Program-made: the position numbers and the translations under genes
Shown: positions 1-64,000 of the stretch, one piece after another
Position numbering within the stretch: position 1 is the first letter of the stretch
How the letters are laid out: every line of letters starts with the position of its first letter
Source of the DNA: Rubellimicrobium arenae
Lineage (GTDB): Bacteria; Pseudomonadota; Alphaproteobacteria; Rhodobacterales; Rhodobacteraceae
Assembly: GCF_017916275.1 (NCBI RefSeq)
Contig: NZ_JAFMST010000005.1
Coordinates: forward strand, 186,001 to 250,000
Length of the DNA: 64,000 bases
Direction of reading: 5' to 3'
The notes under the pieces: model-generated
Seen by the model: only the letters and a program-made list of their open reading frames with translations
The model's database searches: none
Told to the model about the DNA's origin: nothing

Positions 1-360
1 GGGTGGCACCTGCCCGTGCTGCATGGGGCGGCCCGTCTCGATCCCGGATGGGGATTTGCCGAGCAGGCCATGTTCCTGATCGGAGGGCTGATGGTCTGGG
101 CGGGCGCGCTGGGGGCGGCCCAGCCGCTGGCCGGAGCCGGGGCGCTCCTGCTGACTTCCATGCACATGACCCTGCTCGGGGCCTTGCTGGTCCTGTCAGG
201 CAATGACCTTTACGCCGCCATCTGTGGAACGTCCCCCGATGTCGGCGGCCAGCGCCTGGGGGGGCTGCTGATGCTGGGGATCGGCACGCCGATCTACCTG
301 GCAGGGGGCCTGTGGCTCACGGCCCGGGCGTTGCGCCTGCCGGACGGGGAGGTGGCATGA
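1..360 (+). CDS. CtaG-like cytochrome c oxidase assembly protein, C-terminal part
   Basis: The reading frame is open from base 1, so the start lies upstream and only the last 119 residues are visible. They begin GWHLPVLHG and contain about three hydrophobic helices, near FLIGGLMVWAGALG, SMHMTLLGALLVLSG and MLGIGTPIYLAGGLWL. The order of His and helices fits the caa3_CtaG family (PF09678), integral membrane proteins that help assemble copper-containing cytochrome oxidases. The stop overlaps the start of the following c-type cytochrome by 4 bp (ATGA), so the two are very probably co-transcribed and belong to a respiratory gene cluster lying mostly outside the window. An unrelated small membrane protein is possible because the N-terminal half is not visible. 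Confidence 0.72.
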   Translation, partial: GWHLPVLHGAARLDPGWGFAEQAMFLIGGLMVWAGALGAAQPLAGAGALLLTSMHMTLLGALLVLSGNDLYAAICGTSPDVGGQRLGGLLMLGIGTPIYLAGGLWLTARALRLPDGEVA

Positions 361-1427
361 GGACCGTCCTCCTGACCATCGTGGCCTTGATGGCGCTGGC
401 AGTGCTGTCCGGAGCGGCCGTCGTGTTCGGCGGGCTCTACAACGTTTCTGCCCGGGCTGGCCATTGGCCCATCACCGAATGGGTCCTCCACACGGCCTAC
501 AGGCAGTCCGTCAAGCTGAGGGCCCCCCCCGAGCATGAGGTCCCGGAGTTGACCGACGCCCTGGCGGCGCTGGGCGCGCGTCACTTCGACCGGGCGTGCC
601 GTCAGTGTCATGCCGCGCCCGGTGAGGAACGGACCGCGACCATCGAGCGGATGATGCCACGGCCGCCTCCGATCGAGGTGGCGGTCAGGGACTGGGACCC
701 GCGCCATCTGGGCTGGATCCTGCGCGAGGGCGTCAAGATGAGCGGGATGCCCGGCTGGCCCTCAAGCCGACAGGACGAGATGTGGTCGGTGGTCGCGTTC
801 CTGGTGCGGGTGCAGGGCGGGATGGATGCCCAGACCTATGCCGCACTCACCGAGACGCCGGAGGCGCGCGGCCCCGAAGGGCTGGGTTACTGCGCCGGCT
901 GCCATGGACTCGATGGACGCTCCGGAAACCCGCATATTCCGCGGCTCGACCTGCTGGACGCCGCCTACCTGACCGAGTCGATCACGGCCTATGACCGCGG
1001 CCTTCGCGAAAGCGGGATCATGTCCCATGCCGCCTCCGAGTTCATGCCGGAGCAACTGGATCGGCTGGTCGCGTATTTCGGCTCGCTGCCCGCCGCCGCC
1101 GAGCCGCAGCCTGCGGACCCGACCCTCGCGGCCCGGGGGCGGGATTTGGCCCATGCCGCAACGGCAGACCCCGAGGTTCCAGCCTGCGCCGCCTGCCATG
1201 GTCCCGAGGCGAATCCCGCATCGCCCATGGGACCCGGGCCCGCCATTGCCGGACAATACGAGACCTACCTCGGCACCCAGTTGAGGTTGTGGCGCGAGGG
1301 TGCGCGGGGCGGCGGACCCCAGGCCCAGCTGATGCGGGCCGCCGCCCGGGACCTCTCCGACGAGGATATCGCGGCCCTGGCCGCCTACTATGCCAGCCTT
1401 CTTCCGTCAGCGGATCGGGACGGCTGA
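357..1427 (+). CDS. Membrane-anchored three-haem c-type cytochrome
   Basis: The protein has 356 residues. An N-terminal hydrophobic segment (about residues 4-25, LLTIVALMALAVLSGAAVVF) acts as a signal anchor. Three CXXCH haem-binding motifs follow, CRQCH, CAGCH and CAACH, each in its own cytochrome c domain with a downstream Met as likely sixth ligand. It is therefore a periplasmic electron carrier or oxidase subunit. The start at 357 overlaps the CtaG-like stop by 4 bp and directly precedes the signal anchor; an in-frame start 45 bp further up would put a polar extension before the anchor and is less likely. The three-domain layout resembles dihaem/trihaem cytochromes encoded beside caa3- or cbb3-type oxidases. 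Its precise redox partner cannot be told from sequence. Confidence 0.85.
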   Translation: MRTVLLTIVALMALAVLSGAAVVFGGLYNVSARAGHWPITEWVLHTAYRQSVKLRAPPEHEVPELTDALAALGARHFDRACRQCHAAPGEERTATIERMMPRPPPIEVAVRDWDPRHLGWILREGVKMSGMPGWPSSRQDEMWSVVAFLVRVQGGMDAQTYAALTETPEARGPEGLGYCAGCHGLDGRSGNPHIPRLDLLDAAYLTESITAYDRGLRESGIMSHAASEFMPEQLDRLVAYFGSLPAAAEPQPADPTLAARGRDLAHAATADPEVPACAACHGPEANPASPMGPGPAIAGQYETYLGTQLRLWREGARGGGPQAQLMRAAARDLSDEDIAALAAYYASLLPSADRDG

Positions 1428-1717
1428 GACCTGTTCCAGTAGAAAGCTGTCTCCGCCATGGGGCACCTTTGACGCGGGACGACCCCCGATCTCGCCCAAG
1501 CGAAGGCTGCGTTAGGACTGTTGGTGTCGCCCATGCAGTTGGAGGCACGACCGACCCGGGACGGTCCGGGCCAGACGGAGGCGGTCGGCGGTCGCGATAA
1601 GGGCTGCCGGATTGGATGTTGCGGAAGGTTCCGCACGCTTTCCGCACCAGCATTCGGATGGCGCAGGTTGTACTGGTTGAATGCAGCGCGTCCGGTCGGA
1701 AGGAGGGCAGGCCGCCC
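1428..1717. other. Intergenic stretch without a recognisable gene
   Basis: This 290-bp gap separates the converging cytochrome and aminopeptidase genes. Several short open frames exist on both strands, but none shows a ribosome site with a recognisable protein. I see no clear hairpin followed by a T run. It may be an old gene remnant, but I could not identify one. Confidence 0.4.
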
Positions 1718-2974
1718 TCAGGCCCATTCGCCCTTCCGGAAGACGGGCACCCTGCTCCCATCCGCCGAGAGGCCGTCTATGTCGATCTCGGCCGATCCTA
1801 TCATCCAGTCGATGTGGATGGCGCTCCGGTTGCCGCCGCGCGCGGCAACCTCCTCCTCGGAAAGGGTCGCGCCATCGCGGAAGCACTTGGAGTAGCACTG
1901 GCCCAGGGCGATATGGGACGCCGCGTTCTCGTCGAACAGGGTGTTGAAGAAGAGCAACCCCGATTGGGAGATCGGCGACCCATGCGGGACCAGGGCGACT
2001 TCCCCTAGCCGACGCGCGCCCTCGTCGGTATCCAGCGCCTTGATCAGCACGGCCTCCCCCCGCGAGGCGTGGGCTTCGACGATCCGGCCGCCCTCAAAGC
2101 GCACGCGGATGTCCTCGATCAGGGTGCCTTGGTGGGAGAGGGGCTTGGTCGAGGCCACATGACCTTCGACGCGGTGGGCATGAGGCGTGGTGAACACCTC
2201 CTCCGAGGGGATGTTCGGGTTGCAGATCACGCCGTTCCGGGCCAGTGAGGCGCCGCCCATCCATTCATGGCCGTCGGCCAGCCCGACCGTCAGGTCGGTC
2301 CCCGGCCCCGTGAAGTGAAGGGCCGCGAAGGACTGCCCGTTTAGCCAATCCGACCGGTGCCGCAGGGCGGCGTTGTGCGCCTCCCATGCGCCGACCGGGT
2401 CGTCGCCGTCCACGCGCGAGGCGGCGAAGATCGCCTGGGCGAGCCGACCCTGCGCATCCTCGGGCGAGAGATCGGGGAACATCCTCTGCGCCCAGGCGAG
2501 GCCGGGCCAGGCGATGATGTTCCAGTTGATTTCGAAGTTGGTGATGCGTTCCCGCGCGGGCGTGTAGGCGATGGACATGGCCCGGTTGGCCCGGCCGACC
2601 TTGTCGGGATCCTCCTGCGCCAGCAGCATGGGATCGTCGCCGACGATGGCAAGCCGCGCGGTGTTGGCGTCGAAGGCCTTGGCCATGCCGTCGTAGAGCC
2701 AGCCCGCCGCCTTGTCGAAGGCGGCATCCGGCGCGTGCCGGTAGCGGGCCAGCGTGACCTCGGGATCGGCAAGGATCGGCGTCACGATGCCCGCGCCGGC
2801 CCGGTAGGCATGTTCGGCGATCCGGCGGACCAAGGGGAGTGCCTCGGCCGGAGCCGTCAGAAGGAGGTCCTGGCCGGGTTGCAGGTTCAGGCCGACCTTG
2901 ACCGCGAGTTCGGCCAGCCGGTCGAGCCGATCGGCATCGATGGTCCCGGCGGCGATCCGTTGCTGCGTGTTCAT
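1718..2974 (-). CDS. M29-family metallo-aminopeptidase
   Basis: The 418-residue protein matches peptidase family M29 (AmpS/PepS/aminopeptidase T type), cytosolic exopeptidases with a two-metal centre that remove N-terminal residues from peptides. Family hallmarks are seen in the C-terminal half: NIPSEEVFTTPH with the acidic ligand, the ASHIALGQCY segment, and SAIHIDWMIGS with the His-x-Asp ligands. The family usually has about 410 residues, so the gene looks full length. I chose the ATG at 2974 because an AGGAG ribosome site lies just upstream. An in-frame start 60 bp further up would add a proline-rich extension not typical of the family. It stands alone, convergent with the cytochrome gene and behind the efflux genes on the same strand. 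Confidence 0.9.
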   Translation of the reverse strand: MNTQQRIAAGTIDADRLDRLAELAVKVGLNLQPGQDLLLTAPAEALPLVRRIAEHAYRAGAGIVTPILADPEVTLARYRHAPDAAFDKAAGWLYDGMAKAFDANTARLAIVGDDPMLLAQEDPDKVGRANRAMSIAYTPARERITNFEINWNIIAWPGLAWAQRMFPDLSPEDAQGRLAQAIFAASRVDGDDPVGAWEAHNAALRHRSDWLNGQSFAALHFTGPGTDLTVGLADGHEWMGGASLARNGVICNPNIPSEEVFTTPHAHRVEGHVASTKPLSHQGTLIEDIRVRFEGGRIVEAHASRGEAVLIKALDTDEGARRLGEVALVPHGSPISQSGLLFFNTLFDENAASHIALGQCYSKCFRDGATLSEEEVAARGGNRSAIHIDWMIGSAEIDIDGLSADGSRVPVFRKGEWA

Positions 2975-3059
2975 GGTCGCTCCTGCGTGTCTGACCTTGC
3001 CCGGTGACCTTAGCGGCGGCGTCGATGGGGTCAACGAAGGGGCGCGCGCCGCCCCCGCG

Positions 3060-4622
3060 TCAGTGCGCCCCGGCCGCCTTGCCCGGAGCAGGCTTCTTCA
3101 TGAGGAGCGCCGTCACCGCCAGTCCGCCGAACAGGACGGTGATGAGCATGAAGATGTCGATGAAGGACATCACCGCCGCCTGTCCGCGAAGCCGTCCGGC
3201 CATCTGGATCAGCGCCCCCGTGGAGCCGTCGAGCCCTTGGGACTGGAGGTTGGCCGCCATGGAGTCGAGCTGCCGCACGGCCTCCGGATTGGACCAGGTC
3301 ACGGACTCCGCCAGCCGGGCGTAATGCAGGTCGCGCCGGTCCGACAGCACCGTGTTGATGATCGCGAGGCCCACGGCGCCGCCCAGGTTGCGCATGAGGT
3401 TATAAAGGCCCGAAGCTCCCTTGATCTTCGCCGGAGAAAGGGTGCCAAGCGCGAGGTTGTTGATCGGCACCATGCAGATCATCAGCGACAGCCCCCGCAG
3501 GATCTGGGGCAGCAGAAGTTCATGGAAGTCCCAGTCCGCCGTAAGCCCGGTCAGCATCCAGGTCGAGCTCGCGAAGCCGATGAAGCCCAGCAGGAGCATG
3601 ACCCTGAGATCGAGCCGCGAGGACAGGATCCCGGCCAGGGGCGCCGAGACGAACATCGCCATGCCCGAGACGAAGACCGTTTCGCCGATCATCAGGCTGT
3701 CGTAGCCCCGGATCGACGACAGGTAGAGCGGATAAAGGTAGGTCAGGCCGTAGAGCCCGATACCCATGACGAAGCTGAAGACGGATCCGACGGCGAAATT
3801 GGTGTTCCCGAAGGCCGAGAAGTCGACGAGCGGCTCGTCCCGGGTGAACGCGCGCCAGAAGGTCGCAATGCAGCCCGCCACCGTGATCGCGGCCATGATC
3901 GCCACCGCCTCGTCGGCGAACCAGTCGTTCCCGGGTCCCTCCTCCAGTACGTATTCGAGGCCGCCCAGGAACGCGGCCAGCGCGAGCAGCCCCCACCAGT
4001 CGAACTTGGAGAACAGGTTCCAGTTGGGTCGGTCGAAGTCGATCAGCGTGAAGGCCGCGGCGGATACGGCGATGCCCGGAATGACGTTCACGAGGAACAG
4101 CCAATGCCACGACATTGTATGGCTCAGGTAGCCTCCCAGGGTCGGTCCCACCGTGGGCGCGAGCGTCGCCACGAGCCCGACCATGGGGGACACGATGTTG
4201 CGCTTGGACGCCGGAAAGATCGTGAACGCCGCGGCGAAGACCGACGGGATCATGCCGCCGCCCACGAAGCCCTGCACGGCCCGCCAAAGGATCATCTCGT
4301 TGATCGACGACGACATCGCGCACAGGAAGCTGGACGCGGTGAACCCCGCCGCCGCGACCGTGAAGAGGATGCGCGTCGACATGACCCGCCCCAGGAAGCC
4401 CGAAAGCGGGATCATGACGACCTCGGCGATCAGGTAGCTGGTCTGCACCCAGCTGATCTCGTCCCCGCTGGCGCCGAGCCCCGCCTGGATCTCGGGCAGG
4501 GAGGCCGAGACGATCTGGATGTCCAGGATCGCCATGAACATCCCGAACACCATGACGAGGAACGCCACGATGCGCCGGGGCGTGAGCTCCGGCTCGGCAG
4601 GGACAGCAGCGGGGGCGGCCAA
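3060..4622 (-). CDS. emrB: EmrB/QacA-type MFS drug efflux transporter (DHA2 family)
   Basis: The 520-residue, very hydrophobic protein has the features of 14-helix DHA2 proton-drug antiporters: the helix-1 motif AILDIQIVSASLPEIQ, the segment ISWVQTSYLIAEVVMIPLSG, and the antiporter helix-5 region LGGYLSHTMSWHWLFLVNV. In such tripartite systems it is the inner-membrane pump working with the adjacent HlyD/EmrA fusion protein and an outer-membrane TolC-like channel, which is not encoded here. The start is a TTG at 4622, five bases after the stop of the emrA-like gene, with GGAG eight bases upstream; a GTG about 20 codons downstream is the alternative. It is in an operon with emrA and probably repressed by the divergent TetR protein. 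The substrate cannot be told. Confidence 0.88.
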   Translation of the reverse strand: MAAPAAVPAEPELTPRRIVAFLVMVFGMFMAILDIQIVSASLPEIQAGLGASGDEISWVQTSYLIAEVVMIPLSGFLGRVMSTRILFTVAAAGFTASSFLCAMSSSINEMILWRAVQGFVGGGMIPSVFAAAFTIFPASKRNIVSPMVGLVATLAPTVGPTLGGYLSHTMSWHWLFLVNVIPGIAVSAAAFTLIDFDRPNWNLFSKFDWWGLLALAAFLGGLEYVLEEGPGNDWFADEAVAIMAAITVAGCIATFWRAFTRDEPLVDFSAFGNTNFAVGSVFSFVMGIGLYGLTYLYPLYLSSIRGYDSLMIGETVFVSGMAMFVSAPLAGILSSRLDLRVMLLLGFIGFASSTWMLTGLTADWDFHELLLPQILRGLSLMICMVPINNLALGTLSPAKIKGASGLYNLMRNLGGAVGLAIINTVLSDRRDLHYARLAESVTWSNPEAVRQLDSMAANLQSQGLDGSTGALIQMAGRLRGQAAVMSFIDIFMLITVLFGGLAVTALLMKKPAPGKAAGAH

Positions 4623-4627
4623 GGACG

Positions 4628-5872
4628 TTACTCCGTCCCGGTCGCGGCGGTCAGCGCGGCGTGCTGCTGGCCTTCCCGGTCGGGGGCGGTCCGGCGATCC
4701 ACGGCGACGACCGCCGACAGGCCGGCGCGCAACTGCCCCGTTGCAAGGGCCTCCGCGGGGATCTCGATGCGCACCGGCACGCGCTGCACGACCTTGGTGA
4801 AGTTGCCGGTCGCGTTGTCCGCAGGCAGCAGCGAGAAGACCGAGCCCGTGGCCGGAGCGGTCGAGGCCACGGTGCCCTCGAACTCCTGGTCCGGGAGGGC
4901 GTCGAAGGTCAGGTGCACCTTCTCGCCGGGGACGATGCCCTCCATCTGGGTTTCCTTGTAGTTCGCCTCGACATAAAGGTCGCCGTCCGGCACCAGGGCC
5001 GCAAGACGGGCGCCCGGCTGCACAAGGTCGCCGGTCTCGAGCGACAGGTTCGCGACGATGCCATCCGCAGGCGCGCGCAGGACCGTCAGGTCGAGGTTCC
5101 GCTGCGCTTGGGCCACTGCGAGCTCGAGCTCATGGCGGGTGCCCTCGGCCTCTCCCCGCTGGGCGCGGAGCACGGCGACCTGCGCCTCTGCGCTGGTCAC
5201 GGCGGCCCGCGCCTGGGCGAGGCCAGCAGTCGCGGTGTCGAGACCCTCGTTCGCCTCATCAAGCTTGGCCTGCGCCACCACGTTGCTTTGCGCCAGGCTG
5301 CGCGACCGCTCCGCCGCAGAGGTCGCCGTGCGGAGCTGCGCCTCGGCGGCGTCGCGCGCCGCCTCGGCCTGGGTGATACCCGCCTGCGCGGCCTGGATCT
5401 GGGCGTCGATCCGGGCCAGCGTGTCATCGGCGGTCGCCACGCGGCTTTGGGCTGTATCCAAGGCGATCCGGTAATCGCCGTCATCCAGGCGCACGAGCAC
5501 ATCACCCATGCGGACGTGATCGTTCGCGTCGACCAGCACCTGCGCCACATAGCCTTGCACGCGGCTGCTGATCAGCGTGATGTCGGCCTGCACATAGGCG
5601 TCGTCCGTCTCGACAAGGAAACGGCCTTCCGTCCAGTAATCCTGCGCCTTGTAGGCGACGCCGCCCAAGACCGCCAAGGCGATCACGCCCAGGATCAGCT
5701 TCTTGCGGCCCTTCTTGGGGGGCACCACGGCGGCCTCGACAGCCACGGGCTGGGCTGCGGGGGCGGCTGCGTCCGCTCCGGATTGCCGCGCGGCGGGACC
5801 CTCGGCAGGGGCAGGGCGGGCGGCACCGGCGTCCAGCGCCGTGTCCTGGTTGAGGCGTTCGTGTCGCGACAT
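4628..5872 (-). CDS. emrA: HlyD/EmrA-type membrane fusion protein
   Basis: The 414-residue protein is the periplasmic adaptor of a tripartite efflux pump. After a proline/alanine-rich cytoplasmic tail there is one membrane helix (KLILGVIALAVLGGVAYKA). Then come a biotinyl-lipoyl-like segment, a long helical hairpin full of Ala/Glu/Gln (about residues 120-240) and a beta-barrel region with NLSLETGDLVQPGARLAALV. This is the standard EmrA/HlyD_D23 layout and length. The ATG at 5872 (MSRHERL) is chosen because AAGGA sits about eight bases upstream; the frame stays open 38 codons further but runs into the palindromic control region. It is the first gene of the emrAB-like operon and is transcribed divergently from the TetR gene. 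Confidence 0.88.
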   Translation of the reverse strand: MSRHERLNQDTALDAGAARPAPAEGPAARQSGADAAAPAAQPVAVEAAVVPPKKGRKKLILGVIALAVLGGVAYKAQDYWTEGRFLVETDDAYVQADITLISSRVQGYVAQVLVDANDHVRMGDVLVRLDDGDYRIALDTAQSRVATADDTLARIDAQIQAAQAGITQAEAARDAAEAQLRTATSAAERSRSLAQSNVVAQAKLDEANEGLDTATAGLAQARAAVTSAEAQVAVLRAQRGEAEGTRHELELAVAQAQRNLDLTVLRAPADGIVANLSLETGDLVQPGARLAALVPDGDLYVEANYKETQMEGIVPGEKVHLTFDALPDQEFEGTVASTAPATGSVFSLLPADNATGNFTKVVQRVPVRIEIPAEALATGQLRAGLSAVVAVDRRTAPDREGQQHAALTAATGTE

Positions 5873-5940
5873 CTCGCCAATCCTTGAAGCGCCGCCGGCG
5901 GCGTTGATGGAGGATCCCGACGGCGGTCGCGAATCCCGAC

Positions 5941-6013
5941 CGAACCGTTCAGTTCGATGGCGATGTAGCGCCGGACCCAGTACCAATCAAGGGTTCATAG
6001 AACCGATCGGTTC
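5941..6013. promoter_or_regulatory. Cluster of GAACC palindromes, putative TetR operators between emrA and tetR
   Basis: Three inverted repeats built from the same GAACC/GGTTC half-site lie between the divergent genes: CGAACCGTTCAGTTCG at 5941-5956, GGTTC-ATA-GAACC at 5992-6004, and the perfect 14-bp palindrome GAACCGATCGGTTC at 6000-6013. The last two share one half-site. An AT-rich TATAT element follows directly at 6016-6020. Position and symmetry fit operators for the TetR protein encoded next door, controlling both itself and the efflux operon. Binding is inferred. Confidence 0.7.
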
Positions 6014-6046
6014 GATTATATGGAGATTGTGAGCACGAGGGATCGC

Positions 6047-6760
6047 ATGACTTCTTGGCAGAATGGTTCGACGGCTGGCGGCGACGAGGACGCGCTGGAT
6101 CCCTGCGATTCCGCCGAAGGCGGGTCGTCGCCAAAACGGCGCCATTCGGCCGGCGAAGACCCTGCCAAGCGGGATCAGATCCTGGACGGCGCACGGCAGG
6201 TGTTCATGGACCAAGGCTACGATGCGGCCAGCATGAACGACATCTGTCGGGCCGCGGGCGTCTCCAAGGGCACCATCTACGTCTACTTCTCCAACAAGGA
6301 AGAACTGTTCGTTGCCCTGATGGCGCGCGAGAGGGACAGGCTGTTCCTCGACCTTGACCAGCTTCTCGACGGCGACCGCCCGCTTCGCGACCGGCTCCAT
6401 GCCTACGGATGCCGGCTGGCCGAACTCATCTGCTCGGACGACGCGGTCAGGGCGCAGCGCATTATCATCAGCACGGCCGAACGGATGCCCGAGCTTGGGG
6501 CGCGCTTCTTCGATGGCGGCACCCAGCGGATCCAGGGCAGCCTCCGGCGGCTGCTGGAGCGCGAAACCGTCGCGGGGCGGCTTGCCGTGACGGATGTGCC
6601 CTTGGCCGCGCAGCAGTTCGTGGAGTTGTCGGCAGCAGGATTGCTGAGGCCCAGGCTGTTCGGCAAGGCACGCACCCCTCCTTCGGCGGCGACCATCAGG
6701 GCCAACGTGGACTCGGCGGTGCGGATGTTCCTGCTGGCCTATGGGGCGGGCGGGACCTGA
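6047..6760 (+). CDS. TetR/AcrR-family transcriptional repressor of the efflux operon
   Basis: The 237-residue protein has a classic TetR N-terminal DNA-binding domain: AKRDQILDGARQVFMDQGYD, then the helix-turn-helix MNDICRAAGVSKGTIYVYFS followed by NKEELFVALM. The C-terminal ligand-binding half resembles the AefR-like/TetR_C group. About 40 disordered residues precede the HTH. The ATG at 6047 is chosen because CGAGGG lies upstream; the ATG at 6020 sits in the putative promoter with no ribosome site. It is divergent from emrA with GAACC palindromes between them, so it is very likely the local repressor, released when a pump substrate binds. The inducer is unknown. Confidence 0.87.
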   Translation: MTSWQNGSTAGGDEDALDPCDSAEGGSSPKRRHSAGEDPAKRDQILDGARQVFMDQGYDAASMNDICRAAGVSKGTIYVYFSNKEELFVALMARERDRLFLDLDQLLDGDRPLRDRLHAYGCRLAELICSDDAVRAQRIIISTAERMPELGARFFDGGTQRIQGSLRRLLERETVAGRLAVTDVPLAAQQFVELSAAGLLRPRLFGKARTPPSAATIRANVDSAVRMFLLAYGAGGT

Positions 6761-6936
6761 CGACGGACCGTGGCCAACGCTCGATGCCGCCTGCCGTCCT
6801 GCGTGGGTCAGGCGTCTTGATGCCGGTGGCTTGGTCTTGGGGCATCGCGTCCTCGCTCACCGTCGGCGGCTTTGGCCTGGAACCAAGATTGATCCTGCTT
6901 TGCCAACCGGACGGGGAGTAAGGTAACGCTTGGAGC

Positions 6937-8409
6937 ATGACCCATCTTCTTGCCATCGACCAAGGTACGACCTCCTCGCGCGCAATCCTCTTCGATGGGA
7001 ACCTGCGTCCTGTTCGGATTGTGCAACAGGAGTTCCCGCAGATCTTCCCGCACTCGGGCTGGGTGGAACATGACCCGGAGGCGATCTGGTCCTCGGTGCT
7101 CGCGACGGCGCGGGAGGTGATGCAGGGGATCGCTTCGACCGAGGTGGCTGGGCTCGGCATCACCAATCAGCGCGAGACGACGCTTGTGTGGGACAGGCGG
7201 ACGGGGCGGGCGATCCACAATGCCATCGTCTGGCAGGACCGCCGCACCGCCCCGACATGCGAGGCCCTGGCGTCCGAGGGCTGGGCCGAGGCCGTCGCCG
7301 ACCGGACGGGCCTCATCCTCGATCCGTATTTCTCGGCCACCAAGCTGGCTTGGCTGCTCGACAACGTCGACGGCGCTAGGGACGCCGCCACGGCCGGGCA
7401 TCTGCTGTTCGGGACGGTGGACAGCTTCCTGATCTGGCGACTGACCGAAGGCAGGGTCCACGCCACCGATGCCACGAACGCCGCCCGCACCATGCTGTAT
7501 GACATTCGGGCAGGCGCCTGGGACGAGGAACTCTGCGGCAGGCTCGGCGTCCCGATGAACCTGCTGCCGGACGTGCGTGACTGCGCGGACGACTTCGGCA
7601 CGACGACCTTGCTTGGCGGGACGCTCCCTATCCGGGGTGTCGCCGGGGATCAGCAGGCCGCAACCATGGGACAGGCCTGCTTCAACCCCGGCATGATGAA
7701 ATCCACCTATGGGACGGGGTGCTTTGCCCTTTTGAACACGGGCCCGGACTTCGTCCGGTCGCGCCACCGCCTGCTTACCACGATCGCCTATCGCCTGGGC
7801 GGGCGCACCACCTTCGCCCTGGAAGGGTCGATCTTCGTCGCCGGGGCCGCGGTCCAGTGGCTTCGGGACGGCCTGCATCTGATCGGGCGTGCCGAGGAGT
7901 CCGGTGATCTTGCCCGATCCGCCGACCCCGAGCAGGACGTCATCCTCGTCCCGGCCTTCACCGGGCTGGGCGCACCGTATTGGGACGCGGGTGCGCGGGG
8001 GGCGGTCTTCGGCCTGACCCGCGCCTCGGGCACGGCCGAGTTCGCGCGCGCGGCCCTCGAGTCGGTCGCGTTCCAGACTCACGACCTCCTGCAGGCCATG
8101 CGGCTCGACTGGCCGGCCGCGAACGAGACCGTGCTCAGGGTGGATGGCGGGATGACGGCCTCGGACTGGACGATGCAGCGCCTGTCCGATCTTCTCGGGA
8201 CACCGGTGGACCGACCAGCCATTCGGGAAACGACGGCTCTCGGAGCGGCTTGGCTGGCAGGCTATGCGGCCAACGTGGTCCCCGGCCCCGAGGGCTTCAT
8301 GGAAAGCTGGTCGCTCGAGCGGCGTTTCTCCCCGTCGATGCCATCCGACGAGCGCACCCGCCGCCTTGGGTTATGGCAGGATGCCGTCCGTCGCGTGATC
8401 GGACCCTGA
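6937..8409 (+). CDS. glpK: Glycerol kinase
   Basis: The 490-residue protein is a full-length FGGY-family glycerol kinase, which converts glycerol and ATP to sn-glycerol 3-phosphate in the cytosol. The N-terminal phosphate-binding motif [16 protein letters not shown], the [14 protein letters not shown] segment, the [17 protein letters not shown] motif and the C-terminal adenosine motif [15 protein letters not shown] are all present. GGAG lies just before the ATG at 6937. It is followed tail-to-tail by the DeoR-type regulator, and glpD lies beyond, so glycerol is taken to dihydroxyacetone phosphate. No glpF facilitator gene is next to it. A 176-bp gap separates it from the TetR gene. Confidence 0.96.
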
Positions 8410-8428
8410 GCACGCGGCCCTTCCCGGG

Positions 8429-9208
8429 TCAGCCCGCACAGGCCGGATGGGCCGCGACGATGACGGTCGTCTGCCAGTCGCGGCACAGGCCCGCCAATGC
8501 TTCGGGAAACGCCCGATCGGTCACGACGCAGTCGATCTCGGCCAGGGAGGCGATCCGGGCCGGGGCATGGCGCTGGAACTTGGAATGGTCCGCCACCAGG
8601 ATCGATCGACGGGCCTGGTCCAGGACCGCACGACTGACCCCAACCTCCTCGAGGTCGTAGTCCAGCAGGTCGCCCCCTTCATCGAGGGCCGAGCATCCGA
8701 TGACCCCGACATCGAACCTGAACTGCCGGATCGTCTGCGCGGTCAGCGCTCCGACCATCCCGCCATCGGCGTGCCGAAGCGCGCCGCCCGCGACGACGAC
8801 CCTGCAATCCGGGCTGGCCTGCAGGATGTTGGCCACGTTCAGATTGTTGGTCACGACCAAGAGGTTCCGGTGATGGACAAGCTCGTGCGCCACCGCCTCT
8901 GTGCTGGTTCCGATCGCCAGGAACACCGAGGCGTCGTTCGGGATCATCTCCGCGCAGGCCCGGGCCATGGCCGCTTTCGCGCCCGCCTGAAGTCGCCGCC
9001 GTTCCTCGTAGTCGATGTTGGTGGTGCTGGACGGGTAGACGGCGCCGCCATGCACCCGCTCCAGCCGCCCGGTCTCGGCCAGTTCGGCCAGATCGCGGCG
9101 GATCGTCTGCAGCGTGACACCGAAGTGCTGGGCGAGGTCCTCCACCGTGACCTTTCCATCGCGCCGCGCAAGGTCGACGATCTCGGGCTGGCGAAGTGAC
9201 TGAGACAT
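8429..9208 (-). CDS. glpR: DeoR-family repressor, GlpR type
   Basis: The 259-residue protein has the DeoR winged helix-turn-helix at the N-terminus (VTVEDLAQHFGVTLQTIRRD, then RVHGGAVYP) and a C-terminal sugar-phosphate-sensing DeoRC domain containing IGTSTEAVAHEL, LVVTNNLNVANIL and ILVADHSKFQRHA. Its place between glpK and glpD strongly suggests it is GlpR, which represses glycerol genes until glycerol 3-phosphate binds. TGGAG lies about seven bases before the ATG. It ends 19 bp from the glpK stop (convergent) and is divergent from glpD, with putative GlpR half-sites close to glpD. A DeoR regulator of another phosphorylated sugar is possible but less likely. Confidence 0.88.
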   Translation of the reverse strand: MSQSLRQPEIVDLARRDGKVTVEDLAQHFGVTLQTIRRDLAELAETGRLERVHGGAVYPSSTTNIDYEERRRLQAGAKAAMARACAEMIPNDASVFLAIGTSTEAVAHELVHHRNLLVVTNNLNVANILQASPDCRVVVAGGALRHADGGMVGALTAQTIRQFRFDVGVIGCSALDEGGDLLDYDLEEVGVSRAVLDQARRSILVADHSKFQRHAPARIASLAEIDCVVTDRAFPEALAGLCRDWQTTVIVAAHPACAG

Positions 9209-9342
9209 CCGAAACTCCAGCAGGTGGGCGAGATCGGTAGCATGATTCCGGCGCGGTTGGCGAGACGCTGCATATCAATATGGAAGGAAAACGAAGCACG
9301 ATATGCGCGGAAATGCGTGCATTCGCGCGCGGGGGGATTATA

Positions 9343-9360
9343 TCGAACATCAGCGAACAT
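9343..9360. promoter_or_regulatory. Putative GlpR operator, two direct CGAACAT repeats
   Basis: CGAACAT occurs twice, at 9344-9350 and 9354-9360, exactly 10 bp apart, as TCGAACATCAGCGAACAT. Read on the other strand each is ATGTTCG, the half-site of the E. coli GlpR operator. The repeat directly follows a TATAT element (9339-9343) that may be part of the glpD promoter, so bound repressor would block glpD transcription. Function is inferred from position and similarity. Confidence 0.55.
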
Positions 9361-9370
9361 GGAGAGTGCC

Positions 9371-10999
9371 GTGCCGACTCCTGCTGCGGACCAACCCTTC
9401 GACCTCCTCATCATTGGTGGAGGCGTGAATGGTTGCGGCATCGCCCGCGATGCGGCGGGCCGGGGGCTCCGTACGGTGCTCTGCGAAGCGGGCGACCTCG
9501 CCCAGGCGACGTCCTCGGCGTCGACCAAGCTCTTTCACGGTGGGCTGCGCTACCTCGAGTTCCTCGAAATCCGTCTGGTCCGCGAGGCCCTGATCGAGCG
9601 GGAAACCCTCCTGCGGGCCATGCCACATATCTCCTGGCCGCTTCGCTTCGTGCTGCCGCTCAATCCCGACATGAGGTTCGAAAGCCAGACTCCCGTGTCG
9701 CGGGCGCTGGGACTCGCGATGCCGTGGATGAAGGGGCGGCGCCCCGACTGGCTCATCCGGCTCGGCCTCGGACTGTACGACACCCTGGGTGGACGGGAGA
9801 TCCTGCCCGGAACCCGGACATTGGACCTGAGGACCGACCCGGCAGGGCGGGCTCTCAAGCCGCGGTTCACCCGAGCGTTTGAATACTCGGACTGTTGGGT
9901 CGAGGATTCGCGCCTGGTCGTCCTCAACGCACGGGATGCGGAGGCTCGCGGGGCGACCGTGATGACCCGCAGCCGCGTCATGTCCGCGAAGGTCAAGGCG
10001 GGCCTCTGGGAGGCGGAGGTGGCGCGACAGGACGGTTCGGGCTCGCGCACGACGGTCCGCGCCCGGGCCATCGTCAATGCGGCAGGACCCTGGGCCGGCG
10101 AGGTGCTGAGCCACGCTTTGGGCCTGGAATCGCGGGACCGGGTGCGGCTGGTCCGTGGCTCGCACATCGTGACACGACGGCTCTTCGATCACGACCGCTG
10201 CTACTTCTTCCAGGGGCGCGATGGGCGCATCATCTTTGCCATCCCCTATGAAACGGACTTCACCCTGATCGGGACGACGGATGTCGAGCACCCGGACCCC
10301 TCGGTGCCTCCGGTCTGCACGCCAGAGGAGCAGGACTATCTCTGCGCCTTCGCGTCCGAGTACCTTGCCGCGCCGATATCGCGCGAAGATATCGTCTGGA
10401 CCTACTCGGGCGTGAGACCCCTCCATGACGAAGGGGCCGCTTCGGCGACAGCTGCAACCCGGGACTACACGCTCAAGCTCGATGACAGCCGGGGGGCGCC
10501 CGTTCTTCACGTCTTCGGGGGCAAGATCACCACCTATCGCCGGCTGGCCGAGGCCGCGGTGGGCCGGATCGGGCCTGTCCTGGGGAATGGGCGCGGACCC
10601 TGGACGGCAGGGGTGTCGCTCCCCGGGGGGGACTTTCCGGTCGATGGGGCGGAGGCCCTGGCCGCCGGACTTCGGCGCGACTTCCCCTTCCTCGACGAGC
10701 GCTGGGCGCGTCGCCTCGTGCGGGCCTACGGCACCGAGGCCCGGATCTGGCTGGGCCAGGCCAAGCAGGCCCGCGACCTTGGCGAGGACTTCGGCGCAAC
10801 CTTGACGGAGTCCGAGCTGCGCTGGCTCATGGAGCGCGAGTACGCGCTGATGGCCGAGGACGTGCTCTGGCGACGCAGCAAGCTTGGCCTTCGCTTCGAC
10901 GCAGCGATGACGGCCCGCCTGGATCGCTGGATGCAGCAGCATCGGGCCGCGGCCCGGGGCATCGCCTCCCAGGATGCGTCGGCCAGCCTGGTCCCCTGA
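9371..10999 (+). CDS. glpD: Aerobic glycerol-3-phosphate dehydrogenase (FAD)
   Basis: The 542-residue flavoprotein oxidises glycerol 3-phosphate to dihydroxyacetone phosphate at the inner membrane and passes electrons to quinone. The N-terminal Rossmann motif DLLIIGGGVNGCGIARDAAG is intact, followed by SSASTKLFHGGLRYLE, RAIVNAAGPWAGEV, SHIVTRRLFDHDR and the FGGKITTYRRLAE segment typical of GlpD. The start is uncertain: GTG at 9371 has GGAG six bases upstream, while ATG at 9359 (four codons earlier) lacks a ribosome site and touches the putative GlpR operator; frames further up are open but carry no homology. It completes the glycerol pathway with glpK. Confidence 0.94.
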   Translation: MPTPAADQPFDLLIIGGGVNGCGIARDAAGRGLRTVLCEAGDLAQATSSASTKLFHGGLRYLEFLEIRLVREALIERETLLRAMPHISWPLRFVLPLNPDMRFESQTPVSRALGLAMPWMKGRRPDWLIRLGLGLYDTLGGREILPGTRTLDLRTDPAGRALKPRFTRAFEYSDCWVEDSRLVVLNARDAEARGATVMTRSRVMSAKVKAGLWEAEVARQDGSGSRTTVRARAIVNAAGPWAGEVLSHALGLESRDRVRLVRGSHIVTRRLFDHDRCYFFQGRDGRIIFAIPYETDFTLIGTTDVEHPDPSVPPVCTPEEQDYLCAFASEYLAAPISREDIVWTYSGVRPLHDEGAASATAATRDYTLKLDDSRGAPVLHVFGGKITTYRRLAEAAVGRIGPVLGNGRGPWTAGVSLPGGDFPVDGAEALAAGLRRDFPFLDERWARRLVRAYGTEARIWLGQAKQARDLGEDFGATLTESELRWLMEREYALMAEDVLWRRSKLGLRFDAAMTARLDRWMQQHRAAARGIASQDASASLVP

Positions 11000-11113
11000 A
11001 GCTCCCTGCTGGTGCCCTGCGGGTCGCCGGGTTCGCCGGGCGCTCACCAGCGGTTGATTGGACCGCTCCGTTCTGGCCGCCATCATCGCTGGCACCTAGC
11101 CTGGAGAGCCGCC

Positions 11114-12112
11114 ATGATCCGACTGAGCCGCCGGACCCTGTTCGCAGGCGTTGCCGCCTTTGCCGCCCGCCCCGCCCTGGCCCAGCAGCCTACCTGGGAC
11201 GACGTGGCCGAAGCGGCCCGGTCGCTGCCGCAGCTTCACGCCATCATCATCGCCCAGGACGGGCAGCCGGTCCTGGCCGAGGCGATCCGAGGCTCTGGGC
11301 TCGACACTCCGACCAACGTCAAATCGGTGTCGAAGTCCATCGTCGCGCTGCTTCTTGGGGCGGCCATCGACCGCGGGGTGGTTCCGTCGGTCACGTCCAC
11401 CTTGGGCGAGGTCGCGCCCCGGCTGATCCCGGACGGAGCCGATTCCCGGGTCGCGGGGCTGACGATGGAGGATCTCGTGACGCTGCGGGCCGGGCTCGAG
11501 CGGACCTCGGGGCCGAGCTACGGGGAATGGGTGTCGTCCTCCAATTGGGTGGCCAATGCGCTCTCGCGTCCTTTCGTCGCAGAGCCGGGGGGGCGGATGC
11601 TTTACTCGACCGGCACCTTCCACGTGCTGGGCGCGGCGCTGGCCGAAGCCTCTGGCGAGTCGCTCCTCACCCTTGCGCGCGAATGGCTGGGCAACCCGCT
11701 CGATATCGAGATCGCGCCATGGACGCGGGACCCGCAGGGCTACTACCTGGGCGGAAACGAGATGGCTCTGAGTCCCCGGGCGATGCTGCGGGTGGGCGAG
11801 TTGCTGCGCCAGGGCGGCACCTGGGACGGACGGCAGGTGCTCTCCCGCGATTGGGTGGAGGCAAGCCTCACCCCGGCCACGCGGTCGCCCTTCTCGGGGC
11901 TGGCCTATGGCTATGGGTGGTTCCTGGGTGACACGCCGGCCGGACGGCTTGCCATCGCGCGCGGCTATGGCGGGCAGATCATCGCGGCGGCCCCGGATCC
12001 GGGGCTGACCATCGTCATCACCTCCGATCCGACGCTTCCGGCGCGGAGCGAAGGCTATTTCGGCGACCTCATGGCCCTGATCGAGGAGCGGATCCTGCCC
12101 CTCGCTGCGTGA
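11114..12112 (+). CDS. Exported serine hydrolase, beta-lactamase class C/PBP4* family
   Basis: The 332-residue protein starts with a twin-arginine-like signal (SRRTLFAGVAAFAARPALA), indicating export. The mature part is a PF00144 serine hydrolase. The active-site tetrad SVSK (nucleophile Ser and Lys) lies in NVKSVSKSIVALLLG, the YST triad lies in MLYSTGTFHVLG (in place of the usual YxN), and a C-terminal GYGGQI stands where family members have HxG/KTG. Relatives include 6-aminohexanoate-dimer hydrolases, esterases and D-amino peptidases. A true AmpC-type resistance enzyme is unlikely because the YxN motif is altered. GGAG precedes the ATG at 11114; in-frame codons upstream would disrupt the signal. 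It may be monocistronic. The substrate is unknown. Confidence 0.85.
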   Translation: MIRLSRRTLFAGVAAFAARPALAQQPTWDDVAEAARSLPQLHAIIIAQDGQPVLAEAIRGSGLDTPTNVKSVSKSIVALLLGAAIDRGVVPSVTSTLGEVAPRLIPDGADSRVAGLTMEDLVTLRAGLERTSGPSYGEWVSSSNWVANALSRPFVAEPGGRMLYSTGTFHVLGAALAEASGESLLTLAREWLGNPLDIEIAPWTRDPQGYYLGGNEMALSPRAMLRVGELLRQGGTWDGRQVLSRDWVEASLTPATRSPFSGLAYGYGWFLGDTPAGRLAIARGYGGQIIAAAPDPGLTIVITSDPTLPARSEGYFGDLMALIEERILPLAA

Positions 12113-12207
12113 TCCCGTCGATCTCCGCCCGACCCATCCGGCGAGGACCGGATCAACGCAGGGGTCGACCGGGGAACATTCGACGGCCTCTCCGGTTCGA
12201 AGGGATC

Positions 12208-13050
12208 ATGGCAGATGACATTGATGAACTGGCGCGCTCGATCCACGATCGCCGTGCCATCCTGTTCGTGGGCGCGGGCGTCTCCATGGTGGTGGGGCTG
12301 CCGTCCTGGCAGGAGTTGATCGACCACATGGTCGAGGATCTGGGGCTGGAGGAGGAGGCCATGGCCGGCGTCAGCCTCGACCACCCGATCCTCGCCGAAT
12401 ATTACCGGATCCGGCATGGCAGCATCGGCCCGTTGCGAAGCTGGATGGACCGCGAATGGAAGGTTTCGGAAGAGCGGGTCCGGGACTCGCGGGTGCACCA
12501 GCTCATCGTCGAACTCGATTTTCCGCTCATCTATACGACCAATTACGACCGCAACCTCGAGCTCGCCTTCGAGACCCAGGGAAAGGCCTTCGCCAAGATC
12601 GCGAATGAGCGCGACCTGACCTTCGCGGGGTCGCACCGCACGCAGATCATCAAGTTCCATGGCGACTTCGACGACGATGCCAGCCTTGTCATCACCGAGT
12701 CCGACTACTTTTCCCGGCTCAACTTCGACAGCCCCCTGGACGTGAAGTTCCGGGCCGATGCCATGAGCCGGACCCTGCTCTTCATCGGGTACTCCATGCA
12801 GGACCTCAACATCCGGCTGCTGCTTCACCGCATTTGGGAAAGCTGGAGCAGGTCCCCCTACGAGCAGAACCGGCCACGAAGCTGGGTCTTCCTGCCCCGG
12901 GCCGGTCCAGCTCAGGAGGCCGTGCTGAACCGTTGGGGGATCTCGGTCGTGACATCCAGGGACAAGGACCCGACCAGCGCCTTGACCTCGTTCCTGGAGC
13001 GGCTGGCGGAGCGCGTCCGGGAGTTGGGTGCGCCGGAGCCGGAGGATTGA
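12208..13050 (+). CDS. Stand-alone SIR2-like domain protein, putative NADase
   Basis: The 280-residue protein is a SIR2_2-type domain filling nearly the whole chain. Nucleotide-binding hallmarks are visible: ILFVGAGVSMVVGLPSWQEL near residue 20, LIYTTNYDRNLELAFE with the Asn/Asp pair, and IIKFHGDFDD with the candidate catalytic His. LLFIGYSMQDLNIRLLL forms the late Rossmann strand. The zinc-binding cysteines of true sirtuin deacetylases are absent. Such domains in bacterial defence proteins (ThsA, DSR2, SIR2-HerA) cleave NAD+ on infection. Here there is no recognisable sensor or partner gene, so immunity is only a possibility. AAGGGA precedes the ATG at 12208; a frame 33 codons longer overlaps the preceding gene and lacks homology. 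It converges on pbpC. Confidence 0.82.
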   Translation: MADDIDELARSIHDRRAILFVGAGVSMVVGLPSWQELIDHMVEDLGLEEEAMAGVSLDHPILAEYYRIRHGSIGPLRSWMDREWKVSEERVRDSRVHQLIVELDFPLIYTTNYDRNLELAFETQGKAFAKIANERDLTFAGSHRTQIIKFHGDFDDDASLVITESDYFSRLNFDSPLDVKFRADAMSRTLLFIGYSMQDLNIRLLLHRIWESWSRSPYEQNRPRSWVFLPRAGPAQEAVLNRWGISVVTSRDKDPTSALTSFLERLAERVRELGAPEPED

Positions 13051-13057
13051 GGCCAGC

Positions 13058-15100
13058 CTAATCGAGCGGGCGAAGCTCGAATCCGGCCGACGCCGCGCGG
13101 CCGTTCGCATCGACCACGGTGACCCGAGAGAAGCCCTCCCCAAGGTCGTCCAAGGCGAGTTCCCTTGACCGCGAAGATCCCGCGGGACGGCCGTTCGCCA
13201 GCCAGGTGAACGGCGCCAGCCCTCCCGTGATCCGCGCGGTGACGGATTGTCCCTCGATGATGGCCCCGTCCGGCGGGAAAGCGAGCATGGGTCCGTCGGT
13301 CCCCACGTCCTCATCCCCGCGGAAACGGCGCAGCGGCGCCGGCAGAGCGTCGTTGCCGACCATGAGTGTGGCCGGGGGTGCAGGAGGGAGCGGCGTCACC
13401 CGGCCCAGCCTCTCGAAGGTGGCAAAAAGAACAGGGGCCGCGAGGTCCGCCCCGAAGGCGCCGGGAACCGACGTGCCGTCCGCCCGACCCATCCAGACGC
13501 CGACGACGTGCCGGCCGTCGAAGCCCATCGCCCAGGCGTCGTGGTGGCCGTAGGAGGTCCCCGTCTTGAAGGCGATGCCTTCGCCCCGGACGCCGCGCGG
13601 ACGCGGCGTATCGCGCAGGATGTCGGCCAGCTCCCAAGCCGCCACGTCGCCGAGGACACGGGTGGCTGAATGGGGGGCAGCTTGGCCAGGGTCGATCCGG
13701 AGATCCACGGACAGGCCGCCCCGGGCGATGGCGGCATAAAGGCCGGTCAGATCCCGAAGCGAGAGCCCCATGCCCCCCAATGCGATCGCGAGCCCGGGCG
13801 AGTCCCCGCTGGCGTTCGGCAGGACGGGATGCGCCCCTGTCTGACGCAATCCCGCCATGAGATGGGCAGGCCCCACGGCCTCGAGGACCTTCACGGCCGG
13901 GACATTCAGCGACAGCTGCAGCGCCTGGCGCACGCGCACGTCGCCCCGGTACAGGCCATCGAAGTTCTGCGGCCGCCATCCTCCGAAGTCGGTGGGCCGG
14001 TCGGCGATCAGCGTCTCGGGATGCAGGAGCCCACGGTCGAAGGCGAGACCGTAGATCAGCGGCTTGAGCGTGGATCCGGGGGAACGTCGCGCCTCGGTCA
14101 TGTCCACAAAGCCCCGGCGGGCGTCGTCGGTGAAGCCCGAGGAGCCGACCGAGGCCAGGATGTCCCCGGTCGCATGGTCCGCGACCAGGATCGCCACCTG
14201 AAGGCGGTCCCCCTGGTCCCGGACCGCCTGGGCGGCAAGTTCCTCGAGCCGCGCCTGGAGCGATGCGTCGATCGTGAGCCGCACCTCCTGAGCGAGAGGA
14301 TGCACCGCCCGGGCACGGTCGGCGGCATGGGCGGCCAAGAGAGGGAACGGGATCCGGCGGTCCGGCACCGGTTCCGTCGTGGCCGCGTCAGCCTCTTCCG
14401 CGGGCAGGATGCCGTCGCGCGCCATGCGGGCGAGCACGCGGTCGCGGGCGACATGGGCCACGTCGGGGTGCCGGTCCGGCCGGCGCGACTCCGGGGCCTG
14501 TGGGATCGCCACCAGCAGCGCCGCCTCTGCCGGAGTAAGGCGCGTGGGAGGCTTTCCGAACCACGCGAGCGATGCGGCCCGCACCCCTTCGAGGTTGCCG
14601 CCGAAGGGGGCCCGCTCGAGGTAGAGCTCAAGGATCTGAGCCTTGGTGAGCCGCCGTTCGAGCGCCAGGGCCACCCGGATCTGCCGGATCTTGCCCATCC
14701 AGCGACCTGTGCCGCTCTCCTCCAGCAGGCGGGCGACCTGCATGGTCAGGGTCGATCCGCCCGACACGACCCCACCCGACACCACGGCCTGACCTGCGGC
14801 GCGAAGGAACGCCCAGCCGTCAACGCCGTGATGGTTCCAGAAGCGTCGATCCTCGTAGCGCACCAGCATGTCGAGGTAACGGCGATCGACCGCGTCGATC
14901 GAGACGCCCATGCGCCAGCGACCGTCCGCCACCGTGTAGGCGCGCAGGAGCCGACCGTTCCGGTCGACCACCTCGGGCGACTGGGCGGCGACCAGCGGCG
15001 GCAGCACCGTCGCATCCACCCAGGCGTCGAGCGCGTCGCGTCCCGCCGCCACGGCCCAGAGCGCCAGCGTCAGAGCCAGAAGGGCGCGCGCGACCCTCAT
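13058..15100 (-). CDS. pbpC: Penicillin-binding protein 1C, bifunctional glycosyltransferase/transpeptidase
   Basis: The 680-residue protein has an N-terminal signal anchor (RALLALTLALWAVAAG). A GT51 peptidoglycan glycosyltransferase domain follows, with the catalytic Glu in RYEDRRFWNHHGVD and the GGSTLTMQVARLLEE motif. Next is a transpeptidase domain with SPGSTLKP (nucleophile Ser in SxxK), LSLNVPAVKVL (SxN) and AFKTGTSYG (KTG). A C-terminal BiPBP_C-type beta domain runs through the last 90 residues or so. This is the PbpC architecture and length. Its ATG overlaps the stop of the alpha-2-macroglobulin gene by 4 bp, the conserved arrangement of these two genes in many proteobacteria, where they are thought to repair and guard the cell wall. 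It follows that gene in the operon. Confidence 0.95.
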   Translation of the reverse strand: MRVARALLALTLALWAVAAGRDALDAWVDATVLPPLVAAQSPEVVDRNGRLLRAYTVADGRWRMGVSIDAVDRRYLDMLVRYEDRRFWNHHGVDGWAFLRAAGQAVVSGGVVSGGSTLTMQVARLLEESGTGRWMGKIRQIRVALALERRLTKAQILELYLERAPFGGNLEGVRAASLAWFGKPPTRLTPAEAALLVAIPQAPESRRPDRHPDVAHVARDRVLARMARDGILPAEEADAATTEPVPDRRIPFPLLAAHAADRARAVHPLAQEVRLTIDASLQARLEELAAQAVRDQGDRLQVAILVADHATGDILASVGSSGFTDDARRGFVDMTEARRSPGSTLKPLIYGLAFDRGLLHPETLIADRPTDFGGWRPQNFDGLYRGDVRVRQALQLSLNVPAVKVLEAVGPAHLMAGLRQTGAHPVLPNASGDSPGLAIALGGMGLSLRDLTGLYAAIARGGLSVDLRIDPGQAAPHSATRVLGDVAAWELADILRDTPRPRGVRGEGIAFKTGTSYGHHDAWAMGFDGRHVVGVWMGRADGTSVPGAFGADLAAPVLFATFERLGRVTPLPPAPPATLMVGNDALPAPLRRFRGDEDVGTDGPMLAFPPDGAIIEGQSVTARITGGLAPFTWLANGRPAGSSRSRELALDDLGEGFSRVTVVDANGRAASAGFELRPLD

Positions 15101-18100
15101 GGCGTGATGGTCACCTCGCCGGTGGCGCCGTTGGCGCGCATCGCCGGGCGGTACATGTCCTCGACGGAGGGCGCGGGGTGTCGATACTCGCCGGGGGTCA
15201 CGGCGCGCACGATGTAGGCGACCTCGAAGGGATCCTCGGACTGCCAGTCCACCGCCGCCAGGAACCTGTCGTCACGGGCCTCCGTATGGCTGGGCTGGAT
15301 TGCGGTCAGCCACTCCAGCCCGCGGGTGCTTCCGCTGGACAGGAGGTTGGGGTTGTCGATCTCGAACCCCCCCGGAAGAGGATCGTTGACCATGAGGCGC
15401 GCCGCCTGGAACCCCATCGGCGTGACCTGCAGCACCGCGACGAGCCGCGTGCCGACAGCCACCTCGTTCGGCGAGACCGGCGCCCCGTCCAAGGTGTAGT
15501 AGGTCCGCTCGATCGACCATCCGGTGCCGCCAGCCGGTTCCGGCGTCTCGGGCACGCCCAGCGCCGTGACGGTCAGGTCGATCTCGCGGGTGCCCGTGTT
15601 CTCCACCCGGGCGGTCGCGCCATTCTCCTCCATGTGCCAGGCCACCGGTCCTTGCGGCACGGTTCCGTTCACCGTTACCCCGGCTGCGCCCGCATCCTGC
15701 GACATCGCGGCTGCGGCCAGAAGGGTCCAGACCGACTCCTGGGTGGAAGCGGGTTCATTGACATGGCTCCCGACCTCCGCAGACAGCGCGCCCGTGTCCA
15801 CCGCGCTGCTCCCGGCCTCGACGGCGAGCGTCAGGACTGCGGCGGCGTCGCGCCATTGCGTGCCATAGTCGGCGCGCCACACGGATTGCTGCGGCTCGGC
15901 CCCGGCCATTCCGAGCATCGCGTCCGCCTGGCCAAAGAGCCGGTCGGCCCGGGGCTGGTCCCCGTAAGCGGCCAGCGCTGCGCCCAGTTGCGCCAGCGCC
16001 AGCGGCGTGGCGAACTGATCGGCCTTGGTGTCGGCGTAGTAGCGCAGGTCGCCCACCAGGGCCTCGCCTTCCTTCGCCAGGACTAGGAGCGCGTAGGCCA
16101 GATCCTCGCCGCCCGCCTCGAAGTCGGGATAGTAGGCAACCTGGTTTTTGAGGTTGGCGATCGCCAGCGCGAATGCCACATCGGGCACCTCGTGGCCCTG
16201 AGTCCGCGCCCGGCTCAGGAAGTCGGTCACATAGGAGTCGAGCCACAGGTCCCCCGACCAGGGCCCCCAAAGGCCGAACGCCCCGCTCGAGTCCTGATTG
16301 GCCAGGATCAGCGTGATCGCATCCGAGATGCGCCGATCCAGATCTGTGCTGGGCATCAAATCCAGCGCCTTCGCCACATCGGCGAGATAGAGCAGGGGCA
16401 GGGCCTGGGAGGTGACCTGCTCGGTGCAGCCGTAAGGTGTCCGGTCGAGGGCGGTCAGCAGGCCGGCCACGTTGAGCCGGGCGAGCGGGCCGACCGACAG
16501 CGCCGCCTCGGCCGAGCCCGGAACAAAGCCTGCGAGCACCGTATCGTCGAACGTGAACCCCATCCCGGGATCCAGGGTGAAGCGCAGGGTGCGGGCGGTC
16601 ACCGGGTCGCGGGATGTCACGTTGACCGGATAGGTCCGCTCCAGGCGCTCGCCATCGGGCGTCGTGATGCGAACGGTCACGTCGTGGGTGCCGGGCGCGG
16701 AGGCTATGACCCTCAGGTCCCGCCGCCAGGTTCCCCCAGGTTCCAGGTCCGCCAGCGGGCGTTCGCGCGTCATCGGGATCGACAGCCCCTCCGACGGGAT
16801 CACCTGCACCTCGTACTGGCCGCCCACCCCCGCCGTCTCGGTCAGGTCGATCCGTAGGCGGCTTTCGTCCCCCGGCGACAGGACACGGGGCAGGGAGGCC
16901 GTCAGCACCACGGGATCCCGGACGATGACCTCGTCCTCGGCCGCGCCCACGCCGTCGTCGGACCAAGCGATGGCCATGAGCCGGACACTCCCGTTGAAGG
17001 CCGGAAGATCGAACGTCACCTCGGCATGACCTTGGGCGTCCACCTGCACCGGACCTTGGAAATAGGCCAGCAGGTCCTCGGTCGGAGGGGACGACTGAGT
17101 GGTGACGCTCATGCCGTCGCCACCTTGGCGCAGGACCCCCGCCGCCCCTCCGGTCGGCTCGATCAGACGGCCATAGAGGTCCCGCAACTCCACGCCGAGA
17201 CGATGCTGGCCGAAGTAGTGCGCGGCCGGATCCGGGCTTTCGAAGCCGGTCAGGTTCAGGATCCCCACGTCGACCGCGGCCAGCGTTACATAGGTGGGCT
17301 CTCCTGCCACAACGCCCTGGACGTCGATCCCGACGGTCAGGGGCTGCCTCGGCCGGACCTCGGCGGGCGCATCGAGCGCCACCGAGAGATGACGCCGACC
17401 GGGGTCGATCGACGCATGCGCGATTCCCAGGGACCGGGCGGGAAGCCGCGCGTCCTCGGGCGCACGGCCGTCGAGCGGCCGAAGCAGGTGCGCTGCGACA
17501 TAGACCCCGGTGCCCCAGTCGTCCGTAACCGGAAGCTGCACCTGCGTCTCGCCGGCCGTGACCTCCACGGCCCTGAGGGCGACGAGCCGGTTCGCGAGCA
17601 CGGAGACGATGGCCGTTCCCTCACCCTCGGCGGCGATCCGCAGGGTGGCCGTCTCACCGGGCTTGTAGCGGTCCGCATCGAGCGAGACATCCAGACGGTC
17701 GGGCGACTCCTCGGCCGAAGCCGGGGCGTACCAGCCGGCAAGGAACGTCGCCGAGGCCGCCGCATGGTCGCCATCCAGTTGTTCGGCGACGATTTCGTAG
17801 CGGCCCCATTCGACGGGAACGCGAACCGTCGCCGGGCTGCGGCCGTCCAGGGCCGTTTGGCCCGAGCTGACACGGACGCGGCGCGTCACCGGCTCCCAGG
17901 ACCAGTCGCCATCGAGGGAGTACCACTGGTAGCGCGTTTCGAGCTTGTTCACGGTCCAGGCGACGGTCATCGTCTCTGGGGCCATCTCGGGGCCAAGCCC
18001 CAGGATCGAGACCTGGGCCACGCCCCCCACCGCGACAGGTTCGGACGGAACCTTCAGTCCCAGGATCGACCGTCCCGGATCGACGGGCACGGTGACGCGG

Positions 18101-20553
18101 CGCTCGACCGGGCGGCCCGAGCTTTCGACGGCCCGGACGGCGATGCTGGCCTCGAGCGGCTGCATCGGGGGCTCGTCGAGGACGGGAAGGGCCAGAGACA
18201 ATTTCGCTGAGCCATCCGCTTCCGTGATCGTCCCGCCGAAGCTGTCCTGCCGCGTTCCGACGGGTGCGTCGTGCAAGCCCCAAGTGTAGCCAGGGTAGGC
18301 CTCCACGTCCTGTGCGGCGGCCAGCGTCACGTCGCCCTCCAGGGTGATCCCTGCCGCGGGTGCGCCGAAGAGCCAGTCGGCCTGCACGTCCACCGGGATG
18401 GCATCGGTGATCCGGGCGCGTTCGGGTGCGTCGAGCGTCACGTCGATGCGCTCGGGCAGGAAGTCCTCGACGAGAAGGCGGCTCTCGGCCAGCGGCGCCT
18501 CGGTCTCGGGGTCGATCAGGACCGAAAGGCGCCATGTGCCGCGTGGCGCGTTGGGGGCGATGTCGAAGGCGAAGACGTGCCCGCCCGCGGCATCCTGCGC
18601 CGAAGTCTCGCGTGCGTATTCGACCCCGTCGGGACGGGTGAGCACGGCGGTCAGGGGGACGCCGGACATGGCCCTCGCCTGATCGTCGCGCAGCAGCGCC
18701 GTCGCATGGATGGTCTCCCCGGCACGGTAGGCCCCGCGATCCGTCGCCAGGAAGGCATCGGTCGGTCCCGAGGGCTCGATCCCCTCGACGCCGCGATCCG
18801 ACAGGTCGAAGGCCGGGTCCATGAGCGACAGGAAGGCCATGTCCGACGGAGCGGCTGCGTCACCTCTGGTGACCGTGACGAGCGCCGGAGCCTCGCCGCC
18901 CGTGCCGCGCGACAGGCCTGCGGCAAAGCGGGCCACCCCTTCTGGATCCGTCGTCGCCCGCCCCAGCACGCCGTTGGCTCGGGACACAAGGGCAACCTGC
19001 GCCCCTTCGACGGCCGACGCGTCCGACAGGGATCGCACCACCACCGTGAGCCCGTCATCGCCCTGGAAGGTCGCAAGGCCGAGGTCGGACAGCACGAACC
19101 ACTGGCTCGTGGCCGGCGCGGCGTCGAGGTTCTGGCCGGGAACGGCGGCGGTCAGCACGAACACCCCGGCGGGCTGGTCCTTCAGCAATTCCGCCAGGGG
19201 CACCTCGGTCGTGACGTCGGCGTTCAGATCCGCCTTCCCGACCTCCACCGTCCCTTCCCAGACGAGCTGGCCCAGGTTCTCCGTGAACCAGGACTGGTCC
19301 CAGTCGTAGACGGGCGCGTCGAAGTTGCCGTCCACCAGCGTCCGGAGCAGGTTCTGGTCGTTGACCCGCGACAGCCGCAGCGCGACCTCGGACAGGTTGA
19401 CGGTCTCGACCGGGATCGAGGTCTGTCCGTCCCGCGGCAGCACATAGGCGCGCGACAGAACCCGGACGGCGGGGCTGCGGTCGCGGACGTAAAGGTCAAG
19501 AGGCACGGTCTTGGCCAGCGTCTCGCCCGAGGCGGAGGGAAGGCCTTCGCGCAGCGCCAGGTGGATCCGCTGCCCATGGGCCAGCCCATCCACGCAAAGC
19601 TGCTGGCCGTCGGCGGAGACCGTCAAGGCGGCATCGGGCAGCTGGACGAAGGGAGCGTAGTCGAAGCCGGGCCTGAGACCCTCATTGAAGGAGACGCAGG
19701 CCCGAGGCTCGGCCGCGTCGCTGTCGACCTGGGTGTCCGTGACGTTGAACCCGAACAGCCCGACGACCCGGTCGAGCGCCTCATCCAGCTCGGGCCGGGG
19801 ATCGAGCTGATAGGCCTGTCGAAGCACCGGGATCGCCTCGCGTCCGCGCCCCTGCGCTTCGAGAGCTTGTGCCAGCAGGGTGAGGGCGTCGGCCTGCGAG
19901 TGTCCGTCGGCGCTTCGCAGGTAGGCTGCGATGGAGGCCGACACGGCGCGTCCGCGCGCGATGTCCGCTTCGTTCGACCCCGAGGGGAGCGACAGCCCCA
20001 GGCGGGCGTAGTCGCGCCAGAGGCCCGGATCGTCGTTCAGGGCGACTGCGGCTCCCGTGAAACGGAATGCCGCGAGGAGATCGCCGGCCGCCTCTCTTTC
20101 CCGGGCCGCCGCGATCAGCTCGGGGGCGGAGAACTCGTCCGACGAGTGCTCCCGACCGACCTCCCGGCCCAGCGTTTCCGCGCCCTCCAGGTCCCCGGGA
20201 GGCAGGAAGCCGAGCCGAGCCGCCCGTTGCGCCGCATTGGCCAGAACATCCGGATCGGTGTCGAGCACGCGGCCCGAGATGGTGCCGTCAAAGGGCCGGA
20301 TCTCGCCCACCCCGCTCTTGGGGAAGCACGAGGCAGCGCCCTGATTGTAGGTGAACGCGACGCAGGCCCTGTCGGCCAGGCAGGTCGCCTGACAGGCATC
20401 GAGCGAAAGGTCGAAGAGTTGCGTGAGGTCGGAGCCATAGAAGTCCACGTCCCGCGAGATGGCGACCCGGCGGTCCGGCACCCCGTCCGGGGCATCGCCT
20501 TGCGCAAGGGCCGGCGTGGCCAAGACAAGCAGGGCGGCAATCAGGCGGCGCAT
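15097..20553 (-). CDS. Bacterial alpha-2-macroglobulin with N-terminal PAN domain
   Basis: The protein has 1818 residues. A signal peptide (RRLIAALLVLATPALA) is followed by a PAN/Apple-like module with paired cysteines (DACQATCLADRACVAFTY, residues about 30-90), a helical segment, and successive macroglobulin domains. The thioester site YGCTEQVTSQ lies near residue 1376, so the bait-and-trap mechanism should be active: cleavage by a foreign protease exposes the thioester and traps it covalently. The signal lacks a lipobox cysteine, unlike E. coli YfhM, so it is predicted soluble or anchored through PAN. The ATG at 20553 has GGGGAGGA upstream; a GTG one codon earlier is possible. Coupled to pbpC by a 4-bp overlap. 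Confidence 0.93.
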   Translation of the reverse strand: MRRLIAALLVLATPALAQGDAPDGVPDRRVAISRDVDFYGSDLTQLFDLSLDACQATCLADRACVAFTYNQGAASCFPKSGVGEIRPFDGTISGRVLDTDPDVLANAAQRAARLGFLPPGDLEGAETLGREVGREHSSDEFSAPELIAAAREREAAGDLLAAFRFTGAAVALNDDPGLWRDYARLGLSLPSGSNEADIARGRAVSASIAAYLRSADGHSQADALTLLAQALEAQGRGREAIPVLRQAYQLDPRPELDEALDRVVGLFGFNVTDTQVDSDAAEPRACVSFNEGLRPGFDYAPFVQLPDAALTVSADGQQLCVDGLAHGQRIHLALREGLPSASGETLAKTVPLDLYVRDRSPAVRVLSRAYVLPRDGQTSIPVETVNLSEVALRLSRVNDQNLLRTLVDGNFDAPVYDWDQSWFTENLGQLVWEGTVEVGKADLNADVTTEVPLAELLKDQPAGVFVLTAAVPGQNLDAAPATSQWFVLSDLGLATFQGDDGLTVVVRSLSDASAVEGAQVALVSRANGVLGRATTDPEGVARFAAGLSRGTGGEAPALVTVTRGDAAAPSDMAFLSLMDPAFDLSDRGVEGIEPSGPTDAFLATDRGAYRAGETIHATALLRDDQARAMSGVPLTAVLTRPDGVEYARETSAQDAAGGHVFAFDIAPNAPRGTWRLSVLIDPETEAPLAESRLLVEDFLPERIDVTLDAPERARITDAIPVDVQADWLFGAPAAGITLEGDVTLAAAQDVEAYPGYTWGLHDAPVGTRQDSFGGTITEADGSAKLSLALPVLDEPPMQPLEASIAVRAVESSGRPVERRVTVPVDPGRSILGLKVPSEPVAVGGVAQVSILGLGPEMAPETMTVAWTVNKLETRYQWYSLDGDWSWEPVTRRVRVSSGQTALDGRSPATVRVPVEWGRYEIVAEQLDGDHAAASATFLAGWYAPASAEESPDRLDVSLDADRYKPGETATLRIAAEGEGTAIVSVLANRLVALRAVEVTAGETQVQLPVTDDWGTGVYVAAHLLRPLDGRAPEDARLPARSLGIAHASIDPGRRHLSVALDAPAEVRPRQPLTVGIDVQGVVAGEPTYVTLAAVDVGILNLTGFESPDPAAHYFGQHRLGVELRDLYGRLIEPTGGAAGVLRQGGDGMSVTTQSSPPTEDLLAYFQGPVQVDAQGHAEVTFDLPAFNGSVRLMAIAWSDDGVGAAEDEVIVRDPVVLTASLPRVLSPGDESRLRIDLTETAGVGGQYEVQVIPSEGLSIPMTRERPLADLEPGGTWRRDLRVIASAPGTHDVTVRITTPDGERLERTYPVNVTSRDPVTARTLRFTLDPGMGFTFDDTVLAGFVPGSAEAALSVGPLARLNVAGLLTALDRTPYGCTEQVTSQALPLLYLADVAKALDLMPSTDLDRRISDAITLILANQDSSGAFGLWGPWSGDLWLDSYVTDFLSRARTQGHEVPDVAFALAIANLKNQVAYYPDFEAGGEDLAYALLVLAKEGEALVGDLRYYADTKADQFATPLALAQLGAALAAYGDQPRADRLFGQADAMLGMAGAEPQQSVWRADYGTQWRDAAAVLTLAVEAGSSAVDTGALSAEVGSHVNEPASTQESVWTLLAAAAMSQDAGAAGVTVNGTVPQGPVAWHMEENGATARVENTGTREIDLTVTALGVPETPEPAGGTGWSIERTYYTLDGAPVSPNEVAVGTRLVAVLQVTPMGFQAARLMVNDPLPGGFEIDNPNLLSSGSTRGLEWLTAIQPSHTEARDDRFLAAVDWQSEDPFEVAYIVRAVTPGEYRHPAPSVEDMYRPAMRANGATGEVTITP

Positions 20554-20778
20554 CACGGGTCCTCCCCTGGGTCGTGCGATCCGAGATTCGCATCACGAGC
20601 CGGCGCTGTCTACGCGGCGGCGGGTGCGGTTATCCCGACTTGGGGCCGTCCCGAGGCAGAACGTGTCGCCCCGCAGCCGCTGGCGGGCCGGCCTGCTCGA
20701 CGCGGATGATTCCCGGCCCGCGAAGACGCCCCAGCCGGGGCAAGGGCAGTCATGGACCTGCTTCGGCCTCGTGGATCC

Positions 20779-23517
20779 TCATTCGAAGGCGTAGGCGAAC
20801 CCACCGTCACCCCCGGTCACGGTGACCTTTGCCAGGGTCTGCCCGGCCAGCTTGCGGCCGAGCACCTGCCGGCTCAGCTCCGGCAGCAGGGTGTTCGTCA
20901 GGATCGCGTCGATCATCCGTCCACCCGACTCGATCTCGGTGCAGCGCGCCTTGATGAGGTCGAGCGCTCCTTCGCCCAACGTGAGCTCCGCGCCGTAGCC
21001 GTCGGCGAGGCGGCGCGCGATCGAGCGCAGCTTGTGGCCGGCGATCGCTTCGATCATCGCGTCCGAGAGCGGAAGGTAAGGGATCGTGACCACCCGCCCG
21101 AGAAAGGCGGCCGGAAAGACCCGGAGGAGCGGCGCGCGCAGGGCCGCCGCCAGTTCATCCCGGTCGCCGGGCTGTCGGCCGTCCTCGGTCAGCGCCATGA
21201 TCTCCTCGGACCCGACATTGGACGTGAGCAGGATCAGCGTGTTCTTGAAGTCGATGCGCCGGCCTTCGCTGTCGTCCATCATCCCCTTGTCGAACACCTG
21301 GTAGAAGATCTCGTGGACGTCCGGGTGGGCCTTCTCGACCTCGTCGAGGAGCACCACGGAATAGGGCCGCCGGCGGACCGCCTCGGTGAGGATTCCGCCC
21401 TTGCCGTAGCCGACGTAGCCGGGCGGCGCGCCCTTGAGCGTGGACACCGTATGCGCTTCCTGGAACTCGCTCATGTTGATCGAGACGAGGTTCTGCTCTC
21501 CCCCATAGAGGGCCTCGGCCAGGGCGAGGGCGGTCTCGGTCTTTCCGACCCCAGACGGGCCGCAGAGAAGGAAGACGCCGACCGGCTTCTCGGAGGCGCC
21601 TAGCCCCGCATAGGCGGTCTGGATTCGATTGGCGATGATACCCATGGCATGGTCCTGGCCCACGACCCTGTCCGACAGGATCGAGGCCAGCTTCAGCGCC
21701 TTCTCGGTCTGGCTCGCCAGCATCCGGCCCAGCGGGATCCCGGTCCAGTCCTGCACCACCGAGCCCACGGCGTTCCGGTCCACCGCAGGGAGGATCAGCG
21801 GCCGTTCCCCCTGCGCCTGCGCGAGCTCAGTCATGCGCGCGCGGAGCTGGGCCATCATCTGTGCGCAGTCCTCGGGCGACGGGTTGGCGTCCCCATCGGC
21901 GGCGCTGCCCGAAGCTTCGGGCACGGAGGGCTGGGGGGCGACCTCGGAACGCTCCGGCCCTGCAATCCCCGCCGGAGCATCCACCGCAGCGCCGCCGCGT
22001 CTGAGGCGTGCGCGCAGGTCCAGGATCTCGTCGACGAGGGCCTTCTCGGCGTCCCACCTTTCCTTGGCCTGACCAAGCTCGGCCTCGGCCTGAGCGATGG
22101 CGTTCGCCACGTCCTTGGGCCGGTCGCCGACGTCCAGCCCGATCCCGGCCTCGCGGGCGATGATGTCCTGCTCGACCAGGAGGCTGGCCCGGCGCCGTTC
22201 GATGTCTTCGACCTCGGCGGGGGTGGCGTGCTGGCTCACCGCGACCCGGGCGCAGGCCGTGTCGAGCAGGCTGATCGCCTTGTCGGGCAACTGGCGCGCC
22301 GGAAGGTAGCGGTGCGACAGGCGAACGGCGGCCTCGATCGCCTCGTCCAGGATCTCGACCTTGTGGTGCTTCTCCAGCACGCCTGCGATGCCGCGGCACA
22401 TGCGGATGGCCGCGTCCTCGGAAGGCTCCTCGACCTTCACGACCTGAAAGCGCCGGGTCAGGGCAGGGTCCTTTTCGATATGCTCCTTGTATTCGGACCA
22501 GGTGGTCGCGGCGACCGTGCGAAGCTCTCCCCGGGCAAGGGCCGGCTTGAGCAGGTTCGCCGCATCGCCCGTGCCGGCAGCCCCGCCCGCGCCGATCAGG
22601 GTATGCGCCTCGTCGATGAACAGGATGATGGGCGTGGAACTCGACTGCACCTCGTCCACGACGGCCTTGAGACGCTTCTCGAACTCGCCCTTGACGCTCG
22701 CCCCGGCCTGCATGAGCCCGATGTCGAGCATGTGGAGATCGACGCCCGCGAGCTGGGGGGGCACGTCGCCCTTGGCCAGGCGCAGGGCGAACCCTTCGAC
22801 GACGGCCGTCTTGCCCACCCCCGCCTCACCGGTGAGGATGGGATTGTTCTGCCGACGACGCATCAGGATGTCGATGATCTGCCGGATCTCGGCGTCCCGC
22901 CCGACGACAGGGTCGATGCGCCCGTCGCGCGCCCGCGCCGTCAGGTTCGTCGCGTATTGCGCGAGCGCCGAGCGCCCCCCGGCCTGCGGCGACGCGGCGG
23001 CGGGGGGCGGGGCGCCGGTCTGCTCGGCCGAGTCCGACAGGAGGTCGGGGAGGGCCGGCACCAGCGACGCCGCATCGAGCTTGTCGAACTCGAGGCTGAT
23101 CTTGAGCAGAAGCCCCTCAAGGACCGGCGTCCTGAGCGCGGCCAGGAGGATATACGAGGATCGGACCGTGTCGTCGCCGGATTCCAGGCTCCCATAGGTC
23201 CAGGCCTCCTGAATGGCGCGAAAGATGTGGTCCGAGAACTCCTCGACCGCGGTTGCGCCGCGAGGCAGGGCGTCGATGGCGCGGACCGTGTCGGCGGCAA
23301 GCCGCGACAGGTCCACGCCCGCGGACCTGAGCAGGATCTCGAAATCCGAGCGCGGGGACATCGAGAGCTGTTCCACGAGGTGGACGAACTCGACATAGGG
23401 GTTTCCGCGGGCCTTGGCGGTCTGGGCCGCGTCCGAGAAGGCCCTGAGGCAGGTGGGATTGAGCTTTCCAACCAGCTCGCGCCGCTTGATGGTTTCGCCC
23501 GTACCCCGTGCGGCCAT
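20779..23517 (-). CDS. tssH: T6SS sheath-disassembly AAA+ ATPase ClpV
   Basis: The 912-residue Clp/Hsp100 ATPase uses ATP to extract TssC from contracted T6SS sheaths and recycle TssB/C. Features in order: an N-terminal Clp repeat domain (LNPTCLRAFSDAAQ), AAA-1 with Walker A GEAGVGKT and Walker B ILFIDEAHTLIGAGG, a coiled-coil middle domain near residues 420-560, and AAA-2 with GPSGVGKTETA and VVLLDEVEKAHPDV. The insert rich in Ala/Gly/Pro (about residues 510-555) and the NLVSINMSEFQEAHTVS pore-region segment mark it as ClpV rather than ClpB. GGGGAGGG precedes the ATG. It is divergent from ppkA with a 125-bp shared promoter region and 225 bp upstream of the alpha-2-macroglobulin gene on the same strand. 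Confidence 0.95.
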   Translation of the reverse strand: MAARGTGETIKRRELVGKLNPTCLRAFSDAAQTAKARGNPYVEFVHLVEQLSMSPRSDFEILLRSAGVDLSRLAADTVRAIDALPRGATAVEEFSDHIFRAIQEAWTYGSLESGDDTVRSSYILLAALRTPVLEGLLLKISLEFDKLDAASLVPALPDLLSDSAEQTGAPPPAAASPQAGGRSALAQYATNLTARARDGRIDPVVGRDAEIRQIIDILMRRRQNNPILTGEAGVGKTAVVEGFALRLAKGDVPPQLAGVDLHMLDIGLMQAGASVKGEFEKRLKAVVDEVQSSSTPIILFIDEAHTLIGAGGAAGTGDAANLLKPALARGELRTVAATTWSEYKEHIEKDPALTRRFQVVKVEEPSEDAAIRMCRGIAGVLEKHHKVEILDEAIEAAVRLSHRYLPARQLPDKAISLLDTACARVAVSQHATPAEVEDIERRRASLLVEQDIIAREAGIGLDVGDRPKDVANAIAQAEAELGQAKERWDAEKALVDEILDLRARLRRGGAAVDAPAGIAGPERSEVAPQPSVPEASGSAADGDANPSPEDCAQMMAQLRARMTELAQAQGERPLILPAVDRNAVGSVVQDWTGIPLGRMLASQTEKALKLASILSDRVVGQDHAMGIIANRIQTAYAGLGASEKPVGVFLLCGPSGVGKTETALALAEALYGGEQNLVSINMSEFQEAHTVSTLKGAPPGYVGYGKGGILTEAVRRRPYSVVLLDEVEKAHPDVHEIFYQVFDKGMMDDSEGRRIDFKNTLILLTSNVGSEEIMALTEDGRQPGDRDELAAALRAPLLRVFPAAFLGRVVTIPYLPLSDAMIEAIAGHKLRSIARRLADGYGAELTLGEGALDLIKARCTEIESGGRMIDAILTNTLLPELSRQVLGRKLAGQTLAKVTVTGGDGGFAYAFE

Positions 23518-23642
23518 CGGACCCTCCCCTGTGGGATCCTGCCGCGTTCCGATGCAAGATTTCCGGCACGCGGCCCGGCTTCCAGTCTATGAAGGAGTTG
23601 GGCCGCTGGCGACAACTTTCTCGGCCCGAGGAGGAACGGCGC

Positions 23643-25739
23643 ATGATCCAGCCCCTTCCGACGGACATCTTCCACCAGGGTCAGGTGCTCAACAACACCT
23701 ACGAGATTGAGGGCGTGCTGGGCCGGGGCGGCACGGGCGAGGTCTACCGGGCGCGCAACCTGGTGTCCGGGCGCATCGTAGCGGTCAAGGCGCTGGCCCG
23801 CCAGTTCTCGGGCAACGAGGACTACATCGAGCTGATGCGCCGCGAGGAGCAGATGCGCGACATCGCCCACGATGCGGTGGTGCGCTACACGGAATGCTCC
23901 CGCTCGGACGATGGCAACGTGTTCCTGGTCATGGACTTCATCGACGGGCCGTCGCTGTTCGACGAGCTGCGGCGGCGGCGCTTCGACCCGCGGGAGTTGC
24001 TGATCGTCGGCCACCGTGTCGCCGAGGGGCTCGCGGCGGCCCATCGCAGGGGGATCGTGCATCGCGACCTTTCCCCCGACAACGTCGTCCTCCGCGGGGG
24101 CGAGCCCGAGCGGGCCACGATCATCGACTTCGGGATCGCCAAGGATACCACGCCGGGAGCTCGGACGATCGTCGGCAACGACTTCGCCGGGAAGTATGAA
24201 TACGCCGCGCCCGAGCAGCTGGAAGGGCAGGCCGATGCGCGTTCCGATCTCTACGCCCTGGGGGCGTCGCTGCTGGCGGCTTGGCGGGGCGAGGTGCCGT
24301 TCGTGGGCACGACGCCGGGAGAGATCGTCCGCCGCAAGCGCCTGCCGCTCGACACCGAGGGTCTGCCGCAGCCGCTCAAAGGGCTGATCGACAAACTGTC
24401 GGCTCCGGCGCCGGGGTCCCGGCCTGCATCGGCGACCGAGGCGCTGGCGGATTTCGAGAACGCCTTGCGCCTGGGCCGGGGGGCCCGGCCGGCCAAGGCT
24501 GGCGGGCAAAGGACAGGACGCAAGTGGGGGCTCGTGGCCGCAGGGCTCTTGGTCATCGTCCTTGGGGCCGGCGGCGGTCTTTGGCGGGCCGGGATGCTGG
24601 ACGGGGTCCTTCAGCCCGATCTCCCCGAGGCCGTCCCTTATCGGCTGACCGCAAGTGTCCTGGGTGGGCCGATCCTGGAGGGCAACGCTCCGGACGCGGA
24701 GGCCTCCCTTGCGTTGCGGCAGGCCTTTGGCGCCATAGCCGGCCAGATGCCACCCGAGGTCAGCCTGGTCCTTGCCCGCGGCGTGCCGTCCGAGGCCTGG
24801 CCCGGAACGATGGCCGCGATGATCGAGGCTGCCGCAGGGCTCGAGGATTGGACGCTCGAGGCGGAGGGAAGCGCCGTGCACCTGTCGGGCTTTGCGCCCG
24901 ATACCGGATCCCGGGACCGCCTCGCCGCCGCCCTCACCGAGCGCGCGAGCGAGGCAGGCCTCAGCCTTGATCTGGACCTCCGCCTGGCGCCGCGGCTGCT
25001 TCGCCCGGATCAGGTGATTGGGGCGCTCGCGCCGGTCGCGACCTGCGGTTCCATGGGACTGATCGAGCCACCGGAGGACGCCTACGGCCCTGCGGACCGG
25101 ATTCGCGTCACAGGCGACGTCGCGGCCGCCGGGGACGAGGTTCGCATCCGCGAAGCCTTGGACGCGGTGGCCGGAGATCGTCCGGTCCAGCTGGAGGCCT
25201 CGGTCCTGAATGCCGACCTTTGCGCGATCCGCGCGCTGCTGCCGACGCTGCCCTCAGCCGGGATGTCCATCCGCTTCTCGGACGGGGCCACCGGAGGCGT
25301 CAACCTGTCGGGCATCTATTCCGCCGGGGCGAACCCGGTCGTGGAGGTCGAATTGCCTGCCACGGTCCGCGACGGCTGGCTTTGGGTCATCCTGGTGGAC
25401 AACACCGGAAAGGTCTTCAACCTGCTGCCCAACATCAGCCAGACCGAGCATCGGATCGCAGAACTGGGCACGGTCGAGAACGGCATCCGGCGCATCCCCG
25501 TGCTGCACTCGATCGACGAGTTCTCCCACGACAACACCAAGCTCGCCTTCCGCATATCGGCGCAGGACTTCGGCAAGAGCGAAGTCATCGCCTTCCTCTC
25601 GCGCGAGCCCCTCTTTAGTGTGCGACGCCCCCGCGACGAATCCGTCGCCTCGTTCGCCGAGGCTCTGGCGGGGGTCGAGAGAAACCAGCCCGGGAACCTG
25701 ACCGCCCTGGCCGCCCGGGTGCTCGAAGGCCGACCTTGA
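23643..25739 (+). CDS. ppkA: T6SS-associated Ser/Thr protein kinase
   Basis: The 698-residue protein has an N-terminal Hanks-type kinase with intact motifs: glycine loop GRGGTGEVY, VAVKAL lysine, catalytic HRDLSPDNV, metal-binding DFGIAK, and EYAAPEQLEG. One membrane helix (LVAAGLLVIVLGAGGGLW, near residue 295) anchors it, leaving a periplasmic part that ends in a DUF4384-like domain (residues about 540-660). In T6SS loci this kinase phosphorylates the FHA protein to trigger assembly, and PppA reverses it; both partners are encoded here. GAGGAGG lies before the ATG at 23643, and the kinase homology begins just after it. It heads the long plus-strand T6SS operon. Confidence 0.92.
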   Translation: MIQPLPTDIFHQGQVLNNTYEIEGVLGRGGTGEVYRARNLVSGRIVAVKALARQFSGNEDYIELMRREEQMRDIAHDAVVRYTECSRSDDGNVFLVMDFIDGPSLFDELRRRRFDPRELLIVGHRVAEGLAAAHRRGIVHRDLSPDNVVLRGGEPERATIIDFGIAKDTTPGARTIVGNDFAGKYEYAAPEQLEGQADARSDLYALGASLLAAWRGEVPFVGTTPGEIVRRKRLPLDTEGLPQPLKGLIDKLSAPAPGSRPASATEALADFENALRLGRGARPAKAGGQRTGRKWGLVAAGLLVIVLGAGGGLWRAGMLDGVLQPDLPEAVPYRLTASVLGGPILEGNAPDAEASLALRQAFGAIAGQMPPEVSLVLARGVPSEAWPGTMAAMIEAAAGLEDWTLEAEGSAVHLSGFAPDTGSRDRLAAALTERASEAGLSLDLDLRLAPRLLRPDQVIGALAPVATCGSMGLIEPPEDAYGPADRIRVTGDVAAAGDEVRIREALDAVAGDRPVQLEASVLNADLCAIRALLPTLPSAGMSIRFSDGATGGVNLSGIYSAGANPVVEVELPATVRDGWLWVILVDNTGKVFNLLPNISQTEHRIAELGTVENGIRRIPVLHSIDEFSHDNTKLAFRISAQDFGKSEVIAFLSREPLFSVRRPRDESVASFAEALAGVERNQPGNLTALAARVLEGRP

Positions 25740-25871
25740 CGCAAGGATAACGTGCTGCGACAGTCAACCTGACGGTGAGACGGATCGACGTGGTTTCGTG
25801 ACGGCGCTCGTCCTGGATCCAAGCTGATTGCAGTTGCCCCGTCCTGTCCTTGCCCTGGAGAGGCGGACATC

Positions 25872-27014
25872 GTGACATCGATTGACTCGTTCCTTGTTCC
25901 CATCTCGCAAGCGAACCCCTCCGGGCTCGAGCTTCGGAACGACGCCCGTTTCCATGCCATCGAGCGTATTCTTCTTCCCGCCACGCAGTCCGCGCGGGCG
26001 CAGGCTCCGGACTCCGAGCCGGCCGTGGACTGGGACGACGTGCTGCGGCGCTGCGAGGAGGTCGGAGCCGACGGGCATGACCTGCGGTTGCTTGTCATCG
26101 TCGTCAGGGCGCTGGCGCAGATCGATGGGTTCCGGGGGATGGCCCAAGGGCTGTCGCTCCTTACCCAAGCGGTCGAGACCTACTGGACGACGTTGCACCC
26201 GGTGCTGCGGGACCGTCCGTCGCCCCGGGACGCGGCGGTCCGTCGGCTCAACGCGCTGTTCCAGCTCGAGAACGATGAGGACGGCCTGCTTTGCGACCTG
26301 TCCTACATGGCCCTGTTCAGCCTGAGGAGCCTCGGACGGTTCACGGGCGCAGACCTTGCTGCCGGCAGCCTGTCGCGGACGGCCTTCCTCAACGAAACCC
26401 CGCCGGGACTGGGCGAAGCCGAACGGGCCGCGATGGCGGCGCAGCACGAGGCCAGGGTCGGACGCGTGAGGACCGGCTGCCGCATGCTCGCCGTCGAGGA
26501 GCCGACCCGGCTGGCCGACCTGAGCGAAGGCGTCGCGCTGGCCCGCGCCGCCTTGGGCAGACTGGAGGACCGGCTGTCCGCCCGGCTGGCGGAGGAAGGG
26601 GCGGGCGTGACCTTTGCCCGGCTCGGCCGTTTTCTGGAACGGGTGGCCACGACCCTGGGTCAGTCCGGCCAGAGTCAGGATGCGGCCGGAACAGTCCTGC
26701 CCCAGGCAGGTCCGTCGCCCGCGACGGCCGCGGCTGCGGGCGGCCCGTCCGCCGCGCCGGACCAGGTCGGCGGGGATGTGGTGACATCGCGGCAGGATGT
26801 GGAGCGGATGCTGGACCGCATCATCGAATTCTATGAGCAAACGGAACCCGCATCGCCGATCCCGCTGCTGGCGCGGCGCCTGAGGCGGATGGTGCCCATG
26901 ACCTTCCTCCAGCTCATGGAGGAGCTTGCGCCCAGCGGGATGAAGGAAGTCCGCAACCTCGCCGGCGTGACCGACGAGAAGACGAGAGCGAAGGGGGGAG
27001 CCGCCGATGGCTGA
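25872..27014 (+). CDS. tssA: T6SS baseplate/cap protein TssA
   Basis: The 380-residue protein carries the ImpA_N domain at its start (FLVPISQANPSGLELRND, residues 6-150) and the typical C-terminal helical segment PLLARRLRRMVPMTFLQLME followed by ELAPSG and VRNLAG. The middle (about residues 265-300) is an Ala/Gly/Pro linker. TssA primes and caps sheath polymerisation at the baseplate. The start is a GTG at 25872 with GGAGAGG a little far upstream; no better in-frame start is seen. A 132-bp gap after ppkA may hold an internal promoter. The last 8 bp overlap tssB. Confidence 0.93.
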   Translation: MTSIDSFLVPISQANPSGLELRNDARFHAIERILLPATQSARAQAPDSEPAVDWDDVLRRCEEVGADGHDLRLLVIVVRALAQIDGFRGMAQGLSLLTQAVETYWTTLHPVLRDRPSPRDAAVRRLNALFQLENDEDGLLCDLSYMALFSLRSLGRFTGADLAAGSLSRTAFLNETPPGLGEAERAAMAAQHEARVGRVRTGCRMLAVEEPTRLADLSEGVALARAALGRLEDRLSARLAEEGAGVTFARLGRFLERVATTLGQSGQSQDAAGTVLPQAGPSPATAAAAGGPSAAPDQVGGDVVTSRQDVERMLDRIIEFYEQTEPASPIPLLARRLRRMVPMTFLQLMEELAPSGMKEVRNLAGVTDEKTRAKGGAADG

Positions 27015-27540
27015 AAGCAAGCAGAAGGTGATCGAGCGAAACCGCGCCCCGCGGGTCCAGATCGCCTATGACGTGGAGCATTACGGAAGTCCGACGACGA
27101 TCGAGCTGCCCTTCGTCATGGGCGTGATGGCCGACCTCGCCGGAGCGTCCGAAAGCCGGGAAGCGCAGAAGCCCGTGGGCGACCGGAACTTCGTCGAGGT
27201 CGATGCCGGTCGGTTCGGCAAGTTCATGGACGCCGTCGCCCCCCGGGTCACGGCGAGGGTGCCGAACCGGCTCCCGGCGCAGGACGGCCAGCCGTCCGAG
27301 GAGGAGATGTTCGTCGACCTGACCTTCCGGTCCATGCGCGACTTTGCGCCCGACCGGGTGGCCGAGCAGGTCCCGGCCCTCGCCGAGCTCCTCAGGATGC
27401 GGCGGCAGCTCGAGGAGTTGCTGGGCTACATGGACGGCAAGGTGAACGCCGAAAAGCGCATCGCCCAGCTTCTGTCCAACGAGCCGCTCCTGGCGCAGGT
27501 CGCCGGGGAGGCGATGAAGAGCGGGCAGGGGGGTGAATGA
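27007..27540 (+). CDS. tssB: T6SS contractile sheath small subunit TssB
   Basis: The 177-residue protein is a full-length TssB/VipA (IglA) family member. It pairs with TssC to build the contractile sheath around the Hcp tube. Diagnostic segments are RNRAPRVQIAYDVE near the N-terminus, KPVGDRNFVEVDAGRFGKFM, EEEMFVDLTFRSMRDFAPD and a C-terminal helical region with LRQLEEL-like repeats. It overlaps tssA by 8 bp and tssC by 4 bp, indicating translational coupling of the two sheath subunits. Confidence 0.96.
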   Translation: MAESKQKVIERNRAPRVQIAYDVEHYGSPTTIELPFVMGVMADLAGASESREAQKPVGDRNFVEVDAGRFGKFMDAVAPRVTARVPNRLPAQDGQPSEEEMFVDLTFRSMRDFAPDRVAEQVPALAELLRMRRQLEELLGYMDGKVNAEKRIAQLLSNEPLLAQVAGEAMKSGQGGE

Positions 27541-29048
27541 CCATGGCCGATGCCGCAAAGCAGGACGTCGCCGCCGCCCCGGCCGAAGCACTGTCGCTCG
27601 ACGAGTTCAGCAGCCTGCTGGAGAAGGATTTCCGGGTCAAGGACACCGAAAGCGAGAAGCTTCAGGCGCTCGTGCAGAACCTGGCCCGCGCCGCGACCGA
27701 GCGGTCGGGCACCGCGACCATATCGGGCAATGCGATCAAGTCGATCAAGTCGCTGATCGCCGGGATCGACCGGCTGCTGTCGGCGCAGGTCAACGAGATC
27801 ATGCATTCCGACGAGGTGCGGACCATCGAGGGCACCTGGCGGGGGCTCCATTATCTCGTGAACAACACCGAGACGGATCAGAAGCTGAAGATCCGGGTGA
27901 TGAACATCAGCAAGGACGAGCTGGCCGACACCCTCGAGGACTTCGAGGGGCAGATGTGGGACCAGTCGCCGCTGTTCAAGAAGATCTATTCCGACGAATA
28001 TTCCATGCTGGGCGGGGAGCCCTTCGGCAGCATCATCGGCGCCTACGAGTTCAGCCATCATCCCAGGGACGTGAGCCTGCTGCGCAACCTGTCCGGGATC
28101 TGCGCCGCCGCCCATGCGCCCTTCATCGCGGCGGCGGCTCCGGCGCTGTTCCGGATGGAAAGCTGGCAGGAGCTGCCCAACCCGCAGGACCTCCAGCAGA
28201 TCGTGTCCTCGCCCGACTACGCAAGCTGGCAGAGCCTCAGGGAAAGCGAGGACAGCCGCTACATCGGCCTGACCATGCCGCGCGTCCTGGCGCGCCTGCC
28301 CTACGGCGCCGCGACCGTCCCGGTGAAGGGCTTCGCCTTCGAGGAGGAGATCGACGGCAAGCACGACAACTACGTCTGGATGAACGCGGCCTTCCCCATG
28401 GGGGTGAACATCAACCGCAGCCACAAGCTGTATGGCTGGGGCACCCAGATCCGGGGCGTCGAGTCGGGCGGCACCGTCATCAACCTTCCGGTGCACACCT
28501 TCCCGACGGACGACGGCACGGTCGCCATGAAATGCCCGACCGAGATCGCCATCGACGAGCGGCGCGAGGCGGAGCTGACCAAGCTGGGCCTCATGCCGAT
28601 CCTGCATCGCAAGAACACCGACATGGCGGCCTTCATCGGGGCGCATTCGCTCCAGGACGACGAGGCGCGGGCGGGTCGTCTGGTGGATCCCGACGCGCAG
28701 GCCAACGAACGGCTGTCGGCGAACCTGCCCTACCTGTTCCCGGTCTGTCGCTTTGCCCATTACCTGAAGGCCATCGCGCGGGACAAGATCGGCACCTTCA
28801 AGGAACGGGCCGACATGCAGGTCTGGCTGAGCGAGTGGATCAACCGCTACGTGCTGGCGAACCCCGCAATGGCCGACGACAAGGCCAGGGCCAAGCGCCC
28901 GCTTGCCCGGGCCGAGGTGCAGGTGGACAGCGTCCTGGGTCGCCCGGGCTACTACAACGCCCGCTTCTACCTGCGCCCGCACTACCAGCTCGAGGGCATC
29001 AACGCGAGCCTGCGGCTCGTCTCCGAACTTCCATCGATCAAGGGCTGA
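27537..29048 (+). CDS. tssC: T6SS contractile sheath large subunit TssC
   Basis: The 503-residue protein is a complete TssC/VipB. It includes the conserved HSDEVRTIEGTWRGLHYLV segment, SLLRNLSGICAAAHAPFI, the YGAATVPVKGF region and the C-terminal RPHYQLEGINASLRLVSELP. Together with TssB it forms the sheath whose contraction drives the Hcp/VgrG arrow outward; ClpV acts on its N-terminal helix. The ATG at 27537 overlaps the tssB stop; an ATG two codons later is the alternative. Confidence 0.96.
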   Translation: MTMADAAKQDVAAAPAEALSLDEFSSLLEKDFRVKDTESEKLQALVQNLARAATERSGTATISGNAIKSIKSLIAGIDRLLSAQVNEIMHSDEVRTIEGTWRGLHYLVNNTETDQKLKIRVMNISKDELADTLEDFEGQMWDQSPLFKKIYSDEYSMLGGEPFGSIIGAYEFSHHPRDVSLLRNLSGICAAAHAPFIAAAAPALFRMESWQELPNPQDLQQIVSSPDYASWQSLRESEDSRYIGLTMPRVLARLPYGAATVPVKGFAFEEEIDGKHDNYVWMNAAFPMGVNINRSHKLYGWGTQIRGVESGGTVINLPVHTFPTDDGTVAMKCPTEIAIDERREAELTKLGLMPILHRKNTDMAAFIGAHSLQDDEARAGRLVDPDAQANERLSANLPYLFPVCRFAHYLKAIARDKIGTFKERADMQVWLSEWINRYVLANPAMADDKARAKRPLARAEVQVDSVLGRPGYYNARFYLRPHYQLEGINASLRLVSELPSIKG

Positions 29049-29077
29049 CCGCCCGCTAGCAGGGGGAGCATATCACG

Positions 29078-29566
29078 ATGGCGATCTCCGGTTACGTGAA
29101 GATCGAAGACATCAAGGGCGAGTCGAAGCGCGCCGACCACGAGGAGGAGATCGACGTCCATTCGATCGCCTGGACCGTCGTCCAACAGTCCTCCGCCAAT
29201 CTGGGATCGGGCCGGTCGCGGGGCCGGGCGCAGATCAGCGACGTCACCGTTCGCAAGTTCACGGACGCGGCGTCGCCCTATCTCGCCCTCGCGGTCATGC
29301 AGGCGAAGTCGATCCCCGAGATCGTCATCATGGCCCGAAAGGATTCGGGGGACGCGCATCTCGACTACCTCAAGATCACGCTGTCGAACGCGGCCGTGTC
29401 GGGCTTCAAGATGCTCGAGACCGAGGCCACCACGGCCGAGCAGATGATCGAGGAGGAGGTCAGCTTCACGGCCGAGAAGATCAACGTGGTCTACACCGTC
29501 CAGGCCGAGGATCATTCGGCCGGAGACGAGCACGAGATCGAATACGACATCGTCGCCGGTCGCTGA
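29078..29566 (+). CDS. hcp: T6SS tube protein Hcp
   Basis: The 162-residue protein matches the Hcp1/T6SS effector-tube family: MAISGYVKIEDIKGES at the start, then IDVHSIAWTVVQQSS, VRKFTDAASPYLALAVMQAK and LDYLKITLSNAAVSGFKM. Six copies form the ring that stacks into the secreted inner tube. There is no C-terminal toxin extension. GGGGAG lies nine bases before the ATG at 29078. It sits between tssC and tssE with 29- and 23-bp gaps, the only loosely spaced gene in this stretch, which suits its need for high expression. Confidence 0.95.
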   Translation: MAISGYVKIEDIKGESKRADHEEEIDVHSIAWTVVQQSSANLGSGRSRGRAQISDVTVRKFTDAASPYLALAVMQAKSIPEIVIMARKDSGDAHLDYLKITLSNAAVSGFKMLETEATTAEQMIEEEVSFTAEKINVVYTVQAEDHSAGDEHEIEYDIVAGR

Positions 29567-29589
29567 GCCGGGACGGGTGGGGAGGTCGC

Positions 29590-30306
29590 GTGCAGGAACG
29601 ATCCGGCATCCGGGAGGCACGGCGCGAGGCGGTCCAGCCCAGCCTGTGGGACCGCCTGATCGACGACCTGCCAGGACTTGAAGCCGAGATGGCGACGCGC
29701 ACCGCCGAACTCGGCCGCGAGCTTGGGACCGAGACGCTCGGACGGCTCCTGGCGGCGGGGCGGCGCGGGGTCGAGCAGGAGCCGGGGCTCGACGACCTGC
29801 ACCGGCGTGAGCTGCGGGACCTGATCGCGATGCGCGAGCGGCAGGCCTTCCTCAAGGACCGGGGCATCGTCGTGACTCCAGACGTCCTGCGTGAGGCCGT
29901 TCGCCGGGACATCGAAGCCCTGTTCAACGTCGAGCGTTTCGAGTGCGATCCCCTCCTGACGGATGCGGAGCGCGCCCACATGTCCAGTGCCGCCTCGTTG
30001 ATCCGCGAGTTTCCGGAAGCGCGCCGGAGCGTCCTGAACTATGGCGTGCCTGCCTTCGCCGGTCGGCGCGCGCGGGACTTCGACCCGGACCGCCTGTCCC
30101 GGGAGCTGCGCGAGGTGGTCGCGGTCTATGAACCCAGGCTCCGGTCGGACACCATCGTCGTCCGCGTGGCCACGAACGACAGGACGGGCCTCCGCATCGA
30201 GTTGGAGGGCCTCCTCCTGCTGTCGCCGGTGCCCGAACGGCTTCGGCTGTCGACCATGATCGACCTCGACAGCGGCCGCGCGGCGACCCAGCTCGCGGAG
30301 CGCTGA
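29590..30306 (+). CDS. tssE: T6SS baseplate wedge protein TssE with internal insertion
   Basis: The 238-residue protein is a gp25-like baseplate subunit. The N-terminal QPSLWDRLIDDLP and the later LREAVRRDIEALFNVERF, EARRSVLNYGVPAFAGR and IELEGLL segments are typical TssE. Most TssE proteins are about 140-180 residues. Here about 50-60 extra charged, helical residues (roughly 33-90, RTAELGRELGTETLGRLLAA and onward) separate the first two motifs. The start is a GTG at 29590 with GGGGAGG close upstream; the frame stays open earlier but overlaps hcp. It ends one base before tssF. Confidence 0.9.
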   Translation: MQERSGIREARREAVQPSLWDRLIDDLPGLEAEMATRTAELGRELGTETLGRLLAAGRRGVEQEPGLDDLHRRELRDLIAMRERQAFLKDRGIVVTPDVLREAVRRDIEALFNVERFECDPLLTDAERAHMSSAASLIREFPEARRSVLNYGVPAFAGRRARDFDPDRLSRELREVVAVYEPRLRSDTIVVRVATNDRTGLRIELEGLLLLSPVPERLRLSTMIDLDSGRAATQLAER

Positions 30307-30307
30307 G

Positions 30308-32179
30308 ATGGACCGCACCTTTCTCGGCTACTACGAGGAGGAGCTGATCCACCTGAGGGAGCTTGCGGGCGAGTTTGCGGCGCTGAACCCGACGGTGGGC
30401 CGCCACCTGTCGCTGGATGCCGTGCCATGCCCCGATCCCTATGTGGAGCGGCTTCTGGAGGGCGTGGCCTACCTGGCAGCCCGGACGCGACTGAAGCTGG
30501 ACCTCGAGAGCACGCGCTACATCGAGATGCTGCTGGACGCCCTGGCGCCCGATCTTCTGTCGCCGGGACCTGCCGCCGGGATGGCGATCCTTCATCCGGG
30601 GCCCCAGGTCGCGGGGATGCACGGGGGGCACACCGTCCCGCGGGGCACGCGGCTGACCGCGGCCGTCCGGGACGGGCTCGCGACACGCGCCATCTACACC
30701 ACGGCGCAGGATGTGACGCTCTGGCCCCTGCGGCTGGAGCGGGCCGAGTATCTTCCGGACCGAGGGGCGCTGCATTCCGCGGGCCTGCCTGACACGTCCC
30801 GGGAGGCCGAGGCAGGGCTGCGCCTGACCTTCTTGCGCGATGGGCCGGGCACGCTGTCCGAACTGGCGCTGGATCGGCTGGACCTGTTCCTGGCGGGGCG
30901 GGGCGGGGTCCTGTTCGACGCCATCCACAGCCATCCGCTGCCAGTCCAGGCGCGCGCGGCTGAAACCTCTCCGACCCCGGGGGTGGGCAGGCCCTACCAT
31001 CAGGCAATTCCGGCCCGGATGGCCGGGCTGGAGGATACGGAGGCCCTCCTGCCGCCGGTGCGGCCTGCGTTCGGCGGCTATCGCCTGCTGCGCGAATACT
31101 TCCTGATGCCCGAACGGTTCCACTACCTGCGGCTGGAGGGACTTGCCCGGGCGGTCCGGGACTGCACCGGCGGCCCGCTCGAGGCGGTGATCCCGCTCCG
31201 GCTCGCGCGGCCCGAGATCGCGGACCTCTCGGCCCGGGACTTCCGGCTTTTCGCGACACCGGTGGTCAACCTGTTCGAGAAGGAGTGCAACGTCGTCGAC
31301 CTGGACCCGCGCCGGTCCGCCCATGTCGTCCACCCTGACCGGACCGAGCCGCGCGACTTCGAGATCTATCGCCTGCTGCGGGTCGAGGACGCCGACGCCG
31401 ACGGACCGGAGGCAGCGATCGTGCCCTTGCACGGCCTGTCGCGCAGGACGGCGACCGGCGCCGTCTACACCACCGAGCGGCGGCCGCGCCGGCCCGGCGA
31501 GGATGAGATCCGCCGCGGGCAGATGCGGACCGTCTATGCCGGCGACGATCTCTACATTTCGGTCGCGGGACAGCGCATCCCCAAGTCGCTCGACATCCGG
31601 GCCATCTGCACGAACCGCGACCTGCCGATCCTGGACGACGCTCCGACTCTGCTCATCGAGAGCGGGGACCCGGTTCGGCAGGTGGAGCTTCTGGGCCCGG
31701 TCCGCCGTCCGATCCCGGGCGGCCACGGCCGTCCCCCTAGGCGGGGACCCGGCGGGGAGGTGGAGGACGACGACGTGGCGTGGCGGCTGGTGGCTCAGCT
31801 TGCCCTCAGCCATCTGTCGCTGGGAGAGGAGGTCAAGGGGGCAGAGCCCCTTCTGGCGCTCGTCGGACTTTATGCCGACCGGGGCGATCCCTCCCTGGCG
31901 CGCCATATCCAGGCGTTGCGCCAGGTGACCTCCCGGCGCGTCGTGGAGCGGCTGGACCTGCCGGGGCCGCTCTGCTTCGGGCAAGGACTGGAGATCACCC
32001 TGGGCATCGACGAGGGGCCTCTGGCCGGTTCGAGCACGCTTCTGCTCACTGCGCTGCTGTCGCGCCTTTTCGCGCGGCACGCGTCGGTCAACGGATTCGT
32101 CCGCACCCGGGTCCGCCTGGGCCAGCGGCAGGAGGAGGTGGCATGGCCGATGACGCTCGGCGCCCGGGCGATGATCTGA
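30308..32179 (+). CDS. tssF: T6SS baseplate protein TssF
   Basis: The 623-residue protein is a full-length TssF (VasA/ImpG), which with TssG, TssE and TssK forms the baseplate wedges. Typical segments are DRTFLGYYEEELIHLRELAG at the N-terminus, DPYVERLLEGVAYLAARTRL, LREYFLMPERFHYLRLEG and, near the end, GQGLEITLGIDEGPLAGSS. GGAGCGCTGAG precedes the ATG. The C-terminal codons overlap tssG by 37 bp, where the tssG ribosome site lies inside tssF, coupling translation of the two wedge partners. Confidence 0.95.
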   Translation: MDRTFLGYYEEELIHLRELAGEFAALNPTVGRHLSLDAVPCPDPYVERLLEGVAYLAARTRLKLDLESTRYIEMLLDALAPDLLSPGPAAGMAILHPGPQVAGMHGGHTVPRGTRLTAAVRDGLATRAIYTTAQDVTLWPLRLERAEYLPDRGALHSAGLPDTSREAEAGLRLTFLRDGPGTLSELALDRLDLFLAGRGGVLFDAIHSHPLPVQARAAETSPTPGVGRPYHQAIPARMAGLEDTEALLPPVRPAFGGYRLLREYFLMPERFHYLRLEGLARAVRDCTGGPLEAVIPLRLARPEIADLSARDFRLFATPVVNLFEKECNVVDLDPRRSAHVVHPDRTEPRDFEIYRLLRVEDADADGPEAAIVPLHGLSRRTATGAVYTTERRPRRPGEDEIRRGQMRTVYAGDDLYISVAGQRIPKSLDIRAICTNRDLPILDDAPTLLIESGDPVRQVELLGPVRRPIPGGHGRPPRRGPGGEVEDDDVAWRLVAQLALSHLSLGEEVKGAEPLLALVGLYADRGDPSLARHIQALRQVTSRRVVERLDLPGPLCFGQGLEITLGIDEGPLAGSSTLLLTALLSRLFARHASVNGFVRTRVRLGQRQEEVAWPMTLGARAMI

Positions 32180-33180
32180 TCGCGCCGGATCGCGCCGCCT
32201 CGATGGGCTTCTTCGAGCTGCTTCGGCGTCTCGAGGCGTCGGGCGGACGCTTCGGACGGGGCGGGCCGCCCGACCGGGAACCCGCGCGCCTGGGCCAGTC
32301 CGCTCGTCTCGCCATCGCGACAGGCGACGTCGCGCAGGTCCGGGTAGGGGACGGACCGCCCCGGGTGGATGTGGAGGTCATCGGCCTGCTCGGCCCCGAG
32401 GGACCCATGCCTCTCCACCTGACCCGATGGATCCTTGAGCGGCTGTCGCAGCGGTGGTTCGAGACCGGGCGCGACCAGGCCACCGCCGACAGGACTGCGC
32501 TCGAGTTCTGCAACATGCTCCAGCACCGGATGATCGGCCTGTACTGGAGAGCCTGGGGGGACGCGCAACCCGCGGTCCATCTTGGGCGAGGTCCGGGAGC
32601 CGGTCGGATCGGGGCGACTCTGGCGGCCCTTGCGGGTGTGGGGCTGCCGGGCCTTCGGCCTCCAGGCGGTCCGATGGCCGACACCGAAGCCGTCAAGCTC
32701 GACCATGCGACCCGGATCGCCCACCAGCTGCCTGGTGGCGAGCGGCTGACCGTTCCCCTCGCCGACCTCCTGGATGCGCCCGTCCGCCTGAAAGAGTTCG
32801 TGGCCGCGTGGATCGACATCCCCGTTCCGCTCCAGACACGGATCGCTCGCGACCATGCCCGCCTCGGCCGGGGGGCTGTCGTGGGGGAGCGTGTGTTCTC
32901 CCGACAGGACAGGATCGAGCTCCGTGTGGGTCCTGTCGGACTGAAGGCCTTCGTCCGCTTGGCCGACGACCGCTCCCTTCGACGTCGGTTGCGGCATCTG
33001 GTCCTGCATCTGGTCGGGCGCGAGGTCGACGTCGACCTCAGACCCGTGCTGCATCGGGACGAGGTCCCCGAGCCTCGGCTCGGACAGGTCGCCCTGGGGC
33101 GGACCGCGTGGCTGCCCACCCGCCGCGCCGCCGACCGCGACGACCTGTCCCTGCGCCGCATCACGAGGGATGCCGCATGA
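32143..33180 (+). CDS. tssG: T6SS baseplate protein TssG
   Basis: The 345-residue protein matches TssG (VasB/ImpH). Characteristic stretches are MGFFELLRRLEASGGRFGRG, EPARLGQSARLAIATGDVAQ, the GLLGPEGPMPLHLTRWILER motif and RTALEFCNMLQHRMIGLYWR. It pairs with TssF in the baseplate wedge. The ATG at 32143 is chosen because GGAGGAGGTGGC directly precedes it and homology starts a few residues later, although the frame is open much further upstream inside tssF. It overlaps the FHA gene by 4 bp. Confidence 0.94.
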   Translation: MADDARRPGDDLIAPDRAASMGFFELLRRLEASGGRFGRGGPPDREPARLGQSARLAIATGDVAQVRVGDGPPRVDVEVIGLLGPEGPMPLHLTRWILERLSQRWFETGRDQATADRTALEFCNMLQHRMIGLYWRAWGDAQPAVHLGRGPGAGRIGATLAALAGVGLPGLRPPGGPMADTEAVKLDHATRIAHQLPGGERLTVPLADLLDAPVRLKEFVAAWIDIPVPLQTRIARDHARLGRGAVVGERVFSRQDRIELRVGPVGLKAFVRLADDRSLRRRLRHLVLHLVGREVDVDLRPVLHRDEVPEPRLGQVALGRTAWLPTRRAADRDDLSLRRITRDAA

Positions 33181-34496
33181 GCCTGCGCCTCGTCATCGAG
33201 CATTCCCCGCACCAGCAGCCGGTCACGGAGGTCCTGCACCGCGACGGCGACCTGTGCATCGGGCGTGGCGCCGAAGCCGACTGGCGGATCGAGGATCCGG
33301 ACATGTTCGTCTCCCGCCGGCATTGCCTGATCGCGGGCGATGAAGAGGGGTTCACCGTCACCGACATGAGCCGGGGCGGCTTGTTCGTGGACGGGGCCGA
33401 CACTCCGCTCGGCGCCGGCCGAAGCTGTCCCCTGCAGGATGGGATGCGGCTCCGCTTGGGCGATGTCGTCGTCCGGGTGGAACTCCGATCCGACGCCAGC
33501 GTGGCTGGCCGGGCCGCCGGTCAGGGCCAGACGGGACCGGGCCTCTTCGTCGATGACGACTTCTTCTCGCGGCGTTCGACGGCCGAGCCCGAGTCGCCCC
33601 GACCACCCGATCTTCCCGACCCCTTCGACCGGGACCGCGAGAGGGCGCGGGGCGGGGCGGCGCCGGAAGCCAGGCGCAGGTCCCCTGATCCGGACGACTT
33701 CACGCTGGAAGCGGTGCCCGGCCCAAGGCAGGACGGCCATATCCGCGCGCGAGAGATCGTATCGGACGACGGGGACGACCGGGCCGGGTTCGCCTTCCCG
33801 TCCGAGGCCCGGGCCCATCCTCCCCACGAGCCGGACGACCGCCCGCCTTCGCGGGGCCGCGCTACGCCCGGACCGGCAGCGGAACCTCCGCCCACTCCAG
33901 CCGCCGAGGCCGCGAGCGATCTGGTCGAGGCCCTGCTGAGGGGGATGGGACTGGACGCCGCGGAGGCGGCCCGGATCGGACCGGCCGACATGGAGGTGCT
34001 GGGCCGCCGGGTCCGGGCCCTCGTCGGGGTCGTCGATCAGTCGCTACGCAACCGTGCGCGCGAAAAGCGCAACCTGCGGGTGGCCCAGACCGTGATCGGA
34101 TCCTCGAACGTCAATCCGCTGAAGTTCCTGCCCGTGCCCGAGGACATGCTCCTGGCGCTGATCGGCCCGGCCCGGCCCGGCTACATGGACGCCGACGAGG
34201 CGATTGCCGCCGCTGCGCGGGATCTGGCCGACCATCAGCTGCGGTCCTGGTCCGGGCTTCAGGCCGCGTTGCGACGGATGATCGAGCGGTTCGACCCGGA
34301 CCTGATCGAGCGGGAAATGGAAGCCGCGGGGCGGCTTCGCGCGATCCTTGCCGGAGGACGCTCGGCCCTCCTCTGGCAACTCTACTGCGAACGCTTCGCG
34401 TCGATCGCCAGGTCGGCCGAGGAGCGGTTCCTGGGGGATGTCGGCCAGGATTTCCGGGACGCCTATGAAGGACAAGGGAGGACAGATGATGACTGA
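33177..34496 (+). CDS. tagH: T6SS FHA-domain protein TagH/Fha
   Basis: The 439-residue protein has an N-terminal forkhead-associated phosphothreonine-binding domain (residues about 1-100: GDLCIGRGAEADWRIEDPD, SRRHCLI, MSRGGLFVDG). A long Pro/Arg/Asp-rich linker follows (about 115-250), then the T6SS FHA C-terminal domain (ASDLVEALLRGMGLDAAEA, SSNVNPLKFLPVPEDMLLAL). In related systems it is phosphorylated by PpkA and then promotes assembly of the membrane complex; PppA reverses this. Both enzymes are encoded at the ends of this locus. It overlaps tssG by 4 bp and tssJ by about 10 bp. Confidence 0.93.
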   Translation: MSLRLVIEHSPHQQPVTEVLHRDGDLCIGRGAEADWRIEDPDMFVSRRHCLIAGDEEGFTVTDMSRGGLFVDGADTPLGAGRSCPLQDGMRLRLGDVVVRVELRSDASVAGRAAGQGQTGPGLFVDDDFFSRRSTAEPESPRPPDLPDPFDRDRERARGGAAPEARRRSPDPDDFTLEAVPGPRQDGHIRAREIVSDDGDDRAGFAFPSEARAHPPHEPDDRPPSRGRATPGPAAEPPPTPAAEAASDLVEALLRGMGLDAAEAARIGPADMEVLGRRVRALVGVVDQSLRNRAREKRNLRVAQTVIGSSNVNPLKFLPVPEDMLLALIGPARPGYMDADEAIAAAARDLADHQLRSWSGLQAALRRMIERFDPDLIEREMEAAGRLRAILAGGRSALLWQLYCERFASIARSAEERFLGDVGQDFRDAYEGQGRTDDD

Positions 34497-34959
34497 TCGT
34501 CGAACCCTGCTGCTGGGCGGGGGAGCGCTGGCTCTGCTGGCGGTGTCGGCCTGCGCGAAGCCCGAGGAGGAGCCCCCGCCCGCCGCCGCGACCATCACGG
34601 CGACCGGGGCGGCCGGGGCGAACCCCGGGCCGGATGGCGCGGACCGGCCGCTGACCCTGACCGTGCTGCAGCTGAGGTCGGCCTCGGCCTTCGAGGCTGC
34701 GGATTTCTTTGCGCTCCAGACGCCCGAGACGGCTTTGGGCGGGGATCTCGTTTCGGCCACCCAGATCGCGCTGACGCCCGGCGGGACAGCCTCCACGGTG
34801 GTTCCGCTGGACCCCGCGACCACCGCCTTGGGCATCGTAGGCGGCTACCGCGATCCGGCGGGCAAGGCATTCAGGGTCGTGGCACCTGTCACGCCGGGAT
34901 CAAGCGTCAACCTGAACCTGGCCGCCACGAGTTCCGGCGTGGCGATCAGCCCGGCGTGA
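34486..34959 (+). CDS. tssJ: T6SS outer-membrane lipoprotein TssJ
   Basis: The 157-residue protein has an arginine-pair signal (TDRRTLLLGGGALALLAVSAC) ending in the lipobox VSAC, so the cysteine near residue 23 is lipidated; Ala at +2 favours the outer membrane. The RR pair is Tat-like, unusual for TssJ. The mature part has the beta-sandwich pattern of TssJ (LTLTVLQLRSASAFEAADFF, LGIVGGYRDPAGKAFRVVAP). TssJ holds TssM to the outer membrane. Two ATGs, 34486 and 34489, are possible; GGGAGGA spacing favours the second by one codon. Confidence 0.9.
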   Translation: MMTDRRTLLLGGGALALLAVSACAKPEEEPPPAAATITATGAAGANPGPDGADRPLTLTVLQLRSASAFEAADFFALQTPETALGGDLVSATQIALTPGGTASTVVPLDPATTALGIVGGYRDPAGKAFRVVAPVTPGSSVNLNLAATSSGVAISPA

Positions 34960-34965
34960 AGCGGG

Positions 34966-36300
34966 ATGGACGGGGCAAACAGAGTGGTCTGGTCGGAGGG
35001 TCTCTTCCTCCGCACCCAGCATTTCCAGCAACAGGACCGGTTCGTCGAAGCCCTCGTGCGAGGGAGCCTGCGCGCTGCCCATCTGCAGGCCTGGGGATTC
35101 TCCGCGCTGGCTCTGGACGAGGGCGCCCTCCGGTCCGGGCGTGTCGGCCTGTCCCGGGCGATCGGCCTCTTTCCTGACGGGACGCCCTTCGCCATTCCCG
35201 GCGACGCCCTTCCGCCCGAAGGGGTCGCGGTCCGGCGCGAAGGTGCGGCTGGCTTCGCGCGGATCGGCATTCCGGCCGAGCGGCCGGGCACCCCGACCAC
35301 CGAGCCCGCGCATTCCGCGCCCGGAGGCGCCCGCTATCGCGGAGCCCTGGTGACGGTCAGGGACGCCGTCCGGGGCGGAGCGGAGCCGACCGAGATCGAG
35401 GTGGCCAGCCTGACGGCGCGCCTTTTCGTTCCGGGCGAGGACACGGCAGGTTATGTCACGATGCCTGTGGCACGGATCGAAGGGCTGGCGGCCGACGGGT
35501 CGGTGCGGCTTGCCCCCGGCTTCCTGCCGCCCGCGCTCGTGACTGCGGCGGCCCCCTGGTACGCCGCCTTCGCCCAGGAGGTCGCGACGGGGCTGGAACG
35601 CATCGCCGAGGCGCATGGGCGCATGGTGCTGGGCGGGACCGGGCGCTCGGTCGAGAACCTCCTGATCCTTGAGCTGGCCAACGCCGCCGGGCCGCGGATC
35701 GCGCATATGGCGGCGCAGGACCTTTACCATCCGGCCGACCTGTACATGGAGTTGGCGGGGCTCGCCGGTCGCATGGCGACCTACGGGTCCTCGTCGCGGC
35801 GGCTGTCGGAACTCGCGACCTATGCCCACGAGGACCCGGAGCCAGCCTTCTCCGCGCTGGCCGACACGCTCCGGTCGCTCATGCTGTCGCTGCGCCACGT
35901 CGAGCCCAAGTCGCGCGCGCTCCCCGTCGCAGTCCATTCGGAGAACATCTGGAAGGTGCGGATCGACAATCCAGAGATCCTCAAGTCGAGCCGGATCGTG
36001 GTCCGTGTCGCCTCGGACCTCTCGGAAGCGCTGCTGCGCCGCATCTTCGTGGATCAGGCCACGGTCGGCGCCGCCGACGAGTTCGAGAAGCTCTGGCGGT
36101 CGCGCCTGCCCGGGATCCCGCTCAGGCCGCTGCATTCCCAGCCGCGCGAGATCCCCTACGACGGCGATCGCCTGTGCCTCGAACTGGACCGCAAGTCCGA
36201 GCACTGGGGCCACATCCTCGAATCGCCGGGCTTCGTGATCGGCGTCTCGGGGCAGCTTGAACGACAGCCCGTGATCGACTGCTATGCGGTGAGCCAGTGA
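34966..36300 (+). CDS. tssK: T6SS baseplate-membrane connector TssK
   Basis: The 444-residue protein matches TssK (VasE/ImpJ). Signature segments are RVVWSEGLFLRTQHFQQQDR at the N-terminus, MAAQDLYHPADLYMELAGLA in the middle, and RSRLPGIPLRPLHSQPREIP near the C-terminus. The TssK trimer links the wedge proteins TssF/G/E to the cytoplasmic domains of TssL and TssM. It follows tssJ by 6 bp and precedes tssL by 4 bp. Confidence 0.95.
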   Translation: MDGANRVVWSEGLFLRTQHFQQQDRFVEALVRGSLRAAHLQAWGFSALALDEGALRSGRVGLSRAIGLFPDGTPFAIPGDALPPEGVAVRREGAAGFARIGIPAERPGTPTTEPAHSAPGGARYRGALVTVRDAVRGGAEPTEIEVASLTARLFVPGEDTAGYVTMPVARIEGLAADGSVRLAPGFLPPALVTAAAPWYAAFAQEVATGLERIAEAHGRMVLGGTGRSVENLLILELANAAGPRIAHMAAQDLYHPADLYMELAGLAGRMATYGSSSRRLSELATYAHEDPEPAFSALADTLRSLMLSLRHVEPKSRALPVAVHSENIWKVRIDNPEILKSSRIVVRVASDLSEALLRRIFVDQATVGAADEFEKLWRSRLPGIPLRPLHSQPREIPYDGDRLCLELDRKSEHWGHILESPGFVIGVSGQLERQPVIDCYAVSQ

Positions 36301-36304
36301 TGCC

Positions 36305-37693
36305 ATGACCGACGCGGATGACCCCTTCGGCCTCATGAACGACGCGGGACGGACGCGCATCCGGCCGTCGGGGCGAAGGGCCGAGCCGGTCCGTTCGGAG
36401 AACCGTCCAGAGCCAGCCTCTGCCCGGTCCCAGCCGCGCAGAACCGGCGCCGTCTCGGTTCGGCATCCCCGAGCGCATCCCAACCCGCTGGTGGCAAGCT
36501 TTGCCCCGCTTCTGGAGATCGCGCCGGAACTCGAAGGCGCCGCCCCACCGGAAAGCGCCGAAACCCTGCGGGTTCGATTGCTCGCCAACTTGATCGAGGC
36601 GCGCGACGCCGCGGTGTCGCGGGGCGTCCCGCTCAGCCGCGCCGATCAGGCCGCCTGGTTCGTCGCCGCACTCCTCGACGACCTGGCCATCAACACGCCT
36701 TGGGGCGGGCAAAGCGACTGGCCGCGTCGTCCCCTGGTGGTCGAACTGGCCGGCGAGGTCGATCCCGGGACCCGGTTCTTCGAACGGCTGGCCGACCTCC
36801 AGCGCTATGCTGAGCGCGACCGCGACCTGCTCGAACTCGGCTACATGTGCCTGTGCCTGGGATTTCGGGGGCGGTTCCGGGTCGATGCGCGGCAGGGGCA
36901 AGCGGCTTTGCTTCAGACACGGGCGGCACTGGCCCGCCTCCTCCGCAGCCCCGACGCGATGCGATCCGCCCTGTCACCACGATGGGAGGGCGTGGACGTA
37001 CCGGATGTTCCGCGTCGGTTCGCGGTCCCGCTCTGGACGATCGGTCTGGGGACGCTGGCCGTCGTGACGGCCATCTATGTCGGACTCGGAATGAGGCTGT
37101 CCGAGAAAGGAGAGCAACTCTACGCCTTGGCCCGGCTGATCCCGCCGCCCGAACCCGCGGGCATCTATCGACCCATTCGCCAAACGGATCCGGTGAGCGA
37201 GCCCGTCGAGGCCGCCCTGCCGGTCGAGCCCGTCGTCCTTGAGCTTCTGCCGCAGTTCCAGGCGGCGGCCCCGGCGGACACTGGCCCGGCGCTCACTGGC
37301 CACGACGACGTAGGCCTGGCCGTGCTGGTCGTGCGCGGCTCCAGCCCCGAGGTGTTCCGCTCGGCCCGTGCGGAGGTCAACGACGTGTATCGTCCGCTCT
37401 TCGCCTCGATCGCGCGGACCATCCTTGACAATGCCGAGGTGATCGGCCGCGTCACGGTGATCGGCCATACGGATTCCGTGCCCGTTCAGGCCAGCAATCC
37501 GTTCGCCTCGAACCAGGGCCTGTCCGAGGCGCGCGCCCAGACCATTGCGCGCCTCCTGGCGGAGGCTGGCGTGCCTTACGAACTCTTGCAGGCCGAGGGG
37601 AGGGCGGACAGCGAGCCGGTCGCCGACAACGCGACGCCCGAGGGGCGGGCCCAGAACCGCCGGGTCGAGATCCGGATCGAGAAGAGGCTCTGA
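36305..37693 (+). CDS. tssL: T6SS membrane-complex protein TssL with C-terminal OmpA domain
   Basis: The 462-residue protein combines a DotU-type cytoplasmic domain (residues about 55-225; LVASFAPLLEIAPELEGAAP, AAWFVAALLDDLAINTPWG), one membrane helix (VPLWTIGLGTLAVVTAIYVGLG, about 240) and a periplasmic OmpA-like peptidoglycan-binding domain (VTVIGHTDSVPV, GRADSEPVADN, EGRAQNRRVEI). It is thus an evolved TssL that anchors the membrane complex to the cell wall itself, in place of a separate TagL-type protein. It ends 1 bp before tssM. Confidence 0.94.
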   Translation: MTDADDPFGLMNDAGRTRIRPSGRRAEPVRSENRPEPASARSQPRRTGAVSVRHPRAHPNPLVASFAPLLEIAPELEGAAPPESAETLRVRLLANLIEARDAAVSRGVPLSRADQAAWFVAALLDDLAINTPWGGQSDWPRRPLVVELAGEVDPGTRFFERLADLQRYAERDRDLLELGYMCLCLGFRGRFRVDARQGQAALLQTRAALARLLRSPDAMRSALSPRWEGVDVPDVPRRFAVPLWTIGLGTLAVVTAIYVGLGMRLSEKGEQLYALARLIPPPEPAGIYRPIRQTDPVSEPVEAALPVEPVVLELLPQFQAAAPADTGPALTGHDDVGLAVLVVRGSSPEVFRSARAEVNDVYRPLFASIARTILDNAEVIGRVTVIGHTDSVPVQASNPFASNQGLSEARAQTIARLLAEAGVPYELLQAEGRADSEPVADNATPEGRAQNRRVEIRIEKRL

Positions 37694-37694
37694 G

Positions 37695-40600
37695 ATGCGC
37701 CTCCTGAAATCGGTCCTCAGGTTCATCTTCTCACGGAGGCTCTGGACCTTCGTCGGGATCGTCCTGCTCTGCGTTCTCGTCTGGCAATTCGGGGCGATCG
37801 TGAAGATCGGCGAGGCCGTGCCGCTCGAATCTCCGACCGTCCGGCTGATCGCGATCGGCATGATCGTGGTCGCCTGGCTGGTCTCGGTGCTTCTGGCCCA
37901 GCTTCGGGCCGCCCGGGCCAACCGGATCTTCGTGGAAGAGCTCGCACAGCCGCAACGCCCGGTCGAGAGACCCGGCCAGTCGGCCGTCGAGGAGATCAAT
38001 ACCAAGTTCCAGGCTGTCCTGGCCGAGATGAAGCGATCGAGGCTCGGGGACCGGCGGTTCCTCCGGGACGTGTCCTGGTACCTTTTCATCGGTCCGCCCG
38101 GCACCGGCAAGACCACCGCGCTCAGGCAATCCGGCCTGCATTTCCCGATCGATCTGGGCGACGACCTGCGCGGGGTCGGCGGGACGCGGAACTGCGACTG
38201 GTTCTTTGCCGACGATGCGGTGCTCGTGGACACGGCAGGCCGCTACACGGAACAGGCCAGTGCTCCGGAGGTGGACGCGGCCGAGTGGCTGGGCTTCCTC
38301 GACCTGCTGCGCAAACACCGGGGCCGGCGTGCGCTGAACGGGGTCATCGTCGCCATCTCCGTCCGCGAGTTGCTGGGTCCCAAGGACGACCTGCGCGCCC
38401 ATGGCCGCGAGATTCGCAAAAGGCTGGCCGAGCTGCGGGACCGTCTGGCCCTCGACCTGCCCGTCTATCTGGTCGTCACCAAGCTGGATCTCGTTCCCGG
38501 GTTCGACGCGTTCTACGGCGAACTCACGCAGGAGGAGCGGGAGCAGGTGTGGGGCGCGACTTTTCCGCCGCGCAAGGGCGTGGACGCCGCAGCCGTCGGT
38601 CACGAACTGGAGGCGCTCGCCGCACAGGCCGAAGCCCGGGTTGCGGGCCTGCTTGCCGAAGATCTCCCGTTGTCCCGCCGGGCGGAGATCTTCCGTTTCC
38701 CGGCCCAGATCCTGCGGCTCGAGGCACCCCTGAGGCTGCTGGTCGAAGCCGCCTTCGGACAGACGCGCTATGACGAGGCCCCGTGGCTGCGCGGAGTCTA
38801 TCTCACGTCGGCAACGCAGGAAGGCTCGCCCATCGACCGGCTCGTGGCCGAGCTGGCCGACGACTTCGGCCTGCCGCCCCAGGTTCCCGCGCCGGGACGG
38901 CATGGCGAGAAGCGGTCGTTCTTCCTGCGCCGTCTCTTCACCGATGTCATGTTCCGGGAGGCCGGGCTCGGCATCCTCGATCCTCGGGCCGAGGACCGGA
39001 GGAAATGGATCTGGCGCGGCACGCTGGCCACCTCGGTCCTCGTCACCGCCTGTTTGGCTGCCGTTTTCGTCTTTTCGTTCGGCCGCTACTCCGGCGTGAT
39101 TGCCGAGCAGGAGCGGCAGCTCACGGGATTGCAGGGCCGCTTGGCCGACGTTGCGGCGCGTCAGGCGCCCACGGACCCGCTGGACCTCGATCTGGCGCTG
39201 GCAGCCATGGACGAGGTCGAGGCGGCCGCGGTGTCGGTGCCCAAGCATCCGCTCACCATCCTTGGACCGACGGCCGGACGCGAGCTCGCCGAGACGCAGC
39301 GGATCGCCTACGACCGGGCGCTGTCCAACATCCTCAGGCCTCGGATGGTGGCCGTGCTGGAGTCGACGATCTGGCGGCAGATCCGCGACCCCGACTATCT
39401 TCTGGGCGCTCTCAAGACCTACTACATGATGACCGGGCTCGCCCCCTTTGACCGGGAATTCGCATCGGTCTGGTGGCAGGAGGCGCTGCCGAGCGGGGCC
39501 CCGATCGATCCCTTTCCCACCGAATCCGCGCGCCGGCATCAGGCTGCGGCCCTGGAGCGGTGGGGCCGCGACGACTCCACCATCGCCCCGGACCAGCCCT
39601 TGGTCCAGGCGGCGCTTCAGGCGTTGTGCGAGATCCCGCTGGCCGTGCGCGCCTACAACGCCCTGATGTCGGACCCGGCGGTGACCGCGCTGCCGGAATG
39701 GACGCCGGCCGAGGCGGCCGGTCCCCACGGGCCCAAGATCTTCACCCGCCTGTCGGGTCGGACCCTGCAGGCCGGTCTGGCCGGCGCCTTCACCTATGAC
39801 GGCTTTCACGACACGGTCCTGCCGCTCGTGCCCGAGATTGCAGCCCAGGCCGCGCTGGACCGCCTGGTTTTTGCCGGGGGCTGCCAGGACAGCGCCGAGG
39901 CGGATGCGGGCGTACTGGAGCAGGAGATCCTGCGCCTCTACGAGCAGGACTACATCGCGCAATGGGACGGCTTCCTGAGGGACATCCGCCTTGCCCCGAT
40001 CGGCGACCTGACTGTCGCGACCGAGAACCTCAAGGACCTGGCAAGCGACGACAGCGCGTTGCGACGCCTCCTCCGGGCCGTGGTCGACGAAACCGAACTA
40101 ACCCGCGTCGAGACCGCCGAGGCGGGAGGCGGGGAGGGCGGCGAGGTGCCCCCGGGGCTCGTGTCCGCAGCGGTCAAGCGGCTGGGCGCGCTCGGTCGGC
40201 TGGCCCGAACGGGCGCCAAGGTGGTTCCTGCATCAGGCAGCCGAACTTCCACCGCCACGCCAGCGGGCGACGAGGTCGCCGCCCATTTCCGCCCGCTGAA
40301 GACGGTCATCGACAGCGTCGACGACGCGCCTCCCCGCATCGACGACGTCGTGGCCGCACTCGGCGCGCTGGCCAATGAGCTCCAGACCGTGGCGGCGAGC
40401 CCCGACCCGGAGGCCGCACTCCTGGCCAGGGGCGGCCTTCCCGAGCTGACTGGCGCCATCGCCGACGTGGCCCGCGACCTGCCCGACCCGGTCGACGACT
40501 GGGTGGCGGGCATCGCCGGCGACACCATCGCGGTCACGCGCGAGGCGGTGGTGGCGCAGCTCAACGCCCGGCTGCAGGCGGACGTGCTGCCGTTCTGCCG

Positions 40601-41243
40601 CTCTGCCACGGCTGGCCGGTACCCGTTCGACGCCGCGAGCGCGATCGACGTCACCGTGGCGGATTTCCAGCGGCTCTTCGGGACGGGCGGCCTTTTCGAC
40701 GAGTTCACCGGGTCGCAGCTCCTGCCCTATGTGGACACGACCACCCGGCCCTGGCGCTGGCGGGCCGACTTCGGCCTTCCGCCCGAGTCGCTTCGTCCCT
40801 TCGAGAAGGCGAGGACCATCCGCGACGCCCTGTTCCCAGGCGGAGCCGGTCCTCTCCTGGCGTTCACGCTGGAGCCCAAGGACCTCACCGCGAATGCGAG
40901 CCGGGTCACGCTCAACGTCGACGGGCAGGTGCTCGTGTACTTCAATGCCGCGACCCGGCCCGTGCCGATGACCTGGCCGGGGACGGACGGCACCAATCTC
41001 GTGTCGCTGTCCTTTGCGCCGATCGACGGCTCGGCCGAGGCCATCACGACCGAGACGGGCGCCTGGGCCTTCCTGCGCCTGATCCATGACGGCGACCTTT
41101 CCCGGACCGAGCTGCCTGAACTGTTCCGGCTGCGGCTGACGCTTGGGGGCTTCGCGGCGACCTTCGACCTTCGCGCGGCCAGCGTGGACAATCCGTTCGA
41201 CCTGGGCATGTTCGACGGCTTCGCATGTCCGGAGCGGATCTGA
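37695..41243 (+). CDS. tssM: T6SS membrane-complex protein TssM (IcmF)
   Basis: The 1182-residue inner-membrane protein has two N-terminal helices (WTFVGIVLLCVLVWQFGAIV; IAIGMIVVAWLVSVLLAQL). A cytoplasmic NTPase-like domain carries Walker A GPPGTGKTTALRQSG at about residue 133 and VLVDTAGRY as the Walker B/G3 equivalent. A third helix (LATSVLVTACLAAVFVFSFG, about 445) leads to a large periplasmic region with IcmF-related and C-terminal beta domains (PWRWRADFGLPPES, MFDGFACPERI at the end). It spans from TssL/TssK to TssJ. The ATG at 37695 directly precedes the first helix; the open frame upstream lies within tssL. Its last 19 bp overlap tagF. Confidence 0.95.
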   Translation: MRLLKSVLRFIFSRRLWTFVGIVLLCVLVWQFGAIVKIGEAVPLESPTVRLIAIGMIVVAWLVSVLLAQLRAARANRIFVEELAQPQRPVERPGQSAVEEINTKFQAVLAEMKRSRLGDRRFLRDVSWYLFIGPPGTGKTTALRQSGLHFPIDLGDDLRGVGGTRNCDWFFADDAVLVDTAGRYTEQASAPEVDAAEWLGFLDLLRKHRGRRALNGVIVAISVRELLGPKDDLRAHGREIRKRLAELRDRLALDLPVYLVVTKLDLVPGFDAFYGELTQEEREQVWGATFPPRKGVDAAAVGHELEALAAQAEARVAGLLAEDLPLSRRAEIFRFPAQILRLEAPLRLLVEAAFGQTRYDEAPWLRGVYLTSATQEGSPIDRLVAELADDFGLPPQVPAPGRHGEKRSFFLRRLFTDVMFREAGLGILDPRAEDRRKWIWRGTLATSVLVTACLAAVFVFSFGRYSGVIAEQERQLTGLQGRLADVAARQAPTDPLDLDLALAAMDEVEAAAVSVPKHPLTILGPTAGRELAETQRIAYDRALSNILRPRMVAVLESTIWRQIRDPDYLLGALKTYYMMTGLAPFDREFASVWWQEALPSGAPIDPFPTESARRHQAAALERWGRDDSTIAPDQPLVQAALQALCEIPLAVRAYNALMSDPAVTALPEWTPAEAAGPHGPKIFTRLSGRTLQAGLAGAFTYDGFHDTVLPLVPEIAAQAALDRLVFAGGCQDSAEADAGVLEQEILRLYEQDYIAQWDGFLRDIRLAPIGDLTVATENLKDLASDDSALRRLLRAVVDETELTRVETAEAGGGEGGEVPPGLVSAAVKRLGALGRLARTGAKVVPASGSRTSTATPAGDEVAAHFRPLKTVIDSVDDAPPRIDDVVAALGALANELQTVAASPDPEAALLARGGLPELTGAIADVARDLPDPVDDWVAGIAGDTIAVTREAVVAQLNARLQADVLPFCRSATAGRYPFDAASAIDVTVADFQRLFGTGGLFDEFTGSQLLPYVDTTTRPWRWRADFGLPPESLRPFEKARTIRDALFPGGAGPLLAFTLEPKDLTANASRVTLNVDGQVLVYFNAATRPVPMTWPGTDGTNLVSLSFAPIDGSAEAITTETGAWAFLRLIHDGDLSRTELPELFRLRLTLGGFAATFDLRAASVDNPFDLGMFDGFACPERI

Positions 41244-41758
41244 GCGACGCCGGCTATGCCGGGCTGTTCGGCAAGGTGCCCTGGACCGGGGACTTCGTCG
41301 AACGCGGCCTGGCACCGGAGTTCCGGCGGAGCTGGGACTTATGGCTGACACGGCACCTTGCCGGGCCGTCCGTCGCATGGCCGGCTGGCGGCCTGCGCTT
41401 CCAGCTCGCATCCGGGTCGCGGACGGCCTCGGGCGTCATCGTTCCGAGCCGGGACTCCGCGGGCCGGCGCTTCCCCCTGAGCGGCCTCGTGGTGCTGCCC
41501 TTCGCCCCCGATCCAGCGGAGGTTGATCGCTGGTGCGACGACGCGCTCCCGCTCCTGTCGCCCGAGGACCCGACGGGGCGAGATGCCGATACCCTGTGGC
41601 AGCGCCTCGACGCCTTGGCGCGGCCCGGTGGCGGGGGCGCGCCGGCCGTGCCTCTTCTGCTTTGGGCCAACGGCCAGCGACCTCGGGCGGCCGATCCCCT
41701 CCGACCGGATTCGGTTCTGGCCGCTCTCGTCAGTTCTGGAGGATCTTCGACCCCTTGA
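41225..41758 (+). CDS. tagF: T6SS accessory protein TagF
   Basis: The 177-residue protein matches the TagF family (PF09867): GYAGLFGKVPWTGDFVERGL near the N-terminus and GLRFQLASGSRTASGVIVPS with DSAGRRFPLSGL following. In Pseudomonas and Agrobacterium TagF acts as a post-translational brake on T6SS assembly, sequestering FHA; the PppA gene sits in the same locus here, although the two are fused in some other species. The ATG lies inside the tssM end. Its stop region overlaps the convergent vgrG gene by 29 bp. Confidence 0.9.
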   Translation: MSGADLSDAGYAGLFGKVPWTGDFVERGLAPEFRRSWDLWLTRHLAGPSVAWPAGGLRFQLASGSRTASGVIVPSRDSAGRRFPLSGLVVLPFAPDPAEVDRWCDDALPLLSPEDPTGRDADTLWQRLDALARPGGGGAPAVPLLLWANGQRPRAADPLRPDSVLAALVSSGGSSTP

Positions 41759-44042
41759 GCACGAGATCCCCTCCGGCCTTGCCGGTGATCTTGCCGCTGC
41801 CATCCAGGACGATGTCCTTGCCCTTGATGCTGATGCTCCCGTCCTTCTTCAGCATGATCACCGCATCCCCGCATCGGATCGTGATCTGGTCCGCGGCCTC
41901 GAGGACCATGGTCTTGCCGGATGTGACCGTGACCGTCCCAGTGACGTTCAGCGCCTGATCCTTGGCCACGCTGACCGTCTGCTTGCCACCGATGTCGGCG
42001 CTCTGGTCGCCGGCCAGCTTCAGGGTCTGATTGCCGCCGATATCGGTGCCATGGTCCTTGGTGATCTTGAAGGTCTGACCCCCTTTCACGGTCGTCTCGT
42101 CGTCGCTCTGGACGTGGTGATGCTGCTTCCCGCCAACCCGGACGCTTCGCTTCCGGCCTACGGTGATGGTCTGGTGGCTGCCGACGACCCGGCTTTCCAT
42201 GAGCCCGACCTTGTCCGTCCGTCCCGCCTTCACGAGGATCATCTGCGCGAGGCCGACAGTCTGCTTGTGCAGCCGGTCGATCGACTCGGTCGAGTTGCCG
42301 ACGACATGGATCGTCTCGTCGCCATCCACGGTCAGGGAACGGTCCGCCCCGACATGTTCGGTGTCATTGGCGCCGATCTCGACCAGGCGGTTGTTCCGGA
42401 CGGTCGTGGATTTGTCGTGGCCCACCGTCTCGGTCCGGTCATGGCCCACGCCCTGCGTGGCGTCGTGACCCACGTCCTCCTTCCAGTCGTGGCCGATGCG
42501 GCGGGACTCGTCGTTCTTGACCAGCTCGTTGTGGTCCTTCTCGGCCTGGAAGTAGACCTCTTCCGACCCTTTCTTGTCTTCGAAGCGCAGCTCGTTCCAC
42601 CCACCGCCGCCCGGCGAGGAGTTCGACTTCCACCCTGACTGGGTCGCGGACCCCGGCAAGCCGTAGGGCGGCATCTGCTCGGCGTTGTAGACCCGGCCGG
42701 TGATGATCGGTTGGTCCGGGTCCCCTTCGAGGAAGTCGACGATGACCTCCTGGCCGATGCGCGGGATCTGGATAAAGCCCCAACCCGCGCCCGCCCAGGC
42801 CGAACTGACCCGGATGAAGCAGGACGAATCCGCATCCTTTCGACCGTTCCGGTCCCAATGGAACTGGACCTTCACGCGCGAATACTTGTCAGTGAATATC
42901 TCGGCGCCGGCGGGACCGACGACGACGGCTGTCTGAGGGCCGGTCATGCGGGGGCGCGGCGTGCGCCGTTCCGGCCGGAACGGCAGGTCGGACGGCTGGA
43001 GGTCCAGCCGCACCTCGCAGCCCACCTCGTTGCCCCGGCCCGTCTGGGCCGTGCCGCTCCGATACTGTCCATCCCACATCCGGTATTCGGTCCGAAGCAC
43101 GAGATAGCTACCGTTCTCGGACCGGCGGGGGAACTCGGCCAGGGAGAAGCTCGATCCCGAGCGAAGGCCCGGGGCGGTGGCCCGGGCGCGGACGCGGTGC
43201 CGCGGCGCCTGGATCTCTTCGACCCGGAGCTCCGCGAGGTCGTCGCCCCGGGCAAAGGCCACGTAATTGCCCGGATAAGCGTAGGCCTCGGTGCCGGGGT
43301 CGGACAGACTGCCCTTGTCCTGCGCCTGCGACATCAGGTTGGCCGAAGGCTTCTCGAAGTCGTAGTCCGTATGGGCGAAGCGGGTCGTCCGGACGGACTG
43401 CGCGGCCGACCACTCCACGATGAAATCGCCGTCCAGAAAGTTGGCCCGCTCATCCCCTTGCCACGGCACCGTCTCGAGCCCGTCCACCGGCGCGATCCGC
43501 GAGTTCTCGTCGGCCAGGACCAGAAGATGGCCGTCGCGCTCGTGTTCGAAGAAGTAGAAGATCCCTTCATACTCCAGGAGACGCTGCAGGAAATCCAGGT
43601 CGGATTCGCCATACTGAACGCAGTAGGTCCGGGGCGGGTAGGACCTTCGCAGCCGGATGTCGAAGCGCACCTGCGGATAGTCCTTTAGGACCTCCTCGAA
43701 GATCTGCACGACCGTCAGGTTCTGGAAGATCCGGTTGTCCGTCGAAAGCGACAGGAGCCAGAAGGCCGGGCGAAGCGTCGCCCGGTAGCGGGCTTCGCCC
43801 AGGGCGGTATTCTCGTAACTGAAATCGGTGACGATGGCGTGCAGGTGATGGACGGGCTCCGGGCGACCGATGGAGACGGTGACGCCCTGTCCCAAGAGGT
43901 CGCTGGCCTCCACGTCGACATCTTCGCCGACCATCGACAACGCGAAGGCAAAGCAGCGGCTGATCTCGTCGTGGCCCTCCAGCGCGGCAAAGGCCAGCCG
44001 GTCGCCAAGCGGGGTGGTGAGGGTGATCTCGCGGTCGGTCAC
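41730..44042 (-). CDS. vgrG: T6SS spike protein VgrG, no toxin extension
   Basis: The 770-residue spike protein has the phage gp27-like part (residues about 1-370; DLDFLQRLLEYEGIFYFFEH), the gp5 OB-fold (GRKDADSSCFIRVSSAWAG, IPRIGQEVIVDFLEGDPDQP with ITGRVYN) and a long beta-prism of short repeats (VGHD.., VGAD.., VGG..; about 510-740). It ends in IKGKDIVLDGSGKITG and a short tail, with no extra C-terminal effector domain. It starts with GTG at 44042, with GGAGG nine bases upstream. It begins the vgrG end of the minus-strand group and overlaps tagF tail-to-tail. No PAAR or adaptor gene lies beside it. Confidence 0.95.
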   Translation of the reverse strand: MTDREITLTTPLGDRLAFAALEGHDEISRCFAFALSMVGEDVDVEASDLLGQGVTVSIGRPEPVHHLHAIVTDFSYENTALGEARYRATLRPAFWLLSLSTDNRIFQNLTVVQIFEEVLKDYPQVRFDIRLRRSYPPRTYCVQYGESDLDFLQRLLEYEGIFYFFEHERDGHLLVLADENSRIAPVDGLETVPWQGDERANFLDGDFIVEWSAAQSVRTTRFAHTDYDFEKPSANLMSQAQDKGSLSDPGTEAYAYPGNYVAFARGDDLAELRVEEIQAPRHRVRARATAPGLRSGSSFSLAEFPRRSENGSYLVLRTEYRMWDGQYRSGTAQTGRGNEVGCEVRLDLQPSDLPFRPERRTPRPRMTGPQTAVVVGPAGAEIFTDKYSRVKVQFHWDRNGRKDADSSCFIRVSSAWAGAGWGFIQIPRIGQEVIVDFLEGDPDQPIITGRVYNAEQMPPYGLPGSATQSGWKSNSSPGGGGWNELRFEDKKGSEEVYFQAEKDHNELVKNDESRRIGHDWKEDVGHDATQGVGHDRTETVGHDKSTTVRNNRLVEIGANDTEHVGADRSLTVDGDETIHVVGNSTESIDRLHKQTVGLAQMILVKAGRTDKVGLMESRVVGSHQTITVGRKRSVRVGGKQHHHVQSDDETTVKGGQTFKITKDHGTDIGGNQTLKLAGDQSADIGGKQTVSVAKDQALNVTGTVTVTSGKTMVLEAADQITIRCGDAVIMLKKDGSISIKGKDIVLDGSGKITGKAGGDLVLKGSKILQN

Positions 44043-44127
44043 GGGTGATCGCCTCCGGCCAGGGATCTGCGGTGCAGTCGGCCCGTCGCCAGCATAGCGC
44101 AGTCGCTCCGGGTTGCCGCAGGGAAAG

Positions 44128-46611
44128 TCATAGGGCTGCGGGGCAGGTGAAGCCCTTGGCCAGCGCCAGTCCCGCGATGGGATTGGCCGCCGAGGGGAAG
44201 CTCAGCTCCACGAAGAGGCGTCCCGCGTCCGACCGGAGGTCGAGGAGGAAGCGTCGCCCGCCGTCACGCTCGCGCAGTCTCAGCCCGGCCGCCAGCCGCA
44301 GGAGTCCCCAAGGGCCTGCGTGGGACAGGCCTCCTTCCGAACCTCCGAACGTGACCGCGACCCCTGCGGCCGGGTCCGCGCCCGGCCAGTCCAACGTCAC
44401 CGCATCGGACGCGGCATCCACCGAAGCTGTGGCGCCGCCAAGGGCTATCTCCGCCTTGCCGCGCTCGGCCAGCGTGGCAAGGCTCAACGAGGTGCCAAGC
44501 TGCCCGGACGACCCGAAGAAGGCGAGCCGAACGGACTGGGCCTGCTCGAACATTTCGGCGCTCTGCGCGGACAGGCCCGAGAAGCGGGCCTCGGGCCTCC
44601 ACCGCCAAGGCGACGCGGTCATGTCCAGATACGGGCCGGCCTCGCCCTGGACAAAGCGATCCAGCGCCCCACCCGGTCCCAGCAGGGCCGCGAAGTCGGC
44701 GGGATCGGCGTCCTGTCCCGCCGGGTCGAAGGGAAACCTCCCCTCGGCGACGCGACGGCACAGGTCGAAGACGTCACGCTGCCACCGCTGCGTGAAGGGG
44801 TTCGCGATCTGATCCGCCCGGGGGACGGTCGTCTGGGCCAGCACATCCTCGACCACCTGGACCACGACCGGGGGGGCCTGCCGGAGGGCCGCGATGGCGG
44901 CGGCGCGGCTTTGGAAAGCCGATAGCCTCTCGCTGCGCTGGTCCTCATCGGCCTCGCGCGCGCCAAGTGCCGCGTTGAGAGCGGCGAAAAGGTCCGAGAG
45001 CCGGCCAGGGCCGCCCTGTTCGAGGAATTGGATCGTCGGCCCGAAGGCGGCGGCGATCTTCAGCTGGAGCGGCTGCGGGCGGCTCCGGTCGGGGCCGCCG
45101 ACCTCGACCCACGCGGCTCTGAGGAGCACCTCCAGCGGAGACGCCCGCCGTGCGAGAAGCCCCGACACGCGGACCGCCGTGGCCGGTCGATCCAGCGGCC
45201 TCACGCGCAGGTCAGCCAGGAAGCCGTTCCATGCCCTCAGTGTTTCCTCCTGGAGCCTGGCCATGACGAGATCCGCCGGCTCCGGCGTCGTCCCGGGTTC
45301 GGAGTTGAACATCCGCCGCGCTTCGGCCCGGGCCGTTGCGACCGCTGCGGCGGCGGCTCCGGACCCCGCCAGATCCCAGCCGGCTGCCGTGTAGAGGCCG
45401 GGGATCGGCGTTCCGATCGGCAGGCCGGACCTGCGGACCGCGATCTCGTCCAGTCCTGGCACCTCGGACGTGGGACGCCAGGGTGGGAGCCCGGCCATCG
45501 CCGAGGATCGGGCCAGTTCGATCCAGGCGCGATCCGTTTCGCTGGCCTCGGCGGCAAATCCCCGCGCCTGCGCCAGCAGCTCGCCATCAACGGGCGCGAG
45601 GGGCTGCGTCGGGGCGACAAGGCGGCCCACATGCGGCACGAGGTCCTGAAGCTCCGGCAGCAGATCCGAGCGATCCGCGAGCCAGCCCTGCAGGTAGGCT
45701 GGATTCCAATCGGCCGCCCCTGACAGGATGTCCCAGGCCCGCAGAGTGTCATAAAGCGCGACGCTGTCCCCTTCTTGGGCGAGGACTCGGCCGATGGCGC
45801 GGCCCAGGGCCGGCGGAAGGTGCTGCCCGATCGCCTGGGACTGCCTCGCGTGAATGGCCGTGGCCGCATCGAACCCCAGTGGGCCGGCGAACAGATGGAT
45901 CGGGGCTCTGGCCAGCGACCGGTCCGCATCGTCCACGGCGGCCGCAAGGCGGTCGAGCCGCGCGCCCAGGTCCGGGATCTCCCCCGGGCGGTCCAGCCCG
46001 ATAAGCAGCGCCTCGGCTGCAAAGGCCCGGGCCGTTTCCCGGTGGAACCGCCATTCCGCCTGGACCATCCAGCCCAGCACGAGAAGGAGGAAGCCCAGCA
46101 CGGCTCCGACAAGGAGGCCGGCCCACCCGTCGGAGGCGCTGCCCTTGCCGGCCTCATCGCCAGGTTCGGCCAGATCGCGGCACGAGCGCAGGAACGCCGC
46201 CAGGGCGGCGAGGCTCGGACCAGCGGCCTCGGCCCGCGCGACGAAGTCCCGGAGACGAGCCTCGGACATCTCCTCGCCTTCGAATAGCAGCCGGTGCGCG
46301 CCCGCGCCCCACTCCCGCCAGGGAAGGCCCGGGTTCGCGCGGGCGCGCCTGTCGATGACAAAGCCCAGCGCCAGCCGGGCCGGCGGGATCGCGACGGCGG
46401 GGATGCCGGCCTGCTTCAACTCGTCGGCAAAGCGGTCGAGCCGGCTCCGCGCTTCTCGGAGGAGCCCGGGCGTATCCTGCCAGTCCGGCAACTCCGCCAG
46501 TTCATCCGCCAGGGCCAGCGCCGGAGCCGCAGCCCGGTCGAACGGCGCGCCTCTGCCCGAGGGCAGGGCGTCGCCGGTTGAATCAGATCTGGCCTTCCGC
46601 AGCCCAGGCAC
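44128..46611 (-). CDS. Second TssM-like (IcmF-related) protein lacking the GTPase domain
   Basis: The 827-residue protein has a cytoplasmic N-terminal helical region (about residues 20-170; LALGFVIDRRARANPGLPWRE weakly recalls DotU), one membrane helix (GLLVGAVLGFLLLVLGWMVQ, about 180) and a long periplasmic part. The periplasmic part parallels the tssM product: ETLRAWNGFLADLRVRPLD aligns with LYEQDYIAQWDGFLRDIRLA, PYLDMTASPWRWRP with PYVDTTTRPWRWRA, and both end in GFxCP. There is no Walker motif. It could be an extra membrane-complex subunit or a species-specific partner of the M15 peptidase just upstream. The GTG at 46611 (GAGGAG upstream) overlaps that gene by 29 bp; the frame is open further. 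Confidence 0.82.
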   Translation of the reverse strand: MPGLRKARSDSTGDALPSGRGAPFDRAAAPALALADELAELPDWQDTPGLLREARSRLDRFADELKQAGIPAVAIPPARLALGFVIDRRARANPGLPWREWGAGAHRLLFEGEEMSEARLRDFVARAEAAGPSLAALAAFLRSCRDLAEPGDEAGKGSASDGWAGLLVGAVLGFLLLVLGWMVQAEWRFHRETARAFAAEALLIGLDRPGEIPDLGARLDRLAAAVDDADRSLARAPIHLFAGPLGFDAATAIHARQSQAIGQHLPPALGRAIGRVLAQEGDSVALYDTLRAWDILSGAADWNPAYLQGWLADRSDLLPELQDLVPHVGRLVAPTQPLAPVDGELLAQARGFAAEASETDRAWIELARSSAMAGLPPWRPTSEVPGLDEIAVRRSGLPIGTPIPGLYTAAGWDLAGSGAAAAAVATARAEARRMFNSEPGTTPEPADLVMARLQEETLRAWNGFLADLRVRPLDRPATAVRVSGLLARRASPLEVLLRAAWVEVGGPDRSRPQPLQLKIAAAFGPTIQFLEQGGPGRLSDLFAALNAALGAREADEDQRSERLSAFQSRAAAIAALRQAPPVVVQVVEDVLAQTTVPRADQIANPFTQRWQRDVFDLCRRVAEGRFPFDPAGQDADPADFAALLGPGGALDRFVQGEAGPYLDMTASPWRWRPEARFSGLSAQSAEMFEQAQSVRLAFFGSSGQLGTSLSLATLAERGKAEIALGGATASVDAASDAVTLDWPGADPAAGVAVTFGGSEGGLSHAGPWGLLRLAAGLRLRERDGGRRFLLDLRSDAGRLFVELSFPSAANPIAGLALAKGFTCPAAL

Positions 46612-47482
46612 GGAGCGTCTCCTCTCCCACCTCGAAATGCATCGAATCCTCCCGTCCGTAGGTGGCCCCCCAGAACCAGCCCTCCTCGTTGAAGTATTCG
46701 GCCAGAAGGACCAGCCCGAGCTGCGTCCCGCCGTCGGCAAAGCCGTCGAGTTCCCCGGCCAGCGTGAGGTCGATGGCCGTGCCCCAGGAATGGTTCGAGA
46801 TCGAACTGGTCGAACCCCGGATGAACCGCGCGCACAGGGCCCCCGCGGTCCCGAGCTTTGCGTAAATATCGGGTTCGTTGGCCTGGAGGCGGGTCAGCAC
46901 GCGCTCCAGGCTGTCCAGGGCCGGGCGCAGCATCGTCACCTGGATGGGGCCGACCTGCCGGGTATCGAGAAGGGACCTGAGCCGAGGATTGGTGACCGGC
47001 TGGCAATCCGTTCCGTAGCTGTCCCGTGGCTGGCCCAGGATCTCGATCATCGTGCGGTTCCGTGGCTGGGTGATGCCCTTGTTGAAGCGCTGCTTGGCAA
47101 GCAGCATCACCTCTGTCGGCTGCTGGGTTTCCTGTGGCGCCTCGAAGTCCTCGCCTCCTCCGGCCTCGGGGTCGATCACCTGGCCTGCATCGACCGGGCC
47201 GGCCGGGGCGGCAGGCGCGGTGGACAAAGGCGGCGGGCGGTTCGCCAGCACGGTCAGGTCGTCGCGCAGCCGCGCCACATCGGCCCTGGCCTCCGCGAGA
47301 TCCTCGCCGAGGTCCCGCGCCCTGCGATCGGAGTCCGCCAGCGCCTGCTCGATGCGGCTGAGCCGGAGGTCCGTGGTGGCGTCCGCGGTATCGAGGAGAG
47401 AGGTGACCACCGCAAAGGCGATGGCAGCGGCCACCAGCCCGATCGCGATGACGGTCGCACCGGCCAGGCTGCCGCGCCGCAT
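46583..47482 (-). CDS. Membrane-anchored M15-type peptidoglycan peptidase in T6SS locus
   Basis: The 299-residue protein has an N-terminal signal anchor (AGATVIAIGLVAAAIAFAVV), a coiled coil (about 35-80, RLSRIEQALADSDRRARDLG), a Pro/Gly linker and a C-terminal Peptidase_M15-like zinc domain. Zinc ligands are visible in ISNHSWGTAIDLTLAG (His...Asp) and DSMHFEVG (His). M15 enzymes are D-Ala-D-Ala carboxypeptidases or L,D-/endolysin-type endopeptidases. In Acinetobacter the T6SS-linked peptidoglycan hydrolase TagX opens the wall for machine assembly; this protein may do the same. A secreted effector is less likely because of the anchor and the lack of an immunity gene. GGAGGG precedes the ATG; it lies 2 bp after pppA. 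Confidence 0.82.
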   Translation of the reverse strand: MRRGSLAGATVIAIGLVAAAIAFAVVTSLLDTADATTDLRLSRIEQALADSDRRARDLGEDLAEARADVARLRDDLTVLANRPPPLSTAPAAPAGPVDAGQVIDPEAGGGEDFEAPQETQQPTEVMLLAKQRFNKGITQPRNRTMIEILGQPRDSYGTDCQPVTNPRLRSLLDTRQVGPIQVTMLRPALDSLERVLTRLQANEPDIYAKLGTAGALCARFIRGSTSSISNHSWGTAIDLTLAGELDGFADGGTQLGLVLLAEYFNEEGWFWGATYGREDSMHFEVGEETLRAWAAEGQI

Positions 47483-47484
47483 TC

Positions 47485-48249
47485 TCAGCCCTCCGGGATG
47501 TGGATGGCGATCACGGACACGTTGTCCGGCGCTCCGGCTTCCAGGGCTTCGATCAGGAGCTGGCGGCAGGCGTCCTGAGGCGAGGGCGCCGCGGCGAGTG
47601 CCTGCCCGATGCGCTGGTCGTACAGGCAGCCCGTCAGGCCGTCACTGCACAGCACCAGCCAATCCCCTGGCAGGAGGCGCACGCGCGTCAGGTCCAGATC
47701 CACGTCATCCGCCCCGCCAATGGCCCGTGTGACGACATGGGACTCGGGATGGAGGCTCGCCTGATCGGGGGTCAGATCGCCGTGGTCGAGGAGATCCTGG
47801 ATCACGGTGTGGTCGTGGGTCAGCAGGCGAAGCCCGCCCCGGCGGAACAGGTAGGCCCGACTGTCGCCGACCCAGGCGACATGGGCGACCAGATGGCTGA
47901 TCGCCGCCGCGACGACGGTGGCGCCCATGGAGGTGGAACCGAGCACGCGCCCGCGTTCGCGGACCATGCGGTTGGCCCGTCGGAGAGCGGCCAGCAGGAC
48001 CTCGCCGAGGCCCAGTTCCAACTCGGCATCGCTGATGTCGGCAAGGCAGTCGATTACGATGTCCGAGGCCACGTCGCCATGCCCGTGTCCCCCCATCCCG
48101 TCCGACACCGCCCACAGAAGGCCTGTTGGATCGGTCAGGATGGAATCCTCGTTTCGGGATCGTACCCGGCCACGGTGCGTGAGACCTGCCCCCTCGGGAC
48201 GCGGAGCCGGGGCACCGCCCAGGGGAACCCTGGTCACGGGCGCGATCAT
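47485..48249 (-). CDS. pppA: T6SS PP2C-type Ser/Thr phosphatase
   Basis: The 254-residue protein has the PP2C metal-binding motifs in order: RSRNEDS, VSDGMGGHGHGDVAS, AWVGDSRAYLF, LVLCSDGLTG and GAPDNVSVIAI. It is a Stp1/PppA-like phosphatase expected to dephosphorylate the FHA protein and damp T6SS assembly, opposing PpkA. The ATG at 48249 is preferred; a TTG six codons upstream is also open, and neither has a strong ribosome site. It heads the minus-strand operon pppA-M15-TssM-like-vgrG and is divergent from the OmpA-family gene. Confidence 0.92.
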   Translation of the reverse strand: MIAPVTRVPLGGAPAPRPEGAGLTHRGRVRSRNEDSILTDPTGLLWAVSDGMGGHGHGDVASDIVIDCLADISDAELELGLGEVLLAALRRANRMVRERGRVLGSTSMGATVVAAAISHLVAHVAWVGDSRAYLFRRGGLRLLTHDHTVIQDLLDHGDLTPDQASLHPESHVVTRAIGGADDVDLDLTRVRLLPGDWLVLCSDGLTGCLYDQRIGQALAAAPSPQDACRQLLIEALEAGAPDNVSVIAIHIPEG

Positions 48250-48339
48250 GACGGCAGCCGCCTGCAAGACGTGTCCCCGTGATCAGGCATGCGAGGTCCC
48301 GCCAGGGTTGTGAATTGCCTTGACGGCGAGCATACCTTA

Positions 48340-48354
48340 ACCTTGGGTCAAGGT
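48340..48354. promoter_or_regulatory. Inverted repeat ACCTTG-ggt-CAAGGT in divergent T6SS promoter region
   Basis: ACCTTGGGTCAAGGT at 48340-48354 is a 6-bp perfect inverted repeat with a 3-bp centre. It lies in the 136-bp gap between divergent pppA and the OmpA-family gene and is flanked by the most AT-rich DNA there. It is a candidate binding site for a dimeric regulator of this end of the T6SS locus. Which protein would bind is unknown. Confidence 0.4.
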
Positions 48355-48385
48355 AATCCGTTTCTTGTAGCCGACCGGGTGCGAC

Positions 48386-49177
48386 ATGCGTCTTCCTTTC
48401 GGCCTCCTGCTCTGCCTCCTGATCGTTCCACCGGTGCCCGTCCTCGCGCAGGAGATGACCGACGAGGAGCTCCTCGACCTCTTCACGCGGCAGCGGGACG
48501 CCTTCCAGTCCGCCCGGCAGGGTGGGTTGGGCATGGCCCGGGGCCTGGAGCTCGTGACCGTCGACGACCTTTCGACCAGTCCGGACCTTGCGACCTCCGA
48601 AACAGTCCAGGACGACGTCGCGCCAGCCGTCCAGGACCAGCTCATGCAGCCCGCCGATCCTGATGCGTCCGACCAGCAACTCGCAGGGCGCGGTTCGGAC
48701 CGCAGCCGCCATCCGGCCACGGCGGGCGCGGAGGGACTGGCCCAACCCGCAGGGTCGGATGCCTTGGGAACCACCGTAACCGCTGCCGCCAACCCTTCGA
48801 TGGCAACGCCGGGAACCGTCGTGTTCGGCCAGCTCGACGAAAGCCTCCAGGTCAACGTGCGGGTGACCTTCGCCTTCGATTCCGCCGTGCTGGCCGAGGA
48901 TCAGCTGCCCAAGCTCGACCAGCTCTGCCATGTGATGAAGGACAGCGGCATCAACCTGTTCCGGATCGTGGGCCATACCGACGCGGCCGGCAGCGCGGAG
49001 TACAACGAGAAGCTGTCGCTGCTCCGCGCCGAGGAGGTGCGACGCTACTTCATCGGCCAGTGCGGGATGACCGCCGATCGCCTCGAAGCCGTCGGACTCG
49101 GAGAGCGGTTCCTCTTCGAGCCCTCGGATCCCCGGGCGGGAGCCAACCGGCGGGTGGAGTTCCAGGCGCTCAGCTGA
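48386..49177 (+). CDS. OmpA-family peptidoglycan-binding protein at the T6SS edge
   Basis: The 263-residue protein has a signal peptide (PFGLLLCLLIVPPVPVLAQ), a low-complexity Asp/Ala/Gln-rich spacer (about residues 40-145) and a C-terminal OmpA-like domain (NVRVTFAFDSAVLAEDQLPK, FRIVGHTDAAGSAEYNEKLS, RAGANRRVEFQ) with the Asp and Arg that bind diaminopimelate. The domain would tether it to the cell wall. It is divergent from pppA, the outermost gene of the T6SS locus, so it may be a T6SS accessory anchor, although TssL here already has an OmpA domain. A function in general envelope stability is equally possible. Confidence 0.85.
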   Translation: MRLPFGLLLCLLIVPPVPVLAQEMTDEELLDLFTRQRDAFQSARQGGLGMARGLELVTVDDLSTSPDLATSETVQDDVAPAVQDQLMQPADPDASDQQLAGRGSDRSRHPATAGAEGLAQPAGSDALGTTVTAAANPSMATPGTVVFGQLDESLQVNVRVTFAFDSAVLAEDQLPKLDQLCHVMKDSGINLFRIVGHTDAAGSAEYNEKLSLLRAEEVRRYFIGQCGMTADRLEAVGLGERFLFEPSDPRAGANRRVEFQALS

Positions 49178-49310
49178 TGGCGCGAGGGGCTGTTGCGCCT
49201 GATCCGCAGGTGCCTGGGCTGGAGACCGGGACCCATGCTAGGACATCCTGTGTTGGGCGTTCCTTCGGCAACGCCGTGCCGCAGGTCCGGACGACACCCG
49301 CCGTGTTCGG

Positions 49311-50108
49311 TCAGACCTTGTCCAACCGAGCCTGGAAGGCGCTCAGTTCGTCCTCCTTCATGCGCACGAGGTGCTTGTCCTCCGGATAGGCGCCCGTCTC
49401 GACATCCGCGATGAACTCCCGGAAGGCGGACACCCGTTCGCGCTGGAGACGGTCGAACTCCGCCGAGAAGTCCCGGTAGACCTTGGAGTGCCGAGGCATA
49501 TGCCCGCAGTTCGTCCGCAGGATATCCTCCGCGAACAGGTACTGCGCATTGCAGCCCGGCCCCGAGCCCATGGACCAGAGCAGGATCTCCACGCGTCGGC
49601 TGATCTCGGTCGCCACCTCGACGGGGACGACCTCGATCTCGACCGCAAAGGCACCCGCGTCCTGGTAGGCCCTCACCTCGTCGTACATCCGCAGCGCCTC
49701 GTCGGCGGTCTTGCCCACGGCCTTGAAGCCGCCGGTCCAGGTCGCGCGGGACGGGACCAGGCCGACATGGCCCACCACCGGGATGTGCTCGCGCGCGAGG
49801 AAGGCCACGGTGTCGAGGCTGCCGGAACAGTAGATGGCGTCGGCTCCTGCCTGCATCATCTGCCCGGACCAGCGGAGGTAATCCTCCTTCGTGCCGGCCT
49901 CCAGATGCGTCTTGCCGGTCATGGAAAAGATGGATGGGGCCACATCTCGGTACCGTGGATCGGTGAGCAGCTCGGGCGGGACCGAGGCCACGTCGATGCC
50001 CGCCTCCTCGGCGGCCTGGGCTTCGTCGAGGCTGAAGTAGCGCAGCATGGTCAGCTGCCGTTGTCCCTTCAGCGCACGCAGGTCGGCTACGGTCGGCTTC
50101 TTTCGCAT
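49311..50108 (-). CDS. Divergent PanB-like (ketopantoate hydroxymethyltransferase family) protein
   Basis: The 265-residue protein is clearly PanB-like in its C-terminal two thirds: PVVGHVGLVPSRATWTGGFK, DAGAFAVEIEVVPVEVATEI (with the catalytic-type Glu) and SMGSGPGCNAQYLFAEDILR. PanB makes ketopantoate for coenzyme A. The N-terminal third has drifted: where PanB has the metal-binding GDS motif there is VPPELLTDP, and the other metal-binding acidic motifs are not found. It is therefore probably not a housekeeping PanB. Its place at the end of the sugar ABC operon suggests an aldol-type step on a sugar-derived keto acid. GAGG precedes the ATG; it lies 122 bp after the epimerase-like gene. Confidence 0.78.
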   Translation of the reverse strand: MRKKPTVADLRALKGQRQLTMLRYFSLDEAQAAEEAGIDVASVPPELLTDPRYRDVAPSIFSMTGKTHLEAGTKEDYLRWSGQMMQAGADAIYCSGSLDTVAFLAREHIPVVGHVGLVPSRATWTGGFKAVGKTADEALRMYDEVRAYQDAGAFAVEIEVVPVEVATEISRRVEILLWSMGSGPGCNAQYLFAEDILRTNCGHMPRHSKVYRDFSAEFDRLQRERVSAFREFIADVETGAYPEDKHLVRMKEDELSAFQARLDKV

Positions 50109-50230
50109 TCATATCCTCAATGGTAGTCACGCCGGTCCCCGTTCGGGACTGGCCTGGTGAAAGTCGAGGCGATCCGTGGATCAGCCCGACAGCGCTGGAT
50201 GGCCCGGCAGCAGGGCAGCTGGAGCCGTCG

Positions 50231-51427
50231 TCATGACGCTCCGCCATCCTGCGCGCCCCTGAGCGGCCCGAAGCGGCCCGACGGCTCGGGGAAGTCCTCC
50301 TGCGGCTGCATGGCGATGGCCGAGATCCGCGCCTCGGCGTCGGAGAGCGCCGCAGCCCCATCGAGCACGCGGACCCGCAACTCGTAGGAGCGTTCCTCCA
50401 AGGGACCGAGCCAGATCATCTCGCCCCGGTCGCGCGCGGCGTTGTCGCCCAGGACGTGATGGGTCGAGGGTTCGATCCCCAAAGCATAGCTGCCGGCCTG
50501 GAAGTTTTGCCACTCGTAGGCGCAGGGAAGCTGGTCCTTGCGGGTGGCCACCTCGACCCCGAGGCCCAGCCGGTCGTTGACCAGGGCGACCGGCACCCGG
50601 CCATCGCCGTCGGCGGCCATCTCGTGCTGCCAGACCTGCTCGACGAAGTCGAGCGCCGGGGCCGGCGCGCGGCGGTAGCCCACGCCCTGGGCCTGGTAGC
50701 GGGGGCCGGAATGGGCGGCCCAGATCACCTCGCGGATCGGCGCAAGGTAGCGCGCGCCGTCCTCCAGCAGCGGATGGCCCAGGTTGACGTGGTAGAAGAA
50801 CATGTGCGGCGTCCGCAGGAAGCCCTGGTTCACCACGCGGTCCTGCACGCGGATCTCGTCGCCGCCCAGGTCGGCCTCGATCCGGCGATGAAGATGGAGG
50901 TTCTCGCCGAACACGGCGGACTGGGCTACGATGCCTTCGACCCACAGGACGCAGCGATCCCCTTCCCATCGCTCGCCGTAGCCGGTCAGGCGGGCGGGGA
51001 TCGACGTGATGCGGCCATGAAGGACGTGCTTCACCGTTTTCTTCCCGGGATAGTTGTAATTGTCGGCCGGAACCTCGTCGGGCCCGAGGATGTGGTCCAG
51101 GCCGCAGGTCACCAGGAACCCTGTGAACGACCGGGCGAAGGCCAAGCCCTGCTCGCCTTCCACCTCGTGCAACCCGGGGTGGCGGAGGCCGGTCGGGGAA
51201 TGCCAGCCGATCGACCGGCCCTTGTGCTCGACCTCCACGATGTCCATGGCCCGGTCGACCGCGACCGTGAACCGCAGGCCCGAGCCGGTGCGGAACTCGA
51301 GCAGACGCACGCCACGCTCGGGGCCATCGCCCAGGGTGACCAGGCGCACGCCTCCGAAGGCCGACAGCGACCCGGCATGGGCCGCCACGTCGCGGCGGGA
51401 AAGGGTGCGTCCGAAAAGCTCAGGCAT
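50231..51427 (-). CDS. DUF4432-type aldose 1-epimerase-like protein
   Basis: The 398-residue protein resembles the DUF4432/galactose-mutarotase-like beta-sandwich group: FRTGSGLRFTVAVDRAMDIV, GRSIGWHSPTGLRHP, ARSFTGFLVTCGLDHILGPD with GLDHI-type residues, and a late GLGVEVATRKDQLPCAYEW segment. Such proteins often sit in carbohydrate operons and are thought to interconvert anomers or act on modified sugars. The ATG at 51427 (MPELFGRT) is chosen; the 30 codons upstream lack homology and a ribosome site. It is the middle of the catabolic gene set behind the ABC genes. The exact substrate is unknown. Confidence 0.8.
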   Translation of the reverse strand: MPELFGRTLSRRDVAAHAGSLSAFGGVRLVTLGDGPERGVRLLEFRTGSGLRFTVAVDRAMDIVEVEHKGRSIGWHSPTGLRHPGLHEVEGEQGLAFARSFTGFLVTCGLDHILGPDEVPADNYNYPGKKTVKHVLHGRITSIPARLTGYGERWEGDRCVLWVEGIVAQSAVFGENLHLHRRIEADLGGDEIRVQDRVVNQGFLRTPHMFFYHVNLGHPLLEDGARYLAPIREVIWAAHSGPRYQAQGVGYRRAPAPALDFVEQVWQHEMAADGDGRVPVALVNDRLGLGVEVATRKDQLPCAYEWQNFQAGSYALGIEPSTHHVLGDNAARDRGEMIWLGPLEERSYELRVRVLDGAAALSDAEARISAIAMQPQEDFPEPSGRFGPLRGAQDGGAS

Positions 51428-51485
51428 GTCAGTCTTGTCCTGTCGTCGGGGCAGGGCCGCCCGACATGCGGGCGGCCCTGGAAGG

Positions 51486-52397
51486 TCAGAGGCCGTTGGC
51501 CCGCATCTTGTCTTCAAGGAACTTCTTGGAACGGGGCACGTCGGCCTCGTCCAGATGCTCGATGATGATCGGGATGTTCGGGTGCTTCTCGCTCAGCCGC
51601 CTCAGGTACAGGTCGTAGTTGAGGACGCCCATCCCTGGCGCATCGAGGGCGATGGCCCCCACGCCCCGGAACGTGTGCGAGGCCAGGGCGTCGTCGTCGC
51701 CGATGTCGGCGTGCTTTTCGCTGCTGTCCTGGGCGCGGGCCACGTCCTTGGCATGGGCGATTTTGATCTTGTCGGCCAGCGTGTCGAAGACCTGGTTCAG
51801 CACCTTGTCCATGTGGTCGATGTTGTGGTCCTCGAAGTAGTTCGTGGGATCCATCAACAGGCCCAGGCCGGGATGATCGACCTGGGCGAACATGCGGACC
51901 GTTTCCTCGACCGAGCCCACGACGTTGTTCACGTAGGTTTCCAGCAGGAACATCGACCCGTGGTCATAGGCCTCCTGCGCGAGCTCGGCGATCACCTTGC
52001 GGCAGGTCTCGAACCCTTCCTCGGTCCGGTTCTTGGGATCCGACATCCACTCGGATTCGGTGTTGAAGGTGCCGGTCTCGGAGATGACGTAGGGCGTGCC
52101 GAACAGCCGGGCGTTGCGGATGATCTCCTTCAGGCGCTCGACGTTCTGCTTCCGATGATCCTCGTCCGGGTGGATGATGTTGGTGTAGCCCGAGATGCAG
52201 CTGATCGGCAGGTCGTTGTCGCGGAAGGTGTCGCGCACGCGCTTGGCCTTGTCCGCGGTGATCTGGCCGTGGCTCAGGTCGATGTCCTTGAAGTGCAGGT
52301 CGAGCTGGACGGTGTTGAACCCGTGGCTCCGGATGCGCTTCGCGGTCTCCTCCAGGCCATACGGGAAATAGCCCGTGAAGATCCCCGTTTGCATCAT
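51486..52397 (-). CDS. Sugar phosphate isomerase/epimerase-type TIM-barrel protein
   Basis: The 303-residue protein matches the AP endonuclease family 2/xylose isomerase-like TIM barrel (PF01261): GIFTGYFPYGLEETAKRIRS, FNTVQLDLHFKDIDL, ISCISGYTNIIHPDEDHRK, FLLETYVNNVVGSVEETVRM, GLLMDPTNYFE with the metal-type Asp/Glu, and KIAHAKDVA. These enzymes isomerise or epimerise keto-sugars or dehydrate inosose-like rings. It is often paired, as here, with a Gfo/Idh/MocA dehydrogenase next door. GGGGAGG precedes the double ATG. The precise sugar cannot be named. Confidence 0.85.
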   Translation of the reverse strand: MMQTGIFTGYFPYGLEETAKRIRSHGFNTVQLDLHFKDIDLSHGQITADKAKRVRDTFRDNDLPISCISGYTNIIHPDEDHRKQNVERLKEIIRNARLFGTPYVISETGTFNTESEWMSDPKNRTEEGFETCRKVIAELAQEAYDHGSMFLLETYVNNVVGSVEETVRMFAQVDHPGLGLLMDPTNYFEDHNIDHMDKVLNQVFDTLADKIKIAHAKDVARAQDSSEKHADIGDDDALASHTFRGVGAIALDAPGMGVLNYDLYLRRLSEKHPNIPIIIEHLDEADVPRSKKFLEDKMRANGL

Positions 52398-52422
52398 GAT
52401 GTCGTTCCTCCCCTATCAGGTC

Positions 52423-53526
52423 TTATCGGATGTCGATTTCATCGAGCCGCACCGTCCGCCGCTCGGCGATCGAACGGTAGCCGGCCTCGATCAGGGCCAC
52501 GGTCTTCACGTTGTCCGCAACCGAGAGGGCAGGCGGCGTGCCCGTGGCGACGGCGTGCTGGAGCTGCTCCATGACGCCCACGAAGGCGTGGGGGAACCAC
52601 ATGGTCCCCCAGCTGGGCGTGATCCACTCGCCATCGGTCGTCCGCTTCGACGCATAGGACAGCGTCGAGGCGGCGCCCGTCGGCCAGCCGATGGTGCCCT
52701 TGGCGACGCCGTCCGTCCCTTCGACGCGCCAGCCGATGTGCTGGTCGTCCGTGTAGCCCCCCTCGCGCGGGCCGGACCACACGTCCTCGAGGCTCAGCGC
52801 AAGGACTCCGGACGGGAAGCGGAGCGTCGAGACGGTGATGCCGTCCGAGTGCTCGAAGGTCGTCCGCGGGTCCTTGCGGGTGATGGTGGTGATCTCGTCC
52901 GGGTCGCCGAACAGGAAGCGGAGCACGTCGAGGTGGTGCACGCTCATGTTGGCCAGCGTGAGCCGGTCGTAGTCCTCGAGGAAGGCCTGCCAGTGCGGGA
53001 TCGCGTGCATGTCGATCTGGGCGAAGACGATCTCGCCCAGGTCCCCGCGGTCGAGGATCTGCTTGAGGACGCGCATCGACTGGTCGTAGCGCATGTTCTG
53101 GTTGACGCTCAGGATCTTGCCGGCGGCCGCGGCCTCGTCCCGCAGGCTGATGGCGTCCGCGAGCGTGAGGGCGAGTGGCTTCTGCGCCAGGATCCCCTTG
53201 ATATGCGGCTGCCGGAGGGCATGGCGGATCAGGGCAGGCTGCTGGTCCGGCGGATAGGCGATGTCAAGGATCTCGATGGACGGATCCTCGATCAGGGTTT
53301 CGGGCGTGGGGTGGACCGTCGGGATCCCGTACCGGTCCGCGACCCCCTGGGCGCGGGCCTGTGTGCGCGACGCGATGGCCGCGACCGGGAACCCGGCCTC
53401 CTTGTAGGCGGCCAGGTGGCATTCCGCCATGATCATGCCGGCGCCGATGCAACCGATGCGAAGGCTGCTGGTCCGGACCTCGGGGTCCGGAGCGAAGCCC
53501 TGTGCGCTTGTGCTCATGTCGTTCAT
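52423..53526 (-). CDS. Gfo/Idh/MocA-family NAD(P)-dependent dehydrogenase
   Basis: The 367-residue protein has the N-terminal Rossmann fold (RIGCIGAGMIMAECHLAAY) and the family motif IKGILAQKPLALTLADA containing the EKP-like lysine, here QKP. The C-terminal alpha/beta domain includes LANMSVHHLDVLRFLFGDP with the catalytic-type His. Members oxidise or reduce sugars, inositols and their derivatives using NAD(P). Glu is replaced by Gln in the usual EKP triad. Its ATG overlaps the upstream ATPase stop by 4 bp. It precedes the TIM-barrel gene by 25 bp, so the two probably act in sequence. Confidence 0.88.
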   Translation of the reverse strand: MNDMSTSAQGFAPDPEVRTSSLRIGCIGAGMIMAECHLAAYKEAGFPVAAIASRTQARAQGVADRYGIPTVHPTPETLIEDPSIEILDIAYPPDQQPALIRHALRQPHIKGILAQKPLALTLADAISLRDEAAAAGKILSVNQNMRYDQSMRVLKQILDRGDLGEIVFAQIDMHAIPHWQAFLEDYDRLTLANMSVHHLDVLRFLFGDPDEITTITRKDPRTTFEHSDGITVSTLRFPSGVLALSLEDVWSGPREGGYTDDQHIGWRVEGTDGVAKGTIGWPTGAASTLSYASKRTTDGEWITPSWGTMWFPHAFVGVMEQLQHAVATGTPPALSVADNVKTVALIEAGYRSIAERRTVRLDEIDIR

Positions 53527-54596
53527 GCCGATCCTCCCGGGGCCAGGCGGAGCGCTTCGCCACTCTCGCCGAAGAAATGCGCGCGGCCCGGGTCGACCCG
53601 GAGCGCCACGCGTGAATCGATGCGGATATCCGGCTGCCCGCGCAGGAGCGCGCGAAGCGGCACGGCTCCGGCGTCCAGGGTGACGACCGTATAGCCTCCC
53701 AGCGGCTCCACGTCGGCGACGCGGCTGGGCGTGCCGTCGCCCTGCCAGGGCAGAACCCGCAGGTTCTCGGGCCGCACGCCGATCTGGGCGGCGCCGGAGG
53801 GCAGGTCGAGCAGCGGCAGGCGGATGGCGCCACCTGCAGCCTCGGCCTCCTGCGGCGTGCGCGTCATGGGCAGGATGTTCATCATCGGCGCGCCCAGCAG
53901 CCGCGCGACATAGGCGCTGGCCGGACGGTCGTAGACCTCCGAGGGCGTGCCGATCTGCCGGATCCGCCCGTTCTCGAGGATGGCCATGCGGTCCGCGACC
54001 GACATCGCCTCCTCCTGGTCATGCGTGACATAGACCAGGGTGCGCCCGGCCTCGCGCTGGATCCGTTTGAGCTCGACCCGGGTTTCCTCGCGCAGGCGGG
54101 CATCGAGCGCGGAGATGGGATCGTCCATGAGATAGGCGACCGGGTCCCGCACCAGCGCCCTCGCGATCGCAACGCGCTGCCGTTCGCCGCCCGACAGCTG
54201 CGCGGGCGGCTTGTGGAGGATGTGGCCGATGTGCAGCTTGGCCGCCACGTCGCGCAGCCGCGCGGCGATGACCTCGGGCCGTTCCCGCCGTTCCACGAGA
54301 GGGAAGCGGACGTTCTCCTCGGCCGTCATGTGGGGGAACAGGGCGAGGTTCTGGAACACCATGGCGACGTTCCGCTGCGCGGGCGGCACATGCGTGACAG
54401 GGCGGCCGTCGATCAGGATCTCTCCGGCGTCCGGCGTCTCCAGACCCAGGATGAGACGCAGGATCGTCGTCTTCCCGGCCAGCGGCGGGCCGAAGAAGCA
54501 GAAGAACTCGTTGTCCCGGATCGTGAAGGTGAGGTCGTCGGCGGCCAGGGTCGCGCCATAGCGCTTGGTCACGTTGCGGAAGGCGATCTCGGACAT
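53523..54596 (-). CDS. Sugar ABC transporter ATPase B, altered Walker A and Walker B
   Basis: The 357-residue MalK/UgpC-like ATPase has a typical ABC signature (LSGGERQRV), Q-loop (MVFQNLALFPHM) and H-loop (VYVTHDQEEAM), followed by a TOBE-like C-terminal domain (about residues 240-350). Two sites are off consensus: Walker A is GPPLAGKTT instead of GPSGxGKST, and Walker B ends LMDDP, with Asp where the catalytic Glu normally stands. Its partner ATPase A, encoded just upstream, has the opposite pattern, so the pair is expected to form a heterodimer with one weak site. Its ATG overlaps the ATPase A stop by one base. Confidence 0.9.
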   Translation of the reverse strand: MSEIAFRNVTKRYGATLAADDLTFTIRDNEFFCFFGPPLAGKTTILRLILGLETPDAGEILIDGRPVTHVPPAQRNVAMVFQNLALFPHMTAEENVRFPLVERRERPEVIAARLRDVAAKLHIGHILHKPPAQLSGGERQRVAIARALVRDPVAYLMDDPISALDARLREETRVELKRIQREAGRTLVYVTHDQEEAMSVADRMAILENGRIRQIGTPSEVYDRPASAYVARLLGAPMMNILPMTRTPQEAEAAGGAIRLPLLDLPSGAAQIGVRPENLRVLPWQGDGTPSRVADVEPLGGYTVVTLDAGAVPLRALLRGQPDIRIDSRVALRVDPGRAHFFGESGEALRLAPGGSA

Positions 54597-55672
54597 CAGA
54601 GGGCCTTTCCGGTCTGGGCGTCGAACAGGCGGACCGCGTCGGCGTGCGGCAGGACGCGGACGACATCGCCGACAGCGGCCGGGACGTCGTTCTCGAAGAC
54701 GGCCTTGAACACGGCAGGGCCGTCGCCGAGGTGGACGATGCTGCGGGCGCCGATCCGTTCGACGAAGGAGACGGGGCTTGCGATCCCCTCCCGGGCCAGG
54801 GTCGTCTGCTCGGGCCGGAAGCCGTAGATCACCTCCCCGCGGGCCTGCTCCGCGGCCCGGGCCTGCGGCGCGGCCAGGGGCGGCGTGACGCCCAGGACGC
54901 CCAGGTCCACCGCCAGGCCGCGGTCCGTCCGCACCGGGCGCCCCCGGAGAAGGTTCATGCCCGGGGAGCCGATGAACGCGGCCACGAAGGTGTTGGCGGG
55001 ATCGTTGTAGACGTCGATGGGCCGCCCGACCTGCTGGAGCACGCCATGGTCCATGACCGCGATGCGGTCGGCCATGGTCATCGCCTCGAGCTGGTCATGG
55101 GTCACGTAGACCATGGTCTGGCGGAACTGCCGCTGGAGCTGCTTCAGCTCGGTCCGCATCACCGCGCGGAAGGCCGCGTCGACATTGGACAGCGGCTCAT
55201 CGAGGAGGAAGATGGCCGGCTCCATCACCGCCGACCGGCCGATGGCGACGCGCTGGAGGATGTTGACCGAAAGCCGGTCCGCCCGCCGGTCCAGAAGCGG
55301 CGTCAGTTGCAGGAACTCGGCCATGTCGAGCGTGCGCCGCTCCACCTCGGACTTGGGCCGGCCGGTCATGCGCAGGCCGTAGCTCAGGTTCTGGCGCACC
55401 GTCATGTGGGTGAAGATGGCGTAGTTCTGGAAGACGAAGCCCACGCCGCGCCGCGCCATCGGCACGCCGGCCATGTCGCGGTCGCCAAAGAGGATGCGGC
55501 CCTCGCTGGGCGTCTCCATCCCGGCGATCATGTTCATGGTGGTGGACTTGCCGCAGCCCGACGGCCCGAGGAGGGCCATGAACTCGCCGTCCTCGATGCG
55601 AAGGTCCATGGCCTTGAGGGCGGTGAAGCCGCCGAAGCGCTTCGCCAGATGCTCGAGGTGGATCGCGCTCAT
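54596..55672 (-). CDS. Sugar ABC transporter ATPase A, degenerate signature motif
   Basis: The 358-residue MalK/UgpC-like ATPase has canonical Walker A (GPSGCGKST), Q-loop (GFVFQNYAIFTHM), Walker B (FLLDEPLSNVDAAFR) and H-loop (VYVTHDQLEAM). The signature, however, reads LSVNILQRVAIGR rather than LSGGQxQRVA. A C-terminal regulatory beta domain follows, about residues 235-355. It pairs with ATPase B in the same operon. The ATG at 55672 overlaps the permease stop by 4 bp; the frame is open well upstream but lies inside the permease gene. Confidence 0.9.
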   Translation of the reverse strand: MSAIHLEHLAKRFGGFTALKAMDLRIEDGEFMALLGPSGCGKSTTMNMIAGMETPSEGRILFGDRDMAGVPMARRGVGFVFQNYAIFTHMTVRQNLSYGLRMTGRPKSEVERRTLDMAEFLQLTPLLDRRADRLSVNILQRVAIGRSAVMEPAIFLLDEPLSNVDAAFRAVMRTELKQLQRQFRQTMVYVTHDQLEAMTMADRIAVMDHGVLQQVGRPIDVYNDPANTFVAAFIGSPGMNLLRGRPVRTDRGLAVDLGVLGVTPPLAAPQARAAEQARGEVIYGFRPEQTTLAREGIASPVSFVERIGARSIVHLGDGPAVFKAVFENDVPAAVGDVVRVLPHADAVRLFDAQTGKAL

Positions 55673-56601
55673 GCCGCGGCCCTCCCCATGCGCTTCATCG
55701 CCCAGACCGCCGCCACGGAGAGGATCACGAGGATCGCCAGCGCGATGGCGGCCACGTAGCCCCAGATCAGGTCCTGGGTCGTGACTTCGTAGATGTAGAC
55801 GCTGATCGTCTCGGTCGCGACGCCGGGGCCGCCGCCGGTCATGATGTAAAGCGTATCGAAGATCTTGAAGTTCTCGATGACGCGGATCGCGAGGGCAATG
55901 ATCATGATCGTCTTCATGCGGGGGAGGGCGATGGTGCGGAACCGCTGCCAGGCCGAGGCGCCCAGGAGCGTCGCCGCCCGCATCTGGTCCTGCGGCACGC
56001 CCACGAGCCCGGCCAGCAGGATCAGGAACATCAGCGGGGTCCACTGCCAGATGTCCGCGATCATCACGGCCACCAGGGCCAGCGTCGGGTCCGATAGCCA
56101 GGCCACGGCGATGTCGCGCCCGAGAAGGGTCCCCAGGAGGCCGTTCACGGGTCCGCCCGACTGGAACAGCATGAAGAACATGTAGCCGGCCACCGCAGGC
56201 ACGACCATCATCGGCATGATCAGGATGGAATAGGCCACGCGCTTGCCCGGGAATTCATCCACGAACAGCATGGCGAGGCTCAGGCCAAGCAGGAACTCCA
56301 CGGGGACGCAGACCGCCATGACCAGCGCCGTCCGGCCCAGCGCCGCCCAGAGCCGCCCGTCCTGCGCCAGGTCCGAGTAGTTGGCGAAGCCGTTCCAGAA
56401 CTCCCAGGCCCGGGGCCAGGCCACGCCCGCCAGCGGCGACCAGTCGGTCAGCGAGATGTAGAGCTGCATGAGCAGCGGAAAGACGGCGATGAACAGCACC
56501 AGCACCTGCGCGGGCAGCGTGAGGCGGAACCCGAGCCGCGCGCCGTCCTCGGCGGGCGTCGGAGGGACAGGGGGCGCCAGGGGCGCATCGGCGAGGGTCA
56601 T
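55669..56601 (-). CDS. Sugar ABC transporter permease, MalF/UgpA type
   Basis: The 310-residue inner-membrane protein has six predicted helices (for example [20 protein letters not shown] and [20 protein letters not shown]) and the EAA-type cytoplasmic loop ([20 protein letters not shown] followed by [10 protein letters not shown]) that contacts the ATPases. The ATG at 56601 overlaps the second permease stop by 4 bp, and its own stop overlaps ATPase A by 4 bp. Upstream open frame is within the other permease. Together they form the membrane channel for the binding protein's ligand. Confidence 0.92.
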
Positions 56602-57458
56602 TGCTTGAGAGCCCCGAAGGTGAGGCCACGCACGAGGTGGCGCTGGATGAGGATGCCCAGGATGACCGGCGGCACCGCCGCGATCAGCCCGAGGGCCGCC
56701 TTGGCCCCATAGAGCTGCCCGGTCATCGAGGAGGACAGGGACGCCATGTAGACCGGGATGGTGACCCATTCGCGCGTGGTGAGCAGGAGCGCGATCAGGT
56801 AGTCCGACCAGTTCAGGATGAAGACGAAGAGCGCGGCCGAGGCGAGCGGCGCCCGCATCATCGGCAACGTGATCCGTGTGAAGACCCGCCACCGCGAGCA
56901 GCCCTCGACCATGGCCGCTTCCTCGATTTCGCGCGGCATGTCGTCGAAGAAGGTCTTCATCAGCCAGAAGGCGAAGGGCAGGGTGACGATCCCATAGATG
57001 AGCGCGAGGCCCCACCACGTGTCCATGAAGCCCAGGAACGCCCACATGATCATCACCGGGATCATGACGGCCATCGGCGGGAACAGCCTGAGCTGAAGCA
57101 GCGCCAGGGGCAGGTTCTGGCCCGATCCGTAGCGCGACAGCCCGTAGGCCGCGGCCGTGCCCGCCGTCATGGCGATCAGGGTGCCGAGGACCGAGGCAAG
57201 CAGCGACGCCACGATCGGTTGCACCGCGGTCCGGTCCAGCGCCACGATCAGGTTCGACGAGCTTTCCCCGAAGATGAAGCGGAAGTTGTCGAGAGTCGGG
57301 TCCTTGGGGATCCAGGTCAGGTTCTGGCCGGTCGCCTGCCATTCCGGGATCGGCTTGAAGGCCATGGAGGCCATCCAGAGGATGGGCACCAGCGTGATGG
57401 CGAGGGCGATCAGGATCGCCGCATAGCGGAAGGTTTCGAAGATGGGGGAACGCGTCAT
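56598..57458 (-). CDS. Sugar ABC transporter permease, MalG/UgpE type
   Basis: The 286-residue membrane protein has six helices and the EAA loop motif [20 protein letters not shown] followed by TLPMM. The N-terminal helix [20 protein letters not shown] and the FALWLMKTF-like segment [14 protein letters not shown] fit the MalG group. It partners with the MalF-type permease directly downstream, with a 4-bp overlap. It follows the binding-protein gene after a 68-bp gap, the usual spot where binding-protein messages are made more abundant. Confidence 0.92.
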
Positions 57459-57526
57459 CGGACCCGGAGCTTTCGTTCAGGAAAAGGAGGGGCAGGGCCG
57501 GAACCCCGCCCCCAGGCCGGGAGAAA

Positions 57527-59137
57527 TCAGTTCATCGCGTCGATGGTCGTGGGCCAGGCGGCCTTGGCCTTCTGGATGGCGTCCACGACCTTGTCCTCGC
57601 CTGTCCGCCGGACGATCCGGGTCCATTCGGATTCGACGTCCTCCATCGCCTGCTCGGGTGTCTTCTCGCCCGTCAGCGCGGCCATGAGGCTTTCATCCAG
57701 CGCGTTGTGGAAGGCGGTCGCGCCCGGATAGTTGATCGTCGGCACCGTGCGGGCCACCGTCTCGCGCAGGACCTTCACATGGTATTCGTGATAGGTCTCG
57801 TTCACGAGGGGATCGTTGAAGTCCGACAGCCGGAACGGATCGAGGTAGCCGCCCGGGTTGGCCGACATCCACGCGTAGATGCGCGCCGAACCGAGCCATT
57901 GCAGCAGGAGGTAGGCCGCCTCGGGCGCCTCGCTCTGGGCGCTCACCATCCCGGTGAGCGAATACCAGAGCACGGACCGGCTGTTGATCCCGCCCTCGAC
58001 CTGCCGGCCCGGGGGCAGCATGGAGCCGATCTTGCCGGTGACGGTGCTGCCGGCGTTGCCTGGATTGTCGAGGAACTTGGGCAGGTTGGAGAAGGCGCAG
58101 GTCATCGCCGCCCCGCCCGAGCCAAAATTGCCGTACTGCTCGGGCCAGCCCCAGGAGATAGCGTCCGGCGAATGATGCGCGAGCGAGTCGACATACTCGC
58201 GCGTCGCCTGCACGCCCTGCGCGCCGTTGATCAGCGGCGAGCCGTCATCCCCGAACAGGAACTGGTTGGGGGCCGCCATGCTCACGTAGCGCTGGTACCA
58301 GTTGGTGTAGCCCCAGCCCTGGTTCCTGAGGTCGGTCGAGCCGAAGAGCCCCTTGTCCGGCCGGTGGAAGAACGCGGCGACCTGCGCATGGTCGTCCCAG
58401 GTCAGCGGCACGCCCAGGGGGCGCCCATGCTGCTGCTCGAAGGCGGCCTGCTCGGCCGGATCCTCGAACAGATCCTTGCGGTAGACCCAGGTCTGGAAGT
58501 CGCCGTCCAGCGAGACCCCATAGGTCGAGCCGCGATACTGGTTGAGAAGGGCCACGCCTTGCGAGCCGCCAACATAGCCGTCCTCGGGGTCGTCCCACTC
58601 GGGACGGTGGGCCGCCACGAACTCGTCCAGATTGGCGATGCCGCCGGATTCCGCGAGGTCGCCCAAGCGGTTCCATTCGACCGAGTAGATGTCGTAGCCG
58701 CCGCCGCTCGTGGAGATGTCCTGCATCACCTTCGTGAACTCCTGCCCGTTCGGCAGGCCCACGATCTCGATCGGGATCCCGGTCTCCCGCTCCCACACCT
58801 CCTTGACGGACGGCGCCCCCGCCGGGAACGGCTGCGTGAGCTGGCCGATGGACCCGTCCGACAGCCCCAGGACGATGCGCGCCGGGGCCGACCCGTTGGC
58901 CTTCATGGCCTTCGCGGCTTCGATCGCGCGGCCCTCGGGCGTATCGGGGCCGTACTGGTAGCGCTCGGCTCCGGGGAACCCCGTTGGCCCGCCGATCATG
59001 CCGGGGGCGAGGGCGCCGTCCTGGGCCCAGGCGGGCCGGATGAACCGCGGGGCGATGCCGACGGCCGCTCCGTATACGCCGAACGTGAAGCCGGACTTCA
59101 ACAGCCCTCTCCGGCTGAGGCCGTTCTGTTTGGCCAT
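57527..59137 (-). CDS. Large Tat-exported ABC solute-binding protein
   Basis: The 536-residue protein starts with a twin-arginine signal (LSRRGLLKSGFTFGVYGAAV and a PAWAQ cleavage region). It shows the ABC sugar-binding protein fold: IVGLPNGQEFTKVMQDISTS, GGYDIYSVEWNRLGDLAESG, SLDGDFQTWVYRKDLFEDP and NPGGYLDPFR. At 536 residues it is longer than most (about 400-450). GGGAGGAG precedes the ATG at 59137; 27 upstream codons lack a ribosome site. It heads the ABC/catabolic operon and faces the LacI regulator. The ligand is likely a sugar or polyol, not determinable here. Confidence 0.9.
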   Translation of the reverse strand: MAKQNGLSRRGLLKSGFTFGVYGAAVGIAPRFIRPAWAQDGALAPGMIGGPTGFPGAERYQYGPDTPEGRAIEAAKAMKANGSAPARIVLGLSDGSIGQLTQPFPAGAPSVKEVWERETGIPIEIVGLPNGQEFTKVMQDISTSGGGYDIYSVEWNRLGDLAESGGIANLDEFVAAHRPEWDDPEDGYVGGSQGVALLNQYRGSTYGVSLDGDFQTWVYRKDLFEDPAEQAAFEQQHGRPLGVPLTWDDHAQVAAFFHRPDKGLFGSTDLRNQGWGYTNWYQRYVSMAAPNQFLFGDDGSPLINGAQGVQATREYVDSLAHHSPDAISWGWPEQYGNFGSGGAAMTCAFSNLPKFLDNPGNAGSTVTGKIGSMLPPGRQVEGGINSRSVLWYSLTGMVSAQSEAPEAAYLLLQWLGSARIYAWMSANPGGYLDPFRLSDFNDPLVNETYHEYHVKVLRETVARTVPTINYPGATAFHNALDESLMAALTGEKTPEQAMEDVESEWTRIVRRTGEDKVVDAIQKAKAAWPTTIDAMN

Positions 59138-59542
59138 GACTCCTCCCTGGAATCCGGGGTCTCGTTGTTGTCGCGCCCCATGAGTGATGTTTTCTGATGT
59201 GGGTGGCCGCTCTGTCAATCAATTCTTGCGGTCAGGCGTGATTGATTTGATGATGCACTGAACAAGGCAGCTGGCGGGAGGCCGAGCGTCGCGCCAACCG
59301 GCCGGCCCCATGGTCCGGGCAGTCCTGACGCCTCCCTGGATGAGGGTTCGGGATGCAACGTGGCGCCTCGAGAGCGGGAGGAGCGAAGTTTGAGCCGAGT
59401 GGCCGGCAGGGAACCTCAGAATACATCAACCGCCAAAGGGGGTGGTCATGGGCTTGACCTGCCTGCGGCATCGCCTCAGGGACGACGCGCGGGGCTGAGG
59501 GAACGGCCCGCCACGGATCTGCAAGGGAGTGGCCCGGCCGTC
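59138..59542. other. Divergent control region between binding-protein operon and LacI gene
   Basis: This 405-bp gap holds no recognisable gene. The half near the binding-protein start is the more AT-rich part and contains the inverted repeat at 59216-59246. The rest (about 59260-59540) is GC-rich and open in several frames, without a plausible protein or ribosome site. Confidence 0.5.
59216..59246. promoter_or_regulatory. Inverted repeat TCAATCA / TGATTGA, candidate LacI operator or promoter element
   Basis: TCAATCA at 59216-59222 and its exact complement TGATTGA at 59240-59246 are spaced by 17 bp, in the AT-rich part of the control region about 80 bp before the binding-protein start. The layout suits a regulator site over the operon promoter. 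The wide spacing is unusual for a LacI operator, which normally has adjoining arms, so the assignment is tentative. Confidence 0.35.
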
Positions 59543-60562
59543 ATGCGCGTGACATTGCTCGATCTGGCTCGGGAAGCGGGCGTATCCTCCGCGACAGTCG
59601 ACCGGGTGCTGAACAATCGCCAGGGGGTGCATCCGCGCACCCGGGAGATCGTGCTCTCCACGGCGCGGCGGATCGGCTATCTCGCGGAGGAGATGGAGGC
59701 GCCCGAGGCGACGGCCCGCCCCATCCGCTTGGCCTTCGTGCTGCCGGCCGGGACGAACGCCTTCATCGAAGCGCTCCGGGCGCAGATCGTGGCCCAGGCG
59801 GCCGAACGCCCGGGCGTGGAGGTCGAGGTCGAGACGATCGACGACTTCAACGCCGAGACGTTCGCCCGACGGCTCTCGGACCTGCCCGATCACTTCGACG
59901 GGGTCGGGGTCGTGGCGCTGGACCACCCCTTCGTCCGCCAGGCCATGAGGAGCCTGACCCAGCGCGGGACTCAGGTCGTGACGCTGGTGTCGGATGTGCA
60001 GGGCGTTCCGCGCGTCGCCTACGTGGGCACCGACAACCGTCAGGCCGGACGCTTGGCCGGATACGTGATGGGCCGGCTTGTCGGTCCGAAGTCGGGCGCG
60101 AAGGTCGCGTTCTTTGCCGGGTTCCGCGCCTATCGGGGGCACGAGGAGCGCGAGATGGGGTTCCGCAGCGTCCTGGCCGAGGATTTCCCCGGCCTGCGGC
60201 TCGTTGAACCGCGCGAGACGATGGACGACGGCGAACGGGCGCACGACATCGCGCTTGCGCTGCTCGATGCGCATCCCGATCTCGCGGGGATCTACAATTC
60301 CGGCGCGGGGAACGCCGGCCTTGCACGGGCGCTGCGGGAGCGCGGCGTCGCCGGGAAGGTCCTCCTGATCGGTCACGAGGCCACGGAGGAGAACAAGCGG
60401 CTTGTCCTTGAGGGTGTGATGGACGCCGTCATCGACCAGAACCCCCGTGTCGAGGCCCGGGAAGCGCTGAACGCCCTCACGTCGGCCGCCGCGGGCAAGC
60501 CCTACACGGTCGTTCCCCCGCGTCTCATGATCGTGTTCCGGGAAAACCTGCCCGACGACTGA
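59543..60562 (+). CDS. LacI-family transcriptional regulator of the sugar ABC operon
   Basis: The 339-residue protein starts with the LacI helix-turn-helix (VTLLDLAREAGVSSATVDRV then LNNRQGVHPRTRE) and hinge, followed by a periplasmic-binding-protein-like sensor domain (IRLAFVLPAGTNAFIEALRA, VAYVGTDNRQAGRLAGYVMG, LAGIYNSGAGNAGLARAL). The inducer-binding half is of the ribose-type group (Peripla_BP_4-like). ATG at 59543 puts the HTH at the very N-terminus, as in LacI proteins; upstream frame is unsupported. It is divergent from the ABC binding-protein gene, so it most likely controls that operon. Confidence 0.92.
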   Translation: MRVTLLDLAREAGVSSATVDRVLNNRQGVHPRTREIVLSTARRIGYLAEEMEAPEATARPIRLAFVLPAGTNAFIEALRAQIVAQAAERPGVEVEVETIDDFNAETFARRLSDLPDHFDGVGVVALDHPFVRQAMRSLTQRGTQVVTLVSDVQGVPRVAYVGTDNRQAGRLAGYVMGRLVGPKSGAKVAFFAGFRAYRGHEEREMGFRSVLAEDFPGLRLVEPRETMDDGERAHDIALALLDAHPDLAGIYNSGAGNAGLARALRERGVAGKVLLIGHEATEENKRLVLEGVMDAVIDQNPRVEAREALNALTSAAAGKPYTVVPPRLMIVFRENLPDD

Positions 60563-60584
60563 GCCCTGCCGGATCGGGGCGGGT

Positions 60585-60812
60585 CTAGTCCGGAACCTTC
60601 TCGAAGACCGTCTCGGGCAGACCAGGAGGCAGCCAGGTGCCGTCGAAGGCCACGGTGACACGGAAGTCGGGCGTGCCGTCGTCGATGAGATCGATGACCT
60701 CGCCGGTCCGATCCCGCAGGTTGAAGTGCTGCGCCCATGTCGATGTGCCTCGGGCCAGTCGCACCTTGTCCCCGAGTTGCAGCCTCCGGGGCCGGGGTTG
60801 CCGTATGATCAT
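60585..60812 (-). CDS. Small protein of unknown function, KOW/SH3-like
   Basis: The 75-residue protein has a strong ribosome site (AGAGGAGG) before its ATG at 60812, and ends 22 bp from the LacI stop, convergent. It is basic at the N-terminus (IIRQPRPRRLQLGDKVRLAR) then contains a beta-rich core GEVIDLIDDGTPDFRVTVAF ending in DGTWLPPGLPETVF. The pattern of a binding-site-like GDKVRL and a turn is reminiscent of KOW/SH3-type folds. I do not recognise a family. It is not obviously part of either neighbouring operon. Confidence 0.6.
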   Translation of the reverse strand: MIIRQPRPRRLQLGDKVRLARGTSTWAQHFNLRDRTGEVIDLIDDGTPDFRVTVAFDGTWLPPGLPETVFEKVPD

Positions 60813-61095
60813 GCGGGTCCTCCTCTGCGTCCGACCCTGCCATGCGCGCCCGTCGCAGCGGGCCGCCTTGCCGCGTTCTGTCCGGCAAGGCTGCGCCAGT
60901 CGCCCGGACCGGGTGCAGGGATGCGTCCCGATGCTGATCTCCTGGGCGGAGTCGGGACGGCGACCTGGGCTTCGGTCGGGCGGCGCAAGCGGACCGAACT
61001 GTTCGCAAATCCGCCGCGCGCCAGCCGGACCATGGACGGCAGCGGCGTGATCTGTTCAATCACATCTGGAACCAACACGAGTCATGGGGGTGGCG

Positions 61096-62133
<1,038 letters not shown>

Positions 62134-62218
62134 GCCGACCATGCCCCGCCGGCGATCACGTCGCGCGGGGCACTTCGCCACCAGGCAGGCCAGGGCTGGC
62201 CTGCAAGGAGCCGACCTC

Positions 62219-62403
62219 TTGACGACCGATCCGGGAACCGTGCCAGCGCGCCGCAGCCGCGCCGCAAGGCTTTCGGCCGGGCAGGCGCTGCGAATCGTCA
62301 ACACGCATGGCCAGCAGGTGGTGGACACCCTCCGCAGGACATGGTCCCGATCAACGGAGCGGCGTGCCAGCCGACCGAGGTTCATTTCCAGGTTCTGGAC
62401 TGA
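62219..62403 (+). pseudogene. DUF1989 (urea carboxylase-associated family) pseudogene with internal deletion
   Basis: AAGGAG lies upstream of a TTG start at 62219, and the first frame encodes SRAARLSAGQALRIVNTHGQ followed by QVVDT, the start of a DUF1989 domain. From about 62329 homology jumps to a different frame that reads CAG GAC ATG GTC and onwards as QDMVPINGAACQPTEVHFQV then LD stop at 62401-62403, exactly how DUF1989 proteins end. A full-length gene would be roughly 200 codons, so about 130-140 internal codons are missing and the join is out of frame. The original frame continues to a stop after 62458 without homology. DUF1989 genes often sit beside amino-acid ABC and urea-related genes; the binding protein downstream fits. 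Confidence 0.8.
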
Positions 62404-62539
62404 CTGGCGCCGCACGGGCCAGGCATGCCCGCCGATGAACCTCTTCGGTCCGCCCTGAACCCAGAGCAGCGCTTGTGATTGTTCGCTCCAGGCCGTTTGA
62501 TGCACCGCATATGGCATCATCCGAACTAGGAGACCGAAG

Positions 62540-63262
62540 ATGAGAACCCTGACCCTCGCCGCCGCCCTGGCGGTCGCTGCTGGCGCGGCGGCTGCGCAGG
62601 ACGTCGTCCGCATGGGCACCGAGGGCGCTTACCCTCCCTACAACTTCATCAACGACCAGGGCGAGGTCGACGGCTTCGAGGTCGAGCTCGGCAACGAGCT
62701 TTGCGCCCGCGCCCAGCTGACCTGCCAGTGGGTCACCAACGAATGGGATTCCATCATCCCCAACCTGGTGTCCGGCAACTACGACACCATCATGGCGGGC
62801 ATGAGCATCACGGACGAGCGTGACGAGGTCATCGACTTCACGCAGGACTACATCCCGCCCACGCCGTCGAGCTATGTCGGCCTCTCGGCGGACGTCGACG
62901 TGACCTCCGGCACGATCGCCGTGCAGACCTCGACCCTCCAGGCCAGCCATGTCGCCGAGACGGGCGCGACCCTCCTCGAATTCGCCACGCAGGACGAGAC
63001 GATTGCGGCCGTCCAGAACGGCGAAGCCGACGCGGTGTTCGCCGACACCGACTTCCTCACTCCGATCGTCGACGCCTCGGGCGGAGAGCTCAGCTTCATC
63101 GGCGATCCGGTTCCGCTTGGCGGCGGGATCGGCATGGGCGTGCGGGAGAGCGACACCGAGCTGAAGCAGAAGTTCAACGACGCGATCACCTCGATGAAGG
63201 AGGATGGGTCGCTGAATGCCCTGCTGACCAAATGGTTCGGCGACAAAGAGCAGGGATACTGA
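62540..63262 (+). CDS. Polar amino-acid ABC transporter substrate-binding protein (SBP_bac_3)
   Basis: The 240-residue periplasmic protein has a signal peptide (TLTLAAALAVAAGAAAAQ), then the family-3 pattern: RMGTEGAYPPYNFINDQGEV, GFEVELGNELCARAQLTCQW, WDSIIPNLVSGNYDTIMAGM, and near the C-terminus MKEDGSLNALLTKWFGD. It resembles lysine/arginine/ornithine- or opine-binding proteins. AGGAG precedes the ATG. No permease or ATPase partner gene lies in the window; a partner may lie elsewhere. It is followed by a hairpin and a convergent FAD oxidoreductase. Confidence 0.92.
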   Translation: MRTLTLAAALAVAAGAAAAQDVVRMGTEGAYPPYNFINDQGEVDGFEVELGNELCARAQLTCQWVTNEWDSIIPNLVSGNYDTIMAGMSITDERDEVIDFTQDYIPPTPSSYVGLSADVDVTSGTIAVQTSTLQASHVAETGATLLEFATQDETIAAVQNGEADAVFADTDFLTPIVDASGGELSFIGDPVPLGGGIGMGVRESDTELKQKFNDAITSMKEDGSLNALLTKWFGDKEQGY

Positions 63263-63269
63263 GGACGGG

Positions 63270-63294
63270 CGGGCGGGGCCATGCGCCCCGCCCG
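63270..63294. terminator. Hairpin shared by convergent genes, candidate terminator
   Basis: CGGGCGGGGC and its perfect complement GCCCCGCCCG form a 10-bp GC stem around the 5-nt loop CATGC. It sits between the binding-protein stop and the convergent oxidoreductase stop, so it may end both messages. There is no following T run, so termination strength is uncertain. Confidence 0.6.
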
Positions 63295-63300
63295 ACCCGA

Positions 63301-64000
63301 TCATGGGGCAAAGCGGTCCAGCCCGAAGCCGTCGGCGATGGGATCGCGCCGCCCGGTCAGGATCTCCTCGGCCACGATGCGTCCGATCACCGGCGCAAGC
63401 GTCACGCCCGAATGGGTCACCGCGACATGCAGCCCGGGCGCCGCTGGGCCGATTATGGAAAGGCCGTCGCTCGGCACGGGGCGGTGGCCGATGGTGTAGC
63501 CGTGCAGCTCCAGACGCTCGCCGCCCTTGACGCCGGCGCGGATGGCGTCGAGGAGCGCCGCGGCAACCGCATCCGGGTCGGTGCCGGGATCGCTGCCCGC
63601 GTAGTGACCCGACCCGAGCAGGCGGCCATCCCGCAACTGACGCAGCTCCAGCCCCGGCCCGACCACCAGCCCGTTGAGGAGCGGCGGCACCGGCTTGGTG
63701 GACACCAGGAGCCCGGCGGGGTCATCCACCGGCACCCGGACCCCGACCTGAGCGGCCAGCGTCGCGGTCGTGGCGCCAGTGGCGAGAACGACCTGATCGC
63801 CACGAATCTCCAAGCCATCGGCGAGCCTGACACCCACGACCTGCCCGGATTCCGACAGGATCCGATCGACCGGCTGGCCCGAGATCACCCGGGCTCCACG
63901 ACGCTCGGCGTCGGCAAGGATGGCCATCGTCGCTTCGAGGGGCTCGATCGCGCCTTCGGCGGGCGAGTGGGCGGCGATCCGGGGCGGGTTGGACAGGGCG
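63301..64000 (-). CDS. FAD-dependent amine/D-amino-acid oxidoreductase (DAO family), C-terminal part
   Basis: The frame is open to the window edge, so the N-terminus is missing and about 232 residues are visible. They show the DAO family's middle and end: IAAHSPAEGAIEPLEATM, then DQVVLATGATTATLAAQVGV (second FAD-binding strand) and the late segment YTIGHRPVPSDGLSIIGPAA with GLHVAVTHSGVTLAPVIGRI. It resembles DadA/glycine-oxidase-like flavoproteins that deaminate amino acids or opines. It is convergent with the amino-acid binding protein, and both may handle one nitrogenous substrate. The start and substrate group remain unknown. Confidence 0.88.
   Translation of the reverse strand, partial: ALSNPPRIAAHSPAEGAIEPLEATMAILADAERRGARVISGQPVDRILSESGQVVGVRLADGLEIRGDQVVLATGATTATLAAQVGVRVPVDDPAGLLVSTKPVPPLLNGLVVGPGLELRQLRDGRLLGSGHYAGSDPGTDPDAVAAALLDAIRAGVKGGERLELHGYTIGHRPVPSDGLSIIGPAAPGLHVAVTHSGVTLAPVIGRIVAEEILTGRRDPIADGFGLDRFAP

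Follow-up and report, generated by a model that had tools for sequence, protein, structure and literature searches.

Two adjacent MalK-like ATPase genes of Rubellimicrobium arenae, here called A and B, carry complementary departures from the canonical ABC motifs; all of these departures fall in one of the two composite ATP sites that the pair would form, and the other site is intact. The genes lie in a 64,000-nucleotide stretch of genomic DNA (the window, whose positions are used below). A and B very probably form one heterodimer beneath a two-permease CUT1-type importer in which, judging from the sequences, site 1 would hydrolyse ATP and site 2 would act as a weak latch. The motif oddities reported for 53523-55672 in the initial annotation are borne out, and that span is exactly the two ATPase genes, both on the minus strand. 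The operon and its surroundings comprise the following features, in some lines compared with related loci of Pararhizobium (L089) and Pseudosulfitobacter (L091).

59360 to 60562, plus strand: predicted LacI-type regulator (sequence judgement only); L089 and L091 have an annotated LacI-family gene upstream.
57527 to 59137, minus strand: extracellular solute-binding protein (SBP_bac_1) with a twin-arginine-like leader, read from the sequence.
56598 to 57458, minus strand: permease (BPD_transp_1), with an ATGA overlap with the next permease gene.
55669 to 56601, minus strand: permease (BPD_transp_1), its stop overlapping the start of A (ATGA).
54596 to 55672, minus strand: ATPase A, 358 amino acids (Pfam ABC_tran and OB_MalK); canonical Walker A, Q-loop, Walker B and H-loop, degenerate signature LSVNI.
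53523 to 54596, minus strand: ATPase B, 357 amino acids (Pfam ABC_tran and TOBE_2); canonical signature LSGGE, degenerate Walker A GPPLAGKTT and Walker B LMDDP.
52423 to 53526, minus strand: Gfo/Idh/MocA oxidoreductase, overlapping the end of B; found beside the transporter also in L089 and L091.
51486 to 52397, minus strand: xylose-isomerase-like TIM barrel, annotated in L089 and L091 as sugar phosphate isomerase/epimerase.
50231 to 51427, minus strand: DUF4432 protein; an aldose 1-epimerase family gene is annotated at the equivalent place in L089 and L091.
49311 to 50108, minus strand: match to PF02548 (ketopantoate hydroxymethyltransferase) over part of the protein, downstream of the operon.

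The operon thus runs from the binding protein through two permeases, A, B and the oxidoreductase to the TIM-barrel and DUF4432 proteins, an order also annotated, with the upstream LacI-family gene, in Pararhizobium and Pseudosulfitobacter. Overlaps of 1-4 bases join several of the genes: the permease-permease, permease-A and B-oxidoreductase junctions are ATGA and the A-B junction is TGATG, so A and B are probably produced together. Both ATPases combine ABC_tran with a C-terminal OB/TOBE regulatory domain and share one operon with two BPD_transp_1 permeases and an SBP_bac_1 binding protein. In OB_MalK/TOBE_2 ATPase domains, paired BPD permeases and SBP_bac_1 protein the system resembles the CUT1 type I importers MalFGK2, UgpC and SugC. 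Those importers have one ATPase gene and two canonical sites, whereas here two different ATPase genes take the place of the single gene for a homodimer, and one site is degenerate. The solved structures scoring best against A and B are MalK-type ATPases. In NCBIfam, both proteins score below the curated cut-offs of the UgpC model (A 360.6 and B 327 bits; cut-off 432) and of the MalK model (A 315.5 and B 270.1 bits; cut-off 568). From its family and neighbouring genes the importer is predicted to be of the carbohydrate or sugar type; its binding protein is assigned to no NCBIfam family.

Close homologues of this binding protein occur in genomes G371, G410 and G577 (loci L116, L119, L122, L123 and L125) with no ATPase gene in the fetched stretch, some of these loci having permeases only; such loci may borrow an ATPase pair. 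Antisense within the binding-protein gene of the window, positions 57793-58017 of the plus strand match Rfam Cis90_sRNA (Ruegeria cis90) at 50.6 bits against a cut-off of 50, a match that may be merely homologous coding DNA.

Read from the translations, the motifs of A are GPSGCGKST (Walker A), VFQ, LSVNILQR, LLDEP and VTHDQ, with LSVNILQRVAIGR and IFLLDEPLSNVDA lying between GPSGCGKST and VTHDQ. Those of B are GPPLAGKTT (Walker A, its Lys retained), VFQ, LSGGERQR, LMDDP and VTHDQ, with LSGGERQRVAIAR and AYLMDDPISALDA between GPPLAGKTT and VTHDQ. The D-loop belongs to the signature side of a composite site. In the accessible text of PMC7756269, one ATP site consists of Walker A and B and the A-, Q- and H-loops of one nucleotide-binding domain (NBD) together with the signature of the other, and the D-loop is placed at the centre of the NBD interface.

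Co-variation among orthologous pairs, which the initial annotation had proposed as a check, is complete: LSVN in A occurs together with GPPL[ASC]GK and DD in B in 9/9 close pairs (the window, L001, L002, L003, L133, L088, L089, L090 and L091). A pseudogene or a sequencing error in A or B is rejected on the same ground, the motif changes being kept in all nine. With three more distant pairs, L121, L124 and L084 (the last derived from a plasmid search), these form group I, in which every A protein (12/12) carries LSVN and the B proteins form a graded series. B of L121 is canonical (GPPGCGKTT, DE); B of L124 and of L084 has GPPS with DE; B of the close group has GPPL with DD. These 12 pairs, the three distant ones included, suggest an order of loss: the A signature first, then the Walker A glycine of B, then the catalytic Glu of B. 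The B protein of L084, from Jannaschia (11580-12662), appears to be frameshifted in its C-terminal part.

Window-type pairs are rare. At E <= 1e-100, B matched in the window genome and in one other among 292 genomes of the order. A binding-protein search, blind to the ATPases, gave matches in 12 of 385 genomes of the class, and the stretches read around them held complete window-type pairs at L121, L124 and the window. A DNA pattern for the GPPL-type Walker A matched in 2/190 class genomes, once in the window gene and once at L221, where the fetched stretch showed no recognised ABC gene; a guessed short junction pattern gave no match.

MalK-type importers usually have one ATPase gene, whose product forms a homodimer. 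The wider background was drawn from 144 distinct MalK-like ATPases (duplicate loci L081, L082 and L083 and identical sequences removed), scored at Walker A, Q-loop, signature, Walker B, D-loop and H-loop. As many as 104 of them stand as single genes, 102 without deviation; among the 40 in tandem pairs, 5 are without deviation and 35 deviate, a contrast that is descriptive since the loci were chosen for their similarity to the window proteins and not at random. The two deviating single genes are L095 (Q-loop) and L132, which is of the A type and has its partner missing beyond a contig end. The prevalence of single genes favours a reading in which A and B act as separate homodimers, or in which one is a redundant copy in decay, but this is very improbable. 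An A homodimer would have two LSVNI sites and a B homodimer two GPPL/DD sites, so that neither would contain any canonical site; both genes are open frames, conserved jointly with their motif changes in all nine close pairs. The A/B heterodimer is left as the best explanation.

A similarity search with B in the window genome, in which 150 of 199 candidates were scored, places 29 ATPases next after the A/B pair (E <= 4.5e-43). All 29 have canonical Walker A and Walker B motifs and a canonical signature, Q-loop and H-loop (20 scored, 9 read), and a general oddity of the ATPases of this genome is thereby rejected. The same 29 proteins are potential partners for A or B, and shared (multitask) ATPases are known (PMC7658222, accessible text); A, or B, might accordingly pair with a canonical MalK-like protein encoded elsewhere, A/B not being the working unit. 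The chance of this is slight, as it would leave unexplained both the gene overlaps and the fact that the deviations of A and B lie in complementary halves of one site. For the A/B heterodimer, comparison with other two-ATPase importers is informative, the equivalent site being altered in two further groups.

Group II comprises five complete pairs (L085, L086, L087, L120 and L128). Its A proteins (5/5) have the signature MGGS, LGGS or LSAS and the D-loop LEA or LES; its B proteins (5/5) keep Walker A and the Glu, with the Q-loop Gln replaced by E or D and the switch His by P. As a separate observation on the permeases, the EAA coupling motif is without its Glu in one of the two window proteins (55669-56601 and 56598-57458) and keeps it in the other. 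A Glu-less EAA motif is also present in those loci of groups I and II in which the search pattern, which missed several, found the motif, but Arg stands at the Glu position in the single-ATPase locus L012 too.

The third group is the glycerol importer GlpS/GlpT. A search with GlpT, in which GlpS was disregarded and the query came from one of the matched genomes, found it in 43 of 248 genomes of the phylum at E <= 1e-95; with one annotated Rhizobium locus, 44 Glp pairs are available. GlpT is uniform (44/44) in having a degenerate signature (LTAD, LSAD, LSPD, LGAD or LAAD) and canonical Walker A, DE and His. GlpS keeps LSGGQ and DE and lacks the switch His in 44/44, and the second Walker A glycine is absent in 40/44. 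A DNA pattern for the Glp-type Walker A matched 40 places in 39/249 genomes, 31 of them S/T pairs and 9 with no recognised ABC gene, against 20 places for a reversed-pattern control. The glpVSTPQ mutant of Ruegeria pomeroyi is impaired in growth on glycerol (79.6%) and in glycerol drawdown (78.8%), so Glp-type importers work (PMC10130141, accessible text; the ATPases of R. pomeroyi lie outside the sequences compared).

The Glp pair resembles A/B in having two adjacent MalK-like ATPase genes, T with a degenerate signature and S, like B, with a canonical signature and a changed Walker A (40/44); Leu in place of a Walker A Gly is found in both systems. It differs in gene order (S then T) and in losing the switch His while keeping the Glu. 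Its flanks differ as well: in the annotated Rhizobium locus a DeoR/GlpR regulator and glpD precede S and T, which are followed by two permeases, DUF2160, the binding protein and glpK, so that GlpSTPQV is flanked by glpR-like, glpD and glpK genes. Identity of A/B with the Glp glycerol system is rejected, as neither the tree nor the neighbouring genes fit. A and B lie outside the GlpS and GlpT clades, in separate starred clades of the tree; the window genome has no GlpT match at E <= 1e-95; and no glpD, glpK or glpR was found among the neighbours, those searched with Pfam being Gfo/Idh, TIM barrel, DUF4432 and PF02548.

Across the three groups, every scored deviation lies in the site that the Walker side of the B-type protein and the signature side of the A-type protein would form in 61/61 pairs (12 group I, 5 group II and 44 Glp), and the opposite composite site is intact in all 61. 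Confinement was scored at Walker A, the Q-, D- and H-loops, signature and Walker B; the 17 pairs of groups I and II were scored, and the Q- and D-loops of the 44 Glp pairs were read by eye. The complementary degeneracy in one composite site first claimed for A and B is supported by its conservation in orthologues and its graded form in distant relatives, and further by the alteration of the equivalent site in the two other groups. That the altered motifs are neutral, both sites hydrolysing ATP about equally, is hardly credible: a Walker B with Asp for Glu may still work slowly, and B retains its Walker A Lys, but single MalK-like ATPases are almost all without deviation (102/104), and the deviations are restricted to one composite site throughout the three groups. 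A functional difference between the two sites of the A/B heterodimer is the preferred reading.

Tandem pairs outside groups I, II and Glp break the one-site rule (L024, L038 and L023). L038 and L023 show no deviation; being fully canonical, they show that the presence of two ATPase genes need not entail degeneracy. L038 adjoins two permease genes and may therefore represent a starting state. In L024 (6986-9209, Chloroflexota), the Q-loop Gln is replaced by Glu in both subunits, and the second carries MSSGQ.

In a tree with the motif columns removed, a branch supported at 100/97 unites the A proteins of groups I and II and sets them apart from GlpT. Each of the three B-type groups lies on one side of a well-supported branch, the branching among the three not being resolved. 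The changes in the B proteins of groups I and II therefore probably arose after the A-type proteins had split, or on unrelated partners, and a separate origin of the Glp pair is likely. Within group I, the deep branching order is the same for A as for B, and the order among the five closest pairs differs. Four GlpS proteins, of which the tree includes two, retain the Walker A glycine. They are not the earliest branches of GlpS, so the glycine was lost repeatedly or its loss was reversed.

The degenerate exporters TM287/288, TmrAB, TAP and CFTR likewise combine one canonical with one degenerate composite site, and their changes include an altered signature, as in A, or Glu-to-Asp, as in B, the latter the typical deviation of such sites (PMC7756269). 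They have the exporter fold, whereas A/B belongs to a binding-protein-dependent importer. In the CUT2 importers RbsA and NupO (ribose or guanosine), one ATP site was judged degenerate from sequence; these differ in having both NBDs fused in one chain and a second Walker A without Lys, and are classed as type II importers (PMC11466899, accessible text). A and B are encoded by separate genes. The DppBCDF importer shows an asymmetry of a different kind, a single ATP analogue having been modelled, in DppF only (PMC12136057, accessible text). Degenerate sites thus have precedents among exporters and among fused ribose-type importers. The initial annotation had called such asymmetry little described in sugar importers: this may hold for the MalK type, searches of open papers (most subscription journals lie outside these) having shown no description of a degenerate site in MalK-type (CUT1) or Glp importers, and fails for the CUT2 importers RbsA and NupO.

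The proposed mechanism begins with what were probably two canonical ATPases. The signature of A would have been lost first, leaving the residues of B in the shared pocket free to drift. In the resulting heterodimer, site 1, which is fully canonical and joins both Walker motifs, the Q-loop and the H-loop of A to the B signature, would hydrolyse ATP in each cycle. Site 2, in which the Walker motifs of B face the A signature, would be degenerate, probably binding ATP with little opening; its hydrolysis would be slow or absent, and it would serve as a structural latch. Since Asp in place of Glu can still support hydrolysis at a slow rate, site 2 may retain some activity. As in TM287/288 or TAP, the weak site may retain ATP and so act as a latch.

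Two-ATPase CUT1 importers, the widespread glycerol importer included, may well constitute a general class with one motor and one latch, arising by ratchet-like degeneration and spending one ATP per cycle; the odds for and against this are about even. Loss of LSGGQ in one subunit would free Walker A, the Q-loop, the Walker B Glu or the switch His of its partner, and different lineages would have reached an equivalent degenerate pocket by different routes. If such a class exists, import costs one hydrolysed ATP per cycle.

The maltose transporter MalFGK2 is the textbook importer with two equal ATP sites. A natural and recurrent MalK-type heterodimer with one weak site would be the importer counterpart of TAP, CFTR and TM287/288. 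With such a heterodimer it becomes directly testable how many ATP molecules, one or two, must be hydrolysed for import, and whether the weak site works as a latch or is simply tolerated. Natural intermediates are available in the graded series from L121 through L124 and L084 to the close group, and the glycerol importer supplies a degenerate-pair form with a known substrate.
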